Shown here: one piece after another, positions 1 to 64,000 of the stretch
Layout: each line of letters opens with the position of its first letter
Numbering within the stretch: position 1 is the stretch's first letter
Assembly (NCBI GenBank): GCA_018648265.1
Contig: JABGRN010000015.1
Coordinates: 1 to 64,000 of the forward strand
Length of the DNA stretch: 64,000 nt
From: Prolixibacteraceae bacterium
GTDB taxonomy: Bacteria > Bacteroidota > Bacteroidia > Bacteroidales > Prolixibacteraceae
Direction: 5' to 3'
The notes under the pieces: generated by a model
Database searches by the model: none
What the model saw: the letters and a program-made list of their open reading frames with translations, nothing else
Told to the model about the DNA's origin: nothing
Program-made: the position numbers and the translations under genes

Positions 1-47
1 CAGCATGACGACAAAACAGTATAATGTAAAAGTTAGTTAAAAACGTC

Positions 48-68
48 ACCCTGAACTTGTTTCAGGGT
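48..68. repeat. Short palindromic repeat (REP-like hairpin)
   Basis: An 8-bp perfect stem (ACCCTGAA / TTCAGGGT) with a 5-nt loop sits in the non-coding DNA before the first gene. From memory, hairpins of this kind are scattered in intergenic DNA of many Bacteroidota, so I read it as a dispersed repeat rather than a terminator: only a short T-poor tract follows. A second small hairpin (CCGTC / GACGG, 208-221) lies closer to the gene. I see no gene in 1-281. Confidence 0.55.
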
Positions 69-281
69 CTAAATAAAAAATCAGTCAATGGCAGAGTTTA
101 CCTAATTTTGATGTGAATAATTAGTAGATGAAATAATTTTGAAATGAAGAAATTTTTCCAATCGTAGGGATGATCTGAAATAAAATCTGTTTTGGTAGAT
201 TCAGAATCCGTCAGCAGACGGGCAGAATGAAGAATAATAAATTTTTAAATTGTCCGGGTTCTAAACTGTAAATTGTTCGTT

Positions 282-2120
282 ATGAAAAACTTAACACAAT
301 ACCTTTTTATATTAATAAGTTTTCTTTTGTTTTCGTCTCTCAGTTCAAATGCCCAAAAGCTTGAGAATCCAATTTCAGAAGCCTATTTAAAAAAGCATTT
401 GGTGAAAAAATCGCCAAAACTTATTCTAACTCCTCAAATTGAAAAGGAGTTGAAAAGCAAACTAAAATCTGATCCCTTGGTTCAGCGCTATTATCAATAT
501 TTAAAAGACGAATCCATCCATATTCTTGAAAAACCTCTATTAAAAAGGGAACTAGAAGGATTTCGTTTGTTAGCGGTTTCACGAGAAATGGTTGAACGAA
601 TGGGAGCTTTATGTATGGTTTACAGGATTGAAAAAGATCCTTTAATTCTCAAACGTATTGATGAAGAAATACAAACTGTATGTAATTTTATCGACTGGAA
701 TAATCAGCATTATCTTGATGTAGCTGAAATGTCTTTTGCAGTGGCACTTGGCATCGATTGGGTAGGAAAGTGGTTACCAAAAGAAACGGTACAATTGGCA
801 AAAAATTCTTTGATTGAAAAAGGAATCAAACCAAGTTTTGACGAAAGCAACAGGCGCATGTTTTGGATAAGTGGTACAAATAACTGGAATGCAGTTTGTC
901 ATGGTGGAATGATTGCCGCAGCTTTGGTTACGGCTGACATAAATCCTGAATTATCGGCTCAAACCATTTCACGTGCCCTTGAGAAATTGCCGGGTTCTTT
1001 AAGCGAATATGCACCCGATGGAATTTATCCCGAAGGGCCAACTTATTGGGGATATGGAACGTCGTACACGGTAGTTGCCGCTAATTCTTTGAAAACTGCT
1101 TTAGGCAGCGATTTTGGAATTTCAAAAAGTCCGGGTTTTATGGAAAGCCCAAGTTTTGTTTTGCAAGCAACTGCACCATCGGGCGAAGCCTTTAATTTTG
1201 CCGATTGTGGCTCAACAAACAGAGGTCGGGTTGCGGTACTAATGACCTGGTTTGCTTCTAAAACAGGAGATGATCTTTATTTAGATAGTGAATTCTTCGC
1301 AAAGCCTGAAAATATGGGTAGAATGGCAGCACCCGGTTTGATTTGGCTTTCGCAATTTGAAAAGAAAAAATCCAGTTCGTTAACAACTCAATGGCATGGA
1401 AACGGGAAAAATCCGGTTGCTATTTTTCGTGATAAGGAAAACGATTTTTACCTCGGGGCAAAAGGAGGAAAAGCCCATTTAAGCCATGGAAATATGGATG
1501 CCGGAACATTTGTTTTTGAATTAAATGGTGTCCGCTGGGTAATCGATCCCGGCAACCAAAGTTATTATCCGTTGAATAAAATTGGATTTAATCTTTCTGG
1601 TCATTGTCAGGATTGTCCCCGCTGGACTTTGTTAACAAAAAGGAACGATGCACACAGCACAATTACAGTAAATGACGAACGGTTTAATGTTGAAGGCCAC
1701 GCAAGAATTATCGAGTTCAAAGAGGGTGATCAACCAGAAGTTTCTATTGATATGACCGATCTTTATTTTGGAAATCTTGCTTCGTTGAAAAGACGTTTTG
1801 TAAAAGAGAATAGCAATTCGATTTTAATTGAAGATCAAATTGAAATTAACGATTCGACAAAAGATATCACTTGGGGATTAATGACTGTTGCCGATGTCAT
1901 TCCAGTAAAAAATGGTGCTATTCTGAAACAAGATGGAAAAGAGTTGAAACTAACCATTTTGTCGCCGGAGAAAATTCAGGTTTCAGTTATTTCTCTGGAT
2001 CCACCACCTCTTGAAATCGACAAGACGATTGAAAATTTAAAACGTCTAGAAATTCGGGTTCCTGCATGGATATTTGAAAACAATAAAGGTGTTATAAAAG
2101 TCCGGTTGACCGGAGAATAG
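282..2120 (+). CDS. Secreted heparinase II/III-family polysaccharide lyase
   Basis: A probable polysaccharide lyase that cleaves a uronic-acid polymer by beta-elimination outside the cytoplasm. The ATG at 282 opens a clean signal peptide (hydrophobic run ending SSNAQ, about residue 25); the in-frame TTG at 273 adds three residues and is unlikely. An alpha-helical toroid fills roughly residues 30-370, followed by a beta-rich heparinase II/III C-terminal domain (about 375-610). Candidate catalytic residues follow the Asn-Tyr-His pattern of this fold: NNWNAVCHGG near 200-209, PEGPTYWGYG near 251-260, and the His in SHGNMDAG near 401. The protein at 4558 is a clear paralogue with the same motifs. 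It is the first of seven co-directional degradation genes. The fold is secure; the CAZy family (PL12, PL15, PL17, PL21 or newer) and substrate are not decided by what I can see. Confidence 0.85.
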   Translation: MKNLTQYLFILISFLLFSSLSSNAQKLENPISEAYLKKHLVKKSPKLILTPQIEKELKSKLKSDPLVQRYYQYLKDESIHILEKPLLKRELEGFRLLAVSREMVERMGALCMVYRIEKDPLILKRIDEEIQTVCNFIDWNNQHYLDVAEMSFAVALGIDWVGKWLPKETVQLAKNSLIEKGIKPSFDESNRRMFWISGTNNWNAVCHGGMIAAALVTADINPELSAQTISRALEKLPGSLSEYAPDGIYPEGPTYWGYGTSYTVVAANSLKTALGSDFGISKSPGFMESPSFVLQATAPSGEAFNFADCGSTNRGRVAVLMTWFASKTGDDLYLDSEFFAKPENMGRMAAPGLIWLSQFEKKKSSSLTTQWHGNGKNPVAIFRDKENDFYLGAKGGKAHLSHGNMDAGTFVFELNGVRWVIDPGNQSYYPLNKIGFNLSGHCQDCPRWTLLTKRNDAHSTITVNDERFNVEGHARIIEFKEGDQPEVSIDMTDLYFGNLASLKRRFVKENSNSILIEDQIEINDSTKDITWGLMTVADVIPVKNGAILKQDGKELKLTILSPEKIQVSVISLDPPPLEIDKTIENLKRLEIRVPAWIFENNKGVIKVRLTGE

Positions 2121-2136
2121 TTAGGTCGGATCTGTC

Positions 2137-2156
2137 ATTCCCACGAAAGTGGGAAT
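2137..2156. repeat. Intergenic palindrome between two lyase genes
   Basis: Perfect 8-bp arms ATTCCCAC / GTGGGAAT separated by GAAA, 17 bases after the stop of the preceding lyase gene. No T-run follows, so it is not a typical intrinsic terminator. It resembles dispersed palindromes with a GAAA loop and may stabilise or process the polycistronic message. Confidence 0.5.
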
Positions 2157-2189
2157 CTCGTAAATTTTAGAGATATTAAAATTAGAAAT

Positions 2190-4406
2190 ATGAAAAATCG
2201 TACGTATTTATTACTCGGAATTTTTTTTATGGTTTTTATTGGCAACAGCAATGCACAGTCCGACATCGAAAAAATCAAAAAACGAGTTGTTGCAGAATTA
2301 ATGAAACTAGAAGTTGATGATTCCAGAGTTGCAAAACTTTTGGAAACAATAAAAGAAGATGGAACCTGGCCGGGGATCAACTACGAAGATGTTTCGCGAA
2401 CCGGTTTTGAACATAGAAATCATTACGCAAACATGATTGTTTTGGCACGTGCTTACAAAACAAAATCTTCAAAATATTTTAAAAAGAAAAAGGCGAAAGA
2501 AACAATTGAGCTGGCACTCAAAAATTGGGTTGATAACGATTATTTCTGTGATAACTGGTGGCACAACCAAATTGGTACTACAAATGGTTTGGTAAGTTTA
2601 ATGTTGATTATCGGCGATGAATTAAATAAGGATTTAGTTGAAAAGGCCCAGCCTATTATTGGCCGTGCGAATGTTGATGCACCCGGTGCCCGTCCCGGTG
2701 GCGACCGAATAAAAATATCGGGAATTCAGGCAAAAAATATGCTCTTTTTAGGCGATGATGAAACTTTTAATAAAGTTGTAAGAATCATTGAAGGTGAGAT
2801 TAAATTTTCGGAATGGGTTGGTGCAAAATATGGTTATGGATTCAGGCACATTCCCACGGGCTTCTCAAATCGCGAAATGGGTGGACGTGGAATTCAATAC
2901 GATAATAGTTTTCACCACCGTGTTGATGGTGTAAATAACACGCTTTCGTACGGTTTGGGATACGCAGACGCTTTTGTAGAATGGGCAGTTTATACCTCGG
3001 GTACACAATTTTCTTTTTCGGAAGAAAAACTAGAACCATTAATTGATTACTTTTTAGATGGGATTTGTAAAACAGCTGTTTTTGGAAAATATCCCGATGC
3101 CGGAGCTAAAAACAGAAGTATTAGTCGTGAAGGTACTTTGCATGTTTACAGTGCAAAAACAGCAGAAAAATTGCTGCTTACTTCAGATTATCGAAAAGAT
3201 GAAATACAGGAAATTGTAGATATTCGAAATAAAGGTATTTTGCCAACAACTTCGCATGCAACCTATTACTGGCATTCCGAGCATTTTACTTTTCAGCGGC
3301 CCGATTTTTTTACATCGGTAAGATTGTATTCAACCCGAACTCACAACATGGAACAGCCGTACAACAGCGAAGGATTATTCAATCATCATCGTGGAGATGG
3401 TACAAATCATATTTCACGGACTGGAGATGAATACTACGATATTGCCCCGGTTTTCGATTACCAGAAAATACCGGGAACAACTGTGTTGCAAAAACCGGAA
3501 TTGCCTGCTCCAAACGAAATTCAAAAATTGGGCATAACCGATTTTGTTGGAGCGGCAACTGATGGGAAATATGGAACTGCAGCCTTCGATTTTAGAAGTC
3601 CGCATGATCCCTTAATTACCAGAAAAGCCTGGTTCTTTTTTGATGAGGAATATGTTTGTCTCGGAGCTGGAATTTCGTGTAAAACCAATCTTCCCGTTGT
3701 TACTACATTAAATCAGTGTCTTCTTCGTGATGATGTTACCATTTCCAGCGAAAGCAAAAAATGGGTTATTTCAAAAGGAGAAAAGGAATTTGAAAAAGTT
3801 GATTGGGTTTTTCAGGATGGAATTGGATATGTTTTTCCAAAACCAACTTCAGTTAATATTAAAAATAGTGCTTCAAAAGGTTCATGGTGGTTGATAAACA
3901 AACAAACCGATTCCCCAAAAGATGAAGTAGAATTGGATGTGTTTAAACTTTGGCTCAATCACGGCGAAAGTCCAAGCGAAGAAATGTATGAATACATTGT
4001 TGTGCCGGCTACTTCAATCGAAAAACTGGAACAAAATACATCCAAAAGTAATGTAGAAGTTTTATTAAATACTCCTGAAATTCAGGCTGTAAAACATTCG
4101 GGATTAAAAATGTGCCAGGCAGTATTTTACAAAGCTGGTGAAGTTCAAATAATCGATAATTTAAAACTAAGTTGCCAAACTCCCGGAATTGTGATATTAC
4201 AAGCACAAGCTTCGGATGGAATGAAAATTACGGTTTCAGATCCTAACCGTGAGTTAGGAAAAATGTTACTTTCCCTTTCAATAAAAATTGAAAAGCAAGG
4301 AGATAATTTCACGGCTGTTTGGAATGAAAAAGAAAAAGTAAGCGAAATAACAATTGATTTACCAAAAGGCAATTATGCCGGTAAAAGTGTAACTATTGAA
4401 TTATAA
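2190..4406 (+). CDS. PL8-family polysaccharide lyase (chondroitin/hyaluronate/xanthan lyase type)
   Basis: A secreted lyase of the PL8 fold: an alpha/alpha toroid followed by large beta-sheet domains. The signal peptide ends IGNSNAQ near residue 23. PL8 landmarks appear in order: NWWHNQIGTTNG (about 122-133, catalytic Asn candidate N126), DNSFHHRVDG then SYGLGY (238-258, catalytic His near 243 and Tyr near 254), KNRSISREG (about 307-315, Arg), and YNSEGLFNHHRGDG (391-404, Glu394). The beta-sandwich region covers about 450-738. At 738 residues it lacks the extra N-terminal modules of the largest family members. PL8 enzymes cleave chondroitin, hyaluronan or xanthan; with GH88 and heparinase-fold lyases nearby a glycosaminoglycan-like substrate is plausible, but that is inference. 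Confidence 0.9.
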   Translation: MKNRTYLLLGIFFMVFIGNSNAQSDIEKIKKRVVAELMKLEVDDSRVAKLLETIKEDGTWPGINYEDVSRTGFEHRNHYANMIVLARAYKTKSSKYFKKKKAKETIELALKNWVDNDYFCDNWWHNQIGTTNGLVSLMLIIGDELNKDLVEKAQPIIGRANVDAPGARPGGDRIKISGIQAKNMLFLGDDETFNKVVRIIEGEIKFSEWVGAKYGYGFRHIPTGFSNREMGGRGIQYDNSFHHRVDGVNNTLSYGLGYADAFVEWAVYTSGTQFSFSEEKLEPLIDYFLDGICKTAVFGKYPDAGAKNRSISREGTLHVYSAKTAEKLLLTSDYRKDEIQEIVDIRNKGILPTTSHATYYWHSEHFTFQRPDFFTSVRLYSTRTHNMEQPYNSEGLFNHHRGDGTNHISRTGDEYYDIAPVFDYQKIPGTTVLQKPELPAPNEIQKLGITDFVGAATDGKYGTAAFDFRSPHDPLITRKAWFFFDEEYVCLGAGISCKTNLPVVTTLNQCLLRDDVTISSESKKWVISKGEKEFEKVDWVFQDGIGYVFPKPTSVNIKNSASKGSWWLINKQTDSPKDEVELDVFKLWLNHGESPSEEMYEYIVVPATSIEKLEQNTSKSNVEVLLNTPEIQAVKHSGLKMCQAVFYKAGEVQIIDNLKLSCQTPGIVILQAQASDGMKITVSDPNRELGKMLLSLSIKIEKQGDNFTAVWNEKEKVSEITIDLPKGNYAGKSVTIEL

Positions 4407-4412
4407 ATTTAA

Positions 4413-4523
4413 ACTCCAAAGGAGTATAATATTTATAGCCCTCGACTTTAGTCGAGGGAATGCTATTCTGAAAAAGAAAGGCACATCCAGCTTGTTTCAA
4501 TGAAAAGAAAAGTCACATGTGCC
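4413..4523 (+). repeat. Three-hairpin intergenic element, copy A
   Basis: Three stems occur in order: ACTCC/GGAGT (4413-4417 with 4421-4425), CCCTCGAC/GTCGAGGG (4439-4446 with 4451-4458), and a wider outer pair GGCACAT/ATGTGCC (4480-4486 with 4517-4523). The element at 8610-8723 has the same order and spacing but different stem sequences that still pair. That covariation suggests selection on structure. A GTG in the last stem (4519) is in frame with the next gene but belongs to this element. It may be a REP/REPIN-type repeat mobilised by an IS200-like protein, or a structured RNA. Confidence 0.6.
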
Positions 4524-4557
4524 GCAAAAGAAAAATTTGATTAAGAAAAATATTACA

Positions 4558-6426
4558 ATGCCATTACAATCAAAACTAAAATTCATAATATTCCTGTTTT
4601 TAGCTCTCTCCTGTAACAAGGAGAAAACATCCACGGAACCAGATTTGTCCGAAGACGGCCATCCCAGAATTTTACTTCTAAAAGGAGAAGAACAACAAAT
4701 TCACGATTTGATTGCTTCGGATGAAACCTGGGCAAAAATGCACTTCGCTATTTTGGAAAAGAGTAACGACCTACTTGGAGATCCTGTTTTGGAAAGAGTA
4801 ATGACTGGCAGAAGATTACTTTCAGTATCGCGGGAAGCTTTAAAACGAATATTTTTCCTTTCGTATTCATACCGAATGACAGGTGATGAAAAATTCCTAA
4901 AAAGAGCAGACGAAGAAATATTGGCTGTTTCACGTTTTTCCGATTGGAATCCATCTCATTTTCTCGATGTTGCTGAAATGACCATGGCAGTTGCAATTGG
5001 TTACGACTGGCTTTATGAGGACTTGTCAGAACGGGCCCGACTGGAAGCGCAAAGTGCAATTTTAATGCTTGGATTAAATGAATCTTTAAATGGAACTCAC
5101 TGGTGGTTAACTTCCGAAAATAATTGGAATCAGGTTTGCAATGCCGGAATGGTTTATGGCGCCTTGGCAATTCAGGAAGATTTTCCGGATGTCGCTGAAG
5201 AAATAGTAGATCGGTCATTTGAATCAATACCAATTGCAATGGAAGCTTACCAGCCCGACGGAGTTTATCCTGAGGGATATGGATATTGGGGATATGGTTC
5301 GGGGTTTAATATTATGTTTTTAAGTGCAGTTGAAAAAGCTTTGGGCAACGATCGTGGTCTAAGTTCAACTCCTGGATTTATTGAAACCGGCCATTTCCTA
5401 AAACATATGATTACACCAACAGGCGGTAATTTTACCTGGGCCGATTGTGGAACCGGAACCAACTTAAAACCTGCCATGTTTTGGTTTGCCGAGAAAACAA
5501 ACGATCCTTCTGTTTTATGGTCTGAAAAAAGATTTTTAGAGGTTTCTGATTTTGATGGATTTAAAGGAATTCGAGATTTGCCGGCGATCATGATTTGGGG
5601 TAAAAATATTCCGCTTAATAATATCACCGAACCAGCTGATAAATTCTGGATGGGACAGGGGCCAAATCCAATTGCAATGATGCGTTCGAGTTGGACAGAT
5701 TCAAAAGCTGTTTATCTCGGATTTAAAGCCGGTTCACCATCTGTTAATCATGGACACATGGATGTGGGTTCTTTTATGATGGAAGCAGATGGACGACGTT
5801 GGGCAACCGATTTGGGCAGTCAGAATTATGAGTCGCTGGAATCGCTTGGAATGAGCATTTTTGGGAAAGATCAGGATGCTGAACGTTGGACTATATTTAG
5901 AATGAATACTTATTCGCATAATGTTTTAATAGTTGATAATGAACAGCAAAGAGTAAACGGTTATGCGAAAATCGATAAGTCTTCCGATGAAGAAAATTTT
6001 ATGTTTTCGGTTTCCGATATTTCAAGTATTTACAATGGACAGCTAAAAAATGCTACACGCGGAGTTGCCCTGAAAGATTTGAAATACACGGTTATTCGAG
6101 ACGAATTCGAAACACTGGATAAAACAACAACTGTACGTTGGAATATGGTAACTTATTCAAACGTAATTTTGGGAGACAAGGAAGCAACATTAAACGATGG
6201 CAGTAAAATACTAAGGTTAAAAGTAAAGGGGCCCGGTAATATTGAAATGAAAACATGGAGCACTGCTCCAACCAATAATTACGATGCTGAAAACCCGGGA
6301 ACAATTATGGTTGGTTTCGAATGCGAAATTCCGGCAAATACCAAAGAATCGTTTGAAGTTCTTCTTGTTCCTTCGAATGCAAATGATACAGCAAATTTTC
6401 TTAACTTGAAACTTGATGAGTGGTAA
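4558..6426 (+). CDS. Heparinase II/III-family lyase lipoprotein
   Basis: A second copy of the heparinase II/III-fold lyase, predicted to be a lipoprotein. Starting at the ATG at 4558 gives a short basic N-terminus, a hydrophobic core and the lipobox LALSC near residue 19; the GTG at 4519 lies inside the upstream hairpin element and is rejected. Motifs match the lyase at 282: ENNWNQVCNAG, PEGYGYWGYG and NHGHMDVGSF, giving the Asn-Tyr-His set expected for catalysis, then a beta-rich C-terminal domain with RWATDLG. The lipid anchor suggests surface or periplasmic attachment, while the paralogue at 282 has an ordinary signal peptide, so the two may act on long and short substrates respectively. 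Substrate unknown. Confidence 0.85.
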   Translation: MPLQSKLKFIIFLFLALSCNKEKTSTEPDLSEDGHPRILLLKGEEQQIHDLIASDETWAKMHFAILEKSNDLLGDPVLERVMTGRRLLSVSREALKRIFFLSYSYRMTGDEKFLKRADEEILAVSRFSDWNPSHFLDVAEMTMAVAIGYDWLYEDLSERARLEAQSAILMLGLNESLNGTHWWLTSENNWNQVCNAGMVYGALAIQEDFPDVAEEIVDRSFESIPIAMEAYQPDGVYPEGYGYWGYGSGFNIMFLSAVEKALGNDRGLSSTPGFIETGHFLKHMITPTGGNFTWADCGTGTNLKPAMFWFAEKTNDPSVLWSEKRFLEVSDFDGFKGIRDLPAIMIWGKNIPLNNITEPADKFWMGQGPNPIAMMRSSWTDSKAVYLGFKAGSPSVNHGHMDVGSFMMEADGRRWATDLGSQNYESLESLGMSIFGKDQDAERWTIFRMNTYSHNVLIVDNEQQRVNGYAKIDKSSDEENFMFSVSDISSIYNGQLKNATRGVALKDLKYTVIRDEFETLDKTTTVRWNMVTYSNVILGDKEATLNDGSKILRLKVKGPGNIEMKTWSTAPTNNYDAENPGTIMVGFECEIPANTKESFEVLLVPSNANDTANFLNLKLDEW

Positions 6427-6431
6427 AAATT

Positions 6432-6473
6432 TGCAGGAGTTAAATATAAATAACCCTCGTTTTTAATCGGGGG
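6432..6473 (+). repeat. Three-hairpin intergenic element, partial copy B
   Basis: Only the middle hairpin is recognisable: CCCTCG (6454-6459) pairs with CGGGGG (6468-6473) with one G-T pair, preceded by AGGAGT and an A/T-rich spacer as in copy A. The outer GGCACAT-type pair is missing. I read it as a decayed copy of the element at 4413 and 8610. Confidence 0.4.
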
Positions 6474-6526
6474 AGTCGCTTATTAATGGAGTAAAAAGAC
6501 TAATAATTTTCATAAACCGAAATAAC

Positions 6527-8611
6527 ATGAAACAACTAATTCAACTCTTAACAATTATCCTGATTATCATATCGTTTATAGGTGTCTCAAACGCTCAGTT
6601 AACAAAATCAGATATCGACAAATCCATCGATATCTCTTCGTTAAAACATCCCTATTTATATTTTTCCGAAGGGGAGAAACCTGTTTTATTGGAACGCATT
6701 AAAAACGATCAGGAATCCAGCGATATTTTTCGAAAATTGGAAGCCGAAGCTCAAATGTGGTTACACATGCCCGTCGATAAAAATATACCGATTCAAGGAA
6801 AAAATACTCGAGCCGGTTGGACAGAATACGATAATGATAAGAAGTATGCAACTTATTACAACACTAATCGGAATAATGCTTTTTACCTCGCGTTTTTGTA
6901 CCAAATGACGGGCGAACAGAAATATGCTGACAAAGCATTTGAGTTTGCTGATGCCTTTTGCGACCTCGCAACCTGGACTCAGCGTGCCCACGAATTTCCG
7001 ATTATTTACTCCCGAATTATGCCGTGGAATGTCGATGATGATCAGGTGAATTTTAATTTCGATCATTACAATGGCGATGCCGGGCGGATGATGGCGGCTG
7101 TTTATGATTGGTTATACCCGGCACTTAATTCAGCTCAACGCGATCGTATTCGGGGTGCTTTATTAGAAAAAGTAGTAACCCGCGTTCGGGGCGATTACGA
7201 ATTTCATTGGTGGGCAACCGCGTACCGATGCAATTGGTGTGGCGTTTGTAATTCGGGTGTCGGATTAACAGGACTAGTGTTACTCACCGAGCATCCTCAA
7301 CTAACCGATATTGTTGCAGAATCGTACAATCGTATTAACAGCATGTTTAACGAATTGGGAGAAGATGGCGGTTGGCAGGAAGGTGGCGGCTATTGGAATT
7401 ATGGAGTTCATACTTCTACATTTTTTGCCGATGCCTTAAAGCGGATCACGAATTCAAAATACAATCTTTTTGAAAATGAGCGACTAAAAAATAACCCTGC
7501 TACTTTTCCTCTTCATATTTCGCTTCCCGGAAAACGTTCCCTTAATTTTGAAGATTCTGGCGGGAGTTCCTTAATTGGAAGCACTCATCTTCTAAATAAA
7601 TTAGCAACTGAAACCAAAAGCAAAGAAGCTGCCTGGTACCGGACAAATTTGCTCGGAGCAGGCAACGATATTTTTGATATTATCTGGCCAAAACCTGAAT
7701 TTAATTCGGTGCCTCCACAAAATCCTTCCAAATATTTTCGAACCATTGACTGGTGGATTTTACGCAGCGATTTTAAAGATTATAATAAAGTAATAGTTGC
7801 CGGAAAAGCAGGAATGAACGATGATCCTCACCACGGACACCTCGACATTGGTCATTTTGTGGTTTACTGGCAAGGCGAATATTTTATTCAGGATATTGGC
7901 AGAAAAGGATCGTACGATGAAAAGTATTTTGATGATATGCGTTTTGACTATCCACAAGCGTCAAGCATTGGGCACAATGTTTTGTTCGTGAATGGAGAAA
8001 AACAAATTTCTGCAAAGCTAAGAAAACAAGAATGGATTCCTGGAGTTGGTGGGAAAGTTGAAGAATTCCGAACCCTGGAAAATCTTGATTATGTAAGAAT
8101 GAACCCTACAAAAGCGTATCCGAATAATGAATTAAAAGAATGGAAACGGCATGTTATTTTAGATAAACCGGAAATAACAGTTGTTTTGGATGAAGTGGAT
8201 GCAGAACCTGATTCAGAAATTGAAATCCGTTTTCACCCTGGGGTAGATTTTGAGGTTAACGATGGTTTTGTTTTTATGGAAGGAGAAAAAGGGAAAATGG
8301 CTGTAATTCCGATTGCAATTGAAAACTTCGAAATAGAAAAAGGTAAACATGCCTCACAATTTATAAATGCAACCAACGATTTTTTCTGGGTAGATTATTT
8401 CGACATTGAAATTAATTCCAGCAAAGAAAAAACTGATGTTGCAACCATAATTCTTCCTGTTAAAAACATGGACGAAGCGCAAAAAATAGTTTCCACAAAA
8501 GAATTGAGAATAGATAACTCAGGAAATCTTACGATTTCATTTTCAGCAAACGGAGAAAAACATTCTTACGAGTTTGAAAACAGAAAAGGTGGTTTAGTCC
8601 TGAAAAATTAA
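6527..8611 (+). CDS. Secreted heparinase II/III-family lyase (divergent, 694 aa)
   Basis: A third heparinase-fold lyase, longer and more divergent than those at 282 and 4558. The signal peptide ends GVSNAQ (residue 24). The helical domain spans about 40-390 and the C-terminal heparinase II/III beta domain about 400-690. Catalytic-type positions are RCNWCGVCNSG (Asn near 236), EGGGYWNYG (Tyr near 289) and HHGHLDIGHF (His near 436). The 53-residue interval between the Asn and Tyr motifs matches the other lyases here. It lies between two hairpin elements in the same run of + strand genes. Expected role: exo- or endo-cleavage of a uronic-acid polymer. I cannot assign a CAZy family with confidence. 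Confidence 0.83.
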   Translation: MKQLIQLLTIILIIISFIGVSNAQLTKSDIDKSIDISSLKHPYLYFSEGEKPVLLERIKNDQESSDIFRKLEAEAQMWLHMPVDKNIPIQGKNTRAGWTEYDNDKKYATYYNTNRNNAFYLAFLYQMTGEQKYADKAFEFADAFCDLATWTQRAHEFPIIYSRIMPWNVDDDQVNFNFDHYNGDAGRMMAAVYDWLYPALNSAQRDRIRGALLEKVVTRVRGDYEFHWWATAYRCNWCGVCNSGVGLTGLVLLTEHPQLTDIVAESYNRINSMFNELGEDGGWQEGGGYWNYGVHTSTFFADALKRITNSKYNLFENERLKNNPATFPLHISLPGKRSLNFEDSGGSSLIGSTHLLNKLATETKSKEAAWYRTNLLGAGNDIFDIIWPKPEFNSVPPQNPSKYFRTIDWWILRSDFKDYNKVIVAGKAGMNDDPHHGHLDIGHFVVYWQGEYFIQDIGRKGSYDEKYFDDMRFDYPQASSIGHNVLFVNGEKQISAKLRKQEWIPGVGGKVEEFRTLENLDYVRMNPTKAYPNNELKEWKRHVILDKPEITVVLDEVDAEPDSEIEIRFHPGVDFEVNDGFVFMEGEKGKMAVIPIAIENFEIEKGKHASQFINATNDFFWVDYFDIEINSSKEKTDVATIILPVKNMDEAQKIVSTKELRIDNSGNLTISFSANGEKHSYEFENRKGGLVLKN

Positions 8612-8723
8612 TCCGAAAGGATTGAATAATTGTAACCCCGGGTTTCAACCCGGGGATAATTAATGAATAATGAAAGAAGGTGCATCAAAGGAATTAACTT
8701 GAAAATCTGACCTGTCATGCACC
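8610..8723 (+). repeat. Three-hairpin intergenic element, copy C
   Basis: Same architecture as the copy at 4413: AATCC/GGATT closed by GAAA (8610-8614 with 8619-8623), CCCCGGGTT/AACCCGGGG (8636-8644 with 8647-8655), and a distant pair GGTGCAT/ATGCACC (8679-8685 with 8717-8723). Compared with copy A every stem has changed on both sides. The first stem overlaps the stop codon of the preceding lyase. A possible upstream ATG (8718) for the next gene is part of the last stem. Confidence 0.6.
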
Positions 8724-8764
8724 GCACACTTGAAATTTTAATTGAAATGCAAAAAATACCAAAT

Positions 8765-10156
8765 ATGAAAACTCATTTACTATTTATCTCTATTTTAATC
8801 CTCACCATTCTTTCATGCACTCAACAGCAAAAAGAACCCATCACAATCGACGAAACTTCCAACACCGAATCAATCACCCAAACCATAAAAATAGACAGCG
8901 TTTGGGCAGGGCATCCTGTTGGATTCTGTTTATTTACGCATGAAAACCGGCAATACATTGCTTATTACAATGCTAATCGGAATATGGTTGTTGGACAGCG
9001 AAATCTGGATGAAGAGAATTTTCAGCTTCATATTATGCCACCAACTTCAAGAGAAACGGCTGGTGGTACAAGTACTGTTTTGGGTTGGGACAGTCATAAT
9101 TCGGTAACAATAGGAATCGATAAAGAAGGTTATATCCATCTTTCCGGAAATGTTCATGTGCACCCGCTGACCTATTTCCGAAGCACCAAACCCAACGACA
9201 TTTCAACTTTAGAACAAGTTTTTGAAATGGTGGGGACTGAAGAAAAAAGGACAACCTACCCGCATTTTATGTTGACAAAAGAAGGCGAAATGTTGTACCA
9301 TTATCGAGATGGTGGCAGCGGAAACGGAAATGAAATTTATAACATATATTCCTGTGAAACTAAAAAATGGTTGCGGATGTTGGATGTTCCTTTAACCGAC
9401 GGGCAAGGTTTAATGAACGCTTATCAAACACAGCCAACTCTTTTGAAAGATGGTTGGTACCACATGTATTGGGTATGGCGCGATACACCCGATTGTTCAA
9501 CCAACCACGATTTATCGTACATGAAAAGTCCTGACCTGAAAAACTGGTTTAATGTTTTTGGAGAACAAATAAAAATGCCCGCAACTTTAGATGAAAAAAC
9601 ACTAATTGTTGATCCAATTCCTCCAAAAGGTGGCATAATTAACCTGGAGGCAAAAATGGTATTGGATGTAAAAAATAATCCGGTTTTTGCTTACCACAAA
9701 TACGATTCTGCAGGTAACCTTCAGTTTTTTACCGCTCAAATTCAAAATGAAAAGTGGCTTTACAAGCAAATAACAAATTGGGATTATCGTTGGGAATTCT
9801 CAGGAAACGGAAGTATAAATAGCGAAGTCAGAATTAAAGGATTCCAAAAAAGAACGGATGGGAATTACGAAGTGGATTACTGGCATATAAAATACGGCAA
9901 CGGTACAATTTTGTTAAACGAAAAATTTGAGAGTTTTGGTAAAGTTTTAAAACCGGAACCTTTTGGTACAGATTTGAAAATTGAAGGAACGTTCCCTGGC
10001 CTGGAAGTTCGAAGTTCCGGAGATATTGGAAATGCTGAGGATGAAAATTCACGTTACATTTTAAAATGGGAAACCATTAATCGTAATCGTGACCGACCAC
10101 GCGAAAAGCCGTGGCCAGAATCCAGTCAGATGTATTTATATCGACTAAAAAAGTAA
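8765..10156 (+). CDS. BNR_4-domain beta-propeller lyase lipoprotein (PL24/PL25-like)
   Basis: A predicted lipoprotein (lipobox TILSC, about residue 18) with a BNR_4-type seven-bladed beta-propeller. The start at 8765 gives a good signal peptide; the upstream in-frame ATG lies in the hairpin element. The motifs GWDSHNSVTIGID and GNVHVHPLTYFRS put two His 20 residues apart, followed by LYHYRDGGSGNGN about 65 residues after the first. From memory, PL25 ulvan lyase uses His123, His143, Tyr188 and Arg204, an almost identical layout. The fold call is firm; ulvan-lyase activity is an inference, because BNR_4 proteins also occur in other acidic-polysaccharide loci. Four bases separate it from the GH88 gene, so the two are probably translated from one message. 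Confidence 0.75.
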   Translation: MKTHLLFISILILTILSCTQQQKEPITIDETSNTESITQTIKIDSVWAGHPVGFCLFTHENRQYIAYYNANRNMVVGQRNLDEENFQLHIMPPTSRETAGGTSTVLGWDSHNSVTIGIDKEGYIHLSGNVHVHPLTYFRSTKPNDISTLEQVFEMVGTEEKRTTYPHFMLTKEGEMLYHYRDGGSGNGNEIYNIYSCETKKWLRMLDVPLTDGQGLMNAYQTQPTLLKDGWYHMYWVWRDTPDCSTNHDLSYMKSPDLKNWFNVFGEQIKMPATLDEKTLIVDPIPPKGGIINLEAKMVLDVKNNPVFAYHKYDSAGNLQFFTAQIQNEKWLYKQITNWDYRWEFSGNGSINSEVRIKGFQKRTDGNYEVDYWHIKYGNGTILLNEKFESFGKVLKPEPFGTDLKIEGTFPGLEVRSSGDIGNAEDENSRYILKWETINRNRDRPREKPWPESSQMYLYRLKK

Positions 10157-10160
10157 CAAA

Positions 10161-11378
10161 ATGAAATTTTTTTTAAAGCTGTTTGGAATCTTTCTTCTGG
10201 CAATAATATTTAATTTTTGTCAAAATAAGCCACAATCCGAAAAACCGGATTTTGTAAAAGAAAATATCGATTTTGCAGTTGAACAGTATTCATTTCAGAC
10301 TGCAGCGATTGAAGATTCAGGGAAAGTACTCAATCCTAGAAATTTTATCGATGGCAAAATCAAATATATAAAACCGCAGGATTGGACGTCAGGATTTTTC
10401 CCGGGTAGTATGTGGTATATGTATGAATTAACCGGCGATGAAAAGTGGAGGAATTTTAGTGAAAAATATACTGAAGCACTGCAGGAAATTCAATTCCTTA
10501 CCTGGCATCATGATGTAGGTTTTATGGTAGGGTGCAGTTATGGAAATGGTTTTAGAATTACCGGCAAAAAAGATTATGAGAACGTTATGATTCAAACAGC
10601 AAAATCTTTGTCAACTCGTTTTAAACCTGTAGCAGGAATTACCCAGTCGTGGAATGTTGATCGTGGCTGGCAGTCGGAAAGAGGCTGGGAATGTCCGGTA
10701 ATTATTGATAATATGATGAATCTGGAACTTTTATTTAAAGCAACGGAACTTTCGGGCGATTCAACTTTTTATAACATTGCTGTTACTCATGCGAACAATA
10801 CCATAAAAAATCATTTTCGCGCAGATTACAGTACATGGCATGTTATCGATTATAGTCTTGAAGATGGTTCGGTTCGTCACAAACACACAGCACAGGGATT
10901 TGCACACGAATCTACCTGGGCTCGTGGACAATCGTGGGCAATTTATGGATTTACCGTGGCTTATCGGGCAACCGGAAATATAAAGTATCTGGAACAGGCT
11001 CAAAAAGCTTTTGAATTTGTTGCCACACATCCAAATCTTCCTAAAGATGGAATACCCTACTGGGATTACAATGCGCCAAATATTCCCAATGGACTGCGCG
11101 ATGTTTCATCAGCCGCAATTATGGCTTCTGCATTATATGAAATGTCAACCTTTTCAGAAAACAATGATTATAAAAATTGGGCTGATAAAATCATAAATTC
11201 GCTTGCAAGCGATAAATACAGAGCTAAAGTTGGTGAAAATGGATTTTTCCTTTTAATGCATTCTGTTGGAAGTATCCCACACAAGGCAGAGATTGATGTT
11301 CCGATAAATTATGCTGACTATTATTTTTTGGAGGCATTAAAACGAAAGTCAGAACTGGAAGACAGAAGGTTGTACTAA
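10161..11378 (+). CDS. GH88 unsaturated glucuronyl hydrolase lipoprotein
   Basis: Hydrolyses the 4,5-unsaturated uronic acid left at the non-reducing end of oligosaccharides made by lyases. The N-terminus is a lipoprotein signal (FNFC near residue 20). The (alpha/alpha)6 barrel carries the family's two aspartates in recognisable motifs: HHDVGFM (D118) and IIDNMMNLELLF (D183), equivalent to D88 and D149 of Bacillus UGL. Other conserved runs include DWTSGFFPGSMWYMYE near 74-89, HESTWARGQSWAIYG, and DVSSAAIMASALYEM. The 405-residue length is normal for the family. It links the surrounding lyases to monosaccharide release. GH105 is a related alternative, but these motifs fit GH88. Confidence 0.92.
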   Translation: MKFFLKLFGIFLLAIIFNFCQNKPQSEKPDFVKENIDFAVEQYSFQTAAIEDSGKVLNPRNFIDGKIKYIKPQDWTSGFFPGSMWYMYELTGDEKWRNFSEKYTEALQEIQFLTWHHDVGFMVGCSYGNGFRITGKKDYENVMIQTAKSLSTRFKPVAGITQSWNVDRGWQSERGWECPVIIDNMMNLELLFKATELSGDSTFYNIAVTHANNTIKNHFRADYSTWHVIDYSLEDGSVRHKHTAQGFAHESTWARGQSWAIYGFTVAYRATGNIKYLEQAQKAFEFVATHPNLPKDGIPYWDYNAPNIPNGLRDVSSAAIMASALYEMSTFSENNDYKNWADKIINSLASDKYRAKVGENGFFLLMHSVGSIPHKAEIDVPINYADYYFLEALKRKSELEDRRLY

Positions 11379-11427
11379 CCTGGATTTCAAACTTCGGAAT
11401 TATTTTTAAATATTAAAAGATTAGAAA

Positions 11428-13485
11428 ATGAAAAAATATTTGATCCTGTTAATTGTATTTTTTTTGTTGAAATCAGTTGTTCTTCTAGCTCAGCCCGGCT
11501 GGCGCGAAATTACTACTGTTGAAGAAATCTGTTCGGCCTATCCCGAAGTTATGCAAAACATGCTTAATCAGTTTAATCTGGACTACATTGGGTTGGAAAA
11601 AGTAAAAGCTGCCAATGAAAATGGAAATTTGGTAGAAGCATGTAACGAACTTTTATCATATTACAAAAATGGAAATACAGCATCTTTTTTGAGGGTAACA
11701 CAACCTGAGAAATCATCAAAAACAGATGCAAATGCCGATATTACCTTAACGAACGTTTTTATAGTTCAAAATGTAAGGGGTGAAGTAAAGTTTGGTGACG
11801 ACGGCCACCGCGACTGGTATTTTAAAGGACCCAACAACGACCGCGAATGGGCTTGGCTTTCGAACAGGCATTCTCAAATTAGCAATGTTCTGTCAACTTA
11901 CTTCGAAACGGGTAATCCTAAATATGCTGAATACATCGATTTATTTTTACGAGATTTTATTATAAAAAGTATGCCATATCCGGGAGTAAAAAGCAGTACT
12001 TCGGTTTGGAGGGGATTGGAAGTAGCTGCCCGGGCAAAAGTTTGGTCACGAATATTTTATGGCTTATTAAACAGTGAATATTTATCGCCTTCAACACAAT
12101 TATTGATGTTGAGCAGTTTGCCAGACCATGCACATTATAACCGAAATTTTCATGGAGGTAATAATTGGCTGACCATGGAAATATCTGCTTTGGCAACGGT
12201 TGCAACAAACTGGCCAGAATATAAAAAATCGGAAGATTGGTTAGCTTATTCGGTTGAAACAATTAGTGAAAGTATGAAGGGGCAGGTTTATGAAGATGGA
12301 ACGCAAACTGAGCTCACTTCGCATTACCACAATGTGGCAATGCAAAATTTTCACTTATTCAAAGAAATTTGCGACCGTGCAAATTACCCGCTTCCCGATT
12401 TCTTTAACGAAACAATTGAAAAAATGTACAGTTACATTGCTCATGTTATTCGGCCTGACGGAAATAGAATTTTAAATAATGATGGTGACCGGGGGAGTGA
12501 TGTACAGTTAATTCTTCGGGGTGCAGAAACATTTAATAAACCGGAATGGAAGTTTGCTGCAACTAATGGAAATTCAGGGGTAGAGCCCAAAAACGGGCCT
12601 TCTTTTTTTTATCCATGGGCAGGACAGCTAATTTCGCGTAACAACTATTCGAAAGATGCTCATTGGTCGTTTTTCGATGTCGGTCCATGGGGAAGCGGAC
12701 ATCAGCACAACGACAAGCTTCATCTATCAATTTCAGCCTTTGGAAGAGATTTGTTGGTTGATGCCGGTCGCTTTGCTTACACAGGAGAAGTTGCTCAGAA
12801 ATTTCGTGGATATGCCAAAGGAACTCAAGGACATAATTCAGTTTTAATTGATGGAAAAGGGCAAATGCCAGATACGCGTGTGGTGGATGAACCACTTTCA
12901 GAAATTCATTGGAAGATTACTCCGGAGTTTGATTACGCTTGGAATAGTTTCGATAAATACTTCGATGTGGAGGGAGTAAAACACAACCGTACAATGATGT
13001 ATGTCCGTGATGAATTTTGGGTAATAGTTGATAAAATAGAAACTAAAATACCACGTGAAATTAAAACACTTTGGCATTGGCATCCCGATTGCAAAATTGA
13101 GGTTTTGAAAGATGGAATTGTTTCAACCATAAACGACAAGGGGAATTTGAAAGTTATTCCTATTAAGAAATCGACGTGGGTAATTGATGTTATTAAAGGA
13201 CAGGAAGAACCTGAAATTCAAGGTTGGTACAGCGAAGAATACAATAAGTTTGAATCTAACGATGTTGTCATTCATTCCACAAAAATTAAGAGAGATAAAA
13301 CTTTTGTTTGGCTATTGATTCCTTCAGTAAATGAAATATCAGAATTAAAAGCCAAACTTATCTCGGAAAATTCAAAAGAAATAATAGTAAAAATATCGAA
13401 TGAACAAAAAGGAATCTGGCAACTTACTATTCCTTTTTCGAATAGTTATAATGCAAGACTAAATTTTAATTCAATTTCTAAATGA
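11428..13485 (+). CDS. PL12-like heparinase III / heparan-sulfate lyase family protein
   Basis: A secreted lyase with an N-terminal heparinase II/III helical domain (about 25-390) and a C-terminal beta domain (about 395-680). The signal peptide ends VVLLAQ (about residue 22). Catalytic-type residues are N246 in HGGNNWLTMEIS, Y300 in ELTSHYHN and H425/H427 in GSGHQHNDK. The 54-residue Asn-Tyr interval equals that of a structurally known PL12 enzyme (Asn240, Tyr294, His424, recalled from the literature), which is why I favour PL12. It is the last gene of the + strand lyase cluster; a 182-bp gap follows before the convergent lgt gene. Heparan-sulfate-like specificity is inferred from family only. 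Confidence 0.85.
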   Translation: MKKYLILLIVFFLLKSVVLLAQPGWREITTVEEICSAYPEVMQNMLNQFNLDYIGLEKVKAANENGNLVEACNELLSYYKNGNTASFLRVTQPEKSSKTDANADITLTNVFIVQNVRGEVKFGDDGHRDWYFKGPNNDREWAWLSNRHSQISNVLSTYFETGNPKYAEYIDLFLRDFIIKSMPYPGVKSSTSVWRGLEVAARAKVWSRIFYGLLNSEYLSPSTQLLMLSSLPDHAHYNRNFHGGNNWLTMEISALATVATNWPEYKKSEDWLAYSVETISESMKGQVYEDGTQTELTSHYHNVAMQNFHLFKEICDRANYPLPDFFNETIEKMYSYIAHVIRPDGNRILNNDGDRGSDVQLILRGAETFNKPEWKFAATNGNSGVEPKNGPSFFYPWAGQLISRNNYSKDAHWSFFDVGPWGSGHQHNDKLHLSISAFGRDLLVDAGRFAYTGEVAQKFRGYAKGTQGHNSVLIDGKGQMPDTRVVDEPLSEIHWKITPEFDYAWNSFDKYFDVEGVKHNRTMMYVRDEFWVIVDKIETKIPREIKTLWHWHPDCKIEVLKDGIVSTINDKGNLKVIPIKKSTWVIDVIKGQEEPEIQGWYSEEYNKFESNDVVIHSTKIKRDKTFVWLLIPSVNEISELKAKLISENSKEIIVKISNEQKGIWQLTIPFSNSYNARLNFNSISK

Positions 13486-13667
13486 TATTGCTCAAAGCGT
13501 TAAACATCGAAAACTATTTTTTTACAGTCGGCGGGAAACAGGAATATAGATTTTAAACGATTGTTTTAGATAATTTTGGATAACTTAAAATCAATAGTAA
13601 TACCGATTACTATTTAATATGTGGCTACAATTCACTTAGTTTTTAAATTTCCCGACCATGGAATAAA

Positions 13668-14480
13668 TTAATTAGTATATACTTTTTCAGGCCTTCGGAT
13701 TGCCCTTACAACAAAGAAAATCCCCAACAATACAAAAGGAACACTTAGCCACTGTCCCATGTTCAATTGCATGGTTGCTTCAAATGCTTCTTGATCTTCT
13801 TTAATAAATTCGATTAAAAACCGGGCTGAAAATGCTAAAATAAAAAACGTTCCCGTAAATAATCCGGGTTTGTCTTTCGATTTAGTTTTCCAAAACAGGA
13901 ATATTAAAACTCCAAATGTTAGTAAATATGCTAGTGCTTCATAAATTTGGGTTGGATGTTTAGCTACAGTTTCACCATTATTTTCAAAAATAAATCCCCA
14001 TGGCAACGAAGTTTCAATACCGTAAATTTCAGAGTTCATTAAATTTCCCAGCCTAATAAAACCGATTGCCAAAGCAGTTGGAATTACTATTCTATCGAGT
14101 GTCCATAAAATTGTACGTTTGGTAACTACCCTGGAATGAATGTACATGGCAACGATAATTCCGATAGCTCCACCGTGGCTGGCTAATCCACCATGCCAAA
14201 CTTTTAATATTTCTGATGGGTTTTGTGAATAATATTCCCACCCATAAAAGAAAACATGCCCTAAACGAGCCCCAAGAATTGTAGCAATTATTAAATAAAA
14301 GAACAGGCTATCGATCCATTTTTCGCTTACATTTTCCGATTTTAACATACGTTCGGCGACATAGTACCCCGTTAAAAACCCGGAGGCAAAAAGTAAACCA
14401 TACCAACGAATTGACAATGGCCCAAGACTAAATATTTCGGGATTTATATTCCAGTGGATAAAATTCAGAAAGTTTATCAT
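13668..14480 (-). CDS. lgt: Phosphatidylglycerol-prolipoprotein diacylglyceryl transferase
   Basis: Transfers diacylglycerol from phosphatidylglycerol to the lipobox cysteine of prolipoproteins at the inner membrane. The sequence is a polytopic membrane protein with the conserved N-terminal PLSIRWYGLLFASG region and the Lgt signature HGGLASHGGAIG (96-107), followed by FIRLGNLMNSEIYG with the essential Arg/Asn motif near 141-154. Length 270 is typical. It follows secA by 55 bp on the same strand, so the two are probably co-transcribed. Several lipoproteins in this window (SusD proteins, fasciclin proteins, GH88) depend on this step. Confidence 0.97.
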   Translation of the reverse strand: MINFLNFIHWNINPEIFSLGPLSIRWYGLLFASGFLTGYYVAERMLKSENVSEKWIDSLFFYLIIATILGARLGHVFFYGWEYYSQNPSEILKVWHGGLASHGGAIGIIVAMYIHSRVVTKRTILWTLDRIVIPTALAIGFIRLGNLMNSEIYGIETSLPWGFIFENNGETVAKHPTQIYEALAYLLTFGVLIFLFWKTKSKDKPGLFTGTFFILAFSARFLIEFIKEDQEAFEATMQLNMGQWLSVPFVLLGIFFVVRAIRRPEKVYTN

Positions 14481-14535
14481 GTCTTTTATTTTTGGTAAAT
14501 AAGTTTTTTAATAATTTTATTTGATTCTTAACTTT

Positions 14536-17500
14536 TTATGCCCCACCTCTGCCGTGACATTGTTTGAATTTTTTACCGCTTCCACATGGACAAGGTTCGT
14601 TGCGGCCTACTTTTTTTTCTACTTTAACAGGTTGGGGCCTCGAACGTTCTTGTGTTTGTGTATTAGCTCCATCCATTGGATTTTCTGCTCCCGGTAATTC
14701 TGATTTTTGAGTTTTATATCGGCTCATATCTGTCCTTCTTCTTGTTTCAGCCTCCTTCACCTGATCAGGATTCTGAATTGGGATTTGGCCTTTCATTAAG
14801 GTAGAGACCACATCTTTATTTACCTTGCTAACCATTACTTTAAAAAGATTAAACGACTCGAATTTGTAGATAAGCAAAGGATCTTTTTGCTCGTAAGAGG
14901 CGTTTTGTACCGACTGTTTCAAATCGTCCATTTCACGCAGTTGTTCTTTCCACGATTCGTCGATGGTGCTTAAAACAATTTGCTTTTGGTACGATTTAAC
15001 AAGTTCTTTCCCTTTGTTCTGGTATGCTTTTTCAAGGTTGCAAATTATTTGGAACATTCGTTTGCCATCGGTAATTGGCACTACAATATTTTTGTAAACT
15101 TTCGATTTTGTTTCATAAACATTTTTAATAACCGGAAAAGCTTGTTTCGAAATGGTTTCTACTTTCCGCTTATACCCGCTTATCATTTTTTCATATATTT
15201 TCTCAGATATTCCAGCGGGATTCATTCTTTTAAAATCCTCTTCTGTAACAGGTAATTCTAACGAAAGCAGCCGCATCAATTCCATGTTAAAGTCTTCGAA
15301 CAAATCAGATCCGTGGTATTCATTTACCAATTCTTCTACCGAATCGTACATCATATTCAAAACATCAACTTCAAGCCTTTCGCCAAACAGAGCGTGTTTT
15401 CGTTTTTTGTAAATAACTTCGCGTTGCGAGTTCATTACATCATCGTATTCCAGCAGGCGTTTTCTAATTCCAAAGTTATTCTCCTCTACTTTTTTCTGGG
15501 CCCTTTCAATCGATTTTGAAATCATAGAGTGCTGAATTACTTCACCATCTTTTAACCCCAATCTATCCATAACCCCCGAAATACGGTCGGAACCAAATAA
15601 ACGCATCAAATCGTCTTCGAGGGAGACATAAAATTGAGAAGAACCAGGATCTCCCTGCCGTCCGGCTCGTCCACGTAACTGACGGTCAACACGCCTCGAA
15701 TCATGCCTTTCGGTACCAATAATTGCCAAACCCCCGGCTTTTACAACTTCTACAGAAAGTTTAATGTCGGTACCACGGCCTGCCATATTGGTTGCAATTG
15801 TAACCATGCCTGCCCTTCCTGCTTCGGCAACTATTTCAGCTTCGCGGGCATGCATTTTGGCATTTAAAACATTATGTTTTATCCCCCTTATTTTCAACAT
15901 CCGGCTCAGGAGTTCTGATATTTCAACCGAAGTGGTACCAACTAAAACAGGTCGGCTTTGTTTATTTAAGATTACAATTTCATCTATTGCTGCATTGTAT
16001 TTTTCGCGCTTGGTTTTATACACCAAATCTTCCCGATCGTTTCGTACAATTGGCCGATTGGTCGGTACAACAACAACCTCTAATTTATAGATATCCCACA
16101 ATTCGCCAGCCTCAGTTTCGGCAGTACCAGTCATACCTGCCAGTTTGTTGTACATCCTGAAATAATTCTGGAGTGTAATAGTTGCAAATGTTTGGGTGGC
16201 AGCTTCTACTTTCACCCTCTCTTTTGCTTCAATGGCCTGATGTAATCCATCGGAATAACGACGCCCTTCCATAATTCGGCCGGTTTGCTCATCAACAATT
16301 TTAACTTTATTATCGATAACAACGTATTCCACATCTTTTTCGAACATGGTGTACGCTTTAAACAACTGATTGATGGTATGAACGCGTTCCGATTTAATGG
16401 AATAATCCTGGAGTAATTTATCTTTTTTCGATTGCAATTCTTCTTGTGAAAGCCCAGAATTTTCCATATCGGCCATTTTCCCACCTATGTCAGGCAACAC
16501 AAAAAATTCAGAATCATCTAATCCCGCAGAAATTAAATCAATTCCCTTGTCGGTCAATTCTACCGAATTCTGAGCTTCTTCGATAATAAAATAAAGAGGA
16601 TCGGTAACTACATGCATATTTTTACTATTCTCCTGCATGTAAAAATTTTCTGTTTTTTGCATGAGTGCTTTCATGCCTTCTTCGCTCAGGAATTTTATTA
16701 TCGATTTATTTTTAGGTAATCCTTTATGTGATCTGAGAAGTAACAAAGCACCTTCTTTTTTCTCATCGGCAGTTGCATCTTCTTTTGAAAGTATTCGTTT
16801 GGCGTCGATAAAAATGTGGTTGACCAAATCCCGCTGGGCCTTGAACAATTTTTCCACATAACTTTTCATCTGTTCAAACTGCTGGTTATCGCCTTTTGGG
16901 ACCGGACCGGAAATAATAAGGGGTGTTCGGGCATCGTCAACTAAAACAGAATCAACCTCATCAACAATTGCGTATTGATGTTTCCGCTGTACCAAATCTT
17001 CGGGATTAATGGCCATGTTATCGCGCAGGTAATCGAACCCAAATTCGTTATTTGTGCCGAAAGTAATATCTGCATTGTAAGCATTTCTACGGCTTTCTGA
17101 ATTGGGCTGGTGTTTGTCGATGCAATCGACCGAAAGGCCATGAAATTCGTAAATCGGCCCCATCCATTCGGCATCTCGTTTCGAAAGGTAATCGTTGACA
17201 GTAACAATATGTACCCCACGTTTTGTGAGTGCATTTAAAAATACCGGTAAAGTTGCTACCAATGTTTTACCTTCTCCGGTTGCCATCTCTGCAATTCTGC
17301 CATCGTGAAGGACAACACCCCCAATTAGCTGCACATCGTAATGAACCATGTTCCAGGTAATTTCGTTACCGCCGGCCATCCATTTGTTTTTCCAAAAAGC
17401 TTTTTCACCTTTAATGTAAATACTATCGCGATTGGCCGCAAGGTTTTTGTCAAAATCGTTGGCACTTACTTCAATGGTTTCATTTTCAAAAAACCTTCGC

Positions 17501-17856
17501 GCAGTTTCTTTAATAACAGCAAAAGCAGCAGGAAGTATTTCATTTAAAACTTCTTCCAGTTTAGCAACAATCCGATCTTCAAGTTTGTCGATTTGCGCAT
17601 ACAGTTTTTCACTTTCCTGAATATCAGCTTCCTCAACCTGTTCCTTTATTGAAGCAATTTCGTCTTCTTCAGGTTTAATCCTATTGCTGATAATATTCTT
17701 TAATTTTTCTGATTCTTCTCTTAAACCGTCATTCGAAAGCTGTACAATACGATTGTACTCTTCCTTAATTTTTTCAACTATTGGTGAAGTCTCTTTTATA
17801 TCCCGTTCCGATTTATTTCCGAGAATTTTCCCCAGTATTTTATTTACGAAAGCCAT
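14536..17856 (-). CDS. secA: Preprotein translocase ATPase SecA
   Basis: The motor ATPase that drives Sec-dependent export through SecYEG. Seen in the sequence: Walker [15 protein letters not shown] (about 190-203), [16 protein letters not shown] (DEAD-motor domain), [17 protein letters not shown], the second motor motif [14 protein letters not shown], a helical scaffold, and a C-terminal zinc-binding SEC-C motif [14 protein letters not shown]. At 1106 residues it is about 200 longer than the E. coli protein, with insertions usual for Bacteroidota (around 60-130 and 345-450). The start at 17856 ([10 protein letters not shown]) is well supported, and a TAnnTTTG box lies 37 bp upstream. Confidence 0.98.
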
Positions 17857-17892
17857 TTTTAAAATTTATTATTTCAATTAATAAAGCCGGTG

Positions 17893-17900
17893 CAAATGTA
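17893..17900 (-). promoter_or_regulatory. Candidate -7 element for secA-lgt
   Basis: Read on the minus strand this is TACATTTG, an exact match to the Bacteroidota -7 consensus TAnnTTTG. It lies 37 bp before the secA start, implying a leader of about 30 nt. No good TTTG sits at the ideal -33 spacing; the nearest is at 17928-17931. Confidence 0.4.
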
Positions 17901-18521
17901 ACTAAATGAACAGGCTTAAAAAACTATCAAATCACATTTATAATAATTGTGCCAAAGCCCGATTTTAAAAATTGTCAGGTCATATTTTCCGGGTTAAGGT
18001 AATTTTGCGTCAAAAAGCAAAAAATAATCATCATCATATTCTTCAAATATCGATTTTTTGTGCATTTTACAAATAGGAAAATAACATGTAAAAACCTAAT
18101 CCAGATATACTGGAAAAGACAAATCTCAAAAAACAAATAAGTTCCAATTTTTTAAATATTCAAATTCTAAACTATTCCTTATTATGTTTCAAGCAATTTG
18201 TAATTTTGATATTGATTTTTGTGATTTATTTGTAATTTGATAATTTTTATTTGTTATTTTCTGCAAAAAAGCGCACGAATATTATTGATAAGCGCCTAAT
18301 TGTAATTTATACAGAGTAGGTTACAATGTTTTTTCAAATAAACCCTAATTTGTCTGATTTAACTCTGATTAAATAATTGCCTGCAAGAAACTTATGGAAT
18401 GGTTAAAAAATCTTGTAAATTCAAATAATTCAATACAATTTAAATTGAAGTGTTTTAGCAATGATGCATGATTTTTTATACATTTGAATGAAAAATTTCA
18501 CTCTTAATGTTGTCATATTTA

Positions 18522-18551
18522 TTTGCAATCGTAAAATAATCTACATATTTG
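18522..18551 (+). promoter_or_regulatory. Candidate promoter of the lamin-tail-domain protein gene
   Basis: TTTG at 18522-18525 and CATATTTG at 18544-18551 (one mismatch to TAnnTTTG) are 18 bp apart, close to the Bacteroidota -33/-7 layout, and lie 40 bp before the start codon. Confidence 0.35.
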
Positions 18552-18591
18552 TTTTAGAAAGTTACTAAAATTAACATTAAACTTAAGTACT

Positions 18592-21500
18592 ATGAAATTA
18601 AAACTTTTACTTTTTTTATTCTTGTTTTCAACTGGTATTATTAATGCTCAGGATACCATTAGATCTTTGGTAATTACCGAGGCACGATCCGACGGGCAAC
18701 CAGAGAATTTTATTGAGCTTACAAATATGGGCGATCAGCCTGTAGATTTAAGCCAGTTTGAATTTGGATTAATGCGCCCCTGGGCTAATCCGGTATTAGA
18801 TGTTTGGAATGACCCATGGACACCGGAAGGAAACCGGTTTTTTATGTTACCAGAAGTTATTCTTCAACCTGGTGAAAGTTGGGTAATTACTACAGCTTAT
18901 GACTTCGGAAGGGCTCAATACCTGAAAAAGGTACCTGGTTTCGAAGGCAACGAACGACAGAAACAAGCCGAAATGTATGAACTGGGAGATTATTTTGTTC
19001 ATGTTGCAGAACCAAAGGGCGATGAAACTGACAGTGTAACGGTTGATGATATTTATGGTGATGCATATCAATGGACTTTTGAAGAATGGAGTGGACGTGG
19101 AAGTTTTTATATTGAACAACATTTGTCGGAAACCGATTCAGTGGTTATTGACCAGGTTAACGGTGTTTTTGACAACGATGGGTTGAACTTCAGCGCTGGT
19201 TTTTATGATGTTGCAGGTGTAACCGGGGCAACAGGAAATTCTACCCTTGTACGTAAATTTGGTGTAAAAACCGGAAATCTTGATTTTGCTAATGCACGGG
19301 GTGTTGGCTTAGACGATTCAGAATGGATGCCGGTTCCGAATGGTGTTTCACCATGGCGAGATGTTTATTGGAGTGTTGGAAACCACGGTGCATATAACTT
19401 AGACGAAAATACGCTTGAATCGGATGTTATTGATGTCGATTTTACTAATAAGGTATTAACAGTACCATGGGGAATTCGCAGAGGCGATGGAATTATGCAC
19501 AATATGGTCAGAAAACCAGGTATTGCATGGCAATATCATGTTTCTGCGGTATTTGAAGATTCATTGAGTTTTGCCTGCCACACCGGCGACCAAATAGAAA
19601 TTTATGTTTTTGGAGAAGATCTGGATGTGGCCATTTTTGATATTGTGGTGGCAGATCCAACAGCAGATGCAAATATTGTTGTTCCGGTTTCTAACTTAGA
19701 TCCTGTGGGAGGCGAACAGTGGTGGAGAGATGATAATGAAGAAGGATTGTTAGATTGGCCAAGGGTAACACAAAACGATTCTGGAATTGATACAATTACA
19801 GGTACATGGTTTGGTATTCCGTTTGCGACTCGTTCTGATACTTTAATTGAACGTTTGGAAAAAGCCGTAAATGCAAATTGGGAATTTGTTTGGGTTGATG
19901 GAGTCGCCAGGCCAGACTTAAAAAATGGAGACAAATTAAAAGTTACCGCTCAAAATGGTGCTGTAAAAGAATATTGTATTCAGGTTCAACCTTTTGATCC
20001 AAGCCATAATGCATATTTAAGTTCGATTACATGGCCAGATATTCCTGATTTCTACCGAGGTATTTTTGGATGGGTAGGTGATACAGTACCAGGTTTTAAC
20101 GGAACTACTTATAATTATAAAGTTACGGTACCCCTTGATGTTGAAGGAATTCCTGCACTTGTTACAAAAACAGAGGATTTAAATGCTAAAGTAGATGTTT
20201 CACGCGCAGCTTCGCTTAGTGGTTCCACTGCCGATAGGACAGTTTCATTCGTGGTTACTGCCGAAGATGACAGCGTAAAAAATAATTATAGTGTTGAATT
20301 GATCAAAGAAAAAGATCCATCAAAACTTCAACCTTATGCTGCCGAACCGTTTTTATCTGAATTAGTATTTTGGGATCAGTGGAGTAATAGTTTTGGTGAA
20401 ATTTGTAATCCGGGCAACCAACCCCTCGATTTAAGTAATTACATGATTGCCATGGATTGGAATACAGATCCTGCCGCAATGGTTGGTTCGAGGATGGGTG
20501 AAAATGATTGGTTAGACAGGTACGATAAATATGTTCCTGGCTATAAATGGGTGGATCAGGCGCAATGGGCAGTTACCCCTGGAATCTTGAGACAAGACCT
20601 CAATGTTAACCCGATTGTTATGCCCGGCGATGTATTTTGTTTTGGTGGCATAGCTACCGATGGGCAGGTCGTATTTTCATGGGGACCGGATTATGTATGG
20701 CCTGTGCCAGCACAATTAGATGTACAGTTTCATAACACTAACGGTAATTTTGTATATACAAATCCATGGGGCGAAGAAGTTAGCGGTAATGGAACTCCAA
20801 TACGTAAATGGTTTAATGCTAACTGGTATATGTTTAAAATCCTGAACGATTCGATTAAACTAGGGTTAAAACCAGCAAACGATCCTAACGATTTCGAATT
20901 AATTGAAGTTTTTGGAATGGCAGATGGCTCTAATTGGGTTATTGGTGGAAAGGGAGCAAATATGATTACCAACTGGTTCAGGAAACCAGATGTTTATATG
21001 GGGAATCCCGAATTTGAAGGTTCGTTTGGAACAAATCCTGAAGATAGTGAATGGGGGTTTACTGACCAGCCTTATTGGCAAGCCCGTAATGCAGGCTGGC
21101 CTTATGAAATCCTTAATGTTGGAAATGATATAGGACAACATTTTATGTATGAACCAACACACTATAAATCTACGGTGAGTTCTATCGTTTATAAAGTGAG
21201 TGAAGGATTTTCTATGAATGAAGAAATCAGGGGAATGGTTGACGGTACAACTGTAGCTAATTTCCTCGATAATTTGATTAAAGCAAACGAAAATCAAACA
21301 CTATTGGTGAAAAGTGGTGCGGATGATTCTGAATTGCCAATGGACGCTATTCTTAGTATGGACGATATTTTGGAAGTAATGTCAGCCGACAGTAGCAATA
21401 CAACATTATATGTACTTGAGGTTTCGGAAAACGGCTTAAGCGGAAATGCGGTGTTAACTTCTGCAAGGTACGAAGTTACCATCGATGTTCAACCAAAAAG

Positions 21501-22542
21501 CGCAGGCAACGAAAATGACGGTGCTGGTTCTATCGAAGGGTTTGAATACGGTACACAGTTAAAAACAGTTGTGGCAAATGTTGTTGTTCCTGCCGGGGCA
21601 ATTATGAATGTTATTAGTAACGATGGTGCTTATGTTGCACAAAAACAATTGAATTTTGATACAGCTTATGTTGATGTAACTGTCAACCATAATATGTTCT
21701 TCGAAGTTACAGCCGAAAATGGCGTAACAAGAATTGTTTATCAACTTAAACCAGAGGTTTCTGAAAATTCAGCATTTTTAACTTCTGATGTTTACACTGT
21801 AGTTCAAAAAGATCTCCTTGTCACATTTGTTCCAAGGGGAACAAGTGTTAGCAGCTTCCTTGCGAATGTCGTCCCATCTTTGGGTGCTAGTATCAAAGTG
21901 GTCGATAAATCGGGTCTTGAAAGAACTATTGGCGAACTTTATCAGGATGATAAAGTGATAGTAACATCACCAAGCGGAACAGTTCAAACGGTTTATTTCC
22001 TCTCGATGTTACGTACCGAATTTATACCACAAACAACTTACCTTGCCTACATATTGTCGAATACTTACGCAGTAGATCAGGTAAATAATGTTATTGGCGG
22101 AGCATCAGGAAGCACAACTTTGGCTGCTTTCTATAGTAGTATTACAACTTCGATGGGGGCTACAGCGGTTGTAGTTGATGCCAACGGAAATGAAAAAACT
22201 ACTGGTGATTTGGACGACGGGGACATGGTGAAAGTAACATCTGCCGATGGTAAAATGGAAGCGATGTACACCCTGAACCTTGACCTCACATCTGCTGATG
22301 TGTTTGATTCGGGCCAGATTAATTTATATCCAAATCCAACCAGCGGAAGGATAAACATTTCGGGTGTTGAAGTTGGTGGAAGAATTCAGGTTTTCAATTT
22401 AATGGGCGTTTCAATTCAGGATATAAATATCCAAAATAGTGTTGAAACGGTAATGTTGAATGATCAACCTGCAGGAATGTACTTAATTGTAGTTAGCGAT
22501 GAAGACAAAATGCTTGGTCGTTATAAAGTTCTAAGAAGATAA
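18592..22542 (+). CDS. Large secreted lamin-tail-domain/beta-repeat protein with T9SS sorting domain
   Basis: A 1316-residue exported protein of unknown function at the head of the glycan-hydrolase arm. The signal peptide ends GIINAQ (residue 20). Two lamin-tail-like segments are visible: VITEARSDGQPENFIELTN (about 25-43) and LSELVFWDQWSNSFGEICN (about 588-606), each followed by a PVDLSQF/PLDLSNY-type strand. At least four diverged repeats of about 85-105 residues begin near 860, 950, 1058 and 1150, with shared elements such as FLxNV, GAxxxVVDxxG and VTSxxG. The C-terminus (NLYPNPTSGRINISG onward, 1243-1316) is a type IX secretion sorting domain ending in basic residues. No catalytic motif is seen. 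A strong terminator follows. A surface scaffold or glycan-binding role is inferred from position only. Confidence 0.8.
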   Translation: MKLKLLLFLFLFSTGIINAQDTIRSLVITEARSDGQPENFIELTNMGDQPVDLSQFEFGLMRPWANPVLDVWNDPWTPEGNRFFMLPEVILQPGESWVITTAYDFGRAQYLKKVPGFEGNERQKQAEMYELGDYFVHVAEPKGDETDSVTVDDIYGDAYQWTFEEWSGRGSFYIEQHLSETDSVVIDQVNGVFDNDGLNFSAGFYDVAGVTGATGNSTLVRKFGVKTGNLDFANARGVGLDDSEWMPVPNGVSPWRDVYWSVGNHGAYNLDENTLESDVIDVDFTNKVLTVPWGIRRGDGIMHNMVRKPGIAWQYHVSAVFEDSLSFACHTGDQIEIYVFGEDLDVAIFDIVVADPTADANIVVPVSNLDPVGGEQWWRDDNEEGLLDWPRVTQNDSGIDTITGTWFGIPFATRSDTLIERLEKAVNANWEFVWVDGVARPDLKNGDKLKVTAQNGAVKEYCIQVQPFDPSHNAYLSSITWPDIPDFYRGIFGWVGDTVPGFNGTTYNYKVTVPLDVEGIPALVTKTEDLNAKVDVSRAASLSGSTADRTVSFVVTAEDDSVKNNYSVELIKEKDPSKLQPYAAEPFLSELVFWDQWSNSFGEICNPGNQPLDLSNYMIAMDWNTDPAAMVGSRMGENDWLDRYDKYVPGYKWVDQAQWAVTPGILRQDLNVNPIVMPGDVFCFGGIATDGQVVFSWGPDYVWPVPAQLDVQFHNTNGNFVYTNPWGEEVSGNGTPIRKWFNANWYMFKILNDSIKLGLKPANDPNDFELIEVFGMADGSNWVIGGKGANMITNWFRKPDVYMGNPEFEGSFGTNPEDSEWGFTDQPYWQARNAGWPYEILNVGNDIGQHFMYEPTHYKSTVSSIVYKVSEGFSMNEEIRGMVDGTTVANFLDNLIKANENQTLLVKSGADDSELPMDAILSMDDILEVMSADSSNTTLYVLEVSENGLSGNAVLTSARYEVTIDVQPKSAGNENDGAGSIEGFEYGTQLKTVVANVVVPAGAIMNVISNDGAYVAQKQLNFDTAYVDVTVNHNMFFEVTAENGVTRIVYQLKPEVSENSAFLTSDVYTVVQKDLLVTFVPRGTSVSSFLANVVPSLGASIKVVDKSGLERTIGELYQDDKVIVTSPSGTVQTVYFLSMLRTEFIPQTTYLAYILSNTYAVDQVNNVIGGASGSTTLAAFYSSITTSMGATAVVVDANGNEKTTGDLDDGDMVKVTSADGKMEAMYTLNLDLTSADVFDSGQINLYPNPTSGRINISGVEVGGRIQVFNLMGVSIQDINIQNSVETVMLNDQPAGMYLIVVSDEDKMLGRYKVLRR

Positions 22543-22560
22543 AAATTTTATAATCTTTAA

Positions 22561-22596
22561 AAAGTAAGAGCCTGTATCCGCAGGCTCTTACTTTTT
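22561..22596 (+). terminator. Intrinsic terminator
   Basis: A 14-bp stem (AAAGTAAGAGCCTG / CAGGCTCTTACTTT) with a 6-nt loop TATCCG, ending in a run of T, lies 18 bp after the stop of the lamin-tail-domain gene. Flanking A and T runs allow it to work on both strands. It separates that gene from the GH5 genes. Confidence 0.85.
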
Positions 22597-22719
22597 ACAT
22601 TAACCTCAAAAAGCAGGAATGAAATTGGTGTGCCAGCAATTCAATTTGTTTTCTGGTTTTTTGGTGAAAATCAAGACAAAAATTTATTTTGAAAAACAAT
22701 ACTTTTAGATTTTACAAAA

Positions 22720-24708
22720 ATGAATTCAAAAAGTTTTAAATTACTATTGTCAGTATTTCTTTTTATAGGAATAATATCAAATTCTTTTGCCCAAATAACA
22801 CCTCACGAAGCCATTTTGCAAATTCAAAAAGGGATTAACCTTGGAAATACCCATGAACCACCTACCGAAGCAGGGTGGAACAACCCTAAAGCACAGGAGT
22901 ATTATTTTGATATGTACAAAGATGCAGGATTTCAATGTGTAAGGATTCCCGTACGTTGGGACAATTACACCGGCAAAACACCTCCTTACGCAGTGAGCAC
23001 TGTCTGGTTAAACAGAATCGAACAAGTAGTAGAGTGGGGATTGTCGCGCGATATGTTTATTGTTATTAACTCTCACCACGACAATTGGATAAAAGATAAT
23101 TACAGCGAAGCAAACAAAGCCCGTTTCGACAGTATTTGGACACAGATAGCCGATCGATTTAAAGACAAACCTGAGAAACTAATTTTTGAGGTCCTGAATG
23201 AACCTCATGGATTAAACAAAACACAAAACGATGATATGCATGCCCGCATTCTTTCAATAATACGTAAAACCAATCCAACACGTTTGGTGATTTTTCAGGG
23301 ACATAACTGGGGCAGCTCCGAGGATCTGTTAGAAGCTGCGATTCCAGACGATGATTATATTATTGGTTCATTTCATTCGTATGATCCCTGGCCTTTTGGG
23401 CTTGAAGGAACCGGGACTTTTGGAGGGAATTACGATTACAACCAGCTTGACACTAAATTTAAAACTATTGATGATTGGTCGAAAGAAAATAATATCCCGG
23501 TTTTTTTGGGAGAATTTGGTTCAAAAAGAATTGCTGATTATAATTCAAGGATGAGGCATTACAGGGCTTATGTTGAATTGTCGCAAAAATATGGTTTTGC
23601 CTCGGCGGCCTGGGATGATGGTGGTGATTTTCGAATTATGGAAAGGGAACAACACGATTGGAATGAAGTGAAAGATATTCTAATTCATACAACAGTTGAT
23701 GCGCCAGATCCAAGAGTTGATGTTTACCAGGATTCAATTGTCAGGGTCAGATGGGCAAACAGGGTTTTAGATCACGATAGCATTATTATACAACGCCGGC
23801 TGGGGACTGAAAATCATTATACCGACATCGCTGTTCTTCCACCTGATTCAATCCTTTATTATGACATTAAACCTGCTATGTCGAAATATTACAGTTACAG
23901 GGCAATTGCCAATTATAGCGATACTACCGATCTTTTTTCACAACCCTTTCAGGTATTTTTTCCAACCTGGGTTAAAGCTGTCAGGATACCATTTTACGAC
24001 ACGCTCCAGGTAATTCCTGGTATTGTTGAAGCTGAAGATTTTGATAAAGGTGGCGAAGGATTATCGTACCACGATGCTGATTTATTGAATGTTGGTGGTG
24101 ACTACCGGCCTGATGAGGGAGTTGATATTTACGAACGCCTGGGTGATGGATACCACGTTGGAAATGCAATTAACGGCGAATGGTATGAATATTCGGTAAA
24201 TGTAAAAACAGAAGGATGGTATGATGTTACTACTTATGTGGCAGCTTTGTATGGAGGGGGGACCTTTCAAATTAGTGTGGACACAGTGAAATCGGATATT
24301 TTAACAGCCCTAACCTGTTACAGTTGGTTAAATACAAAACCTATTACAACGAAAATGTATTTGTACACCGGCGAACAAATCGTGCGCTTTTCTGTACTTG
24401 GCGATCCCTTGTTCAATATCGATAAAATGATATTTGAATTGACAACAAATGTTTCAAACCTGAAAAATCAAATTGAATTTCCTTTTACTGTTTTTCAGCA
24501 AAAAAATGGCGGATTAATTGTAAAACAACTTAGTAACACAAATATTGAAACAATTGATTTGTATAATTTATCGGGGGCGTTGTTCCGTACATTTATTAAA
24601 CCTGGTGAAGTGACCCAAATTCCAACTTACGATATCCCAACTGGGATTTACGTTATTCATGCCACATCTAAAAATGGACGATATTCACGAAAAATAGTAA
24701 TCAAATAA
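22720..24708 (+). CDS. GH5 endo-beta-glycanase with CBM6-like module and T9SS sorting domain
   Basis: A secreted multidomain endo-hydrolase. The order is signal peptide (to about 24, NSFAQ), GH5 TIM barrel (about 28-325), an Ig/FN3-like linker domain (330-415), a CBM6-like beta-sandwich (about 433-575, starting VEAEDFDKGGEG and containing INGEWYEYSVNV), and a type IX sorting domain (about 585-662). GH5 landmarks are INLGNTHEPP, VRIPVRW, HHDNW, the acid/base E161 in VLNEPHG and the nucleophile E265 in FLGEFGS. Substrates of this family include cellulose, mixed-linkage glucan, xyloglucan and mannan; the neighbouring GH5_2-like and GH26 genes point to a beta-1,4-linked glucan or mannan. Secretion to the cell surface by T9SS is inferred from the C-terminus. 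Confidence 0.9.
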   Translation: MNSKSFKLLLSVFLFIGIISNSFAQITPHEAILQIQKGINLGNTHEPPTEAGWNNPKAQEYYFDMYKDAGFQCVRIPVRWDNYTGKTPPYAVSTVWLNRIEQVVEWGLSRDMFIVINSHHDNWIKDNYSEANKARFDSIWTQIADRFKDKPEKLIFEVLNEPHGLNKTQNDDMHARILSIIRKTNPTRLVIFQGHNWGSSEDLLEAAIPDDDYIIGSFHSYDPWPFGLEGTGTFGGNYDYNQLDTKFKTIDDWSKENNIPVFLGEFGSKRIADYNSRMRHYRAYVELSQKYGFASAAWDDGGDFRIMEREQHDWNEVKDILIHTTVDAPDPRVDVYQDSIVRVRWANRVLDHDSIIIQRRLGTENHYTDIAVLPPDSILYYDIKPAMSKYYSYRAIANYSDTTDLFSQPFQVFFPTWVKAVRIPFYDTLQVIPGIVEAEDFDKGGEGLSYHDADLLNVGGDYRPDEGVDIYERLGDGYHVGNAINGEWYEYSVNVKTEGWYDVTTYVAALYGGGTFQISVDTVKSDILTALTCYSWLNTKPITTKMYLYTGEQIVRFSVLGDPLFNIDKMIFELTTNVSNLKNQIEFPFTVFQQKNGGLIVKQLSNTNIETIDLYNLSGALFRTFIKPGEVTQIPTYDIPTGIYVIHATSKNGRYSRKIVIK

Positions 24709-24778
24709 AACTGTTACCAAGCAATAAATTAATAATTTAATATAGTGTCTAATATTTATTATTCTAAAATCAACGGGT

Positions 24779-25738
24779 ATGAAAACTACACTTGTTATTG
24801 TTTTTTTTCTTTTATTTTTTTCAGGAATAAATAGCACCAATGCACAACCGGTTAAAGAAAATGGCCAGCTTGAAGTCGAAAGTACTTTTTTGGTGAACGA
24901 AAATGGCGAACCGATTATACTTCGTGGAATAAGTTATGGTTGGCATAATTGGTGGCCCAGATTTTACAATAAAGAATCGGTTAAATGGCTTGCTAACGAT
25001 TTTAAATGCACCGTAGTTAGGGCAGCACTCGGTGTTGGCCCACGAAATAGTTACATCGATAAAACTGAATGGTCGGAAGAAAAAATAGAAGCAGTAATTA
25101 AGGGGGTTATTGAAAATGATATTTATGTGATTATTGATTGGCACAGTCATGAACTGCATTTAAATGAAGCAATAAGTTTTTTTACTAAAATGGCCGAAAA
25201 ATATGGTGAATATCCACACGTGATTTACGAGATTTTTAATGAACCAGTTGATGATTCATGGGAAAAGGTAAAGGATTATTCGATTAAAGTAATTAAGGCT
25301 ATTCGCGAAAAAGATCCCGATAATATTATCCTTGTGGGAAGCCCTCATTGGGATCAGGACATTCATATTGTTGCGGACGATCCGATTGAAGGGTTTTCAA
25401 ATTTGATGTATACCGTACATTTTTATGCGGGTACACACGGACTATCATTGCGCGAACGGTCTGACTATGCCCTTAATAAAGGGATTCCAATTTTTGTGTC
25501 AGAATGCGCAGGCATGGAAGCGAATGGAAACGGGGAAATTGATTTTGAATCATGGAAAATCTGGATCGACTGGATGGAAACAAACAAAATAAGTTGGGTT
25601 TGCTGGTCGATTGCCGATAAAAATGAAACCTGTTCAATGCTTAACCGCAGTGCTAGTGATATCGGAAACTGGAAAAATTCAGATCTTAAAGAATCGGGGA
25701 TAAAAACCCGTGAATTGTTGAGAAAATACAACAAGTAA
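24779..25738 (+). CDS. GH5 (GH5_2-like) endoglucanase
   Basis: A single-domain secreted GH5 enzyme of 319 residues. The signal peptide ends NSTNAQ (23). The barrel shows GEPIILRGISYGWHNWW (44-60), VVRAALG, IIDWHSHE (118-125), the acid/base E155 in EIFNEPVDD, VHFYAGTHG, and the nucleophile E242 in IFVSECAG. This motif set is that of subfamily GH5_2, typical of bacterial endo-beta-1,4-glucanases. No binding module or sorting domain is attached, so it may stay periplasmic, in contrast to the larger GH5 upstream 70 bp away. It may be co-transcribed with the flanking hydrolase genes. Confidence 0.9.
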   Translation: MKTTLVIVFFLLFFSGINSTNAQPVKENGQLEVESTFLVNENGEPIILRGISYGWHNWWPRFYNKESVKWLANDFKCTVVRAALGVGPRNSYIDKTEWSEEKIEAVIKGVIENDIYVIIDWHSHELHLNEAISFFTKMAEKYGEYPHVIYEIFNEPVDDSWEKVKDYSIKVIKAIREKDPDNIILVGSPHWDQDIHIVADDPIEGFSNLMYTVHFYAGTHGLSLRERSDYALNKGIPIFVSECAGMEANGNGEIDFESWKIWIDWMETNKISWVCWSIADKNETCSMLNRSASDIGNWKNSDLKESGIKTRELLRKYNK

Positions 25739-25806
25739 ATTATTTAAGGTATAACGAAACGTCATAAAAACAACAATTAAAATAAATCAGGAATTTAACA
25801 AAATAA

Positions 25807-27879
25807 ATGAAATTAAAAATTTTAATAATCCTGCTCGTACAATTATTTTGGTTTGTAAATTTTTGGCATGCAAATGCCCAAAACGATCCCTTGGTTGCAG
25901 AAATTGAGGCAGAAGACGGCGAGTTGGACGGCGTCAGGATTGATTCAGTTAACACGGGTTTTTCAGGAAAAGGATATGTTACCGGATTTGATTCTTCGGC
26001 CGATAAATTAACTGTTTCTGTAACTATTTATGAAAGAGGATTTTACAAATTGTTTATTCGGTACAACGGTCTAAATGGAGATAAATACCAGCAACTTTTT
26101 ATAAATGGCAAAGGCCAGGGCAATGTTCAATTCCCTAAAACAGAAACATTCGCAAATATCGAAGTAGGAAAGTTTCTTTTAGAGGAAGGCGAAAACCTGA
26201 TTACCATAAAAAGCGACTGGGGTTATACCGATTTCGATAAGTTTGAAATTTATGCTGCAGAAAAAAACCAGTTTAATATAGTAGAAGATTTGGTCGATCC
26301 GGATGCCACAGAAGAAACCAGGGCTTTGTACCGGTTTTTAAAGTTACAGTTTGGAGAGCGGATAATATCGGGGCAAACCACAAGTTATTTTACCGAATTA
26401 AAAAACCTGGCAGGGAAAACCCCAATGATCAATAACGAAGACCTTAAATCTTATACCGAAGGCTATCCATACAAATGGAGTGGTGGCCATGTTTTTGGTG
26501 CAGTTGACGATGGAAGGGTAAACCGCTTAATCGAGTGGTACAACTCAACAAATGGAAAAGGGATTGTTGCTTTTCAATGGCACTGGCATTCGCCAACTGG
26601 TGGGGAAGCCGGAACAAATACATTTTATACCGAATATACCGATTTCGATATTAGGCTGGCAGTTATTCCGGGTACTGAGGAATACGACTTGATTATCAGG
26701 GATATTGATGCCATTGCCCTTCAATTAAAAAAATTTCAGGATGCCAATATCCCGGTTATTTTCAGGCCATTGCACGAAGCCGGTGGTGGCTGGTTTTGGT
26801 GGGGGGCAAAAGGATCGGAACCTTGTAAAAAATTGTACGATATAATATTCGAACGAATTAAGAACCATCATCAAATTCACAACCTGATTTGGGTTTGGTC
26901 CACACCCGAAACAGATTGGTATCCAGGCAACGATAAGGTCGATATTATTGGTCATGATTCGTATCCGGGGGCTTTTAATTATGGTCCGCAGAAAGCTTCT
27001 TTCGATAAGTTATTTAATTTAACTAATGGTGAAAAATTAATCGCCATGACTGAAAACGGACCAATTCCTGATCCCGGTGAATGTTTTGAATTAGATGCTC
27101 CCTGGTTGTGGTTTATGTCGTGGAGCAACCTTGTAAACGAGCAAAACTCAGTTGAACACATTCAGGAAGTTTTTGCAAATTCACGTGTGTTAACCATTGA
27201 ATCTACAAATGCAAAAACAGATAATTCCTGGAGAAGTACACTTTATCCGGAAAACTGGAAACCTGGTTTTAAAGATTTGAACAACAGGTTCTTGCACGAT
27301 TTTTCTTACGCCGGATATCATCAGGGCGAAAAAGAAATACCTGTTATCGAAAAAAATATTGTTGATGTCACACAACAACCTTATGGTGCTGACAATTCCG
27401 GTGAAACTGATGTTACCCAAATTATTCAGCAGGCACTTGATGATGTTGGCCAGGGTGGGGGCGGAGTTGTTTATATTCCCTCGGGAACATACAAAGTTAA
27501 CCCTGGAAGCGCGGAAAGTGCTTTGAGGATTCAATACAACAATACAATACTTCGAGGGGCAGGCAGCGATTCAACATTTATTTTTAATGATGCAAGTTAC
27601 ATGCGGCAGAAAAATATTGTTTGGATGATGGGGCAATATTGCACGTGGTCCGAGCAATTTGGTACAACAACGAAATTAAGTTCCGATTTACTTTTTCCAA
27701 CTCAGATAATTCCTGTTAAGTCTGTTTTGGGTTTTGAAGAAGGAGACCAAATTATATTACGTACCGATGGAACCGATGATTTTATTGAAGAACATGGAAT
27801 GAGTAATATTTGGACCGAATGGGCAGCAGACTTATGTTTCTGCGCCAAATCGATTCTATTGATGTTGAAAACAATTTAA
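25807..27879 (+). CDS. CBM35-GH26 beta-mannanase-like protein, 5' part of a frameshifted gene
   Basis: Encodes a signal peptide (to about 25, HANAQ), a CBM35-like module (about 30-150, beginning AEIEAEDGELDG), a GH26 catalytic barrel (about 160-470), and the start of a right-handed beta-helix (from about 518). GH26 catalytic residues are visible: acid/base E324 in RPLHEAGGGWFWWG and nucleophile E416 in AMTENGP. GH26 enzymes are mostly endo-beta-1,4-mannanases. After ...WTEWAAD (about 676) the frame runs into unrelated residues and stops at 27879, while the next frame carries the natural continuation. This fits a one-base deletion around 27830 in what was a single gene of about 1,320 codons ending at 29765. 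The GH26 part may still be made and active. Confidence 0.9.
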   Translation: MKLKILIILLVQLFWFVNFWHANAQNDPLVAEIEAEDGELDGVRIDSVNTGFSGKGYVTGFDSSADKLTVSVTIYERGFYKLFIRYNGLNGDKYQQLFINGKGQGNVQFPKTETFANIEVGKFLLEEGENLITIKSDWGYTDFDKFEIYAAEKNQFNIVEDLVDPDATEETRALYRFLKLQFGERIISGQTTSYFTELKNLAGKTPMINNEDLKSYTEGYPYKWSGGHVFGAVDDGRVNRLIEWYNSTNGKGIVAFQWHWHSPTGGEAGTNTFYTEYTDFDIRLAVIPGTEEYDLIIRDIDAIALQLKKFQDANIPVIFRPLHEAGGGWFWWGAKGSEPCKKLYDIIFERIKNHHQIHNLIWVWSTPETDWYPGNDKVDIIGHDSYPGAFNYGPQKASFDKLFNLTNGEKLIAMTENGPIPDPGECFELDAPWLWFMSWSNLVNEQNSVEHIQEVFANSRVLTIESTNAKTDNSWRSTLYPENWKPGFKDLNNRFLHDFSYAGYHQGEKEIPVIEKNIVDVTQQPYGADNSGETDVTQIIQQALDDVGQGGGGVVYIPSGTYKVNPGSAESALRIQYNNTILRGAGSDSTFIFNDASYMRQKNIVWMMGQYCTWSEQFGTTTKLSSDLLFPTQIIPVKSVLGFEEGDQIILRTDGTDDFIEEHGMSNIWTEWAADLCFCAKSILLMLKTI

Positions 27880-29765
27880 TTTACATCGACTCCCCAACGC
27901 GGTATTTTATGAAAATGCGCGACAATGCGCGCATTTACCATGCTAAAAATCACATTACTGAATGTGGTATCGAAAACCTGAGTATAGGTAACCGTCAAAA
28001 CGATAAACCGGGATGGGAAGAAGAGACTTACACAAATACAGGCACTGGTGCTTACGATGTTCATGCCTCACATGCCATTCAATTAAAATATGCACAAAAC
28101 TGCTGGGTAAAAAATGTAAATACCTATAAACCAGAAAATAATACTGAAGATATCCATATTTTGTCCAATGGTCTTTTGCTTAATCAATGCCGGGGAATTA
28201 CGGTGGATTCCTGTTTTTTTCAAAAACCACAGTACGAAGGTGGTGGTGGAAATGGCTACATGTTTACCTTAATTTCAAACGATTGTTTGGTTAAAAACTG
28301 CCGTGCGAACCATAGCAGGCACAATTATGATTTTAAATTTCCGTACAGCAATGGGAATGTAATTCACAATTGTATTGGCGAAAATTCAAAATATTCCAGC
28401 GATTTCCACATGTATTTAAGTATGTCGAATTTGATTGATTGTTTTACGGTTGATCAGGATTATTTGGAATCTACGTTTCGCCCCTGGGGTGGTGATGTGA
28501 TTCACGGTTATTCTTCAACACAATCGGTTTTTTACAATACAAAAGGAATTGTGTACCATCCCGGCAAGGATTACATTATTGAATCGCGACAATTTGGCAA
28601 TGGTTATATTATTGGTACATCCGGTGAGGCAAATAATGTAAAAGTCGATCCGGTTGCAGGTTCTATAAATGGATATGATTTTAATACTGCACCACGCGAT
28701 TTTGTTGAAGGAGTGGGTGAAGGAACAGATTTGTTTCCCCAATCGCTGTATCTCGATCAGCTGGAAAGAAGAATGAACGATAGTACCGGGATTCCTGTTT
28801 ATAAAGTTTCAATAAAAATAAAACATAGTTTTACTGAAGAACCATTGTCAGGCTGCGAAGTTCAAATTTTAAATCAAACTTTATTAACCGATAATACAGG
28901 TTTAGCCATTTTTGAGAAAGTAAACCCGCTGCTGATCATCAATCTAAATAAAAATGAGTTTTATCCCTTATTCAACAAACAATACACAATTTACAGCGAT
29001 ACGACATTTACATTTTATCTAAACCCAAAAGAATATGATGTAACTATTGTTGTTCACGATAAAAGTACAGGAAATACATTTGAAGGGACTCCTGTAATTT
29101 TTAATAATAATTCGGAAGTTACAGATGAAAATGGTGAAACCTATTTTACAGCTTATGCCGGAAATTTCGACTATTTAATTGAAAAGAATTCCTTTATTAA
29201 TGAAAGCGGAACGGTTACCATTGTTTCAGACACCACTTTTCATTTCTTTTTGACCCGATCAGGTGCATACATAAAATTCAGGTTAAAAGAGGGAAATACA
29301 GCAACACCGGTAAATAATGCTAATGTTATTTTAAACAGCGATACACTTATTTCAACAAATCTTGGATTAGCAAAATTTAACGACATGCCAGTGTTTGCAA
29401 ATTACAGTTACCTGATTTATAAGGGGGGGTACAACGATATCAGCGGAAATTTGTTTCTAAATAACGATACCACAGTCAACATCGAAATGCAAGCTTATGC
29501 CACTGGTCCGGTATTGTTGTCTAATAGCAAAATCATAAAAATATGGCCAAACCCGGTGGGCGATGTTTTATATTTTCAAATTCAGGAAAACATTAGCTAT
29601 GGAAATGTTGAAATCAGGGATTTAAAAGGGAATCTTATTTATTCGTTATTGTTTGGAAAAGAATTAAAGTTCAAACTTGATTTGGGTGATTTAACGCCAG
29701 GTATGTACCTGTTAAAAGTGGTTCGCGAAAACAATTTGTTACAAAGTAAATTTATTAAAAAATAA
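27834..29765 (+). pseudogene. Beta-helix and T9SS sorting domain, 3' part of the frameshifted GH26 gene
   Basis: Continues the parallel beta-helix begun in the upstream frame (MFLRQIDSIDVENN onward), with ladder-like strands such as ITECGIENLSIGNRQN and KNCRANHSRHNYDFK, pectate-lyase-superfamily style. Three carboxypeptidase-regulatory-like beta domains follow (starting near YKVSIKIKHSFTEEPLSGC, YDVTIVVHDKSTGN and YIKFRLKEGNTATP), then a type IX sorting domain (IKIWPNPVGDVLYFQ to the end). The nearest starts (TTG 27810, ATG 27819 or 27834) lack a signal peptide, so this half would not be exported if translated alone. No slippery heptamer is present at the junction, so programmed frameshifting is unlikely. 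A sequencing error is the main alternative to a true mutation. Confidence 0.8.
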
Positions 29766-29775
29766 ACTATTTATT

Positions 29776-31086
29776 ATGAAACTTAAACCTCGTTTTATTC
29801 CTGTTTTAATACTATTTGTGCTGATTTTTGTTTCTGCGTTAACATTATTCTCACAACCATTGGTAGTGAAAATTTATCCAGAAATTAAACGGCAAAAAAT
29901 TGAATCGATAGGTGGAAATTATTGCCAGGCGAATTATACCGGAAAAGCCTGGGATGCGATTGGCGAAGCAACCTTAAAAGATTTTAAACCCAGTCACGTT
30001 CGTGTCGCGTTGCCTTTACAGTTTAACGAACTGGAGTATTCTAAATATAAAGGTGGCAAATTATTGGAACAAAATGCGGTTATATCATTGCTGGAAACAA
30101 TGAAACGGATGAAAGATGATTATGGAGTTTCTAATTTTACTGTTTCGGTTTGGCGCGTTGCAAACGAACTGGTTGACAAGCCTGAACGAAGGGATAAACG
30201 TCGGGTCCTTTATGAAAAATATGATGAAGTAATTGATATGTTGCTTGTTTTTTTAATAAAAGCAAAAGATGATTATGGTGTTGAAGTGGATTATTTTTCG
30301 TTTAATGAATCGGATGGGGGATACATGACTATTTTTTCGCCGGAAGAATCTATTCGGTTTTTTAAAATGGCAGGAGAGCGATTTAAAAATGCAGGGCTTA
30401 AAACTAAATTTTTATGGGCCGACACCGCACAAACAAAAGGGACAGTTGAGTTTGCAACATTAATTGCGGCTGATTCAACCATTTGGAAATATCTGGGGCC
30501 ATTATGTTTTCACAGTTGGTGGTCGGAAAACATCCCCAACAATGAATTTGAAAGGATTGCTGGATTAGCTAAAGCATGGAATAAACAAGTTTGGTGCAGC
30601 GAATTGGGTTTCGATGCAATGTCGTGGAAAACTAAAGGGATGAATGAATCATGGGATTTTGCTTTTCGCTTTGCCACGATTTCGCTTAGAATGATGAAAT
30701 ACGCCGAAGTTTCTGTTTCAATGTATTGGACCTGGCAAAACAATTATGCAATTATGTCGCCCGACACCCGGGTTAAATTCCCTACATATTATGTAACACA
30801 ACATTACACCGACTTTTTAAATTCGGGCACCAATATTGTCCATTCAGTAAGTTCCGATCCGGAAATCCTATCAATCTGCGGGATTAATGAAAAAAATCAA
30901 ATTGTTCTTCAACTGATTAATTTAAAAAAAGTGCCGGTTGATGTTCAGTTAGATGGAATACTTGAAAATCGAGGTATAATAACAACAACCACAAAAAATA
31001 ACAACTGGAAGGAAGTTGAAATAAAATTGAAAAAAAACAACCGCATTTTACTTGATGCAGAATCGGTTAATACCTTACTTTTTTGA
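29776..31086 (+). CDS. Secreted clan GH-A glycoside hydrolase, GH30-like
   Basis: A 436-residue exported protein with a TIM-barrel hydrolase layout followed by a small beta domain (from about 355), as in GH30. The signal peptide ends LTLFSQ (27). Candidate catalytic glutamates are E178 in YFSFNESDGGY (acid/base, at the end of strand 4) and E276 in VWCSELGFD (nucleophile, strand 7). The start IESIGGNYCQANY resembles the glycine-rich opening strand of GH30 enzymes. The substrate could be a beta-glucan, xylan or other beta-glycan; family assignment is tentative. It starts 10 bp after the beta-helix gene and ends 46 bp before the convergent SusD gene, so it is the last gene of the hydrolase arm. 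Confidence 0.7.
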   Translation: MKLKPRFIPVLILFVLIFVSALTLFSQPLVVKIYPEIKRQKIESIGGNYCQANYTGKAWDAIGEATLKDFKPSHVRVALPLQFNELEYSKYKGGKLLEQNAVISLLETMKRMKDDYGVSNFTVSVWRVANELVDKPERRDKRRVLYEKYDEVIDMLLVFLIKAKDDYGVEVDYFSFNESDGGYMTIFSPEESIRFFKMAGERFKNAGLKTKFLWADTAQTKGTVEFATLIAADSTIWKYLGPLCFHSWWSENIPNNEFERIAGLAKAWNKQVWCSELGFDAMSWKTKGMNESWDFAFRFATISLRMMKYAEVSVSMYWTWQNNYAIMSPDTRVKFPTYYVTQHYTDFLNSGTNIVHSVSSDPEILSICGINEKNQIVLQLINLKKVPVDVQLDGILENRGIITTTTKNNNWKEVEIKLKKNNRILLDAESVNTLLF

Positions 31087-31132
31087 ATAAAAAGTAGTAT
31101 TTTTTGACAGCATTATTACAACAGAGTTAACG

Positions 31133-32989
31133 TTATTCAAAATAATTAATATACCAATTGTTTTCGTTGAGGAGCAGATTGTAAATTTCTTCTCGCCTTC
31201 CTGACGGAAACTTTTCGGAAACTTTTTCAGCAAGATATGAAGGATCATTTCTTCTTTTGGCAACACGCATTAAATCATAAAAACGTTCACCTTCAAAAGC
31301 AAGTTCGCGTGCCCGTTCATCCATAATAAGTTCTTCTAAATACAATTGAAGGCTTAAAAAATCGCCCGTAAAATCCAGGTAACCAGTAATTTCGTTGCTA
31401 AACGGATCGCGCAAATAATTAATGTTGCCCACCCGAATACCATCGTTTGATCCACCAAATCCAACCCGGCCCCTTACACCAAGTTGTGGCCGGCTAAGAT
31501 CGGCAGAGTAATTGGCACCATTATTTACAATATTAACTGCATTGCTTGTAAAATTGCTGGGTACATTGTTTCTTACAAATTTCCAATAAACATAAGCTTC
31601 AGCCAGCCACAAATGTACACCGGCTGCCCTGTAAACAATAAAATTGGCATCCTGGTCAAAAACATTTTTATTCCACGAGTATTTCCAAACAACGGTGTCA
31701 ACATCTTGAATTAGCACATCAGCAGTCCTGAAATCGCCTTCCGATTTTAACCACAGGCTTGCAAATACATTACTTTCTGAAATCGGAACCCCGTTTTGCA
31801 AATAGGCATATGAAACCCCATAACCTCTTGAAAAATCGCCTGGCATTCCTTTCCAAACAGTTTTTGCCAACCAGGGTTGGCTGTTATTTGTTTGTAATGT
31901 AAAATTATCCCAGGTGGTTTCCCAATTCAATATTGCCCTGCGTGTTGGTTTTAACATGTATTTATGTGGTGGCCTTGGTTCGAAAAAGGTTTGTAACTGG
32001 TTTTGTTGAAAATTTGATTTGTTAAACCACAAAGTAAAAATGTGTTCTTTTAAATCGATATTATTAAAAATATTCCTCCAATTCCAGTTACTGAAACTTT
32101 GGTCGAGTTGGTAACGGTAATTATCGGATGGTAAATAAACAATCTTCTCGAAATGGTAAACTGCCTTGGCTAAATCCCCGTCGGTTAGGTACATGCTCCC
32201 GAGCAATGTATGCCATGCGTGCGTATTCCAGATCGTAACTTCCCAGGTTTCGTCATTATTTTCGATGTGATGGTTTACACCCACCGCTTTTACTTTGTTT
32301 TCCAGTTCATTGGTGAAATAATCGATAATTAAATCTTGGCTGAAATATTGTTTTTCCAAAGAAATGGGGCTGTTGTACAAGGTGTCGTTATCGTAACCGT
32401 TTAATCCATAAACAATATTAACACTGTCGATATAAGTACCCGGCGAATTGAGGTAATTATTTACTTCATCTATTGAGGTTAGTGATTCATGAATAAAAGG
32501 TACTTTACCGTAAATGCGGACTGCATTAAAATAGGCCCAGGCACGCATACATAAAGCTTCACCATACAGCCTGTCGTAATTATTTATAGGGCTTGCAGGA
32601 TCAAGAACTTCTGGGTGCTTGTTTTGCAATACTTTAATAAAATTATTACTTGCAGAAATTAGCTTGAAAAAGTTTGTTGGCGAGGCATATTTATTTTCGC
32701 TTGTTATGTTGAAATTATAGATTTCAACCATGTCGGCATCGGCGGTTTCTGTAATTTGAAGCAAATCGGCCCTTAATTCGCCAAGAATTACAATTTGTTC
32801 CACCAATTCGGCCTGAAGTCCGTATAAGCCCATTTCAATAGAACGATATTCATACCAGTCATCGAATAATTTATCTTCTGTGATATTTATTTCCTGATCA
32901 GGATTTAGGAACTCAGTGCATGAAGAAAATAAAATCAGTGATAACAGAAACGCACTGATTGTAATTGTATATTTATTAATGTTTCTCAT
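31133..32989 (-). CDS. SusD/RagB-family nutrient-binding lipoprotein
   Basis: The outer-membrane lipoprotein that caps the SusC transporter and captures oligosaccharide. The lipobox is LFSSC near residue 24, followed by FLNPDQEINITEDKLFDDW, the usual SusD N-terminus. TPR-like helices include LYGEALCMRAWAYFNAVRIYG (about 150), and the C-terminus has LIMDERARELAFEGERFYDL, the most conserved SusD stretch. Length 618 is in the upper normal range. It lies 20 bp after the partner susC and is the last gene of the seven-gene minus-strand operon. Confidence 0.96.
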   Translation of the reverse strand: MRNINKYTITISAFLLSLILFSSCTEFLNPDQEINITEDKLFDDWYEYRSIEMGLYGLQAELVEQIVILGELRADLLQITETADADMVEIYNFNITSENKYASPTNFFKLISASNNFIKVLQNKHPEVLDPASPINNYDRLYGEALCMRAWAYFNAVRIYGKVPFIHESLTSIDEVNNYLNSPGTYIDSVNIVYGLNGYDNDTLYNSPISLEKQYFSQDLIIDYFTNELENKVKAVGVNHHIENNDETWEVTIWNTHAWHTLLGSMYLTDGDLAKAVYHFEKIVYLPSDNYRYQLDQSFSNWNWRNIFNNIDLKEHIFTLWFNKSNFQQNQLQTFFEPRPPHKYMLKPTRRAILNWETTWDNFTLQTNNSQPWLAKTVWKGMPGDFSRGYGVSYAYLQNGVPISESNVFASLWLKSEGDFRTADVLIQDVDTVVWKYSWNKNVFDQDANFIVYRAAGVHLWLAEAYVYWKFVRNNVPSNFTSNAVNIVNNGANYSADLSRPQLGVRGRVGFGGSNDGIRVGNINYLRDPFSNEITGYLDFTGDFLSLQLYLEELIMDERARELAFEGERFYDLMRVAKRRNDPSYLAEKVSEKFPSGRREEIYNLLLNENNWYINYFE

Positions 32990-33008
32990 TTCTATTCAAA
33001 TAAATACA

Positions 33009-36000
33009 TTATAAACCTAGTTTAATTCCCAAAATAAATTGCCTCGGCTGCGGTGTTTGTCCATAATCTATGCCCTGGCTAATGTGATTATGTGAGTGGC
33101 CAAATTCGGGATCGTAGCCTAAATATTTTGTAATCGTAAATATGTTGCTAGCCGAAATATAAAATTGGGCATCTTTAAAAGCCAAAAACTCATTAGGGAT
33201 TGTATAGTTTAAAGAAATATTTTTTAAACGGAGATACGAACCATCTTCTATCCAACGGGTCGAGAAAGAAGAGTTTCCGATTAAATCGTCAAATTGTGCC
33301 CTTGGTACTTCTGTTGTTTGACCTTCAAATTGCCATCTGTCCAATACTTTTGTGCTTTGGTTTTCAAGGCCTACCATATTTTCATTTTCACTTCGTACGT
33401 AATTAAATATTTCATTACCAGTTACAAATTGGAAAAATGTATTTAGCGTCCAATTCTTGTATTGAACAGTATTGTTAAATCCTCCAAAATGTTCTGGCAT
33501 AGAAGAGCCGATAATCGTTTTGTCAAAATTATTAATGACTCCATCGGGAGATCCGTTAGGCCCTGACAAATCGGTAAAAATTGCATCGCCCGCCTTATAG
33601 TTTACAAGTTTGTTGTTTACCAAACCTGCTCCCTGTGCCTCTTCAGTTGTTGAATATACCCCTTCGAAAATATACCCGTAAAAACTGTTGGCTTGTTCAC
33701 CAATGGTATTTACAATTTCTCCTCCCTGTACGTACGTTACTAATTTATCTCCCTTTATTTCTACTATTTCATTTTTATTTGTAGAGTACGAAGCTTGAAT
33801 GTCCCATTTAAATTTAGGATTGTCGATTAATCTGAAAAACAGGTTTAATTCAATACCGGAATTTTTCATTTTTCCACCATTTTCAGGTCTAAAATCGTAG
33901 CCAAAATAAGTTTCGAGTGGGGCGTAAATAAGCAAATTATCTGTTTGCGATTTGTAAATATCAAAAGTGGTACTTAACCTGTTACCCCAAAGCGACAAGT
34001 CAATTCCTGCATTAATTTGGGAAACCATTTCGTAAGTTAGCTCATCATTGGGCAGCAGTGCCGGATACAATCCTGATGTTTCCCTGAATTTTATGGCATT
34101 ATAATAATTTGTAGCATTCGATTCACCGATATCGTCATTTCCCGAACGGCCAAAGGTCAACCTAAGTTTTAACTCTTCCAAAGTAGATTTATCTTTCAGG
34201 AACGACTCGTTTGAAATTCTCCAGGCAGCACCTGCAGAATAAAACAGACCAAAAGGCACACCACTTAATTTCATTGTATTTGCTGCATTGTCGCCAACCC
34301 TGGAAGAACCGTCGAGAGAAAACGAAGCCATTGCAATGTATTTGTCTTTGTAGCTATAAGTTAGGTTTTCGTATATTGAAAGCCAATTCCATGTGCGGTT
34401 TGCGCCACCAATTTCCCTTAAATTGTTTGTACCATCCTGCAACATCCTATATTCATCGTTTTGATGGGCATTTTTAGTAAGTCCCCAGTCATATTCAAAT
34501 TTATTGCTCAGTATATTTAAACCGGTAATCGTGCTGAAAACATGATCTCTACCTAACTTCTTATTAAATTTCAAATATGTATTGCTATAAAAAGATGTTA
34601 AATTGTTATTGGAAGCTTTTGAAACATTAATTGCTTCATCGTTGTAATATCGCTCCATGCCTCGGTTTGGCATAAATAGTTGTTCTTTAAGTACATTGTA
34701 GTTTAATCCGAAATTGGAATAAAGAATAAGGTCTTTTTTTAGAGTAGCTTCAAAACCTAAAGCAGATGTAAAATTGAAGTTGTTATTTTTTGCTTCATAG
34801 TTATCAATGACTGCCTGGGGGTTACTAACTCCCAACTCATCTACCTGTGCAAGGGTGGTTAATTGTAGCCCGTCCTCATCGTATTGGTATGGGTTTAACA
34901 TTGGCGATTTGGCCAAACTTGTTAAAATTGGACTGGTTTCTGCAATTTTCCCCGATTCCTTTAATTGAGAGTTATTATAACTGACAGAAACTCCGGCATC
35001 CATTTTTAACCAGGTAAAAATGTTTAGTAAACTAACAAATCGGAGATTATAGCCATCGTAGCCTGTGGTTTTAATTATCCCATCGCCATTTATATAACCA
35101 AAAGAAAGTCCGTACCGTGCAATTTCGTCCCCGCCTTTTACATTAATGTTGAGGTTTGTAAAAGCTGCATCCGAAAAAATCATGTCCTGCCAATTCGTGG
35201 CATGTTGATAATCGATATAACGCTCGTCTTCCGGTGTAAGATATAAATTTGGGAATTCTTCAATAATAAGTTCTTCCTGCAATCCCGAAGAAAACAGCAA
35301 TTCGCTAACTAAAGTTTTATGCTGGCTTGCGCTCATTTGTGGAATTTGATTTGAAGGAGCCAACGAATACCCGGTTCGTAAATCCAGTTCAATAACTGTT
35401 TGAGTAGCACTGGGATCCAATGTTTCGATAAATACTACACCATTTGATGCTTTTGATCCATAAGCTGCTGTTACGGAAGGATCTTTTATAATAGTAATTT
35501 GAGAAATATCGAGGGTATTTATTCCTAAAAGCGGGTTATATTCAAACCCTTCGAGGTTTGAACCAAAAACTCCCATTGAATTTATAGGGATTCCATCTAC
35601 TACATACAGTGGGCGGTTGCTGGCATTTAGCGAATTTATACCTCTTATCATTGTTACAGCGCCGCTTCCCGGATCTCCCGATCGGTTAATAACATGCATT
35701 CCGGGTACCCGTCCCTGCATGTATTGATCGACAGAAAGTGCAGTGGTTTTTTTAATATTGTCTGAATTAAGCGTTGAAAATGCTGAAACCATATCACGTT
35801 TTAAAATATCCTGAGACAATATTGAAATTACGTCATCGCCCGATTCTATTTCTTTATTTGTAAGATAAATGGTAAGAACTTCCCTGTTGTTTAAGAATAC
35901 CCTTTTGTTTTTGTAATCGCTCGAAGGGGAGATGTTTAACCATTCGCTACCGGTTAAAGCTTTTAAAGTAAATTCGCCTTCCTGGTTTGTTACTGCAGGT

Positions 36001-36179
36001 AATTCAAAAGCCCCCTCAATACCCACTGAAACATTAGCAACGGGCTGATTTGCACCATTTACGATAGTTCCTTTTATGAGCAAAGTGTCTTGGGCAAAAG
36101 CTGTTGAAATGCCTATTATCAGAAACGCTGTTAAAACAGCCAGCTTTCTAAAATCTGTTAAGAAGAATCGATAATTCAT
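33009..36179 (-). CDS. SusC/RagA-family TonB-dependent outer-membrane transporter
   Basis: Imports oligosaccharides across the outer membrane with TonB energy. I start at ATG 36179 (MNYRFFLTDF), which gives a signal peptide ending TAFAQ; the open frame extends upstream to 36332 without a plausible signal. A carboxypeptidase-regulatory-like domain (KGTIVNGANQPVANV) precedes the plug domain with the SusC signature RVPGMHVINRSGDPGSG, MIRGINSLN and YVVDGIPI, and then a long beta-barrel ending FILGIKLGL. It pairs with the SusD gene downstream. The 163-bp gap to the upstream fasciclin gene is the largest in the operon and may contain a secondary promoter or processing site. Confidence 0.96.
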   Translation of the reverse strand: MNYRFFLTDFRKLAVLTAFLIIGISTAFAQDTLLIKGTIVNGANQPVANVSVGIEGAFELPAVTNQEGEFTLKALTGSEWLNISPSSDYKNKRVFLNNREVLTIYLTNKEIESGDDVISILSQDILKRDMVSAFSTLNSDNIKKTTALSVDQYMQGRVPGMHVINRSGDPGSGAVTMIRGINSLNASNRPLYVVDGIPINSMGVFGSNLEGFEYNPLLGINTLDISQITIIKDPSVTAAYGSKASNGVVFIETLDPSATQTVIELDLRTGYSLAPSNQIPQMSASQHKTLVSELLFSSGLQEELIIEEFPNLYLTPEDERYIDYQHATNWQDMIFSDAAFTNLNINVKGGDEIARYGLSFGYINGDGIIKTTGYDGYNLRFVSLLNIFTWLKMDAGVSVSYNNSQLKESGKIAETSPILTSLAKSPMLNPYQYDEDGLQLTTLAQVDELGVSNPQAVIDNYEAKNNNFNFTSALGFEATLKKDLILYSNFGLNYNVLKEQLFMPNRGMERYYNDEAINVSKASNNNLTSFYSNTYLKFNKKLGRDHVFSTITGLNILSNKFEYDWGLTKNAHQNDEYRMLQDGTNNLREIGGANRTWNWLSIYENLTYSYKDKYIAMASFSLDGSSRVGDNAANTMKLSGVPFGLFYSAGAAWRISNESFLKDKSTLEELKLRLTFGRSGNDDIGESNATNYYNAIKFRETSGLYPALLPNDELTYEMVSQINAGIDLSLWGNRLSTTFDIYKSQTDNLLIYAPLETYFGYDFRPENGGKMKNSGIELNLFFRLIDNPKFKWDIQASYSTNKNEIVEIKGDKLVTYVQGGEIVNTIGEQANSFYGYIFEGVYSTTEEAQGAGLVNNKLVNYKAGDAIFTDLSGPNGSPDGVINNFDKTIIGSSMPEHFGGFNNTVQYKNWTLNTFFQFVTGNEIFNYVRSENENMVGLENQSTKVLDRWQFEGQTTEVPRAQFDDLIGNSSFSTRWIEDGSYLRLKNISLNYTIPNEFLAFKDAQFYISASNIFTITKYLGYDPEFGHSHNHISQGIDYGQTPQPRQFILGIKLGL

Positions 36180-36341
36180 TATTACACTGGTTTGCACTTG
36201 ATGCAATTTTATTTTTTTTATAAAATATGTCATCAATTTGCCTGATTTATAATCCAAAAGCATATTGTTCACTTTATTAAAGTGCTTATTACAAGTTATT
36301 ATGTTGTATGTTCTCTTCACTATTAAATTCAATATTTACGC

Positions 36342-37880
36342 TTAATCGGCAGCTGGTACAAATTCAATGTAATCGATTACTAAACCGTTGCTCACAACAA
36401 AACCCGGCTTTTTATATTCAAACCTTATTGTTGCTTTGCCGTATTCCTGTAAATTATCAACATACATATCAAAACTATTAAACCTGCCGTCAGGGAGATA
36501 CCTTGCCCCGGTTACACTAAACATTAGGCCTCTGTATAATATGTAGTCGTAATAATCGAATGTCTTAACCAATTCATCGTTTATATAGATATCGTAAACA
36601 CCCCCGATATCCATGTGAGTCCTTACTATCATTACATATTTTCTTGGGAATAAACTTGGGCTTTTGAATTCAACTGAATACTCCCCGGAATATCCTTTGG
36701 GGAAAGGCACCCTTACTATGGAATCGTTTGATGCTGTTGTAATAAATTCCCTTAGCGGAATAACAGAAATGCCACTATTTACGGTTACACTATCTGTCCA
36801 GGAATATCGGTTTACACCTGTTTCTTTTAATAACCATTCAGCTTCAAGTTTTGTCCCGCCCAGGTATAAGGAGTCGGGTATTGCGTAATTTTGATAATTG
36901 TAGGCATATCCGTTGCTGCATAGTGTTTTTTCGATAGGTATATAATCAATAACAATACTGTCACCTAGAATATTTTGTAATTTTAATGTGTCTTTTTCCG
37001 ATTCCCAAATAAATTCTTCAGGTTCAAGCATATTTAAAAATACCCCTTGTTCTAATAAATGTGGGAATAGAATATTTTCCTGCCATTTGATTGGTATATC
37101 GCCATGGTTGTTATAATTACTACCAAGAGCATCTGCCATTATGTCCAGCGCTGCGTTATAATCGTCTTCTTTAGGAAAAACAATGGTGCTGGTAAGATTT
37201 CGGAACTCATGTTTTACCGGAAAATATTTATATTCAAATTTATTATAAATGATAGAAACCGTATCATAAATAGTATTTCCATCTTCGTCAAAACCAATCG
37301 GCTTGCTTTTTTCCTTGTCCAGGATAATTGAATCCTGACCATCGATGTAGTTACTTAAAAACGGATTAGTTAACACAAAATATTCGTACAGGTTTGCTTT
37401 TGGTTCAACCACTTTTTCCATAACAAAATATTTTCCATTTAAGAACAAGGGGCTTTCCGAATCAGCGTTTATTCCATCAATCATTACAGTTTTTCCATAT
37501 TTCTCGAATAGCGCAAATTTTTCAGTTAAAGTTTGGACTTTTCGTTTTCCCTCAATGTTCCCCGACTGTATAAAATGAGGAGCAATGTGATAAGCCAAAA
37601 GCACGTCGGTAATTGAATTTGTACTTGTATATTCTGCAATTGCGTCGTTGGTTGGCGCAAAAATAGTGTATGGAATATCTGTTTGAAACAAAGTGTCAGC
37701 CTGATGTTCTTTTAAAATTTGAACAAAAGTTGAAATTTTTGGATCGCTTTGCATGGCATCCCAAATGTTTTTATCGACCGTTTCCGGATAAACATTATAG
37801 TGATCGTCCCATTGTTTGGTGCATGCCACCAAAAGGGAAACAAAGATTGCAAAAACTAATATGCCTATTTTAAAGTTCAT
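36342..37880 (-). CDS. Fasciclin (FAS1)-domain lipoprotein, probable surface glycan-binding protein
   Basis: A 512-residue lipoprotein (lipobox LVACT near residue 20) with an N-terminal fasciclin domain: KISTFVQILKEHQADTLFQ, YTIFAPTNDAIAEY and LLAYHIAPHF. A second, weaker FAS1-like unit follows (about 160-330). The C-terminal ~130 residues form a predicted beta-sandwich with YSVEFKSPSLFPRKYV and end in VIDYIEFVP, a module also seen at the end of the neighbouring protein. Its place just upstream of a susC-susD pair suggests a role as a surface glycan-binding protein in place of SusE/SusF-type proteins. That function is inferred from context; the FAS1 fold is seen directly. Confidence 0.82.
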   Translation of the reverse strand: MNFKIGILVFAIFVSLLVACTKQWDDHYNVYPETVDKNIWDAMQSDPKISTFVQILKEHQADTLFQTDIPYTIFAPTNDAIAEYTSTNSITDVLLAYHIAPHFIQSGNIEGKRKVQTLTEKFALFEKYGKTVMIDGINADSESPLFLNGKYFVMEKVVEPKANLYEYFVLTNPFLSNYIDGQDSIILDKEKSKPIGFDEDGNTIYDTVSIIYNKFEYKYFPVKHEFRNLTSTIVFPKEDDYNAALDIMADALGSNYNNHGDIPIKWQENILFPHLLEQGVFLNMLEPEEFIWESEKDTLKLQNILGDSIVIDYIPIEKTLCSNGYAYNYQNYAIPDSLYLGGTKLEAEWLLKETGVNRYSWTDSVTVNSGISVIPLREFITTASNDSIVRVPFPKGYSGEYSVEFKSPSLFPRKYVMIVRTHMDIGGVYDIYINDELVKTFDYYDYILYRGLMFSVTGARYLPDGRFNSFDMYVDNLQEYGKATIRFEYKKPGFVVSNGLVIDYIEFVPAAD

Positions 37881-37892
37881 TTTTAGTTTAAT

Positions 37893-39449
37893 TTAAATTG
37901 GTTCAAAACGAATATAATCCCATAAGAATCGTCCTGGTATTAAGGGCCTGATTTCTACCTTGTGAGAATCATATCTTTGAAAATCAATAGTTCCCAATAA
38001 GATGCTTTGAAATGGGTAGTTAGAACTGCCACCGATTGATAAATCCACCAGTCCGCTTACTTTTTTATCATCAATAAAAACTTCTACCAAAGCATTTCGT
38101 GAATTAAATGCTTCTGCACCAAGAAACACCTCATATTTCCCTTGTATTATTTTGGGAATTTCGTACGAAATAATAAAATCGCCTTCAATTTCCAGGTAAT
38201 CGTTTCCCCATGCAGAAGTATTTTGTTCTCCTAATTCTACAAAAAACAGATCGGCTCCAGACCATTTAATACTGTTTAATGATTGTTTGTCTTCGATAAG
38301 ATATGTCCCTATTTCCCTTCGGAAACCTGTAATTAACGGCTCTTCCCAAAATTCATAGGTTTTAATTGAACGGGAGGGTGTTTGTTGTTTCATAATCCTA
38401 TCGATAAAATGAATAGCCCCACTTTGTGTTAAAACATTACTTTCATCATACAAAAATCCTATGTAATCGATAAATGTTGAATCTGTCTGGACAATAATAG
38501 TGTCATATATTTCTTTTCCCTTATTTATTGCAAGGTCAATGCCATTTCCGTTTATGTTCAACGGAATCTCAGAAAAGGTTGTGTAGTTTGAGCTTACACC
38601 TTCAAAATTGTCGATAAACATACTTCCTGTTAAAACATGATATGCAACAAAGTTGTACAATGGATTAGTGGTATTTGTATAATCGCTGTTATCGGGGCTA
38701 ATAAGATTTGCGAGATCGTTTACCGAGTTGACACCGAATTTTTGGAATATTGCATCGGGTTCAATCAACATGGTAACAGGTTGCAAATTTTCATCTTCTT
38801 TGATATTTATATCTACAATCGACTGCAAGCCGGTCACATCTATTGCTGCTTTAAAAATTGAATAACCTGTATTTAGCCCTAACCACTCATAACTTGTAAA
38901 TGTAACTGGTTGTAAAGCAGTTTGGATAAGATGGACATACCCGTTTGATACTTCAATGTTTGGATAAATGACAGCTGCCTGGTTATTTATTTTATAATAC
39001 GAAGTATCTGTTTCAATCACAAAACTTACTGTTAAAAAATCATTCGATAATGTAGGTTCAGAAAATGCGCCAAAAGGAAAATCATTCGTGTGCACGCCCA
39101 TATTTACTACATGATATCTGCTAAATGCTGCTGCATATTCGACATTACTTAAAATAGCTTCCAATGAATTGAATTGCTCGTTTTTACTAATGAAGTCGTT
39201 AACAGCGTTATTGTCGGGCAAAAACAGGGTGTAACCAACTCCGTCGGGATTGTAGGCACTCAATGTTTTATCTATCCCCCCTTTTTCAAGTATAGAAATA
39301 AAACTCGAAAAATTTTCTTTGTTCTCCATCAGGTAGTTGTAAATAGTAAATTGCTCGGCATCCTCGAAGCCTGCAACACGTTCAGGTTCCTGACATGAAC
39401 TAAGTACAACTACAACAAATAAACTTAATATGTATATAATTTTTTTCAT
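37893..39449 (-). CDS. Fasciclin (FAS1)-domain lipoprotein with C-terminal beta-sandwich
   Basis: A second fasciclin lipoprotein. The ATG at 39449 (MKKIIYILSL) gives the lipobox VLSSC near residue 18 and leaves a one-base gap to the upstream susD; the open frame reaches 39461. FAS1 units start near 35 (FSSFISILEKGGIDKTL, YTLFLPDNNAVNDF) and near 200 (YSIFKAAIDVTGLQSIVDI, LYNFVAYHVLTGSM). The C-terminal part (about 380-518) is a beta-sandwich ending LWDYIRFEPI, similar to the end of the downstream protein at 36342, so the two are probably ancient paralogues. It lies 12 bp from that gene, and translational coupling is likely. Expected location: outer-membrane surface. Confidence 0.82.
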   Translation of the reverse strand: MKKIIYILSLFVVVVLSSCQEPERVAGFEDAEQFTIYNYLMENKENFSSFISILEKGGIDKTLSAYNPDGVGYTLFLPDNNAVNDFISKNEQFNSLEAILSNVEYAAAFSRYHVVNMGVHTNDFPFGAFSEPTLSNDFLTVSFVIETDTSYYKINNQAAVIYPNIEVSNGYVHLIQTALQPVTFTSYEWLGLNTGYSIFKAAIDVTGLQSIVDINIKEDENLQPVTMLIEPDAIFQKFGVNSVNDLANLISPDNSDYTNTTNPLYNFVAYHVLTGSMFIDNFEGVSSNYTTFSEIPLNINGNGIDLAINKGKEIYDTIIVQTDSTFIDYIGFLYDESNVLTQSGAIHFIDRIMKQQTPSRSIKTYEFWEEPLITGFRREIGTYLIEDKQSLNSIKWSGADLFFVELGEQNTSAWGNDYLEIEGDFIISYEIPKIIQGKYEVFLGAEAFNSRNALVEVFIDDKKVSGLVDLSIGGSSNYPFQSILLGTIDFQRYDSHKVEIRPLIPGRFLWDYIRFEPI

Positions 39450-39450
39450 A

Positions 39451-40920
39451 TTAAAAATCATAATACGGGTTTTGGACTAAATTTTTGTTACGCTCAATTT
39501 CATCTTCAAATATGGGCAAATACCAACCTAAGGGATTGGTTAATTTTGCCGCCAATATTCTTTTTTGTGTTGAAGGTACATTGCTTACAATGATTTCAAT
39601 CAACTTATCTTTTCTGGCAAAATTATTTCTTCGCCCCATTCTTAGCAAATCGAACCAACGTTTTCCTTCATAAGCCAGTTCAAGGGCCCTTTCGTTCATA
39701 ATGGCATCTTCATAAGCATTTGGCGAATTGGCAATCGGCATTGGTTGCACGCTGCCCCGGTCCCTGATTTCGATAATAATATTCATTGCTTCCTGATACC
39801 TTTCCAACTGCGACAATGCCTCAGCTTTCATTAATAACACATCAGCCAGTCGATATACTATCCAGTTGCTACTGTTTTGATAAGAACCTGATCTTACACT
39901 CTGTCCGTCGGGTGCCATCCCAACATATTTCCAAATAATAAATTCATCTTCACCATATTTTTTAATCGTAACATCTTCTCCACGAACCAGTTCACTGGCA
40001 AACTCAAAGGCGAACATCTCCAATGCTTTTTGACTTGGGATGTATTGACTACTGTTTCGGTTCATTGTTCCGTAAAGGCCATTTTTCTGGTTTAAGTTAT
40101 CGTCGAACTGGAATTCAAAAATACCTTCGAGCGAATTTCCCGGGAAAAACATTTCGAACCATCTTCCACCTGGCATCAGTGTATATTCAATATTATTTTC
40201 TATAGCCTGTACATGTTCGATTACAGCTTCGTAGTTAAACCTCCATAATTCAATATCAGCCAGCAATGCATCGAAAGAAGCCTTGGAAGCCCGGCCTTTA
40301 TTTTCCCTTATTGTTGCAAACCCGCCCGATGGCGCAAATGTCCTGTATTCTTCTAAATCGCTTACTAACTGGTTCAGGATTACTTCTTCGCTTGATTTTG
40401 TTACGTAAAAATCGGCATCGTCAGTTTCACTTGGTTCTAGTATTAATGGAACTTCTTTGTAAAGCCGTACCAGATAAAAGTAAGCTAAGCTTCTCAGGAA
40501 ATAGGCTTCGGCCATTAAACCCTGTTTTTTATAATCGGTAAACGTATTATCCATTTCCTGCACCAAGGGAGCATTTTTGATGACCTCGTTACAATAGTTG
40601 ATTACTTTGTAGAAATTACTCCAGTTACATATCCCGTTGTCTGGGTAAATATTATTTTCCATCAGTAACTGTTCTCCCGTTCCCTGGTTAACATCTCCTT
40701 CGAGCATATCTCCCCTTATCTCGCCAAAAATAAACAGGTTTCGGTTTAACCCGGCAAAAGATTCATACGAAGCCATTAAAACCGCTTCTACGTCTTCCTT
40801 TGTTTTCCAGAATTCTTCCCGGATTAACCCATTCGGAGGGATCAACTCCAGCCAATCGTTGCAAGAGAATTGTGCAAAAACCATGAAGATTACCAGCAAA
40901 TATTTAATTTTTTTAATCAT
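39451..40920 (-). CDS. SusD/RagB-family nutrient-binding lipoprotein
   Basis: The SusD partner of the susC that precedes it by 11 bp. The N-terminus is a lipoprotein signal (AQFSCNDWLEL), and LIPPNGLIREEFWKTKEDVEAVL is the typical SusD start. TPR-like helices include GLMAEAYFLRSLAYFYLVRLY (about 134-154), and the C-terminal conserved segment AIMNERALELAYEGKRWFDLLRMG is intact, closing with NPYYDF. Length 489 is normal. Having two SusCD pairs in one operon suggests two classes of imported oligosaccharide, or a duplicated and diverged pair; the two SusD proteins are clearly different in length and sequence. Confidence 0.96.
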   Translation of the reverse strand: MIKKIKYLLVIFMVFAQFSCNDWLELIPPNGLIREEFWKTKEDVEAVLMASYESFAGLNRNLFIFGEIRGDMLEGDVNQGTGEQLLMENNIYPDNGICNWSNFYKVINYCNEVIKNAPLVQEMDNTFTDYKKQGLMAEAYFLRSLAYFYLVRLYKEVPLILEPSETDDADFYVTKSSEEVILNQLVSDLEEYRTFAPSGGFATIRENKGRASKASFDALLADIELWRFNYEAVIEHVQAIENNIEYTLMPGGRWFEMFFPGNSLEGIFEFQFDDNLNQKNGLYGTMNRNSSQYIPSQKALEMFAFEFASELVRGEDVTIKKYGEDEFIIWKYVGMAPDGQSVRSGSYQNSSNWIVYRLADVLLMKAEALSQLERYQEAMNIIIEIRDRGSVQPMPIANSPNAYEDAIMNERALELAYEGKRWFDLLRMGRRNNFARKDKLIEIIVSNVPSTQKRILAAKLTNPLGWYLPIFEDEIERNKNLVQNPYYDF

Positions 40921-40931
40921 CGTTTAATAAT

Positions 40932-43900
40932 TTAGAATCCAACACCAATACTAATAGTATATACTTTCGGGGGCGGGGTCCTGGCATAGTCAACCCCTAT
41001 CCAAAACGGATCGGTTGCGTCCTGGCTAATTTCCGGATCTTGTCCGCTATAATTTGTAAAAGTGTACAATTTACGGGTACTTAGTGCAATATTAGCTTTA
41101 CGTACACCTATTTTATTGCATAGTTCCTTACTTAAGCGATATGAGATTTTTACGTTATTTAGCCGTAAAAAATCTCCTTTTTCAACGTATCGATCTGAAC
41201 CCAGGTTGTTTGCCGGATGATTTAGATACGCTCTTGGCAGCATTCCTTCTTCGTCTTGCCCCTGGACCCGCCACCGGCTTAAAACGGCTTTACTTTGGTT
41301 GTCGCGGTTATTCATCCCCTCGGTTTGCATGGCAATCCCATTTACGATATCAAATCCGAGGCGGTAATGAAATGATGTGGAAAAGTCGAAATTTTTATAT
41401 TTTACAGTTGTCCCAAATCCACCGATAAAATTTGGGTTTGAATCGCCAATATAAACTACATCGTTTAAGTCGATTTTACCATCATTATTTATATCTTCAT
41501 AAATTGGATCGCCTCCTTTAAAAGTATAAGAATCAGTGTATCTTAGCGGAATAGGCCTTCCTTCGCTATCGTGTAATGTGTTCCCGTCGGCGTCCCTGGC
41601 CACTACATCTTCATCGCTTGCCCACACCCCCAAATAGCGGAAACCAAAAAACGAACCAATAGGCTCACCTTCAACCACCCTTAATGGATATTGTTCGTTG
41701 CCAATCGAAGTAGAACGTTCGCTATTAAAGTTTTCAGGAAGTTTATTAAATGAATTGATGTTTTGCGAAGTATTGAAATTAACTGACCACAACCAATCTT
41801 TTGTCCTAATAATTTTAAAATCGGCCATTAGTTCCCAACCGTTATTTGTCATCTGGCCGCCATTTAAATAAGTTAATTCCGAGTATCCAGATGTATAAGG
41901 TATTTGGTAAGGGTCGAAGAGCAGGTCGTTGGTTACTTTTTCATATATATCGGCTTCGAAATAAACCCTTTCTTTAAACAAATTTAATTCCAGCCCAAAA
42001 TCGTAAGAAGAGATTTTTTCCCACCTTAAATTGTTCAGCTGAATTCCCTGAGGGGCAACAGCAGGTTCTAATATATAACTTCCTGTACCCGTTGATTGGT
42101 AAGTTGCAAACCGGGCATAAACATTACCTGGTTGCCTGCCCGATACTCCCCAACTGGCACGCAACATACTTTCGTCCAGCCAGGTAAGCGATTCTAAAAA
42201 TGATTCATTAGAAAATCTCCATCCTGCTGATAAACCCTGGAACAGTCCCCAACGGTTATTTGCGCCAAAAGAAGAGTGTGCATCGGCTGTTAACACTGCC
42301 TGGAACATATATCTGTCTAACAATTTGTAATTAAGGTTATTTACGCTCCTTGTTAACCTGTTTTCGCCCGAACCGGTACCTATCCAATTTATTTGTGCAT
42401 CAATGGCCGGATCCTGGATGTCGGTACTTGGAGTGCGGTTACTTTGAATGTTCATCCATTCGTATCCTGCTTGTTCCGTAATCCAGGTAAAAGCTCCTGA
42501 CAACTCATGATTTTCATTTTTAAAAGGTGAATTAAACGCAATTTGTGTTTCAGTACGTATTTGCCGGTTTAAAGAGTTGCCTTCTTCGGCTTTGTTAATA
42601 TTCCATTGCAGCCAATCTGCTCCTATTGCATTGTATGGGAGGTAATTTTTAGATTTTTCACCTGCATATTGAAAAGAAATAGTTTCACGGAAAGTTAACC
42701 AGTCGTTAAAACGGTATTGTAAGGTAAATGTATTTTCTAATTGATTTCTATTCTTGTCGTTTTTTCCAAGATGGGCAACAGCCACTGGGTTAAAATAGGT
42801 AACCCCATCGCCCTGATAGCTTTGGATAGGCGTAAAGTATTCACCTGTAGGGTTTCCATTGGCATCGTATTCCCAAATGCTCATGTTGGGTGCTTTTATA
42901 TAGGCCATTTCCCTTATATTTCTAGACTTCCAATAGTTACCTTGTAGTGAAACATTTCCGTCGGTTATACTTGATGTGTAATTAAATTTTACCTGAAACA
43001 ATAATTTAGTTGATAGAAAATAGTCAAGGTTTACCCGGGTAGAAAACCTTTTATATCCGGTATTGATTGTAGTTCCGCCTTCATCTAAATAACTGAATGA
43101 AGTAAAATACCTGGTTTTTTCACCTCCTCCCGATACACTGAAATAGTGATCGTGAGTAATTCCATTTTTGGTAATTTCTTTTAACCAATCAGTATTTGCT
43201 GAATAATTATAAAAATCAAAATAATCTTTGTTATAAGCTATTTCAGGTGGGATTTCGAAAACTCCTCTTGCATTATGCCATTCTTCTAATTGCAGCATAA
43301 TGTATTCGTCGCCGTTTAACATTGGTATAGGGGGGGGTTGAACGTTTAAATTATTACGGTATTGATAATCGAACTGCACTTTGCCCATTCTCCCTTTGTG
43401 TGTTTCTATCAACAAAACACCATCTGCCCCCTGGGAACCGTATATTGCTGTTGACGCGGCATCTTTTAAAACTTCGATAGATTTAATATCTTGTAGCGCA
43501 ATATTTATAAGGTTACTGATATCTTCAGTGTCGGCAGAACTTAAATCAAAACTGTTGTCAACCCTGAATTGTGGGATTCCATCTATTACTATCAATGGTT
43601 GGTTATTTCCCATTGAACTTAATCCCCGAATAACCAATTGAGACCCTGATCCGGGGTCGCCTGAAGCAGCAATAATATCTAATCCACTTACTTTTCCCTG
43701 AAGTGCGTCGGCGGCAGATAATACCCCTGCGTCCTGCATATCCATTAAATCAATTTTAACACTTGATGAGGCTTTGTCACGGTCATCGATATTTGTTAAC
43801 GAATTGGTTGATTTTGCTTCTGCGGTAATTGTAACCTCCCCAAGTGCAACATCGTCTGACTGCAATACGACCATTATTGATTTATTGGGATCAACTTCTA

Positions 43901-44168
43901 TTTCTTGTGCTTTGTATCCAATTACACTGATTTTTACAATGTTTGTTGGATCGAGCATTTGTAAAACAAAGTCGCCATTAACGTTGGTGATTGTTCCGTT
44001 AACAACGCGGTTTTCTTTATCGTATTCAACTACATTGGCACCAATAATTGTTGTTTTGTCGAAGTCGTCGATAACACGCCCCCTGATAATTGTTTTTTGC
44101 TGGGCAACAACCGTAAAAAAATTACATAGTGCTATGATGAGAATTATTGCTGATTTGAGTTTTTTCAT
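40932..44168 (-). CDS. SusC/RagA-family TonB-dependent outer-membrane transporter
   Basis: The first SusC of the operon. The ATG at 44168 (MKKLKSAIIL) opens a signal peptide ending FTVVAQQ; an in-frame GTG at 44177 adds three residues. Seen in order: a carboxypeptidase-regulatory-like domain (IIRGRVIDDFDKTTIIGANV), a plug with KVSGLDIIAASGDPGSG, VIRGLSSMGNNQPLIVIDG and GSQGADGVLLIETHKG, and a 22-strand-type barrel ending YTISIGVGF. It follows the large fasciclin gene by 49 bp and precedes its susD by 11 bp. Substrate is set by the locus and is not readable from the sequence. Confidence 0.96.
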   Translation of the reverse strand: MKKLKSAIILIIALCNFFTVVAQQKTIIRGRVIDDFDKTTIIGANVVEYDKENRVVNGTITNVNGDFVLQMLDPTNIVKISVIGYKAQEIEVDPNKSIMVVLQSDDVALGEVTITAEAKSTNSLTNIDDRDKASSSVKIDLMDMQDAGVLSAADALQGKVSGLDIIAASGDPGSGSQLVIRGLSSMGNNQPLIVIDGIPQFRVDNSFDLSSADTEDISNLINIALQDIKSIEVLKDAASTAIYGSQGADGVLLIETHKGRMGKVQFDYQYRNNLNVQPPPIPMLNGDEYIMLQLEEWHNARGVFEIPPEIAYNKDYFDFYNYSANTDWLKEITKNGITHDHYFSVSGGGEKTRYFTSFSYLDEGGTTINTGYKRFSTRVNLDYFLSTKLLFQVKFNYTSSITDGNVSLQGNYWKSRNIREMAYIKAPNMSIWEYDANGNPTGEYFTPIQSYQGDGVTYFNPVAVAHLGKNDKNRNQLENTFTLQYRFNDWLTFRETISFQYAGEKSKNYLPYNAIGADWLQWNINKAEEGNSLNRQIRTETQIAFNSPFKNENHELSGAFTWITEQAGYEWMNIQSNRTPSTDIQDPAIDAQINWIGTGSGENRLTRSVNNLNYKLLDRYMFQAVLTADAHSSFGANNRWGLFQGLSAGWRFSNESFLESLTWLDESMLRASWGVSGRQPGNVYARFATYQSTGTGSYILEPAVAPQGIQLNNLRWEKISSYDFGLELNLFKERVYFEADIYEKVTNDLLFDPYQIPYTSGYSELTYLNGGQMTNNGWELMADFKIIRTKDWLWSVNFNTSQNINSFNKLPENFNSERSTSIGNEQYPLRVVEGEPIGSFFGFRYLGVWASDEDVVARDADGNTLHDSEGRPIPLRYTDSYTFKGGDPIYEDINNDGKIDLNDVVYIGDSNPNFIGGFGTTVKYKNFDFSTSFHYRLGFDIVNGIAMQTEGMNNRDNQSKAVLSRWRVQGQDEEGMLPRAYLNHPANNLGSDRYVEKGDFLRLNNVKISYRLSKELCNKIGVRKANIALSTRKLYTFTNYSGQDPEISQDATDPFWIGVDYARTPPPKVYTISIGVGF

Positions 44169-44217
44169 CTTATTCACAAACCTTTGGTTTAATTATTCTG
44201 AAAATTGATCTTATCAT

Positions 44218-46530
44218 TTAATTGGTATCCAATTCTTCTACAATCAATACTTTACTTATTTCGTGTATGACCGCATTATTGTACATCACCGGAAATACTT
44301 CCTGCCCAGTACCTAAATTAATCCCTGTAAGCATATTTGTACCTTCAGATTCAGGTATTTCTACATAATCAGTCCCTTCTTTTCCCTTTATTTTGATTAT
44401 GTCAATATTCGGTTCAATATATATTTTTGTATATTTTACTGAATAAGGAGTTGAGTTTTCGTCAATCCTTGCTGTTTCATAATAACCAGGAGGTTTTATT
44501 CCGTCGGTAAAAATAATATTGCCTTGAACAAAGTGTAACTTCAATAAATTTTTCAGCTCGGTAATTGGTAAAGAATTTACATTTGCACTGTCCAATACTT
44601 CATCGCCTGGCACAAGTACTGTATAAAATTCATTGTTCGAAAGAAAATTATAGCGGAACAGTTTATCATCTGTTAAACCTGCTTTTCTCAACAAAGCATG
44701 AAATTTTGGGTACTGTATTGATATTTTTGAAAACAAAGTTGAACTGGTAAAACTAAACCAATTGTCAATTTCGTATGTAGTCCCATTATCCGCATCGGCT
44801 CCTAAAGCAATCGGGAATTCAGGCATAATAACAGATCCACGGTACCCATCAGTTGTAGATCCGGTTCCTTTAATTTCTCCTGTTTCATTATTTACAACAA
44901 TGTAATTTCCCGCTAAATTCGGGATAAATTCTTTTTTTGCGATACCTTTTGGCTGTTCGGTTGCTACATGGTTTAACAGCAATGTCCGCAAATCGCTATT
45001 TGTTAATCCAAATTCAGTAAAATTACCTTCCGCCCTTAAAATGACAGAAAATCGCTCTGTTGTCGGGTTGTAGAAAAGTGAAGAATCCAAAGAGGATTTT
45101 GTGTCAGATTCAACAAAGAACATATAATTTTTATTCTCCCTTTTTAATGCCGGCAATAAACCCGATTGTTCAATGGCATACATAACTTTGCTAAATCTCC
45201 GTTGTAAATATATTGGCCCGGTTATACTACTAAATGCCCTTGGGATAACTGCTTTACTTAATCCGATAAAAGTACTGTTGCTCCCAAATTCTTTTTGAAC
45301 AATATTTGTTGGGTTTAATTTTACAATATCCAATTCACCATTGTAAAACCCAGTCTCAAAATCAGTCGGATAAATTGTGTTGGTTGACATGTATGTTTTT
45401 GCAATTATCCTTTTAATATGCTCAGGTGCTCCGTTTAAGGTCCCCCAACTTTTTGGATCTTTAATGTAATAATCAATAAATTCCTGGAAAGCATCGTTTG
45501 TAGGTGCCATTAATCCATGATGGTAGCGTATTGTAACATTTTGAGGCAATCCATAGATTCCAGAAGGCGGGCTGGTTTTTTCGTTATTAAAATCGAAAGT
45601 AAGTTCCGGGTACGAAAGATCAAATAATGAATCTACAACTAAGCCCTGATCGGCACCAGGCTGGTCGTAAGTTCTTTCCTGATTGTATTCAAATTCGGGA
45701 AAAATATTTAATAAATCGAGAAAATCGGTGTATTGATTTGGCCCATCGTTATCTGCAATTATTTGATATGCACTGCCTAATGGTTCCACAACTCTATCGA
45801 TAATATATACAAAGCCATTTTCGGCAAAAATCTCGTCACTCACAATTTTTGCCCCTGCAAAGTAAATATCGTTTGAGGCATCAAAAGACCTGTCAAAATA
45901 AAATTCATAATCACTTTTTTCAAGATCATAAATGTCAAAGTATTCCTGAAAAAAGATTGGGACAAATTTTCTGGAATCGGTAACAGATTTTCTATCCCAG
46001 TTTGAATTTAATGTGTCAACAATAACAGTCCGTTTATTTAATCCTGAACCTATTTGTGAAATACCGTATTTTTGATTTTCCTCGAGCAATAGTGTTTCAC
46101 GTTTAAACCCTTTGGGTTCGTTGTTGTTGATGTCCAGGGAATCTATCCATCCATAAATATCCAGGGTCCGTAACTGAATTTTGCTCCATGGGTTTTGTAC
46201 TAAATGGTACTTTACTATCCTCGATAATTCTGGAATTGGAATATCTTCAACGGAATTGTAATTTGGGTTATTTGAGAACCAAGTATTAAATGCCTCGTTT
46301 GAAGGTGCAAAAACGGTGTAACTTCCTGATACATCGATAATTGAATCAAAATCGGTCAATTCAATGCATTTAACAAATGTTGATAGTCCGGGCTGTTCTA
46401 ACATTTGGGTATAAACCTTCCCTGCTAACCATGCAGGCCTTTCATATCGGCTATCTATTTCATCTTGAATACAACTATACGTTAATATAATTAATACTAC
46501 AGGTATGATTAATAATTTTATTTTGGTCAT
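44218..46530 (-). CDS. Multi-fasciclin-domain lipoprotein, first gene of the SusCD operon
   Basis: A 770-residue lipoprotein (LTYSCIQDE, Cys near 20) built from about four fasciclin units. Unit starts are visible at LSTFVKCIELTDFDSIID (about 50, with YTVFAPSNEAFNTW), TDFLDLLNIFPEFEY (about 270, with GLMAPTNDAFQEFIDYY), FSKVMYAIEQSGLLPAL (about 450) and FHALLRKAGLTDDKLF (about 630, with FYTVLVPGDEVLDS). Each carries the HLV/HFV-type H2 motif (KYHLVQ, NHVATE, KLHFVQ). It stands where a surface glycan-binding protein would be expected, directly upstream of susC, and is the promoter-proximal gene. Glycan binding by FAS1 modules is an inference from context. Confidence 0.83.
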   Translation of the reverse strand: MTKIKLLIIPVVLIILTYSCIQDEIDSRYERPAWLAGKVYTQMLEQPGLSTFVKCIELTDFDSIIDVSGSYTVFAPSNEAFNTWFSNNPNYNSVEDIPIPELSRIVKYHLVQNPWSKIQLRTLDIYGWIDSLDINNNEPKGFKRETLLLEENQKYGISQIGSGLNKRTVIVDTLNSNWDRKSVTDSRKFVPIFFQEYFDIYDLEKSDYEFYFDRSFDASNDIYFAGAKIVSDEIFAENGFVYIIDRVVEPLGSAYQIIADNDGPNQYTDFLDLLNIFPEFEYNQERTYDQPGADQGLVVDSLFDLSYPELTFDFNNEKTSPPSGIYGLPQNVTIRYHHGLMAPTNDAFQEFIDYYIKDPKSWGTLNGAPEHIKRIIAKTYMSTNTIYPTDFETGFYNGELDIVKLNPTNIVQKEFGSNSTFIGLSKAVIPRAFSSITGPIYLQRRFSKVMYAIEQSGLLPALKRENKNYMFFVESDTKSSLDSSLFYNPTTERFSVILRAEGNFTEFGLTNSDLRTLLLNHVATEQPKGIAKKEFIPNLAGNYIVVNNETGEIKGTGSTTDGYRGSVIMPEFPIALGADADNGTTYEIDNWFSFTSSTLFSKISIQYPKFHALLRKAGLTDDKLFRYNFLSNNEFYTVLVPGDEVLDSANVNSLPITELKNLLKLHFVQGNIIFTDGIKPPGYYETARIDENSTPYSVKYTKIYIEPNIDIIKIKGKEGTDYVEIPESEGTNMLTGINLGTGQEVFPVMYNNAVIHEISKVLIVEELDTN

Positions 46531-46579
46531 TTTGGTTTGAAATTTTAAAACTACTATAGAAAACTAAAAAACTTCTTGT

Positions 46580-46587
46580 CAAACATA
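46580..46587 (-). promoter_or_regulatory. Candidate -7 element of the seven-gene SusCD/FAS1 operon
   Basis: On the minus strand this reads TATGTTTG, an exact TAnnTTTG match, about 50 bp before the start of the first fasciclin gene, giving a leader of roughly 43 nt. A T-rich stretch with TTTTC sits near the -33 position. The adjacent hybrid two-component regulator (46657-50847) would be expected to act near here; I could not pick out a convincing operator repeat. Confidence 0.5.
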
Positions 46588-46656
46588 CAAAAAAAGAAAT
46601 TTGAAAATAGGATAAAAAATGCCCAAAAAGTAATAAAACTTATAAATTGACACATT

Positions 46657-49600
46657 TCATTCTTTTAGCTTATAATTTGTTATAACTGCACTATTTGTAT
46701 TATTCAAATTTGTTTCATTTAACTTACCATTATCCCTAAAACTAGCTGGTGTTGTCCCAAATTGTTCTTTAAAACATTTAATAAAATACGACTGATTGTT
46801 GAATCCGGTGAGAAAGCAAATTTCTTTTACTGTTTTATTACGTTGGATTAATAAACTATATGCTTTTTGTAATTTTATTATTCTTATAAATTCTACAGGT
46901 GAGTGGCCGGTTAGCAGCTTTAATTTTCGATAAAGCTGGGTTGTACTAATATTCAATTCTTTTGATAAACTAACAACATTAAATCCCGGAACTGCAATAT
47001 TTTTTTCCAGCTGCTTACTTACCATTTGTAAAAATTCTTTATCTTTTGAAATATTACTTTCTACCTCTACCATAAAGTTCTGGGTGACATATTTTTCTCT
47101 TATTAGTTCTCTGTTTTTTATTAAACGGGCTGTTTGCGATAACAGGAGGTTTACGTTGAAAGGTTTTGTAATGTACGCATCGGCACCCATCTCAAATCCT
47201 TCGATAATTTGTTCATTGGTATTTTTTGCTGTTAATAAAATTAAAGGAATATGACAAGTTTCACGGTTCTCTTTTAATGTCCGGATCAATTCAAGGCCAT
47301 CCATTTCCGGCATTATTAAATCAGAGATTACAATAGCCGGCAATTGTTTTATTATTATTTTTAATCCTTCAGCCCCATTCGCCGCCTCTTCGCAAATATA
47401 ATTTCGCGAAAAAACAGTTACTAAAAATTCACGAAGTTCATCGTTATCTTCAATAATTAAAACCCTGGATTTATCTTTAATCGTTTCAGGATTGCTTTTA
47501 TTTTTCTCAGCTTTTTCTGTTTGTATGAGGTACGGTTCCATTTCATTTATATGGGTTTCTTTTTTATTCACTTCAATATCGGAAAAGGATAGGTTTACAT
47601 GAAAAGCAACCCCTTTACCTGGAATTGTTTCAACTTCAATAGTACCGTTATGGATTTCTATAAGCGATTTTGAAAAAGAGAGCCCAATTCCAGCCCCTTC
47701 AACATTCTCATCGACTTTATAAAAACGCTCGAATATTTTTGATTTGTTTTCATCAGATAATTCAATTCCCTCATTAAATACAGTAATACGTACTTTTTTC
47801 GTATTGTCACGAAAATCTTTTTCATTTGTGAATAAATGCATTGAAACAGTAATTGAATGGTTGTCGAAAGTGTGTTTAAAGGCATTTGAAATCAGGTTGT
47901 ACAATACCTCTTCTATTTTTTGTGCATCAATCGATACAAAAACAGAATTAGAAGGAACTTTCAAATGCAGGCTCACCTTTCTGTTGCTTTCGTAACCTTT
48001 GAAGTTTAAAACGACATCTTTAATAACCCTCACTAAATCAGTTCTTTTTAGTTGGAGTTTTAGTTTTCCGGCATTTAATTTTCTAAAATCGATAATTTGG
48101 TTTATCAGGCGCAAAAGATAATTGGAGTTCCGATAAATTAGTTGCAAATGATTTTTCCAATTCTTGTCTTCCGTAGAATAACTTTTTATTAAATCTTCGA
48201 TAGGGGCGATTACAAGACTCAAAGGAGTCCTTAATTGGTGTGCGATATTTGCTAAAAACATCATTTTATTTTCGTTGCTCGCAATGGTAATTTCACTTAG
48301 TTGTTTCTGATAAATTAAACGTTGACGATTTATCAGAACATAAACAAATCCCGAAATACTTGAAAATGCAAAAAATACAATAAGTATGTTCATGTACCAC
48401 GTTCGGTACCATGGGGATTTAATTTCAATGAACAAAGATTTAATATTTTCAGATTCGACATTGTCTGAACTGATGGCTTTGGTTTTTAGAGTGTATTTGC
48501 CAAATGGAATGTTCGTAAAAGCGATATATTTATCCGATGCCGAAATTGTGTGCCAGTTATCGTGGTATCCCTCAAGGAAGTATGCAATTTTATTATTTTT
48601 TGGATATTGAAAATGAATAGCGGCTACTCCTATATTAAAGGAGTTACTACTAAAAGGCAGAACGATTTTGTCGGTTTGATTTAAATTTTTTTCCAAAATA
48701 ACGTTATTGTCCAGACTATCCCCAACTTTAATTATCTCATTCTGAAACATTAAGTTGGAAAATATAACTTTGGGTTTGATAGTGTTTTTTTCTATTTTTT
48801 GGGGATAAAAACACGTAAAGCCATTGTCGCCCCCAAAAAACATCATATTATCGGAAGCTTTGTAGAAAGAATTTATCATAAAAACATTTCCCTGGATTCC
48901 ATCGGAGCTGTTAAAAACTGTGAAGGTTGAAGGTTTCTGAAAACGGTTGAAAGTGATTAATCCGTTAATAGTGCTAATCCATAAGTTTCCTGTGCCATCG
49001 GGAAGTATCCCAAAAACATCGTTCGAAGGCAGGCCGTCTTTCGTTGTAATTTGCTTGAAAACTTTGGTTTCCGGATTTAAAATATTAATCCCACCCCCAT
49101 ATGTAGAAACCCAGATATTCCCATCATAATTTTCAAATATGCAGTTAATTTCGTTATTGTTTAAATAATTTTCTTTGGAAGTTTCAGCAATAAATCGTTC
49201 AAATTCCAAAGCGGGTTTTGTTTTGCCCGATAGATCGAGGTTTTCGTAACTACCAGTTAAACAATTTAATCCATTAATCGTACCTATCCAAAATCGGTTT
49301 TTGCCATCAAGAAAAATTTCCATTACGCCATTATCCGAAATTGAGGTTTTGTTGCTGGGGTTATACGAATATTGATAATAGTTTAAGTTTTTATTGGTGT
49401 GAATTGCAGGGATAAAATACAAACCGTTATTAAGTGTGCCAAACCAAATATTTTTATTCTCATCGACAAAAACTTTTAATACAACCTGATTAATTGCAGG
49501 ATCACCACCAAAGGGAACTATTTCCCAAATTTGATCTTCTTTTTTTAATTTAAATAAACCGGCATCTGTTCCCAGCCAAAAAAGGGTGTCCGACTCTTTT

Positions 49601-50847
49601 TCAATATCCCAAATACCACTTCCTACAGAATTGAAACCATTTGGAATTGGTATTTTCTGATATTGTGGTTCTTTATTTAACTGAATATCTTTTTTCCGTA
49701 GTATGTTTAAACCCACTGTTCGGCTTCCTATAAAAATCTCGTTTTCGGTTTCTTCAAAACACATAATAGTATTTGAATTTAGTGGGGATTTATTTGAAGG
49801 TTTTCGACGAAATGTATAAAACTCTTTTTGGTGAAGGTTCAAAATACTTATACCTTGTCCCATGTGGCCAATCCATAAATTGCCTGAAAAATCTTCGTAC
49901 AGAGAATGTATATTGCTGTTAGTCAGTGTTCCTAATTGATTTGGATCGGCATAATAATTACTTGTGTGGCCTGTATGTAAGTTCAAAACCAAAAGTTTTG
50001 GTTCGGTTAACGAACAGTATAGTTCTTGATTACTTGTATAAATGATTTTTTGAATATTTTGATTTTCAAAAAAAGTATTCATAATAGAATGACTTGAACT
50101 CAGCGAAAATGAAACTAAACCTTTTGTTGTTGCAAAATAAAGGTTGTTTTCATTTGGTACATATTCAATAAAATTAACCGGATTTTCTAACTCAGTTAGT
50201 TTTTCAGCCTTCAACAAGGTGTCCTGGTCATTAATAACAATATCTACTGTAAACACTTCGGAAGGTTGGGAGGAATGATTTGATACAAACAATAATTTAT
50301 TATTGAACGAAACCGAATAATTAAAATAATAATTTACTTTTTGGTCAAATTCAACAACATCCCGTTTTTTAACATTATAATTAGCATTGTTAATTTGGTT
50401 TAAGGGATAAATATATAAACCGTCAACTGCATGAATTATCAAATGATTTTTTATTTCAGCGAGATGTAAAATATTTAGGTCAGTGTCATCGTTCCGATCA
50501 AAAAGAATGGTTTGAAATGTGTTATTTTCTTTGTTAAACCACGATAAATCTTTTAATGTAACAACCCACAAATTATCGTAAGAATCGACATACAATTTTT
50601 TAATTTTTTTATTTGGTAAACTTTGTTTGTTCGCCAATTCAGGTCTGAATACCTCATAGTTGTAGCCATCGTATTTTATTAACCCGGTCCAGGTTGCAAA
50701 CCACATGTTTCCTGTACTGTCCTGCGTTATTGAGTTGATTTCCCCATCAATTAATCCCTCGTTTGTACCTAAATACCTAAAGTTATTACTGAATATTAAA
50801 AAAGGAGTAAATACCACAAAAACTACAATGAGAATAATATTTTTCAT
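46657..50847 (-). CDS. Hybrid two-component system sensor/regulator (HTCS)
   Basis: A one-protein signalling system that senses oligosaccharide in the periplasm and activates the locus. Order seen: signal/TM N-terminus, two seven-bladed propellers of Reg_prop repeats (about 25-690, many GNLWIGTxxGL-type units), a Y_Y_Y domain (about 710-795), a transmembrane helix (about 805-825), HisKA with the phospho-acceptor His in FLANIAHQLRTPLS (near 868), a HATPase domain with GAGIGLSFSKSL, a receiver domain with Asp in VISDLIMPEMDG (near 1176), and a C-terminal AraC-type HTH (FLTGFNNQSYFIKCFKEQFG). I favour ATG 50847 over 50871. It is upstream of and co-directional with the SusCD operon, which it probably controls together with the divergent hydrolase arm. 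Confidence 0.96.
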   Translation of the reverse strand: MKNIILIVVFVVFTPFLIFSNNFRYLGTNEGLIDGEINSITQDSTGNMWFATWTGLIKYDGYNYEVFRPELANKQSLPNKKIKKLYVDSYDNLWVVTLKDLSWFNKENNTFQTILFDRNDDTDLNILHLAEIKNHLIIHAVDGLYIYPLNQINNANYNVKKRDVVEFDQKVNYYFNYSVSFNNKLLFVSNHSSQPSEVFTVDIVINDQDTLLKAEKLTELENPVNFIEYVPNENNLYFATTKGLVSFSLSSSHSIMNTFFENQNIQKIIYTSNQELYCSLTEPKLLVLNLHTGHTSNYYADPNQLGTLTNSNIHSLYEDFSGNLWIGHMGQGISILNLHQKEFYTFRRKPSNKSPLNSNTIMCFEETENEIFIGSRTVGLNILRKKDIQLNKEPQYQKIPIPNGFNSVGSGIWDIEKESDTLFWLGTDAGLFKLKKEDQIWEIVPFGGDPAINQVVLKVFVDENKNIWFGTLNNGLYFIPAIHTNKNLNYYQYSYNPSNKTSISDNGVMEIFLDGKNRFWIGTINGLNCLTGSYENLDLSGKTKPALEFERFIAETSKENYLNNNEINCIFENYDGNIWVSTYGGGINILNPETKVFKQITTKDGLPSNDVFGILPDGTGNLWISTINGLITFNRFQKPSTFTVFNSSDGIQGNVFMINSFYKASDNMMFFGGDNGFTCFYPQKIEKNTIKPKVIFSNLMFQNEIIKVGDSLDNNVILEKNLNQTDKIVLPFSSNSFNIGVAAIHFQYPKNNKIAYFLEGYHDNWHTISASDKYIAFTNIPFGKYTLKTKAISSDNVESENIKSLFIEIKSPWYRTWYMNILIVFFAFSSISGFVYVLINRQRLIYQKQLSEITIASNENKMMFLANIAHQLRTPLSLVIAPIEDLIKSYSTEDKNWKNHLQLIYRNSNYLLRLINQIIDFRKLNAGKLKLQLKRTDLVRVIKDVVLNFKGYESNRKVSLHLKVPSNSVFVSIDAQKIEEVLYNLISNAFKHTFDNHSITVSMHLFTNEKDFRDNTKKVRITVFNEGIELSDENKSKIFERFYKVDENVEGAGIGLSFSKSLIEIHNGTIEVETIPGKGVAFHVNLSFSDIEVNKKETHINEMEPYLIQTEKAEKNKSNPETIKDKSRVLIIEDNDELREFLVTVFSRNYICEEAANGAEGLKIIIKQLPAIVISDLIMPEMDGLELIRTLKENRETCHIPLILLTAKNTNEQIIEGFEMGADAYITKPFNVNLLLSQTARLIKNRELIREKYVTQNFMVEVESNISKDKEFLQMVSKQLEKNIAVPGFNVVSLSKELNISTTQLYRKLKLLTGHSPVEFIRIIKLQKAYSLLIQRNKTVKEICFLTGFNNQSYFIKCFKEQFGTTPASFRDNGKLNETNLNNTNSAVITNYKLKE

Positions 50848-51144
50848 TTGCGAATATAAAAAATCATTCATTTGCTGGTTATTTTGTTGTAAAAATATTA
50901 AAGTTATTTTGATTGATTTCTTTTATTGGGGAAATAAATAGAAGGGTTTGAATAGATCAATTTATTTTACTGTGGTTTGTATTTAAGATAATGTTTAATA
51001 ATACAGAATATGTGGGCTGAAGCCTTTGTTTTTTTACTCCTTTATCCGTACTATAAATCGGATGGCAAAAGATATTTTGTATTGTTAGTTTGTTGTAAAT
51101 GAGTATTCTTAGTTGTTAGAATTATCCAACAGTTGGGTACTAGT

Positions 51145-52416
51145 TCACCACTTATTAATTAATTTCATAAATTCGGCATTTAATCTTATCGGAACATTTT
51201 CTTCAAAACATTTAATTATTCTCTTTTTAACCGACTTAAGTTGAGGTTCGTTAATAAGGATTGAATCCCCCGATTTAACTGTAATTTTCAAGCTTTTTTG
51301 GAGTTTCCGTGGCATTGGCACACCCAACCTTCCAACTAAAATATGTTCATCGGAGAAATCAATTGATTCAATAGATTGCCAGGAAATAAATTCTTTGTTT
51401 CTGATGCTATCAATTAAAACCCCTTTTGAATCAATTTTAACACTTTGCGAAGTTAACCGACTTGTGAAAAGAGCAACAAAAGGAATTCCAAAACAAAAGA
51501 AAAATACACCCATAAAATACATTTCATCATCTTCGTAAACCGGTGGTATAAAAAGCAACTTTTCAAGAATTAAACTGGCAACCAACCATGCAGATGGAAC
51601 AGCTAAAAGTAAGGTAACCACATCGTAAATAAATGCCACTTTTTGCGGGTTTACCATAATCCCGCGTTTTCTGAAATAGAGTTTTCTTATCAGAATTAGT
51701 CCCAATAAAAGCAACAAACCACCTACAATTTTTAAAATAGTTCCAAGGTTGGCGATTTCGCCTTCAATGGCTGTGTAAACGGAGCTAAATTCAGGGCCAT
51801 AAACTTTCCCGTTGTATCTGAAACATTGCAAATCATACATAAGCTCCAAATGACGATCAACTAATTTTTCCCATTCTTTTAAAGGAATTTCAGAAATATC
51901 CTCTCCGGCTTTTCCTGCTTCCAATTCAATAACAGATTTTTGAATAATTGGAAAACGAGATAAATCCTTATCTGTAAGATCTTGTAAATCCAGATTGTTT
52001 TCACCCAAATAATTAAAAATAACGACCCCGTTCTCCCTGTTTTTAATGCAACTACTTAAAACTCCCCGAAAAATAATTAAATTGCTATCTTGTTTTTCTA
52101 TTAGCACCGATTCCTCTAATAGTTCCCATTCATCAATTTCGCAGCTATCGGTTAACCAGTCTTCGTCCAAATAATTAAATACCCTCCAAATACATGGATA
52201 ATCGTCTTCATTCAGTTCAGGGCCAGTGACATCAATTATTTCAATTCCCGGAAACTGAGATTCTATAATTTCAGAATCGACAAATTCTACCAACTGCAAC
52301 TTAACAATTTCCGTGTCAATTGATCCGGATTGAATGTTGTTAAATTTGAATGCCACCAATGCAATTCCCATTGCAATTAGTGCCAAGGCCAGTACTCTTC
52401 GTAACCAGATTTTCAT
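51145..52416 (-). CDS. Membrane protein of unknown function with PH-like C-terminal region
   Basis: I do not recognise a named family. The 423-residue protein has an N-terminal transmembrane helix (about 8-25), a ~200-residue extracytoplasmic region with several acidic stretches, then three hydrophobic segments (about 228-248, 262-290 and 300-325). A C-terminal ~95-residue domain with alternating strands (GVLIDSIRNKEFISWQSIES onward) resembles bacterial PH-like domains of membrane proteins. The 273-bp gap between it and the upstream-facing HTCS gene has no gene. It may be an envelope stress or signalling component; this is only a guess from topology. Confidence 0.65.
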   Translation of the reverse strand: MKIWLRRVLALALIAMGIALVAFKFNNIQSGSIDTEIVKLQLVEFVDSEIIESQFPGIEIIDVTGPELNEDDYPCIWRVFNYLDEDWLTDSCEIDEWELLEESVLIEKQDSNLIIFRGVLSSCIKNRENGVVIFNYLGENNLDLQDLTDKDLSRFPIIQKSVIELEAGKAGEDISEIPLKEWEKLVDRHLELMYDLQCFRYNGKVYGPEFSSVYTAIEGEIANLGTILKIVGGLLLLLGLILIRKLYFRKRGIMVNPQKVAFIYDVVTLLLAVPSAWLVASLILEKLLFIPPVYEDDEMYFMGVFFFCFGIPFVALFTSRLTSQSVKIDSKGVLIDSIRNKEFISWQSIESIDFSDEHILVGRLGVPMPRKLQKSLKITVKSGDSILINEPQLKSVKKRIIKCFEENVPIRLNAEFMKLINKW

Positions 52417-52462
52417 TTGAATTTATTTTGAAGAAATAAATAATCTCAAAAAGTTACAGATG

Positions 52463-53052
52463 TTATTTTGATGCTTTCAATGTTGCAGTAACACCATTAT
52501 TCCCTTTTACCGTTCCATTAATAATTTTGGTGCCGTTTTGTGTTAAGCTTCCCTTATAAAATCCGTTATCACCGTTTGAATAACTAATGGTAAATTCAAT
52601 AGCACTCCCCGATACTTTGCCATCTATTGTTCCTTTTAGGTATCCATTCCAGATTGCATCTCCTGTAATCCGCCCTGAATTGTGCTGTAAATTCATTGTA
52701 CCATTAAAACCATTACTTTGGTCGATTAATCATTGTCCTGCTATAGATGATGCAGCAACAGCTTTTGATGCATTCCAGGTTGCAGTATCACCATTATTTG
52801 CCCTTACATTTCCATTAATAATTTTGCTTCCATTCTGGGTTAAAGTCCCTTTATAAAATCCTTGAACCCCACCTGGATAACTGATGGTAAATACAATAGA
52901 ATTCCCTGATATTTGAACATCAATTGTCCCATTATCGTATTGGTTCCAATTCGCTGTTCCAGTAATTCAACCTGCTTGGTTTTGCTAAAAGTGAGTGTTC
53001 CTTAATATCCATTATGCTGATTAACTTTCCATTGCCCATCCACGTTGGTGTT
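52463..53052 (-). pseudogene. Degraded tandem-repeat tail of the FecR-domain gene
   Basis: Downstream of the FecR gene's stop the same frame continues with recognisable protein. The TAG after ...VPANN is followed by NTNVDGQWKVNQHNGY, a TAA, then GTLTFSK. After an apparent one-base loss in an A-run, a repeat with GFYKGTLTQNGSKIINGNVR runs to SSIAGQ, where a TGA stands where Trp is expected, and a second unit with GFYKGSLTQNGTKIINGTVK ends at 52463. A TGA also replaces Arg in the first unit (AGxITG versus SGRITG). The last unit alone could be read as a 77-residue ORF (52463-52696) without a signal peptide. At least four stop lesions and one frameshift point to real decay of a C-terminal repeat region. 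Confidence 0.75.
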
Positions 53053-55128
53053 CTAATTATTGGCCGGAACAATGTCCATTATGAGCGGTTCGCCGCTAGC
53101 AAAAAATATGGTCATGCGGTAGTTGGTTTTCCCGCCTTTGATAGCTCCGTTGTCCTCCACAAAAAAGTCCAAAGTGTTTTGGTCAGAACCCAGGCTGAAG
53201 TTGACTGAACCGTCAGACTGGCTCATGGTCCTGTTCTGGATGACCACACCGCCCAGCCATAACCCGTTGTTGGGCCGGGTATCCCAGACCGAGCGAAGTC
53301 CATTGGTGTTGCTAACTTCCACCGCCGTAACCGTCCGGTTGGGGGCCTTGAACTGAGCTCGGAATATGGCGTCAGTTTTTCCGTTTTCGCGGAGTGTTTC
53401 ATTAGGGCCAACTATGTCCTGATTTGAGTTGACGGTCAGCAGCCTGGCTGTGCCCTGAGAATTATTGATGTTTGAACTATTGACAGGATTAATAGCTTTT
53501 GCATACCACTCGTGGTTTAACTGATCCTTGAATCCAAACAAACCTTCAAAAGATGTAGCCCGGATACCTGATTTTTGATTAATTTCTCCGGTAAAGTATT
53601 GTTTCCAGTTTCCAACACTTCGGGTAAATTTAATCCGATTGCCAGTTAAAATCTCACCCTCTATTTTTGTAGCCGGTGAGGAACCATTTGTTTGAACCAT
53701 ATCACCGTAAAAGCCATTGCCAGATTGAACCAGTTTTACATCGAATTTAAAAATAATATCGCCAATACAAGTCAATTCCCATTCTCCGGCAATATTTGGT
53801 AATTCCAATATTCCCTCAGTTGTAGTATTTGTTGTGCCATTTGTTGCGCTATTTATTATAAGCGATGGTCGTTTGTCAATATCCTCATGTTCGCGGGCAT
53901 AAAATCCATAAACCGACACAGGGCCGTTCAAATAACTTTCTCCTGTTTTAATGGCTAATCCATGGTTTGGCATTCCTTCCAACCACGATTTAACTAAAGT
54001 GGTAATGTCAACTTCAACAAAATCATTTGTTTGTGTGCCAGGATTAAAGTAAGCTACCGGATACTGATCGGATTGAGGCTGACTTATCCAGCATACTTCG
54101 CCGGGAGCAGCAACATTCGCAGATTTGTAATTACCATTCCCTTCATTCCAAGGGTTCCTAACGGTATATACTCCCAGTTCAGCTGAATTCCCTCCTGCTG
54201 TGTGATAATGGAACAATTTTAAGGAAGCTTTTTCGAAAGTTGATTTATCGATGCCTGAAATGTCAAATTTCAAATATGCCCTTTTCTCGCCACCTGTTGG
54301 ATTCCAACCGGCACTAATTATATAATATTTCCCCCAATTGGCTTTGCTCCATCCCGAATAGGAATAGGCATAAACATGCGAATCTGCGATTGGTGATAAC
54401 ATATTTCCTGTTGTATTTGAACTTGTTGTATTTGAACTTGTTGTCCCTCCGGTATTAGTATTCCCGGGCATTTCAGTAATAGGAACAAGTGTTGGCCAAT
54501 CGGTCCACCATTCATCGTTTTTTTGAATGTTTAACAAGCCTGTATTTAAAGTTGATGAGCTGGCTGGTATTGTAACTTCCATACCAGCGACCAAATTCAT
54601 TTTCGATTGCTGAGTAATATCCGAAACTTCTAATTTTCCTTCAATTAGCTGAATTTTAGTTGAGCCATCTTTTTCAACATTAACTAAAAATTCAGTTCCG
54701 CGAATTCCAGCAATTGCCGTTGGTGTTTTAATAAATAATTCTCCATTATTTTTCTTTTCAATTTTAAACCAGCTTTTCCCACTTTCTACATAAATGAAAT
54801 TTTGTTGAACAACCACTTTTGTATCGGGTTGAATTTTTATAATATCTCCATTTTGGTATTCAATAGTAGCCCAACCATCAGGACCGGTTTCAATCATTGT
54901 TTGTTGCGTTATAACTCTACATTCTGTTTTGTTAAGCGTCCTTTTTAAAGGACAATAAAATGAAGGATCTTCAGGGCCATTATCTACGATTGTGCCAGTT
55001 TGGACACTTCCTTTCACCGCACAAATTCTAACCTTGGTACCTAGTTTGGCAAATGCTTCGTTGCACGTAAACATCAGTATTGTGGCAATCAATACAAGCC
55101 AAATATTTCTTTGTAATTTATTTTTCAT
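53053..55128 (-). CDS. FecR-domain and DNRLRE-domain secreted protein
   Basis: Starting at ATG 55128 (MKNKLQRNIW) gives a signal peptide ending NEAFA; the open frame extends to 55221. A FecR-like domain (about 30-175) contains WATIEYQNGDIIKIQPDTKV and TAIAGIRGTEFLVNV. A DNRLRE/CBM96-like beta-sandwich (about 240-420) has RAYLKFDISGI and VEVDITTLVKSWLEGMPNHG. A further beta domain with IAGEWELTC follows. The final ~135 residues (from about 556) are encoded by DNA of about 53% GC by my count, against 35-40% around it. No sigma factor gene is adjacent, so this is not a classic FecIR anti-sigma pair. It looks truncated: repeat units continue after the stop codon. Function unknown; surface or envelope location likely. 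Confidence 0.75.
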   Translation of the reverse strand: MKNKLQRNIWLVLIATILMFTCNEAFAKLGTKVRICAVKGSVQTGTIVDNGPEDPSFYCPLKRTLNKTECRVITQQTMIETGPDGWATIEYQNGDIIKIQPDTKVVVQQNFIYVESGKSWFKIEKKNNGELFIKTPTAIAGIRGTEFLVNVEKDGSTKIQLIEGKLEVSDITQQSKMNLVAGMEVTIPASSSTLNTGLLNIQKNDEWWTDWPTLVPITEMPGNTNTGGTTSSNTTSSNTTGNMLSPIADSHVYAYSYSGWSKANWGKYYIISAGWNPTGGEKRAYLKFDISGIDKSTFEKASLKLFHYHTAGGNSAELGVYTVRNPWNEGNGNYKSANVAAPGEVCWISQPQSDQYPVAYFNPGTQTNDFVEVDITTLVKSWLEGMPNHGLAIKTGESYLNGPVSVYGFYAREHEDIDKRPSLIINSATNGTTNTTTEGILELPNIAGEWELTCIGDIIFKFDVKLVQSGNGFYGDMVQTNGSSPATKIEGEILTGNRIKFTRSVGNWKQYFTGEINQKSGIRATSFEGLFGFKDQLNHEWYAKAINPVNSSNINNSQGTARLLTVNSNQDIVGPNETLRENGKTDAIFRAQFKAPNRTVTAVEVSNTNGLRSVWDTRPNNGLWLGGVVIQNRTMSQSDGSVNFSLGSDQNTLDFFVEDNGAIKGGKTNYRMTIFFASGEPLIMDIVPANN
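53060..53460. other. GC-rich patch encoding the C-terminal domain of the FecR-domain protein
   Basis: Counting bases in 53101-53460 gives about 190 G/C in 360 (53%), compared with 35-40% in the lines just beyond 53520. Codon choice in this part (CTG, CGG, GGC, CCC) also differs from neighbours. The reading frame is continuous across the left-hand edge near residue 556 (...NNSQGTA). This is best explained by acquisition of a domain from a higher-GC source. Confidence 0.6.
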
Positions 55129-55144
55129 AGTGATAGTTATTAGC

Positions 55145-55825
55145 TTATTTGCATTCTTTATCGATGTAGTAAACAATACCGGGCTGTGGTTTATCAAATC
55201 CACCAGAAGATTGAGTGACACTAATCACTTTTCCACCTTCTCTGGGAAAAAACCATATTTCATACTCAATTTCTTGAGGGGCATTAAACGAGATTTCACC
55301 TGTACCACCTTGATTGTTATACATACTCATGACGGCTGTTACATCGATGGTGATTTCAGTGCCGGCAGGTATCTGGTCACCATTTATGTAAAAGTCTTTA
55401 ACGTGCCCGTCGCCATTCCATTCAAGCGAATTTATCCAGGGAATAAAAATGGCTTTGGTTTCGGCATCGTTCATGTGAATTCTCGCTCCTTTTGTTCTTT
55501 GAAAAAGTCCGATATTTCCTGGTCCTTGAACTGTAATTTGCCCTTTAACAGGGGCTACTGATTTTTGAACGGTATTCTCCCAAGGGATCTGCGGTTCGCG
55601 TTTACCCCAAAAACCACCCCGCCAATATTTATTATTATCTTGCCGGGAGTTAGCATGAGATGACCACGTTTCGGTGAAACTGTGATTTCCTGACAAAAGT
55701 TTTTCTCCTCCTGCACTTGCCCATTGTGCTGATTTAGGATTCTGTGCATTAATTACGGTTGAAGAAATCAGGATTAATAAAAATACGAACAAACCAATAC
55801 TTTGAGTTGAAATTGCTTTTTTCAT
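55145..55825 (-). CDS. Secreted protein of unknown function (226 aa)
   Basis: No family recognised. The signal peptide ends STVINAQ (about 28). The mature part is predicted mostly beta, with aromatic-rich runs (KYWRGGFWGKREPQIPWEN, AIFIPWINSLEWNGDGHV) and a C-terminal YYIDKECK. It ends 17 bp before the FecR-domain gene on the same strand, so the two are probably one transcription unit and may form an envelope pair. The start has a typical K-rich N-terminus (MKKAISTQ). Confidence 0.7.
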   Translation of the reverse strand: MKKAISTQSIGLFVFLLILISSTVINAQNPKSAQWASAGGEKLLSGNHSFTETWSSHANSRQDNNKYWRGGFWGKREPQIPWENTVQKSVAPVKGQITVQGPGNIGLFQRTKGARIHMNDAETKAIFIPWINSLEWNGDGHVKDFYINGDQIPAGTEITIDVTAVMSMYNNQGGTGEISFNAPQEIEYEIWFFPREGGKVISVTQSSGGFDKPQPGIVYYIDKECK

Positions 55826-56052
55826 CGGTTAATATTTAGTTTTTAAGTCACTTAAAGTAATACAATATTTAAAAACAAACAAGAACAAATGTTAATTATG
55901 AAAAATATAATTTGATACGCCATACTTCACAACCGCTTTTATTGAAAACAATATAAAAACTTTGTTCAATTTTCATTTAGCATGTTGTTTCTACATGCTT
56001 TCTAATTTTTTATACTTTTATGTTTTTAAATTCCATTAAAAAATCCAGAATA

Positions 56053-56688
56053 ATGAAGAAATCAGCAATTGCATTTTTACTTTTAATCCTATTTTCAGGA
56101 ACCATTTTTGCACAGCAGAATAATTATCGACCTGATTTGTTTTTCCGTGAAGACTGGAAAGAAACCCCGGCAGAAATACCACTTTCGCAAAAGCATGTTG
56201 ACAATGTAGAATTACAAGTTAATTTGTACGGCGCCGGAAAAGACAGCCTTAAAAAAAGCAACCACGAAAAACCAGTTGATGACCCATTTTATGTGTGGTC
56301 AGGGTTATGTTTAGGAAACTGGATGGTTACTTTAAAACATAAAAACAGCAACGTAAATTTGGCTGAATTTGCAAAAATAAAATGGCGCTCGAAACAAGTG
56401 GGATTACGTCAATTACGAATTACCCTTAAACTGGCAGATGGAAACTGGTTGATAAGCGATCAATCGGCCGGCCCATCAAAAGACTGGCGCATTTGGGAAT
56501 TTAATATCCAGGATATTGTCTGGCACAAATTAGATGCTGAACGAATTACAGAAATTGGCATTGCCAAAGAACCTGACCTTTCGAGTGTTGAAGCGATTGG
56601 TTTTACCGATTTAATGCCCGGAGGAAAATCGGCAGCCTGCTCGCGTTTAGATTGGATTGAAGTTTATGGAAAACCTGTAAAACGATAA
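56053..56688 (+). CDS. Secreted galactose-binding-like/beta-jelly-roll protein
   Basis: A 211-residue exported protein starting at ATG 56053 (MKKSAIAFLL; open frame from 56020), with a signal peptide ending TIFAQQ. The rest looks like one beta-jelly-roll: LFFREDWKETPAE, WSGLCLGNWMVTLKH, IKWRSKQVGLRQLRITLKL, DWRIWEFNIQDIVWHKLD and a final DWIEVYGKP. Such folds bind or process carbohydrate, and similar stand-alone proteins occur near glycan loci, but I cannot name a family or substrate. It is transcribed away from the FecR-domain pair, with a 227-bp AT-rich gap between the divergent starts. Confidence 0.65.
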   Translation: MKKSAIAFLLLILFSGTIFAQQNNYRPDLFFREDWKETPAEIPLSQKHVDNVELQVNLYGAGKDSLKKSNHEKPVDDPFYVWSGLCLGNWMVTLKHKNSNVNLAEFAKIKWRSKQVGLRQLRITLKLADGNWLISDQSAGPSKDWRIWEFNIQDIVWHKLDAERITEIGIAKEPDLSSVEAIGFTDLMPGGKSAACSRLDWIEVYGKPVKR

Positions 56689-56708
56689 TATTTTAAATAC
56701 AATTAAAA

Positions 56709-56770
56709 TTCGACTTCTTATTAGTGATGTAACAGATGCTTGATGTAAAGTCAGACTGAGCGAAGTCGAA
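56709..56770. repeat. Short dispersed inverted repeat
   Basis: Nine-base arms TTCGACTTC (56709-56717) and GAAGTCGAA (56762-56770) in the gap after the jelly-roll gene. The right arm is part of GACTGAGCGAAGTCGAAG, a motif I associate with scattered intergenic repeats in Bacteroidota. Confidence 0.5.
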
Positions 56771-56793
56771 GTCAAAAAAATAATACCCTGTTA

Positions 56794-57264
56794 ATGGACA
56801 TTGCTTCAATTAGTATTATTAAAAAAGAACTCAAAAATCTCCCGCCCGAAAAGTTAAACGAGGTTTTAATCAGGCTGACCAAATACAAAAAGGAGAACAA
56901 AGAGTTACTTAGTTACTTACTTTTTGAAGCAAATGACGAACAAGCTTTTATAAATTTGGTAAAAGAAGAAATCGATGAGCAGTTTTTAAACCTCAACCGA
57001 AACAGCCTTTATTTAGCTAAAAAAACACTTCGAAAAGTACTGCGGACCACCAACAAATACATCCGTTTTTCGGGAATAAAACAAACCGAAATTGAATTGC
57101 TTATCTATTTCTGTAAAAAAATGAAATCTTCGCGATTAAACTACCGGCACAACCGTGTGGTTTTTAACATGTATATCAATCAGATAAAACGAATTAATAA
57201 AGTACTTTCAATGTTGCACGAAGATATTCAGTTTGATTATCGGGAAGAATTGGAAAATTTATAG
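56794..57264 (+). CDS. Conserved hypothetical helical protein (possibly DUF6155-like)
   Basis: A 156-residue, highly charged, alpha-helical cytoplasmic protein with no signal or membrane segment. The opening SIIKKELKNLPPEKLNEVLI and the middle RNSLYLAKKTLRKVLRTTNK resemble a small family of uncharacterised Bacteroidota proteins, which I tentatively recall as DUF6155. The many Lys/Arg residues could suit nucleic-acid binding, but no motif proves it. It is flanked by intergenic repeats on both sides and seems to stand alone. Confidence 0.65.
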   Translation: MDIASISIIKKELKNLPPEKLNEVLIRLTKYKKENKELLSYLLFEANDEQAFINLVKEEIDEQFLNLNRNSLYLAKKTLRKVLRTTNKYIRFSGIKQTEIELLIYFCKKMKSSRLNYRHNRVVFNMYINQIKRINKVLSMLHEDIQFDYREELENL

Positions 57265-57677
57265 TCAGACACAAAATATCTTTTATAAATTAATGAAAGT
57301 GGGGCTTTATAGGAATAGAAAAAAAATTAATAAAAAATTATTAAATGCGGGCATGTCAAAATTCCGTAATTCGGGCTAATTGAATACATTGAAAAAACGC
57401 AAAGGTTAATTTTGACTTGATTTTTCTTTGCTTCGTTTCTTTTCATCAAGGAAAAGAAATGAAGTGGGGTTTGGGGCTAAGCCCCATCCAGTCAGTGGGT
57501 AAATAAGTTAATGAAGATGTTTATAATTTCAAGTAACTTCCTTGCATCAAACTTCCGTTAACTTAATCATCAAATTAATCCTCCGGCTTCCTTCGTCAGC
57601 CACCTCCTTTGGAAAGGAGGATTTGCAATAATTCTTTTTTTCTGACTAATTGGTAACTGATTAATTTATTGAATTTA
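57265..57677. other. Intergenic repeat region, 413 bp
   Basis: No gene seen. It contains one copy of a roughly 140-bp repeat (57346-57486), whose inverted partner lies at 61372, and a perfect hairpin CCTCCTTT/AAAGGAGG (57603-57620). The hairpin is not followed by a T-run in the direction of the M14 gene, so it is unlikely to be that gene's terminator. Confidence 0.6.
57346..57486 (+). repeat. Long dispersed repeat, copy 1 (inverted relative to 61372)
   Basis: Shares several long matching blocks with the reverse complement of 61372-61511: GTCAAAATTCCGTAA, AAGGTTAATTTTGAC, TTTTTCTTTGCTTCGTTTC, AAAAGAAATG and TGGGGTTTGGGGC. The blocks are in the same order and spacing. The pair encloses the M14 peptidase gene, the palindromic element and the ettA remnant. 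Confidence 0.8.
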
Positions 57678-60254
57678 TTACTTAATGATTGTATTAAAAA
57701 GCAACTTAAATGTTCCGTCCATTTGATTGCGGTGTTGAACTCGAAAACCAAATAGTACAACTTCTCCTTCACCATATTTTACAGTTAACATAGCCGATTT
57801 TTTGGCGATGTTTTTTTCGCCCATCAACCAACCACTTTTAAGGAGGTCTTTTTCTTTGTACCGAACAACCGTTTTATAATCATCATTAAATCTCCCGGGA
57901 ACCACTTCAAAAACAGGGCTCGACCTGAACAAAACCAATCCATCATCGGGCATTCCGTAAGCCAGCGGGTGGTTGTTATCAAATTCAGCTTTTATTGTTG
58001 AACCGGGACAATAAAATTCTGTTGAAGTTAATCCATCAGTTACGTTTTTTATCTTTAAATCGAACGCCTCTTTTGCAAATTCGTACGACTCTCCAAATGC
58101 AACCAAAGTCCCTCCATTTTTCACAAATTCTTTTAGTGCTTCAGTTCCATCTTTTCCAATTCCGCTTCTGTATTTTTCAGGATAGTCTTCAGGATTTGCA
58201 CGGCTATTTTCGCTAAAATCTCCTGTAATTGCTTCTTTCGAATCGCTTGGTAAAACAATTACGTCGTACTTTTTATTAAGGTTTCCAGCTTTAATTTCTT
58301 CGCTCATCAACTTTTCAAAATCAAATTCGAAATTCTCAAAACACAATTTTGTCCAGCCTTCATCCATATTTCCACCATAATAACGCTGAAACAGTCCAAC
58401 TTTTGCAGGTTTTACTTCATGAGAATTTTTGGAATCAAATTCTTTTAATGGCTTAAAACTAACACCGCTTTTCAAAGCAATTTCATTCAGTTTATTTTCA
58501 CTTCCCTTTTCGATTATAAAATCACCAAAATTTAAAAATTCCGTTTTTTCTTCTATTCTTTTAACTGAAATACCTTCTCCCAAAAGATTATTAACCGCAA
58601 GAAAAGTTGCATTTTGTTTTCCATCTAAATAATAACCGGCATCACCTTTTTCTACTTCCGGCACAATTTTATCTTGTCCTTTTAGAATTTCAAAATTACC
58701 TTCAATTATAGAACTTAAAGCATCCACATCAACTCCCATAAATTCATTCATTGTGTGTGTAGCTAAATCGTACGGCCGTATTGGCACACCATTTTCAGTT
58801 CGAGTCCATGCATTGTCGGCGTAATGCGTTTCGGTAAGTAAATTCATAATTAAACCCATTTTGGGTTGTGCCAATGTAATAACATACGAATCTTTTGGAT
58901 ACATCATCCCATCAACAACAAAATCAGATTTTGCTTTTTGAATCTCAATTCCCGACTGCAAAAGAATATTTATCATTTTAACTGAAGTCAAATAATCGTG
59001 CTGCTTTTTCGAAATAACAATGGTTTTGATTTTACCATTTTCGCCACGTTCAGTTTGATTATTTGCTTTTTGATATGCATTTTTTAAAACGTTCGCTTTA
59101 TTTTTTGCAGCCAAATCGAGCAAGGACATAGCCGACGATTTCTTTTGTTCAACAATATCACGCAATCTCCACCAACCACCTGGCCATGGATTCGGAAAAG
59201 TTGATTGAGCTTCATAATCGGGAAACGCCCTTGTATTTGCTTTTAATTGTTCGGGATGAATATAAATCGGACTTGCATAATTTACATTTGCCGACTCGGT
59301 TAACATGCCTGCGATATTATGAAACGGAGTAATCCAGTGCCAGCCAAAATGTCCCCAGCCAGAAAACTGAGCCGCGTTTAAAACTCCTTGAAAACCTTCT
59401 TCTTCTAATTTATAAGCGATGTGCGCGCCATACCAACTAATTTCGCGCCAAACCAGTGGGTCGGCGTACGGACGAATTGGGTCGCAATAAGGCGGGACAA
59501 AAAAGCGAGCGCCGTACGATCCCATGTGATGATGATCGATATAAGCTTGAGGTAACCAATCAATGTACATTGCTTTTGCCATTAATTTCGATTCTGGCAA
59601 ATTCAAATAATCACCGTCACGGTTATTATCGTGTCCACAATATTGATGATACAAATACGGCATACTTACTCCTTCGAACTCGGTCCCGACAGTTTCATTG
59701 TACCAGTCGGTAATCATAATTTGCCCGTCGGGATTAAAACTCGGAACCATAAAATAAAGTACGTTGTCAAGAATTCGTTGTGTTTCTTCATCTGTTTTTG
59801 TGAGTAAATCGTGCGCCAATTCGAGACTCATTTGTGTGCCACCCACTTCGCTGGCATGTAAACTCATCGACTGAAAAATAACAGCCTTCCCATTTTTAAT
59901 GTGTTGTTTTATTAATTCTTCCGACATTCCACGAGGATCACTAATTTCTTTATTAATTTTTTGAAGTTCACTTAAATTGGTCAGATTTCCGGGTGAAGTA
60001 ATTAATGTCAACAAAAAAGGATGGCCTTCAGACGACTCACCCAAATTCCAGACTTTAATTTTATCACTTTGTTGTTCAAGCAAATAGTAGTAATCTACAA
60101 TTTTATCCCAGCGTGCCAGTTTATAATCGGCACCCATTTCGAAACCAAAATACTCTTCGGGTGAAGTAATTTTATTTTGAGCATTTAAGGAAGTGTTAAT
60201 AGCAAAAGTTGAAATAATTGAAAACAAAATGAATTTCTTTACAATGGTTTGCAT
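57678..60254 (-). CDS. Secreted M14-family zinc carboxypeptidase
   Basis: A large exported metallopeptidase (858 residues) with signal peptide to about 25 (TSLNAQ). The M14 catalytic domain occupies about 30-360. Zinc ligands are H133 and E136 in MSLHASEVGG and a His in IDHHHMGS (241-243). Conserved features include GESSEGHPF, PSFNPDGQIM, CGHDNNRDGDYLNLP and the catalytic Glu candidate E320 in GMLTESANV. The C-terminal half (about 400-858) has a glutamine-amidotransferase-like region with VKNGGTLVAFGES. It stands alone on the minus strand among repeats. Expected action: cleavage of C-terminal residues of peptides or peptidoglycan-like substrates outside the cytoplasm; the exact substrate is not predictable. 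Confidence 0.9.
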   Translation of the reverse strand: MQTIVKKFILFSIISTFAINTSLNAQNKITSPEEYFGFEMGADYKLARWDKIVDYYYLLEQQSDKIKVWNLGESSEGHPFLLTLITSPGNLTNLSELQKINKEISDPRGMSEELIKQHIKNGKAVIFQSMSLHASEVGGTQMSLELAHDLLTKTDEETQRILDNVLYFMVPSFNPDGQIMITDWYNETVGTEFEGVSMPYLYHQYCGHDNNRDGDYLNLPESKLMAKAMYIDWLPQAYIDHHHMGSYGARFFVPPYCDPIRPYADPLVWREISWYGAHIAYKLEEEGFQGVLNAAQFSGWGHFGWHWITPFHNIAGMLTESANVNYASPIYIHPEQLKANTRAFPDYEAQSTFPNPWPGGWWRLRDIVEQKKSSAMSLLDLAAKNKANVLKNAYQKANNQTERGENGKIKTIVISKKQHDYLTSVKMINILLQSGIEIQKAKSDFVVDGMMYPKDSYVITLAQPKMGLIMNLLTETHYADNAWTRTENGVPIRPYDLATHTMNEFMGVDVDALSSIIEGNFEILKGQDKIVPEVEKGDAGYYLDGKQNATFLAVNNLLGEGISVKRIEEKTEFLNFGDFIIEKGSENKLNEIALKSGVSFKPLKEFDSKNSHEVKPAKVGLFQRYYGGNMDEGWTKLCFENFEFDFEKLMSEEIKAGNLNKKYDVIVLPSDSKEAITGDFSENSRANPEDYPEKYRSGIGKDGTEALKEFVKNGGTLVAFGESYEFAKEAFDLKIKNVTDGLTSTEFYCPGSTIKAEFDNNHPLAYGMPDDGLVLFRSSPVFEVVPGRFNDDYKTVVRYKEKDLLKSGWLMGEKNIAKKSAMLTVKYGEGEVVLFGFRVQHRNQMDGTFKLLFNTIIK

Positions 60255-60380
60255 AAAGCAGGTTTTTTAGGTGAATTTTGATGTTGCTGTAAATTTAGAA
60301 ATATGATTTGGAAATTGTTTAGTTTTCTTTCAAATTGATGTAAAATAATTCCTCAACACCACTGCCGCACTATTGCACGG

Positions 60381-60728
60381 GGATTTAGAGGGTGAGAGTA
60401 AGTATGATTTAGAATATTGGTGTTAGCCTGAACTATTTATGAATTTATCTATTCCGAAATCAAACTGCTTTGAATAAAGAGAATGCTCGATTCTCGCTTC
60501 TCAAAATAGCTAAGGCTATTTCTGCGAGGCTCAACTCTGTGCTTCCCTTTATTCTGTGCATTTTGAATTCTCATAACGAAATACTCATGAATAATTCAGG
60601 TAAAAAAAGAATAGGAGTCTGACCCCTCCTAACCTCCCCAAGGGGGGAGGAATAAGAAACTAATTGTAAAATGAAAGGACTCTTCAGTCCCCCCTTTGGG
60701 AGATTTAGAGGGTCAGAGTAAGTATGAT
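60381..60728 (+). repeat. 28-bp direct repeats around the palindromic element
   Basis: 60381-60408 and 60701-60728 share GATTTAGAGGGT and AGAGTAAGTATGAT with one G/C difference between those blocks and one at the first base, 320 bp apart. They may be remains of a tandem duplication, or two insertions of the same short dispersed repeat. Confidence 0.6.
60427..60600. mobile_element. 174-bp palindromic MITE-like element
   Basis: The segment folds end to end. The termini CCTGAACTATTTATGA and the reverse complement of TCATGAATAATTCAGG match at 14 of 16 positions. Matching blocks continue inward (TGAATAAAGAGAA with AGAATAAAGGGAA) to a centre AATAGC-TAAG-GCTATT at 60505-60520. No ORF is inside. This long imperfect hairpin fits a miniature inverted-repeat element or a large REP-type structure. 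No target-site duplication is obvious. Confidence 0.6.
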
Positions 60729-60837
60729 GTTTATAATTTTAGAGATTCAAACGAACAATAAAAATGGTATCCTTTTTTTCCGTCATATCTAATAATCTAT
60801 TGTATTGTTGATAACAATTAAAATCTAAAAAAATTGC

Positions 60838-61282
60838 GACGATAAAAAGATTTTTTTTATGCACAAAGTGAGTAAAACTTACCCACCCAATAAAACTTTA
60901 ATTTTAGGATATCTCACTTTCATTTTTTCTTAGGGCGAAAATTGGAATTATTGGTTTAAATGGTTCTGGGAAATTAACTCCATTGCGAATTATTGCAGGT
61001 CAAGAGAAATCGTTTAACGGCGAATTGGTTTTTGGGGCAGGTTATTCGGTAGGTTTGTTAAATCAAGAACCTCAATTAGATGAATCGAAAACGGTTAAAG
61101 AAATTGTACACTCGCACGACCGTTGGTTTCTCGACCGAATCGCAACACATATTTTAGTTTTCGAAGGAAACTCGGAAGTAACTTTTTTTGAAGGTTCATT
61201 TTCGGAATACGAAGAAAATCGTAAAAAACGAATGGGGAATGAAGCTCCAAAACGGGTGAAATATAAAAAGTTGATGAGTTGA
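60838..61282 (+). pseudogene. Remnant of ettA (ABC-F translational throttle ATPase)
   Basis: A broken copy of the roughly 560-residue ABC-F protein EttA. The N-terminal part reads FFMHKVSKTYPPNKT, then frameshifts to AKIGIIGLNGSGKLTPLRII (Walker A, with Ser changed to Leu), IAGQEKSFNGEL and LLNQEPQLDESKTVKEIV. It jumps straight to the extreme C-terminal part SHDRWFLDRIATHILVFEG and FFEGSFSEYEENRKKR. About 400 internal codons, including the linker and most of both ATPase domains, are gone. A functional ettA is presumably elsewhere in the genome. The 3' part alone is open as a 99-codon frame (60983-61282), which is not a real gene. Confidence 0.85.
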
Positions 61283-61683
61283 AAAACATACTATTTAACG
61301 TGAGTTCGATGTAAGAATGTTTATCTAAGTTTATTATATAAAAATTTAACTATCTGGTTATCTGACTGAATGGGGCTTTGCCCCAAACCCCACTGCATTT
61401 CTTTTCTTAGATGAAAAGAAACGAAGCAAAGAAAAATCATGTCAAAATTAACCTTGGTGTTTTTTTATAGCAGCTAATTCGCCCGATTTACGGAATTTTG
61501 ACGCGCCCGCATAAACTAACTTGTTAATATTCTTATCGTTATTCGTTTCTTTTAGGTCGAATTCATGTTATTTAAATTGATCTTCACTCCTGCGCAAACG
61601 TAAATCTCTGCTCATTTCAGTAAAAGATTCCGGTTTTGTCGGAATGATGTAGAACATTACAAATAAAAGGATTAGAATAATTT
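61283..61683. other. Intergenic region, about 400 bp
   Basis: No gene seen. It holds the second copy of the long repeat (61372-61511) and otherwise AT-rich sequence without clear structure. Confidence 0.55.
61372..61511 (-). repeat. Long dispersed repeat, copy 2 (inverted relative to 57346)
   Basis: Reverse complement of the repeat at 57346-57486, with blocks GCCCCAAACCCCA, AAAGAAACGAAGCAAAGAAAAA, TCAAAATTAACCTTGG and TACGGAATTTTGAC in mirrored order. (The second block is quoted here as AAAGAAACGAAGCAAAG plus A-rich flank.) A 3.9-kb segment lies between the two copies, so homologous recombination between them would invert it. Confidence 0.8.
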
Positions 61684-62217
61684 TTAAAACGAAAACTCAG
61701 AATTTTCATCTTCAAAAAGGGTAATTCCTTCGCACAAAAAAGTGCCATTGCTTTTGCATTTTCCAGCTTTTACACCCTGAATTTTACCCTGGCTGATTTT
61801 CAAAATAATTCCCGACATCAATAGTTTCAGATTCACTTCAAAATCAATTTTTCCAATATAAACATCTCCAATACGGATTTCAATTTTTGGGTGGTGTTCA
61901 GAAACAACGGTGTGTTCTAATAAAGGAATTAGAAATGTTTCTTCCGAATTATATTTTTCTTCATCAAGATATTGTTTTACTTCGCTATATTTCTGCCAGG
62001 TATTTTCAAGAATATCTTTCAGTTTGGTTTTAAGCAAATTGGAACCGGTTTCAATAATCTCGCGATAAATATTTTCCCATTTCAACCCTGGTTCCTTTTT
62101 ATTGATTTGTGCTTTTAGCTCAGTTACTTTTCCTTTCAATTCTATTTTAGAAAGTTTTTCATCGTGCCAATCCTGTTCCCTGAAAAAGTGGCTAAGTGTT
62201 ATTTCTTCGTAATTCAT
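61684..62217 (-). CDS. Hypothetical protein (177 aa) beside a PASTA protein
   Basis: No recognised family. The N-terminal half is charged and helical (SKIELKGKVTELKAQINKKE, ETGSNLLKTKLKDILENTW). The C-terminal half is beta-rich and ends with a two-cysteine segment KCKSNGTFLCEG. There is no signal peptide or membrane helix. It is on the same strand as the PASTA protein, 96 bp downstream of it, so co-transcription is likely. Function unknown. Confidence 0.65.
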   Translation of the reverse strand: MNYEEITLSHFFREQDWHDEKLSKIELKGKVTELKAQINKKEPGLKWENIYREIIETGSNLLKTKLKDILENTWQKYSEVKQYLDEEKYNSEETFLIPLLEHTVVSEHHPKIEIRIGDVYIGKIDFEVNLKLLMSGIILKISQGKIQGVKAGKCKSNGTFLCEGITLFEDENSEFSF

Positions 62218-62313
62218 CTATTTATAATTTTTTATTTTTTAAGGTAACAGATGGAACACCCATGACTTATTATCAAGCTTCAATGTGTGATTTTTTCTCA
62301 TGGTCGTTTCATT

Positions 62314-63882
62314 TTAGTTGGTTTTTAAAGTTTGTATTCCTTTATCAGGTATTGATTTCAGGTGAATCTTATTTAGAATAACATTCTTTTCTTCGTATGA
62401 AATAGTTTGTTTACCAACATCCCAAACCGGTTTTAAATTAACCGAAACATCTTTTTTCCCAATTGGCTTTTTACCGCGGCCCGTGTTAATCTTTCGGCCA
62501 ATAAAACCTCCCATTAAACCAGCAGCTAAAATACCTCCTCCCCAGTAAAACCATGGGGGCGGAATATTATTATTGTCGCGCTGTGTAATAATTGTTACTT
62601 TCGAACCTGTTGGCACCATCGTTCCCGGTTCAGGAAACTGATCGATAACATTATCAACCGGAATATCATCTTGATTTCCGTTTTTTACAGAATAATTCAA
62701 ACCGCTTTCCTTAATAACCAAAATCGCTTCAATTCGGGGCAAATTAACCACGTTGGGAACCTGCACTTCATTATTCACATTGATAGAATATACAATATCT
62801 ACTGCCTCTCCCCTTTGTACTTCTGTACCAGCACCAGGCAACTGTCTGATTATTATTCCTTCCGGTTCTTCTGAAATCTGCTCGCTGATGTTCCCAACAA
62901 AAAGGTCAGATTCACGCAAAATTTCGGCGGCCTCGCGAAGAGATCTTCCAATTAATCGAGGCACTTGAATTGGAGGACTTTCTTCCGGCTGCCCACCTGA
63001 AATTTCCAAAAAAATTTCGGTTCCGGGATCTACCTCCATTTCCGGTTCCGGAAATTGTGCAATCACAATATTCGGCGGCGCATCAGAATTTACGATGCGC
63101 GGTTCGACAGGCGATAAACGGTCGTTTGGCATCCTTCCAATTGCACGATCAATGGTCAATCCGATATAATTTGGTACGATAACATTTTCTGTTTCTTGCG
63201 GAATTGAAGTTGCAGTATTGATCTGACGTTCAACACCAAAGGCAATAATAACCTGAGTTCCGGTATTAACTTCTGTTTCTGCGATTGGATATTGGCGAAC
63301 TATAAATCCAGCATTTTGGTCATCAACAACCGAAACTGTATCGCCAAGTCGTAAATTATTTTCAGCAAGAATCTCAGCAATCCTGAAGTCATCAAATCTT
63401 TCTCCCACTAATTGTGGTACTAATACTTTTTGTCTTTCTATAATTTCCGGGGGTATTTCGATAACCGGTCTTTGCGGATAACGAACCGGCTGAATTCGGT
63501 TTGGAGTTTCAACGGCATAAGTTATATGAATTGGAAATCGACCAGAATTATTTTCAACTCTGCTTATCGATTGACGAACAATAAATCCTATTCGTTCATT
63601 ATCATCAATTTGAGTCACTTCACCAAGTATATATTCTGTTCCCTGAAGGTGCTTTGCAATTGTATCCAAATGATATAATATCCCAACTAAATTTGGAAAC
63701 TGTTGTGGCTGTGCCAAAGTTAAATCGCTTGCATTAACATTTAGAGCCCTATTGTTTGGCCTTGTTTGTAAATCGTTTATTCTTTGTTGTGGAATAACGG
63801 TTGAACAAAACAAAAATAAACTGAGAACAATTAAAATTAGTTTTAGGGTGAAATTCTGAAAGTTTGATTCATGGTTTTTCAT
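62314..63882 (-). CDS. Five-PASTA-repeat membrane protein without kinase domain
   Basis: A 522-residue protein with an N-terminal signal/anchor (about 12-32) and five PASTA-like repeats of about 65-70 residues. Repeat starts are recognisable at QFPNLVG, VPQLVGERFDDF, VPNYIGLTIDRAI, VPRLIGRSLREAAEIL and VPNVVNLPRIEAIL, each closing with QxPxxxTxVxxGTxV. A second hydrophobic segment (about 445-465, GGGILAAGLMGGFIG) follows, then a ~55-residue basic tail. PASTA domains usually sit on Ser/Thr kinases or penicillin-binding proteins and bind muropeptides or act as spacers; here no kinase or transpeptidase is attached. The gene may form a unit with its neighbours. Confidence 0.85.
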   Translation of the reverse strand: MKNHESNFQNFTLKLILIVLSLFLFCSTVIPQQRINDLQTRPNNRALNVNASDLTLAQPQQFPNLVGILYHLDTIAKHLQGTEYILGEVTQIDDNERIGFIVRQSISRVENNSGRFPIHITYAVETPNRIQPVRYPQRPVIEIPPEIIERQKVLVPQLVGERFDDFRIAEILAENNLRLGDTVSVVDDQNAGFIVRQYPIAETEVNTGTQVIIAFGVERQINTATSIPQETENVIVPNYIGLTIDRAIGRMPNDRLSPVEPRIVNSDAPPNIVIAQFPEPEMEVDPGTEIFLEISGGQPEESPPIQVPRLIGRSLREAAEILRESDLFVGNISEQISEEPEGIIIRQLPGAGTEVQRGEAVDIVYSINVNNEVQVPNVVNLPRIEAILVIKESGLNYSVKNGNQDDIPVDNVIDQFPEPGTMVPTGSKVTIITQRDNNNIPPPWFYWGGGILAAGLMGGFIGRKINTGRGKKPIGKKDVSVNLKPVWDVGKQTISYEEKNVILNKIHLKSIPDKGIQTLKTN

Positions 63883-63904
63883 TTTCCGTTAGGTTTAGAT
63901 TTTT

Positions 63905-64000
63905 CTATCTGCGCCCCATCATTTTCCCTTCTTTAACATACTCTTTTTGAATACCTTTCATTAAATCTTCGAATGCAATTGTTTTAGATTTTTTCTCAAG
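63905..64000 (-). CDS. C-terminal fragment of a gene running off the window
   Basis: Thirty-one codons and a TAG at 63905-63907 remain. The visible end reads FEDLMKGIQKEYVKEGKMM followed by GRR, an amphipathic basic helix. It resembles the C-terminal helix of some AAA+ ATPases (COG0464-like), but that is weak evidence. It ends 22 bp before the PASTA gene start, so the genes are probably in one operon. Confidence 0.5.
   Translation of the reverse strand, partial: LEKKSKTIAFEDLMKGIQKEYVKEGKMMGRR

Follow-up and report, generated by a model that had tools for sequence, protein, structure and literature searches.

What kind of element occupies two gaps of one gene cluster in which three stems recur in the same layout, with stem sequences that differ and pairing that is kept? 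The question arose from the window, a stretch of 64,000 nt of DNA from a Prolixibacteraceae bacterium, for which the original prediction named either a REP/REPIN repeat moved by an IS200-like RAYT protein or a structured RNA that punctuates a polycistronic message. The three-stem layout is indeed present in both gaps, and the two copies proved to be members of one repeat family with a unit of about 137 nt. Full copy 1 (4408..4542, + strand) lies between a polysaccharide lyase 8 gene ending at 4406 and a heparinase II/III-like gene with a likely start at 4558, and full copy 2 (8605..8742, + strand) lies between a heparinase II/III-like gene ending at 8611 and a BNR_4 gene with a likely start at 8765, both starts being our own reading. 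Read directly on the + strand, hairpin 1 of copy 1 (4413..4425) pairs ACTCC (4413-4417) with GGAGT (4421-4425), hairpin 2 (4439..4458) pairs CCCTCGAC (4439-4446) with GTCGAGGG (4451-4458), and hairpin 3 (4480..4523) pairs GGCACAT (4480-4486) with ATGTGCC (4517-4523). Read in the same way on the + strand, copy 2 has AATCC (8610-8614) and GGATT (8619-8623) in hairpin 1 (8610..8623), CCCCGGGT (8636-8643) and ACCCGGGG (8648-8655) in hairpin 2 (8636..8655), and GGTGCAT (8679-8685) and ATGCACC (8717-8723) in hairpin 3 (8679..8723). The second stem of copy 2 had been read as 9 bp, which would leave a loop of 2 nt; the form that folds has 8 bp and a 4-nt loop. A partial copy suspected at 6454-6473 lies within a degenerate copy (6423..6513, + strand) that has kept hairpin 2 and weak traces of hairpin 1 and has lost hairpin 3; a fuller copy (1597-1736) is found at locus L009, in the gap before the homologue of the gene behind this remnant.

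According to Pfam, the genes of the window cluster are ordered Hepar_II_III_C, PL8 lyase, Hepar_II_III_C, Hepar_II_III_C, BNR_4, GH88-like and Hepar_II_III, and all three places are gaps of this one co-directional polysaccharide-degrading cluster. Folding against 200 dinucleotide shuffles each gave z scores of -4.7 and -5.4 for the full copies, with 0/200 shuffles as good, and of -0.9 for the remnant, with 30/200 as good. As predicted, there are no further copies in the window: the two covariance models described below find these three places alone (R1 at E<=1, R2 at E<=0.001). Two other palindromic hairpins turned up in the scan of the window, at 60624 and at 1-67 (CCCCTCC...GGGG and CCCTGAAACAAGTTCAGGG).

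Model R1 was built from seven copies, taken from the window and from two MAGs with the same gene cluster (L009, a MAG labelled Draconibacterium, and L029), and model R2 from a 53-copy alignment (A5); each model was built from its own best matches. The element defined by A5 has three hairpins with helices of 5, 8 and 7 pairs over about 137 nt. Paired cells made up 90.6% in the 53 copies compared with 76.7% in shuffles, and cells in which both partners had changed and the pair was kept numbered 142, with 36.6 expected in shuffles; neither the observed paired fraction nor the double-change count was reached in any of 500 shuffles. Such two-sided, pairing-keeping changes occur at 18 of the 20 pairs and in all three helices, and sliding the partners by 1-3 columns destroyed the signal (32-46% paired). 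The claim that compensatory change implies selection on pairing, for which two copies alone are insufficient, thus holds on 53 copies, and the element has the covarying helices of a structured RNA.

Searching the own genome and its relatives with the covariance models revealed copies in the former and across the genus. Because the best 13-150 of 114-4601 first-look candidates per listed genome were scored, all genome counts are lower bounds. R2 gave at least 406 matches at E<=1e-4, in at least 34 of the 37 genus genomes, with 0-32 per genome and a median of 8 among the matches listed; two of these genomes stand under two handles each (G001 = G019 and G002 = G008, contigs and coordinates being alike). 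The own genome holds at least seven R2 matches (E<=1e-4) and at least nine R1 matches (E<=0.1), including the three window places, and at the latter threshold the genomes of L009 and L029 hold at least 24 and at least 21. An earlier R1 survey had found matches in at least 33/37 genus genomes and in at least 2/24 others of the order, and of 246 other genomes of the class at least 24 have weaker, mostly partial matches, the best of 64 bits versus 110 in the own genome. Among 22 loci with a homologous lyase gene, R1 matches were found in L009 and L029 only, none was present at E<=0.1 among the scored candidates of five other whole genomes with such a gene, and at L010 there is hardly any gap behind the 694-aa gene. 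Sequence-based searching finds little: blastn of the gap sequence against the own genome returned only itself, and a 27-base pattern with three mismatches matched the two window copies only. A loose scan for any two stems was discarded, being swamped by chance stems. The family is detectable only by a structure-aware model. In the literature searched, a body in which most subscription journals fall outside the coverage, no description of this three-hairpin element was found.

Position and orientation were assessed in a context set of 179 matches (177 distinct, at 112 loci), which comprises the best listed matches and 20 chosen regions (clusters, Y1 neighbours and own-genome copies) rather than a random draw from the at least 406, and which includes weak matches and Y1-flank units. 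ORFs were called mechanically (>=120 aa), and some start distances are therefore off. The element is palindromic, repeated in the genome and extragenic, with only two of the 177 distinct copies lying for more than 70 nt inside an ORF of at least 200 aa, shorter overlapping ORFs being disregarded. An ORF was found within 700 nt on both sides of 135 of the 177 copies, of which 113 lie in sense orientation between tandem genes, 9 antisense, 7 between convergent and 6 between divergent genes. After removal of 14 copies flagged by a terminal-inverted-repeat (TIR) pattern (n = 126, among which two further copies of this kind in G013, L166 and L167, remained since the pattern had missed them), the counts were 110 for sense copies between tandem genes, 8 for antisense copies, 6 for divergent and 2 for convergent gaps; with one copy per locus (n = 90) they were 79, 4, 5 and 2, respectively. 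Tandem position as such is not remarkable, as 28 of 30 further gaps that measure 80 bp or more at these loci also separate tandem genes; what is remarkable is the sense orientation within tandem gaps.

A second line of evidence connects the element with transposase genes. Outside the genus, partial matches (one locus in each of 19 of the 24 genomes) have in common hairpin 1, a linker of the form AATATnAATA... and hairpin 2. Beyond hairpin 2, inspection by eye revealed a third hairpin resembling hairpin 1 in at least nine of the 19 (L285, L286, L290, L292-L295, L297 and L299) and another hairpin in L282, L283, L287 and L288; the element's own hairpin 3 was seen in none of the 19 loci. In three of the 19, from three different families (L292, L294 and L297), the units form an inverted pair directly around a Y1_Tnp gene (Pfam PF01797) whose product is 60-62% identical to the protein of L065, a locus of the genus. 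At L065 itself and at L131, also in the genus, similar inverted units surround Y1_Tnp genes. For all ten flanks of the five genes, folding gave z scores between -4.9 and -7.8. In the own genome, the flanks of the Y1 gene at L003 (z -5.6 and -3.1) are rich in hairpins of other sequence; one flank has four stems and the other three, and R2 scores 27 bits on one side. One flank of the Y1 gene at L002 folds with z -5.0. Of the 198 Y1_Tnp matches in the genus, 36 loci were scanned; 15 of their 21 R2 matches (E<=0.05), at 12 of the 36 loci, lie within 300 nt of the gene, a zone of about 20% of the non-gene sequence (binomial p ~5e-7, overstated since several matches fall in one locus). The match of the Y1-flank units to the element is weak but repeated (~20-47 bits). 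Of the two alternatives in the original prediction, which are not exclusive and which both gain support, the REP/RAYT one is supported in part: hairpins 1 and 2 relate to units around Y1_Tnp genes, but hairpin 3 was not found there, no whole element lies immediately beside the Y1 gene in any of the 36 genus loci, and the nearest one seen (L131:3010-3147, in G035) is in the next gap, about 0.3 kb off. These comparisons suggest that the first half of the element (hairpin 1, an A/T linker ending in ATAA or ATAG, and hairpin 2) shares ancestry with, or descends from, the Y1-flank units, and as far as we searched the third hairpin is specific to the window's genus.

The closest kind of element known is the REP of RAYT (TnpA-REP) systems. 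Both are short, palindromic, extragenic repeats with related hairpins beside a Y1 transposase gene; the element differs by its fixed order of three hairpins over ~137 nt, and of 53 copies only two have a GT[AG]G 5' to the foot of hairpin 1, the other 51 having none nearby. According to the available part of PMC6006769, GT[AG]G is also absent from the repeats of subclass 2.6 and class 3, and 'atypical secondary structures' adjoin the Bacteroidetes genes of subclass 2.6 (RAYT group 5). The inverted doublets typical of BIMEs and REPINs are rare: neighbours within 400 nt have opposite orientation in only 4 of 112 loci (L134, L148, L198 and L199) and are direct repeats in 16. The copies at L134 (G038) and at L198 and L199 (G018) form arrays of alternating orientation, unlike the common pattern in which copies stand alone or as direct repeats in sense orientation. 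The flanked transposases do not carry the motif of subclass 2.6; their Y motif (e.g., YVKNQRQHH in L065) is the Y---Q--HH of TnpA-Y1 subclass 1.2, with which they also have the Y1_Tnp domain in common, and judged by this motif alone they would be of the subclass 1.2 type. As far as the available text of PMC6006769 goes, subclass 1.2 genes have no REP on record and generally lack typical IS200 end structures, whereas the genes described here (L292, L294, L297, L065, L131 and, in the own genome, L003) have inverted hairpin units on either side; the literature searched, with most subscription journals outside its coverage, held no report of such flanks. Three things are new compared with REP/RAYT systems: how the hairpins are laid out, the preference for the sense orientation, and the link with genes that resemble subclass 1.2.

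Taken together, with a probability a little below 0.6, we regard the three-hairpin element as a RAYT-derived, REP-like non-autonomous element that is either tolerated or maintained in the form of a folded RNA between cistrons. The hairpin units would spread as single-stranded DNA hairpins through a Y1 transposase and, in this genus, would persist mainly in sense orientation between co-directional genes. The transcript may then fold into the three hairpins, which would passively punctuate the polycistronic mRNA without ending transcription; punctuation in this sense would mean stability, processing or ribosome spacing. We know of no sequence relation between E. coli REPs and the element, which is a three-hairpin unit with a strong sense bias; both are hairpins of intercistronic gaps. 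According to PMC12306157, translation can be reduced by E. coli REPs that lie no farther than 15 nt from a stop codon, and 28 of the 110 sense copies start no more than 15 nt from the upstream stop or overlap it. This analogy makes an effect of the element on mRNA plausible, without being evidence for the element itself. A more far-reaching interpretation, which we put forward tentatively as the less probable one, is that RAYT flanking DNA has been domesticated as a genus-wide intercistronic RNA module and that, in addition, genes of the subclass 1.2 type have cognate hairpin arrays. In that case, hairpins 1 and 2 would come from the ends of Y1 transposase units, the third hairpin would have been added, and the whole would be selected in sense orientation for the stability, processing or ribosome traffic of the messages of many unrelated operons.

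The helices themselves bear on whether the element is folded as RNA. In the 177 copies, G-T pairs exceed A-C pairs in helix 1 (65 vs 27) and helix 2 (39 vs 17) and nearly equal them in helix 3 (22 vs 21), the significance of these differences being overstated as the alignments were fitted to the model and the copies are related. Helices 1 and 2 point to the sense strand as the one that folds, and helix 3 has no strand preference. The excess does not decide between RNA and DNA, because single-stranded DNA of one strand gives the same bias. The predicted structured RNA within a polycistronic message has the sense orientation (110 vs 8) and the first two helices on its side, and helix 3 against it.

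Some copies lie in a different setting. A TIR pattern occurs within 400 nt of 14 of the 177 copies, at loci of G013 and G012, and is absent at the window copies. At these loci (L161-L172 in G013, L177-L179 in G012) the element lies inside a dispersed repeat 382-385 bp long. The 17-bp terminal inverted repeats of this longer unit (consensus CTACGGTGTACACACAA) are perfect at both ends in two copies and have up to three mismatches per end elsewhere; 13 G013 copies were aligned, and both ends were located for 11 copies. The resemblance to MITEs with terminal inverted repeats is confined to these loci, the ends of the element itself having no inverted repeats of this kind, and the element looks like a passenger within the TIR-bounded repeat. 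Other hairpin repeats appear by eye to have been inserted inside copies of the element (L149:5014-5173, L140:1889-2030, L141:1843-2003 and L009:7847-8153), the apparent spots being hairpin 3, the linker, the loop of hairpin 2 and the stretch between hairpins 2 and 3.

These data bear on the strongest rival, a selfish or neutral DNA repeat whose hairpins are kept for recognition as single-stranded DNA by a Y1 transposase and have no RNA role, the sense bias arising from an exposed single-stranded target or from loss of antisense copies. The indifference of helix 3 to the strand agrees with it, the G-T excess of helices 1 and 2 is no obstacle as single-stranded DNA tolerates G-T too, and it would readily accommodate the apparent insertions inside copies and the mixed orientation of the 11 copies within the TIR-bounded repeat that have both flanks (3 sense, 3 antisense and 5 convergent). 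Nevertheless, a ratio of 110 to 8 in tandem gaps demands a strong bias of insertion or loss, and we consider it unlikely that this reading is the full account, although it is the one among the rivals that the data accommodate best.

Further evidence comes from copies that recur before the same genes. Upstream of a ferredoxin-like gene, the element is present on the same strand in one of the two preceding gaps in 21 of 31 genomes (20 of 30 loci, three of them weak, plus G008), and 16 of 32 genomes have it in the gap that precedes isocitrate dehydrogenase (14 of 30 loci, plus G024 and G019; a 33rd genome, with a gene fragment only, was left out). Pairing is kept in both same-gene sets, with 16 double-change cells vs 5.5 and 82 vs 21.2, each alignment including a few matches from outside the relevant gap; such maintenance before the same genes in many species speaks against a purely selfish repeat. 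Before isocitrate dehydrogenase, G033 has a leader without the element and G027 a similar leader with it, a comparison that suggests where the element begins and ends: in G027 its span opens with hairpin 1 and closes with GTAGATT, for which G011 has GTTGATT. Other species have unrelated hairpin repeats in this gap, and the own genome has neither those nor the element. In L254, L257, L260, L256 and L269, where this gap is without the element, it holds an unrelated long palindromic repeat (CTCGCAAAGCCGCGAAG ... GCGCCTTTGCGAG-like). In the ferredoxin operon, irregular runs of CTTCCGACTTC-like words occupy the gap that precedes the small gene in L244 (the window's genome), L246, L248, L249 and L238. 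Y1_Tnp genes and hairpin units also occur in or beside the Fe-S operon where the element recurs, at L131 and L148 (G035 and G019).

Vertical inheritance as the sole cause of this recurrence gains no support from a tree made with a quick method for the 23 genomes that yielded both proteins (30 isocitrate dehydrogenases and 26 of 30 ferredoxin-like proteins were extracted). With the two gaps of the ferredoxin operon pooled, presence and absence required 11 changes for four states, compared with a shuffled mean of 11.4, and 105 of 200 shuffles were as low. Occurrence is patchy over the tree and differs even between near relatives such as G009 and G017, so the element turns over by insertion, loss or recombination. 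Such turnover agrees with the selfish reading as well, and the patchiness is more in line with it than with an RNA that the cell needs. At the nearer gap of the ferredoxin operon, inspection by eye showed that the upstream gene has a different C-terminus when the element is present, so this gap is no clean insertion.

The same recurrence is also an argument for a cis-regulatory RNA that controls the next gene as a leader, an intercistronic switch or a protein-binding site. Sense orientation, the conservation of unpaired stretches in the loop of hairpin 3 and 3' of it in A5, and the finding that for 70 of the 110 sense copies no more than 60 nt separate the end of the element from the called start of the next ORF would all be expected of such an RNA. 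On the other hand, the downstream genes are little alike. Among the ten of 90 downstream ORFs that were searched in Pfam are Iso_dh, KDPG aldolase, Glycos_transf_3, Fer4, short-chain dehydrogenase, NADH dehydrogenase domains, GATase, GFO_IDH_MocA, peptidase M20 and PQQ_2, and in the window lyases follow. A riboswitch or gene-specific regulator was rejected as first choice on this ground. Scattered presence among close relatives is a further objection, as is the want of an Rfam family: Rfam 15 gave no match in the window at gathering thresholds and three matches far below threshold (E 1.1-3.8) at a relaxed setting. We therefore judge control of the next gene to be improbable. Ordinary intrinsic terminators or chance palindromes are a very improbable explanation. 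A terminator scan is at chance level in the region (five sites vs 4.2 in shuffles), although hairpin 1 of copy 1 is among its hits on either strand; neither hairpin 2 nor hairpin 3 of the window copies, both rich in G+C, has behind it the T-tract of an intrinsic terminator; for 110 of the 126 copies the next gene runs in the same direction, often close by; and chance is excluded by the covariation over 53 copies.

In summary, a transposase group described as being without REP-like repeats is now linked to hairpin arrays. The hundreds of mostly sense intercistronic hairpins form a natural collection, present or absent before the same genes in sister species, which allows a comparative test of the old question of whether REP-like elements act on mRNA. 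The finding is also a warning that hairpins within the operons of polysaccharide-lyase clusters need not regulate those genes.
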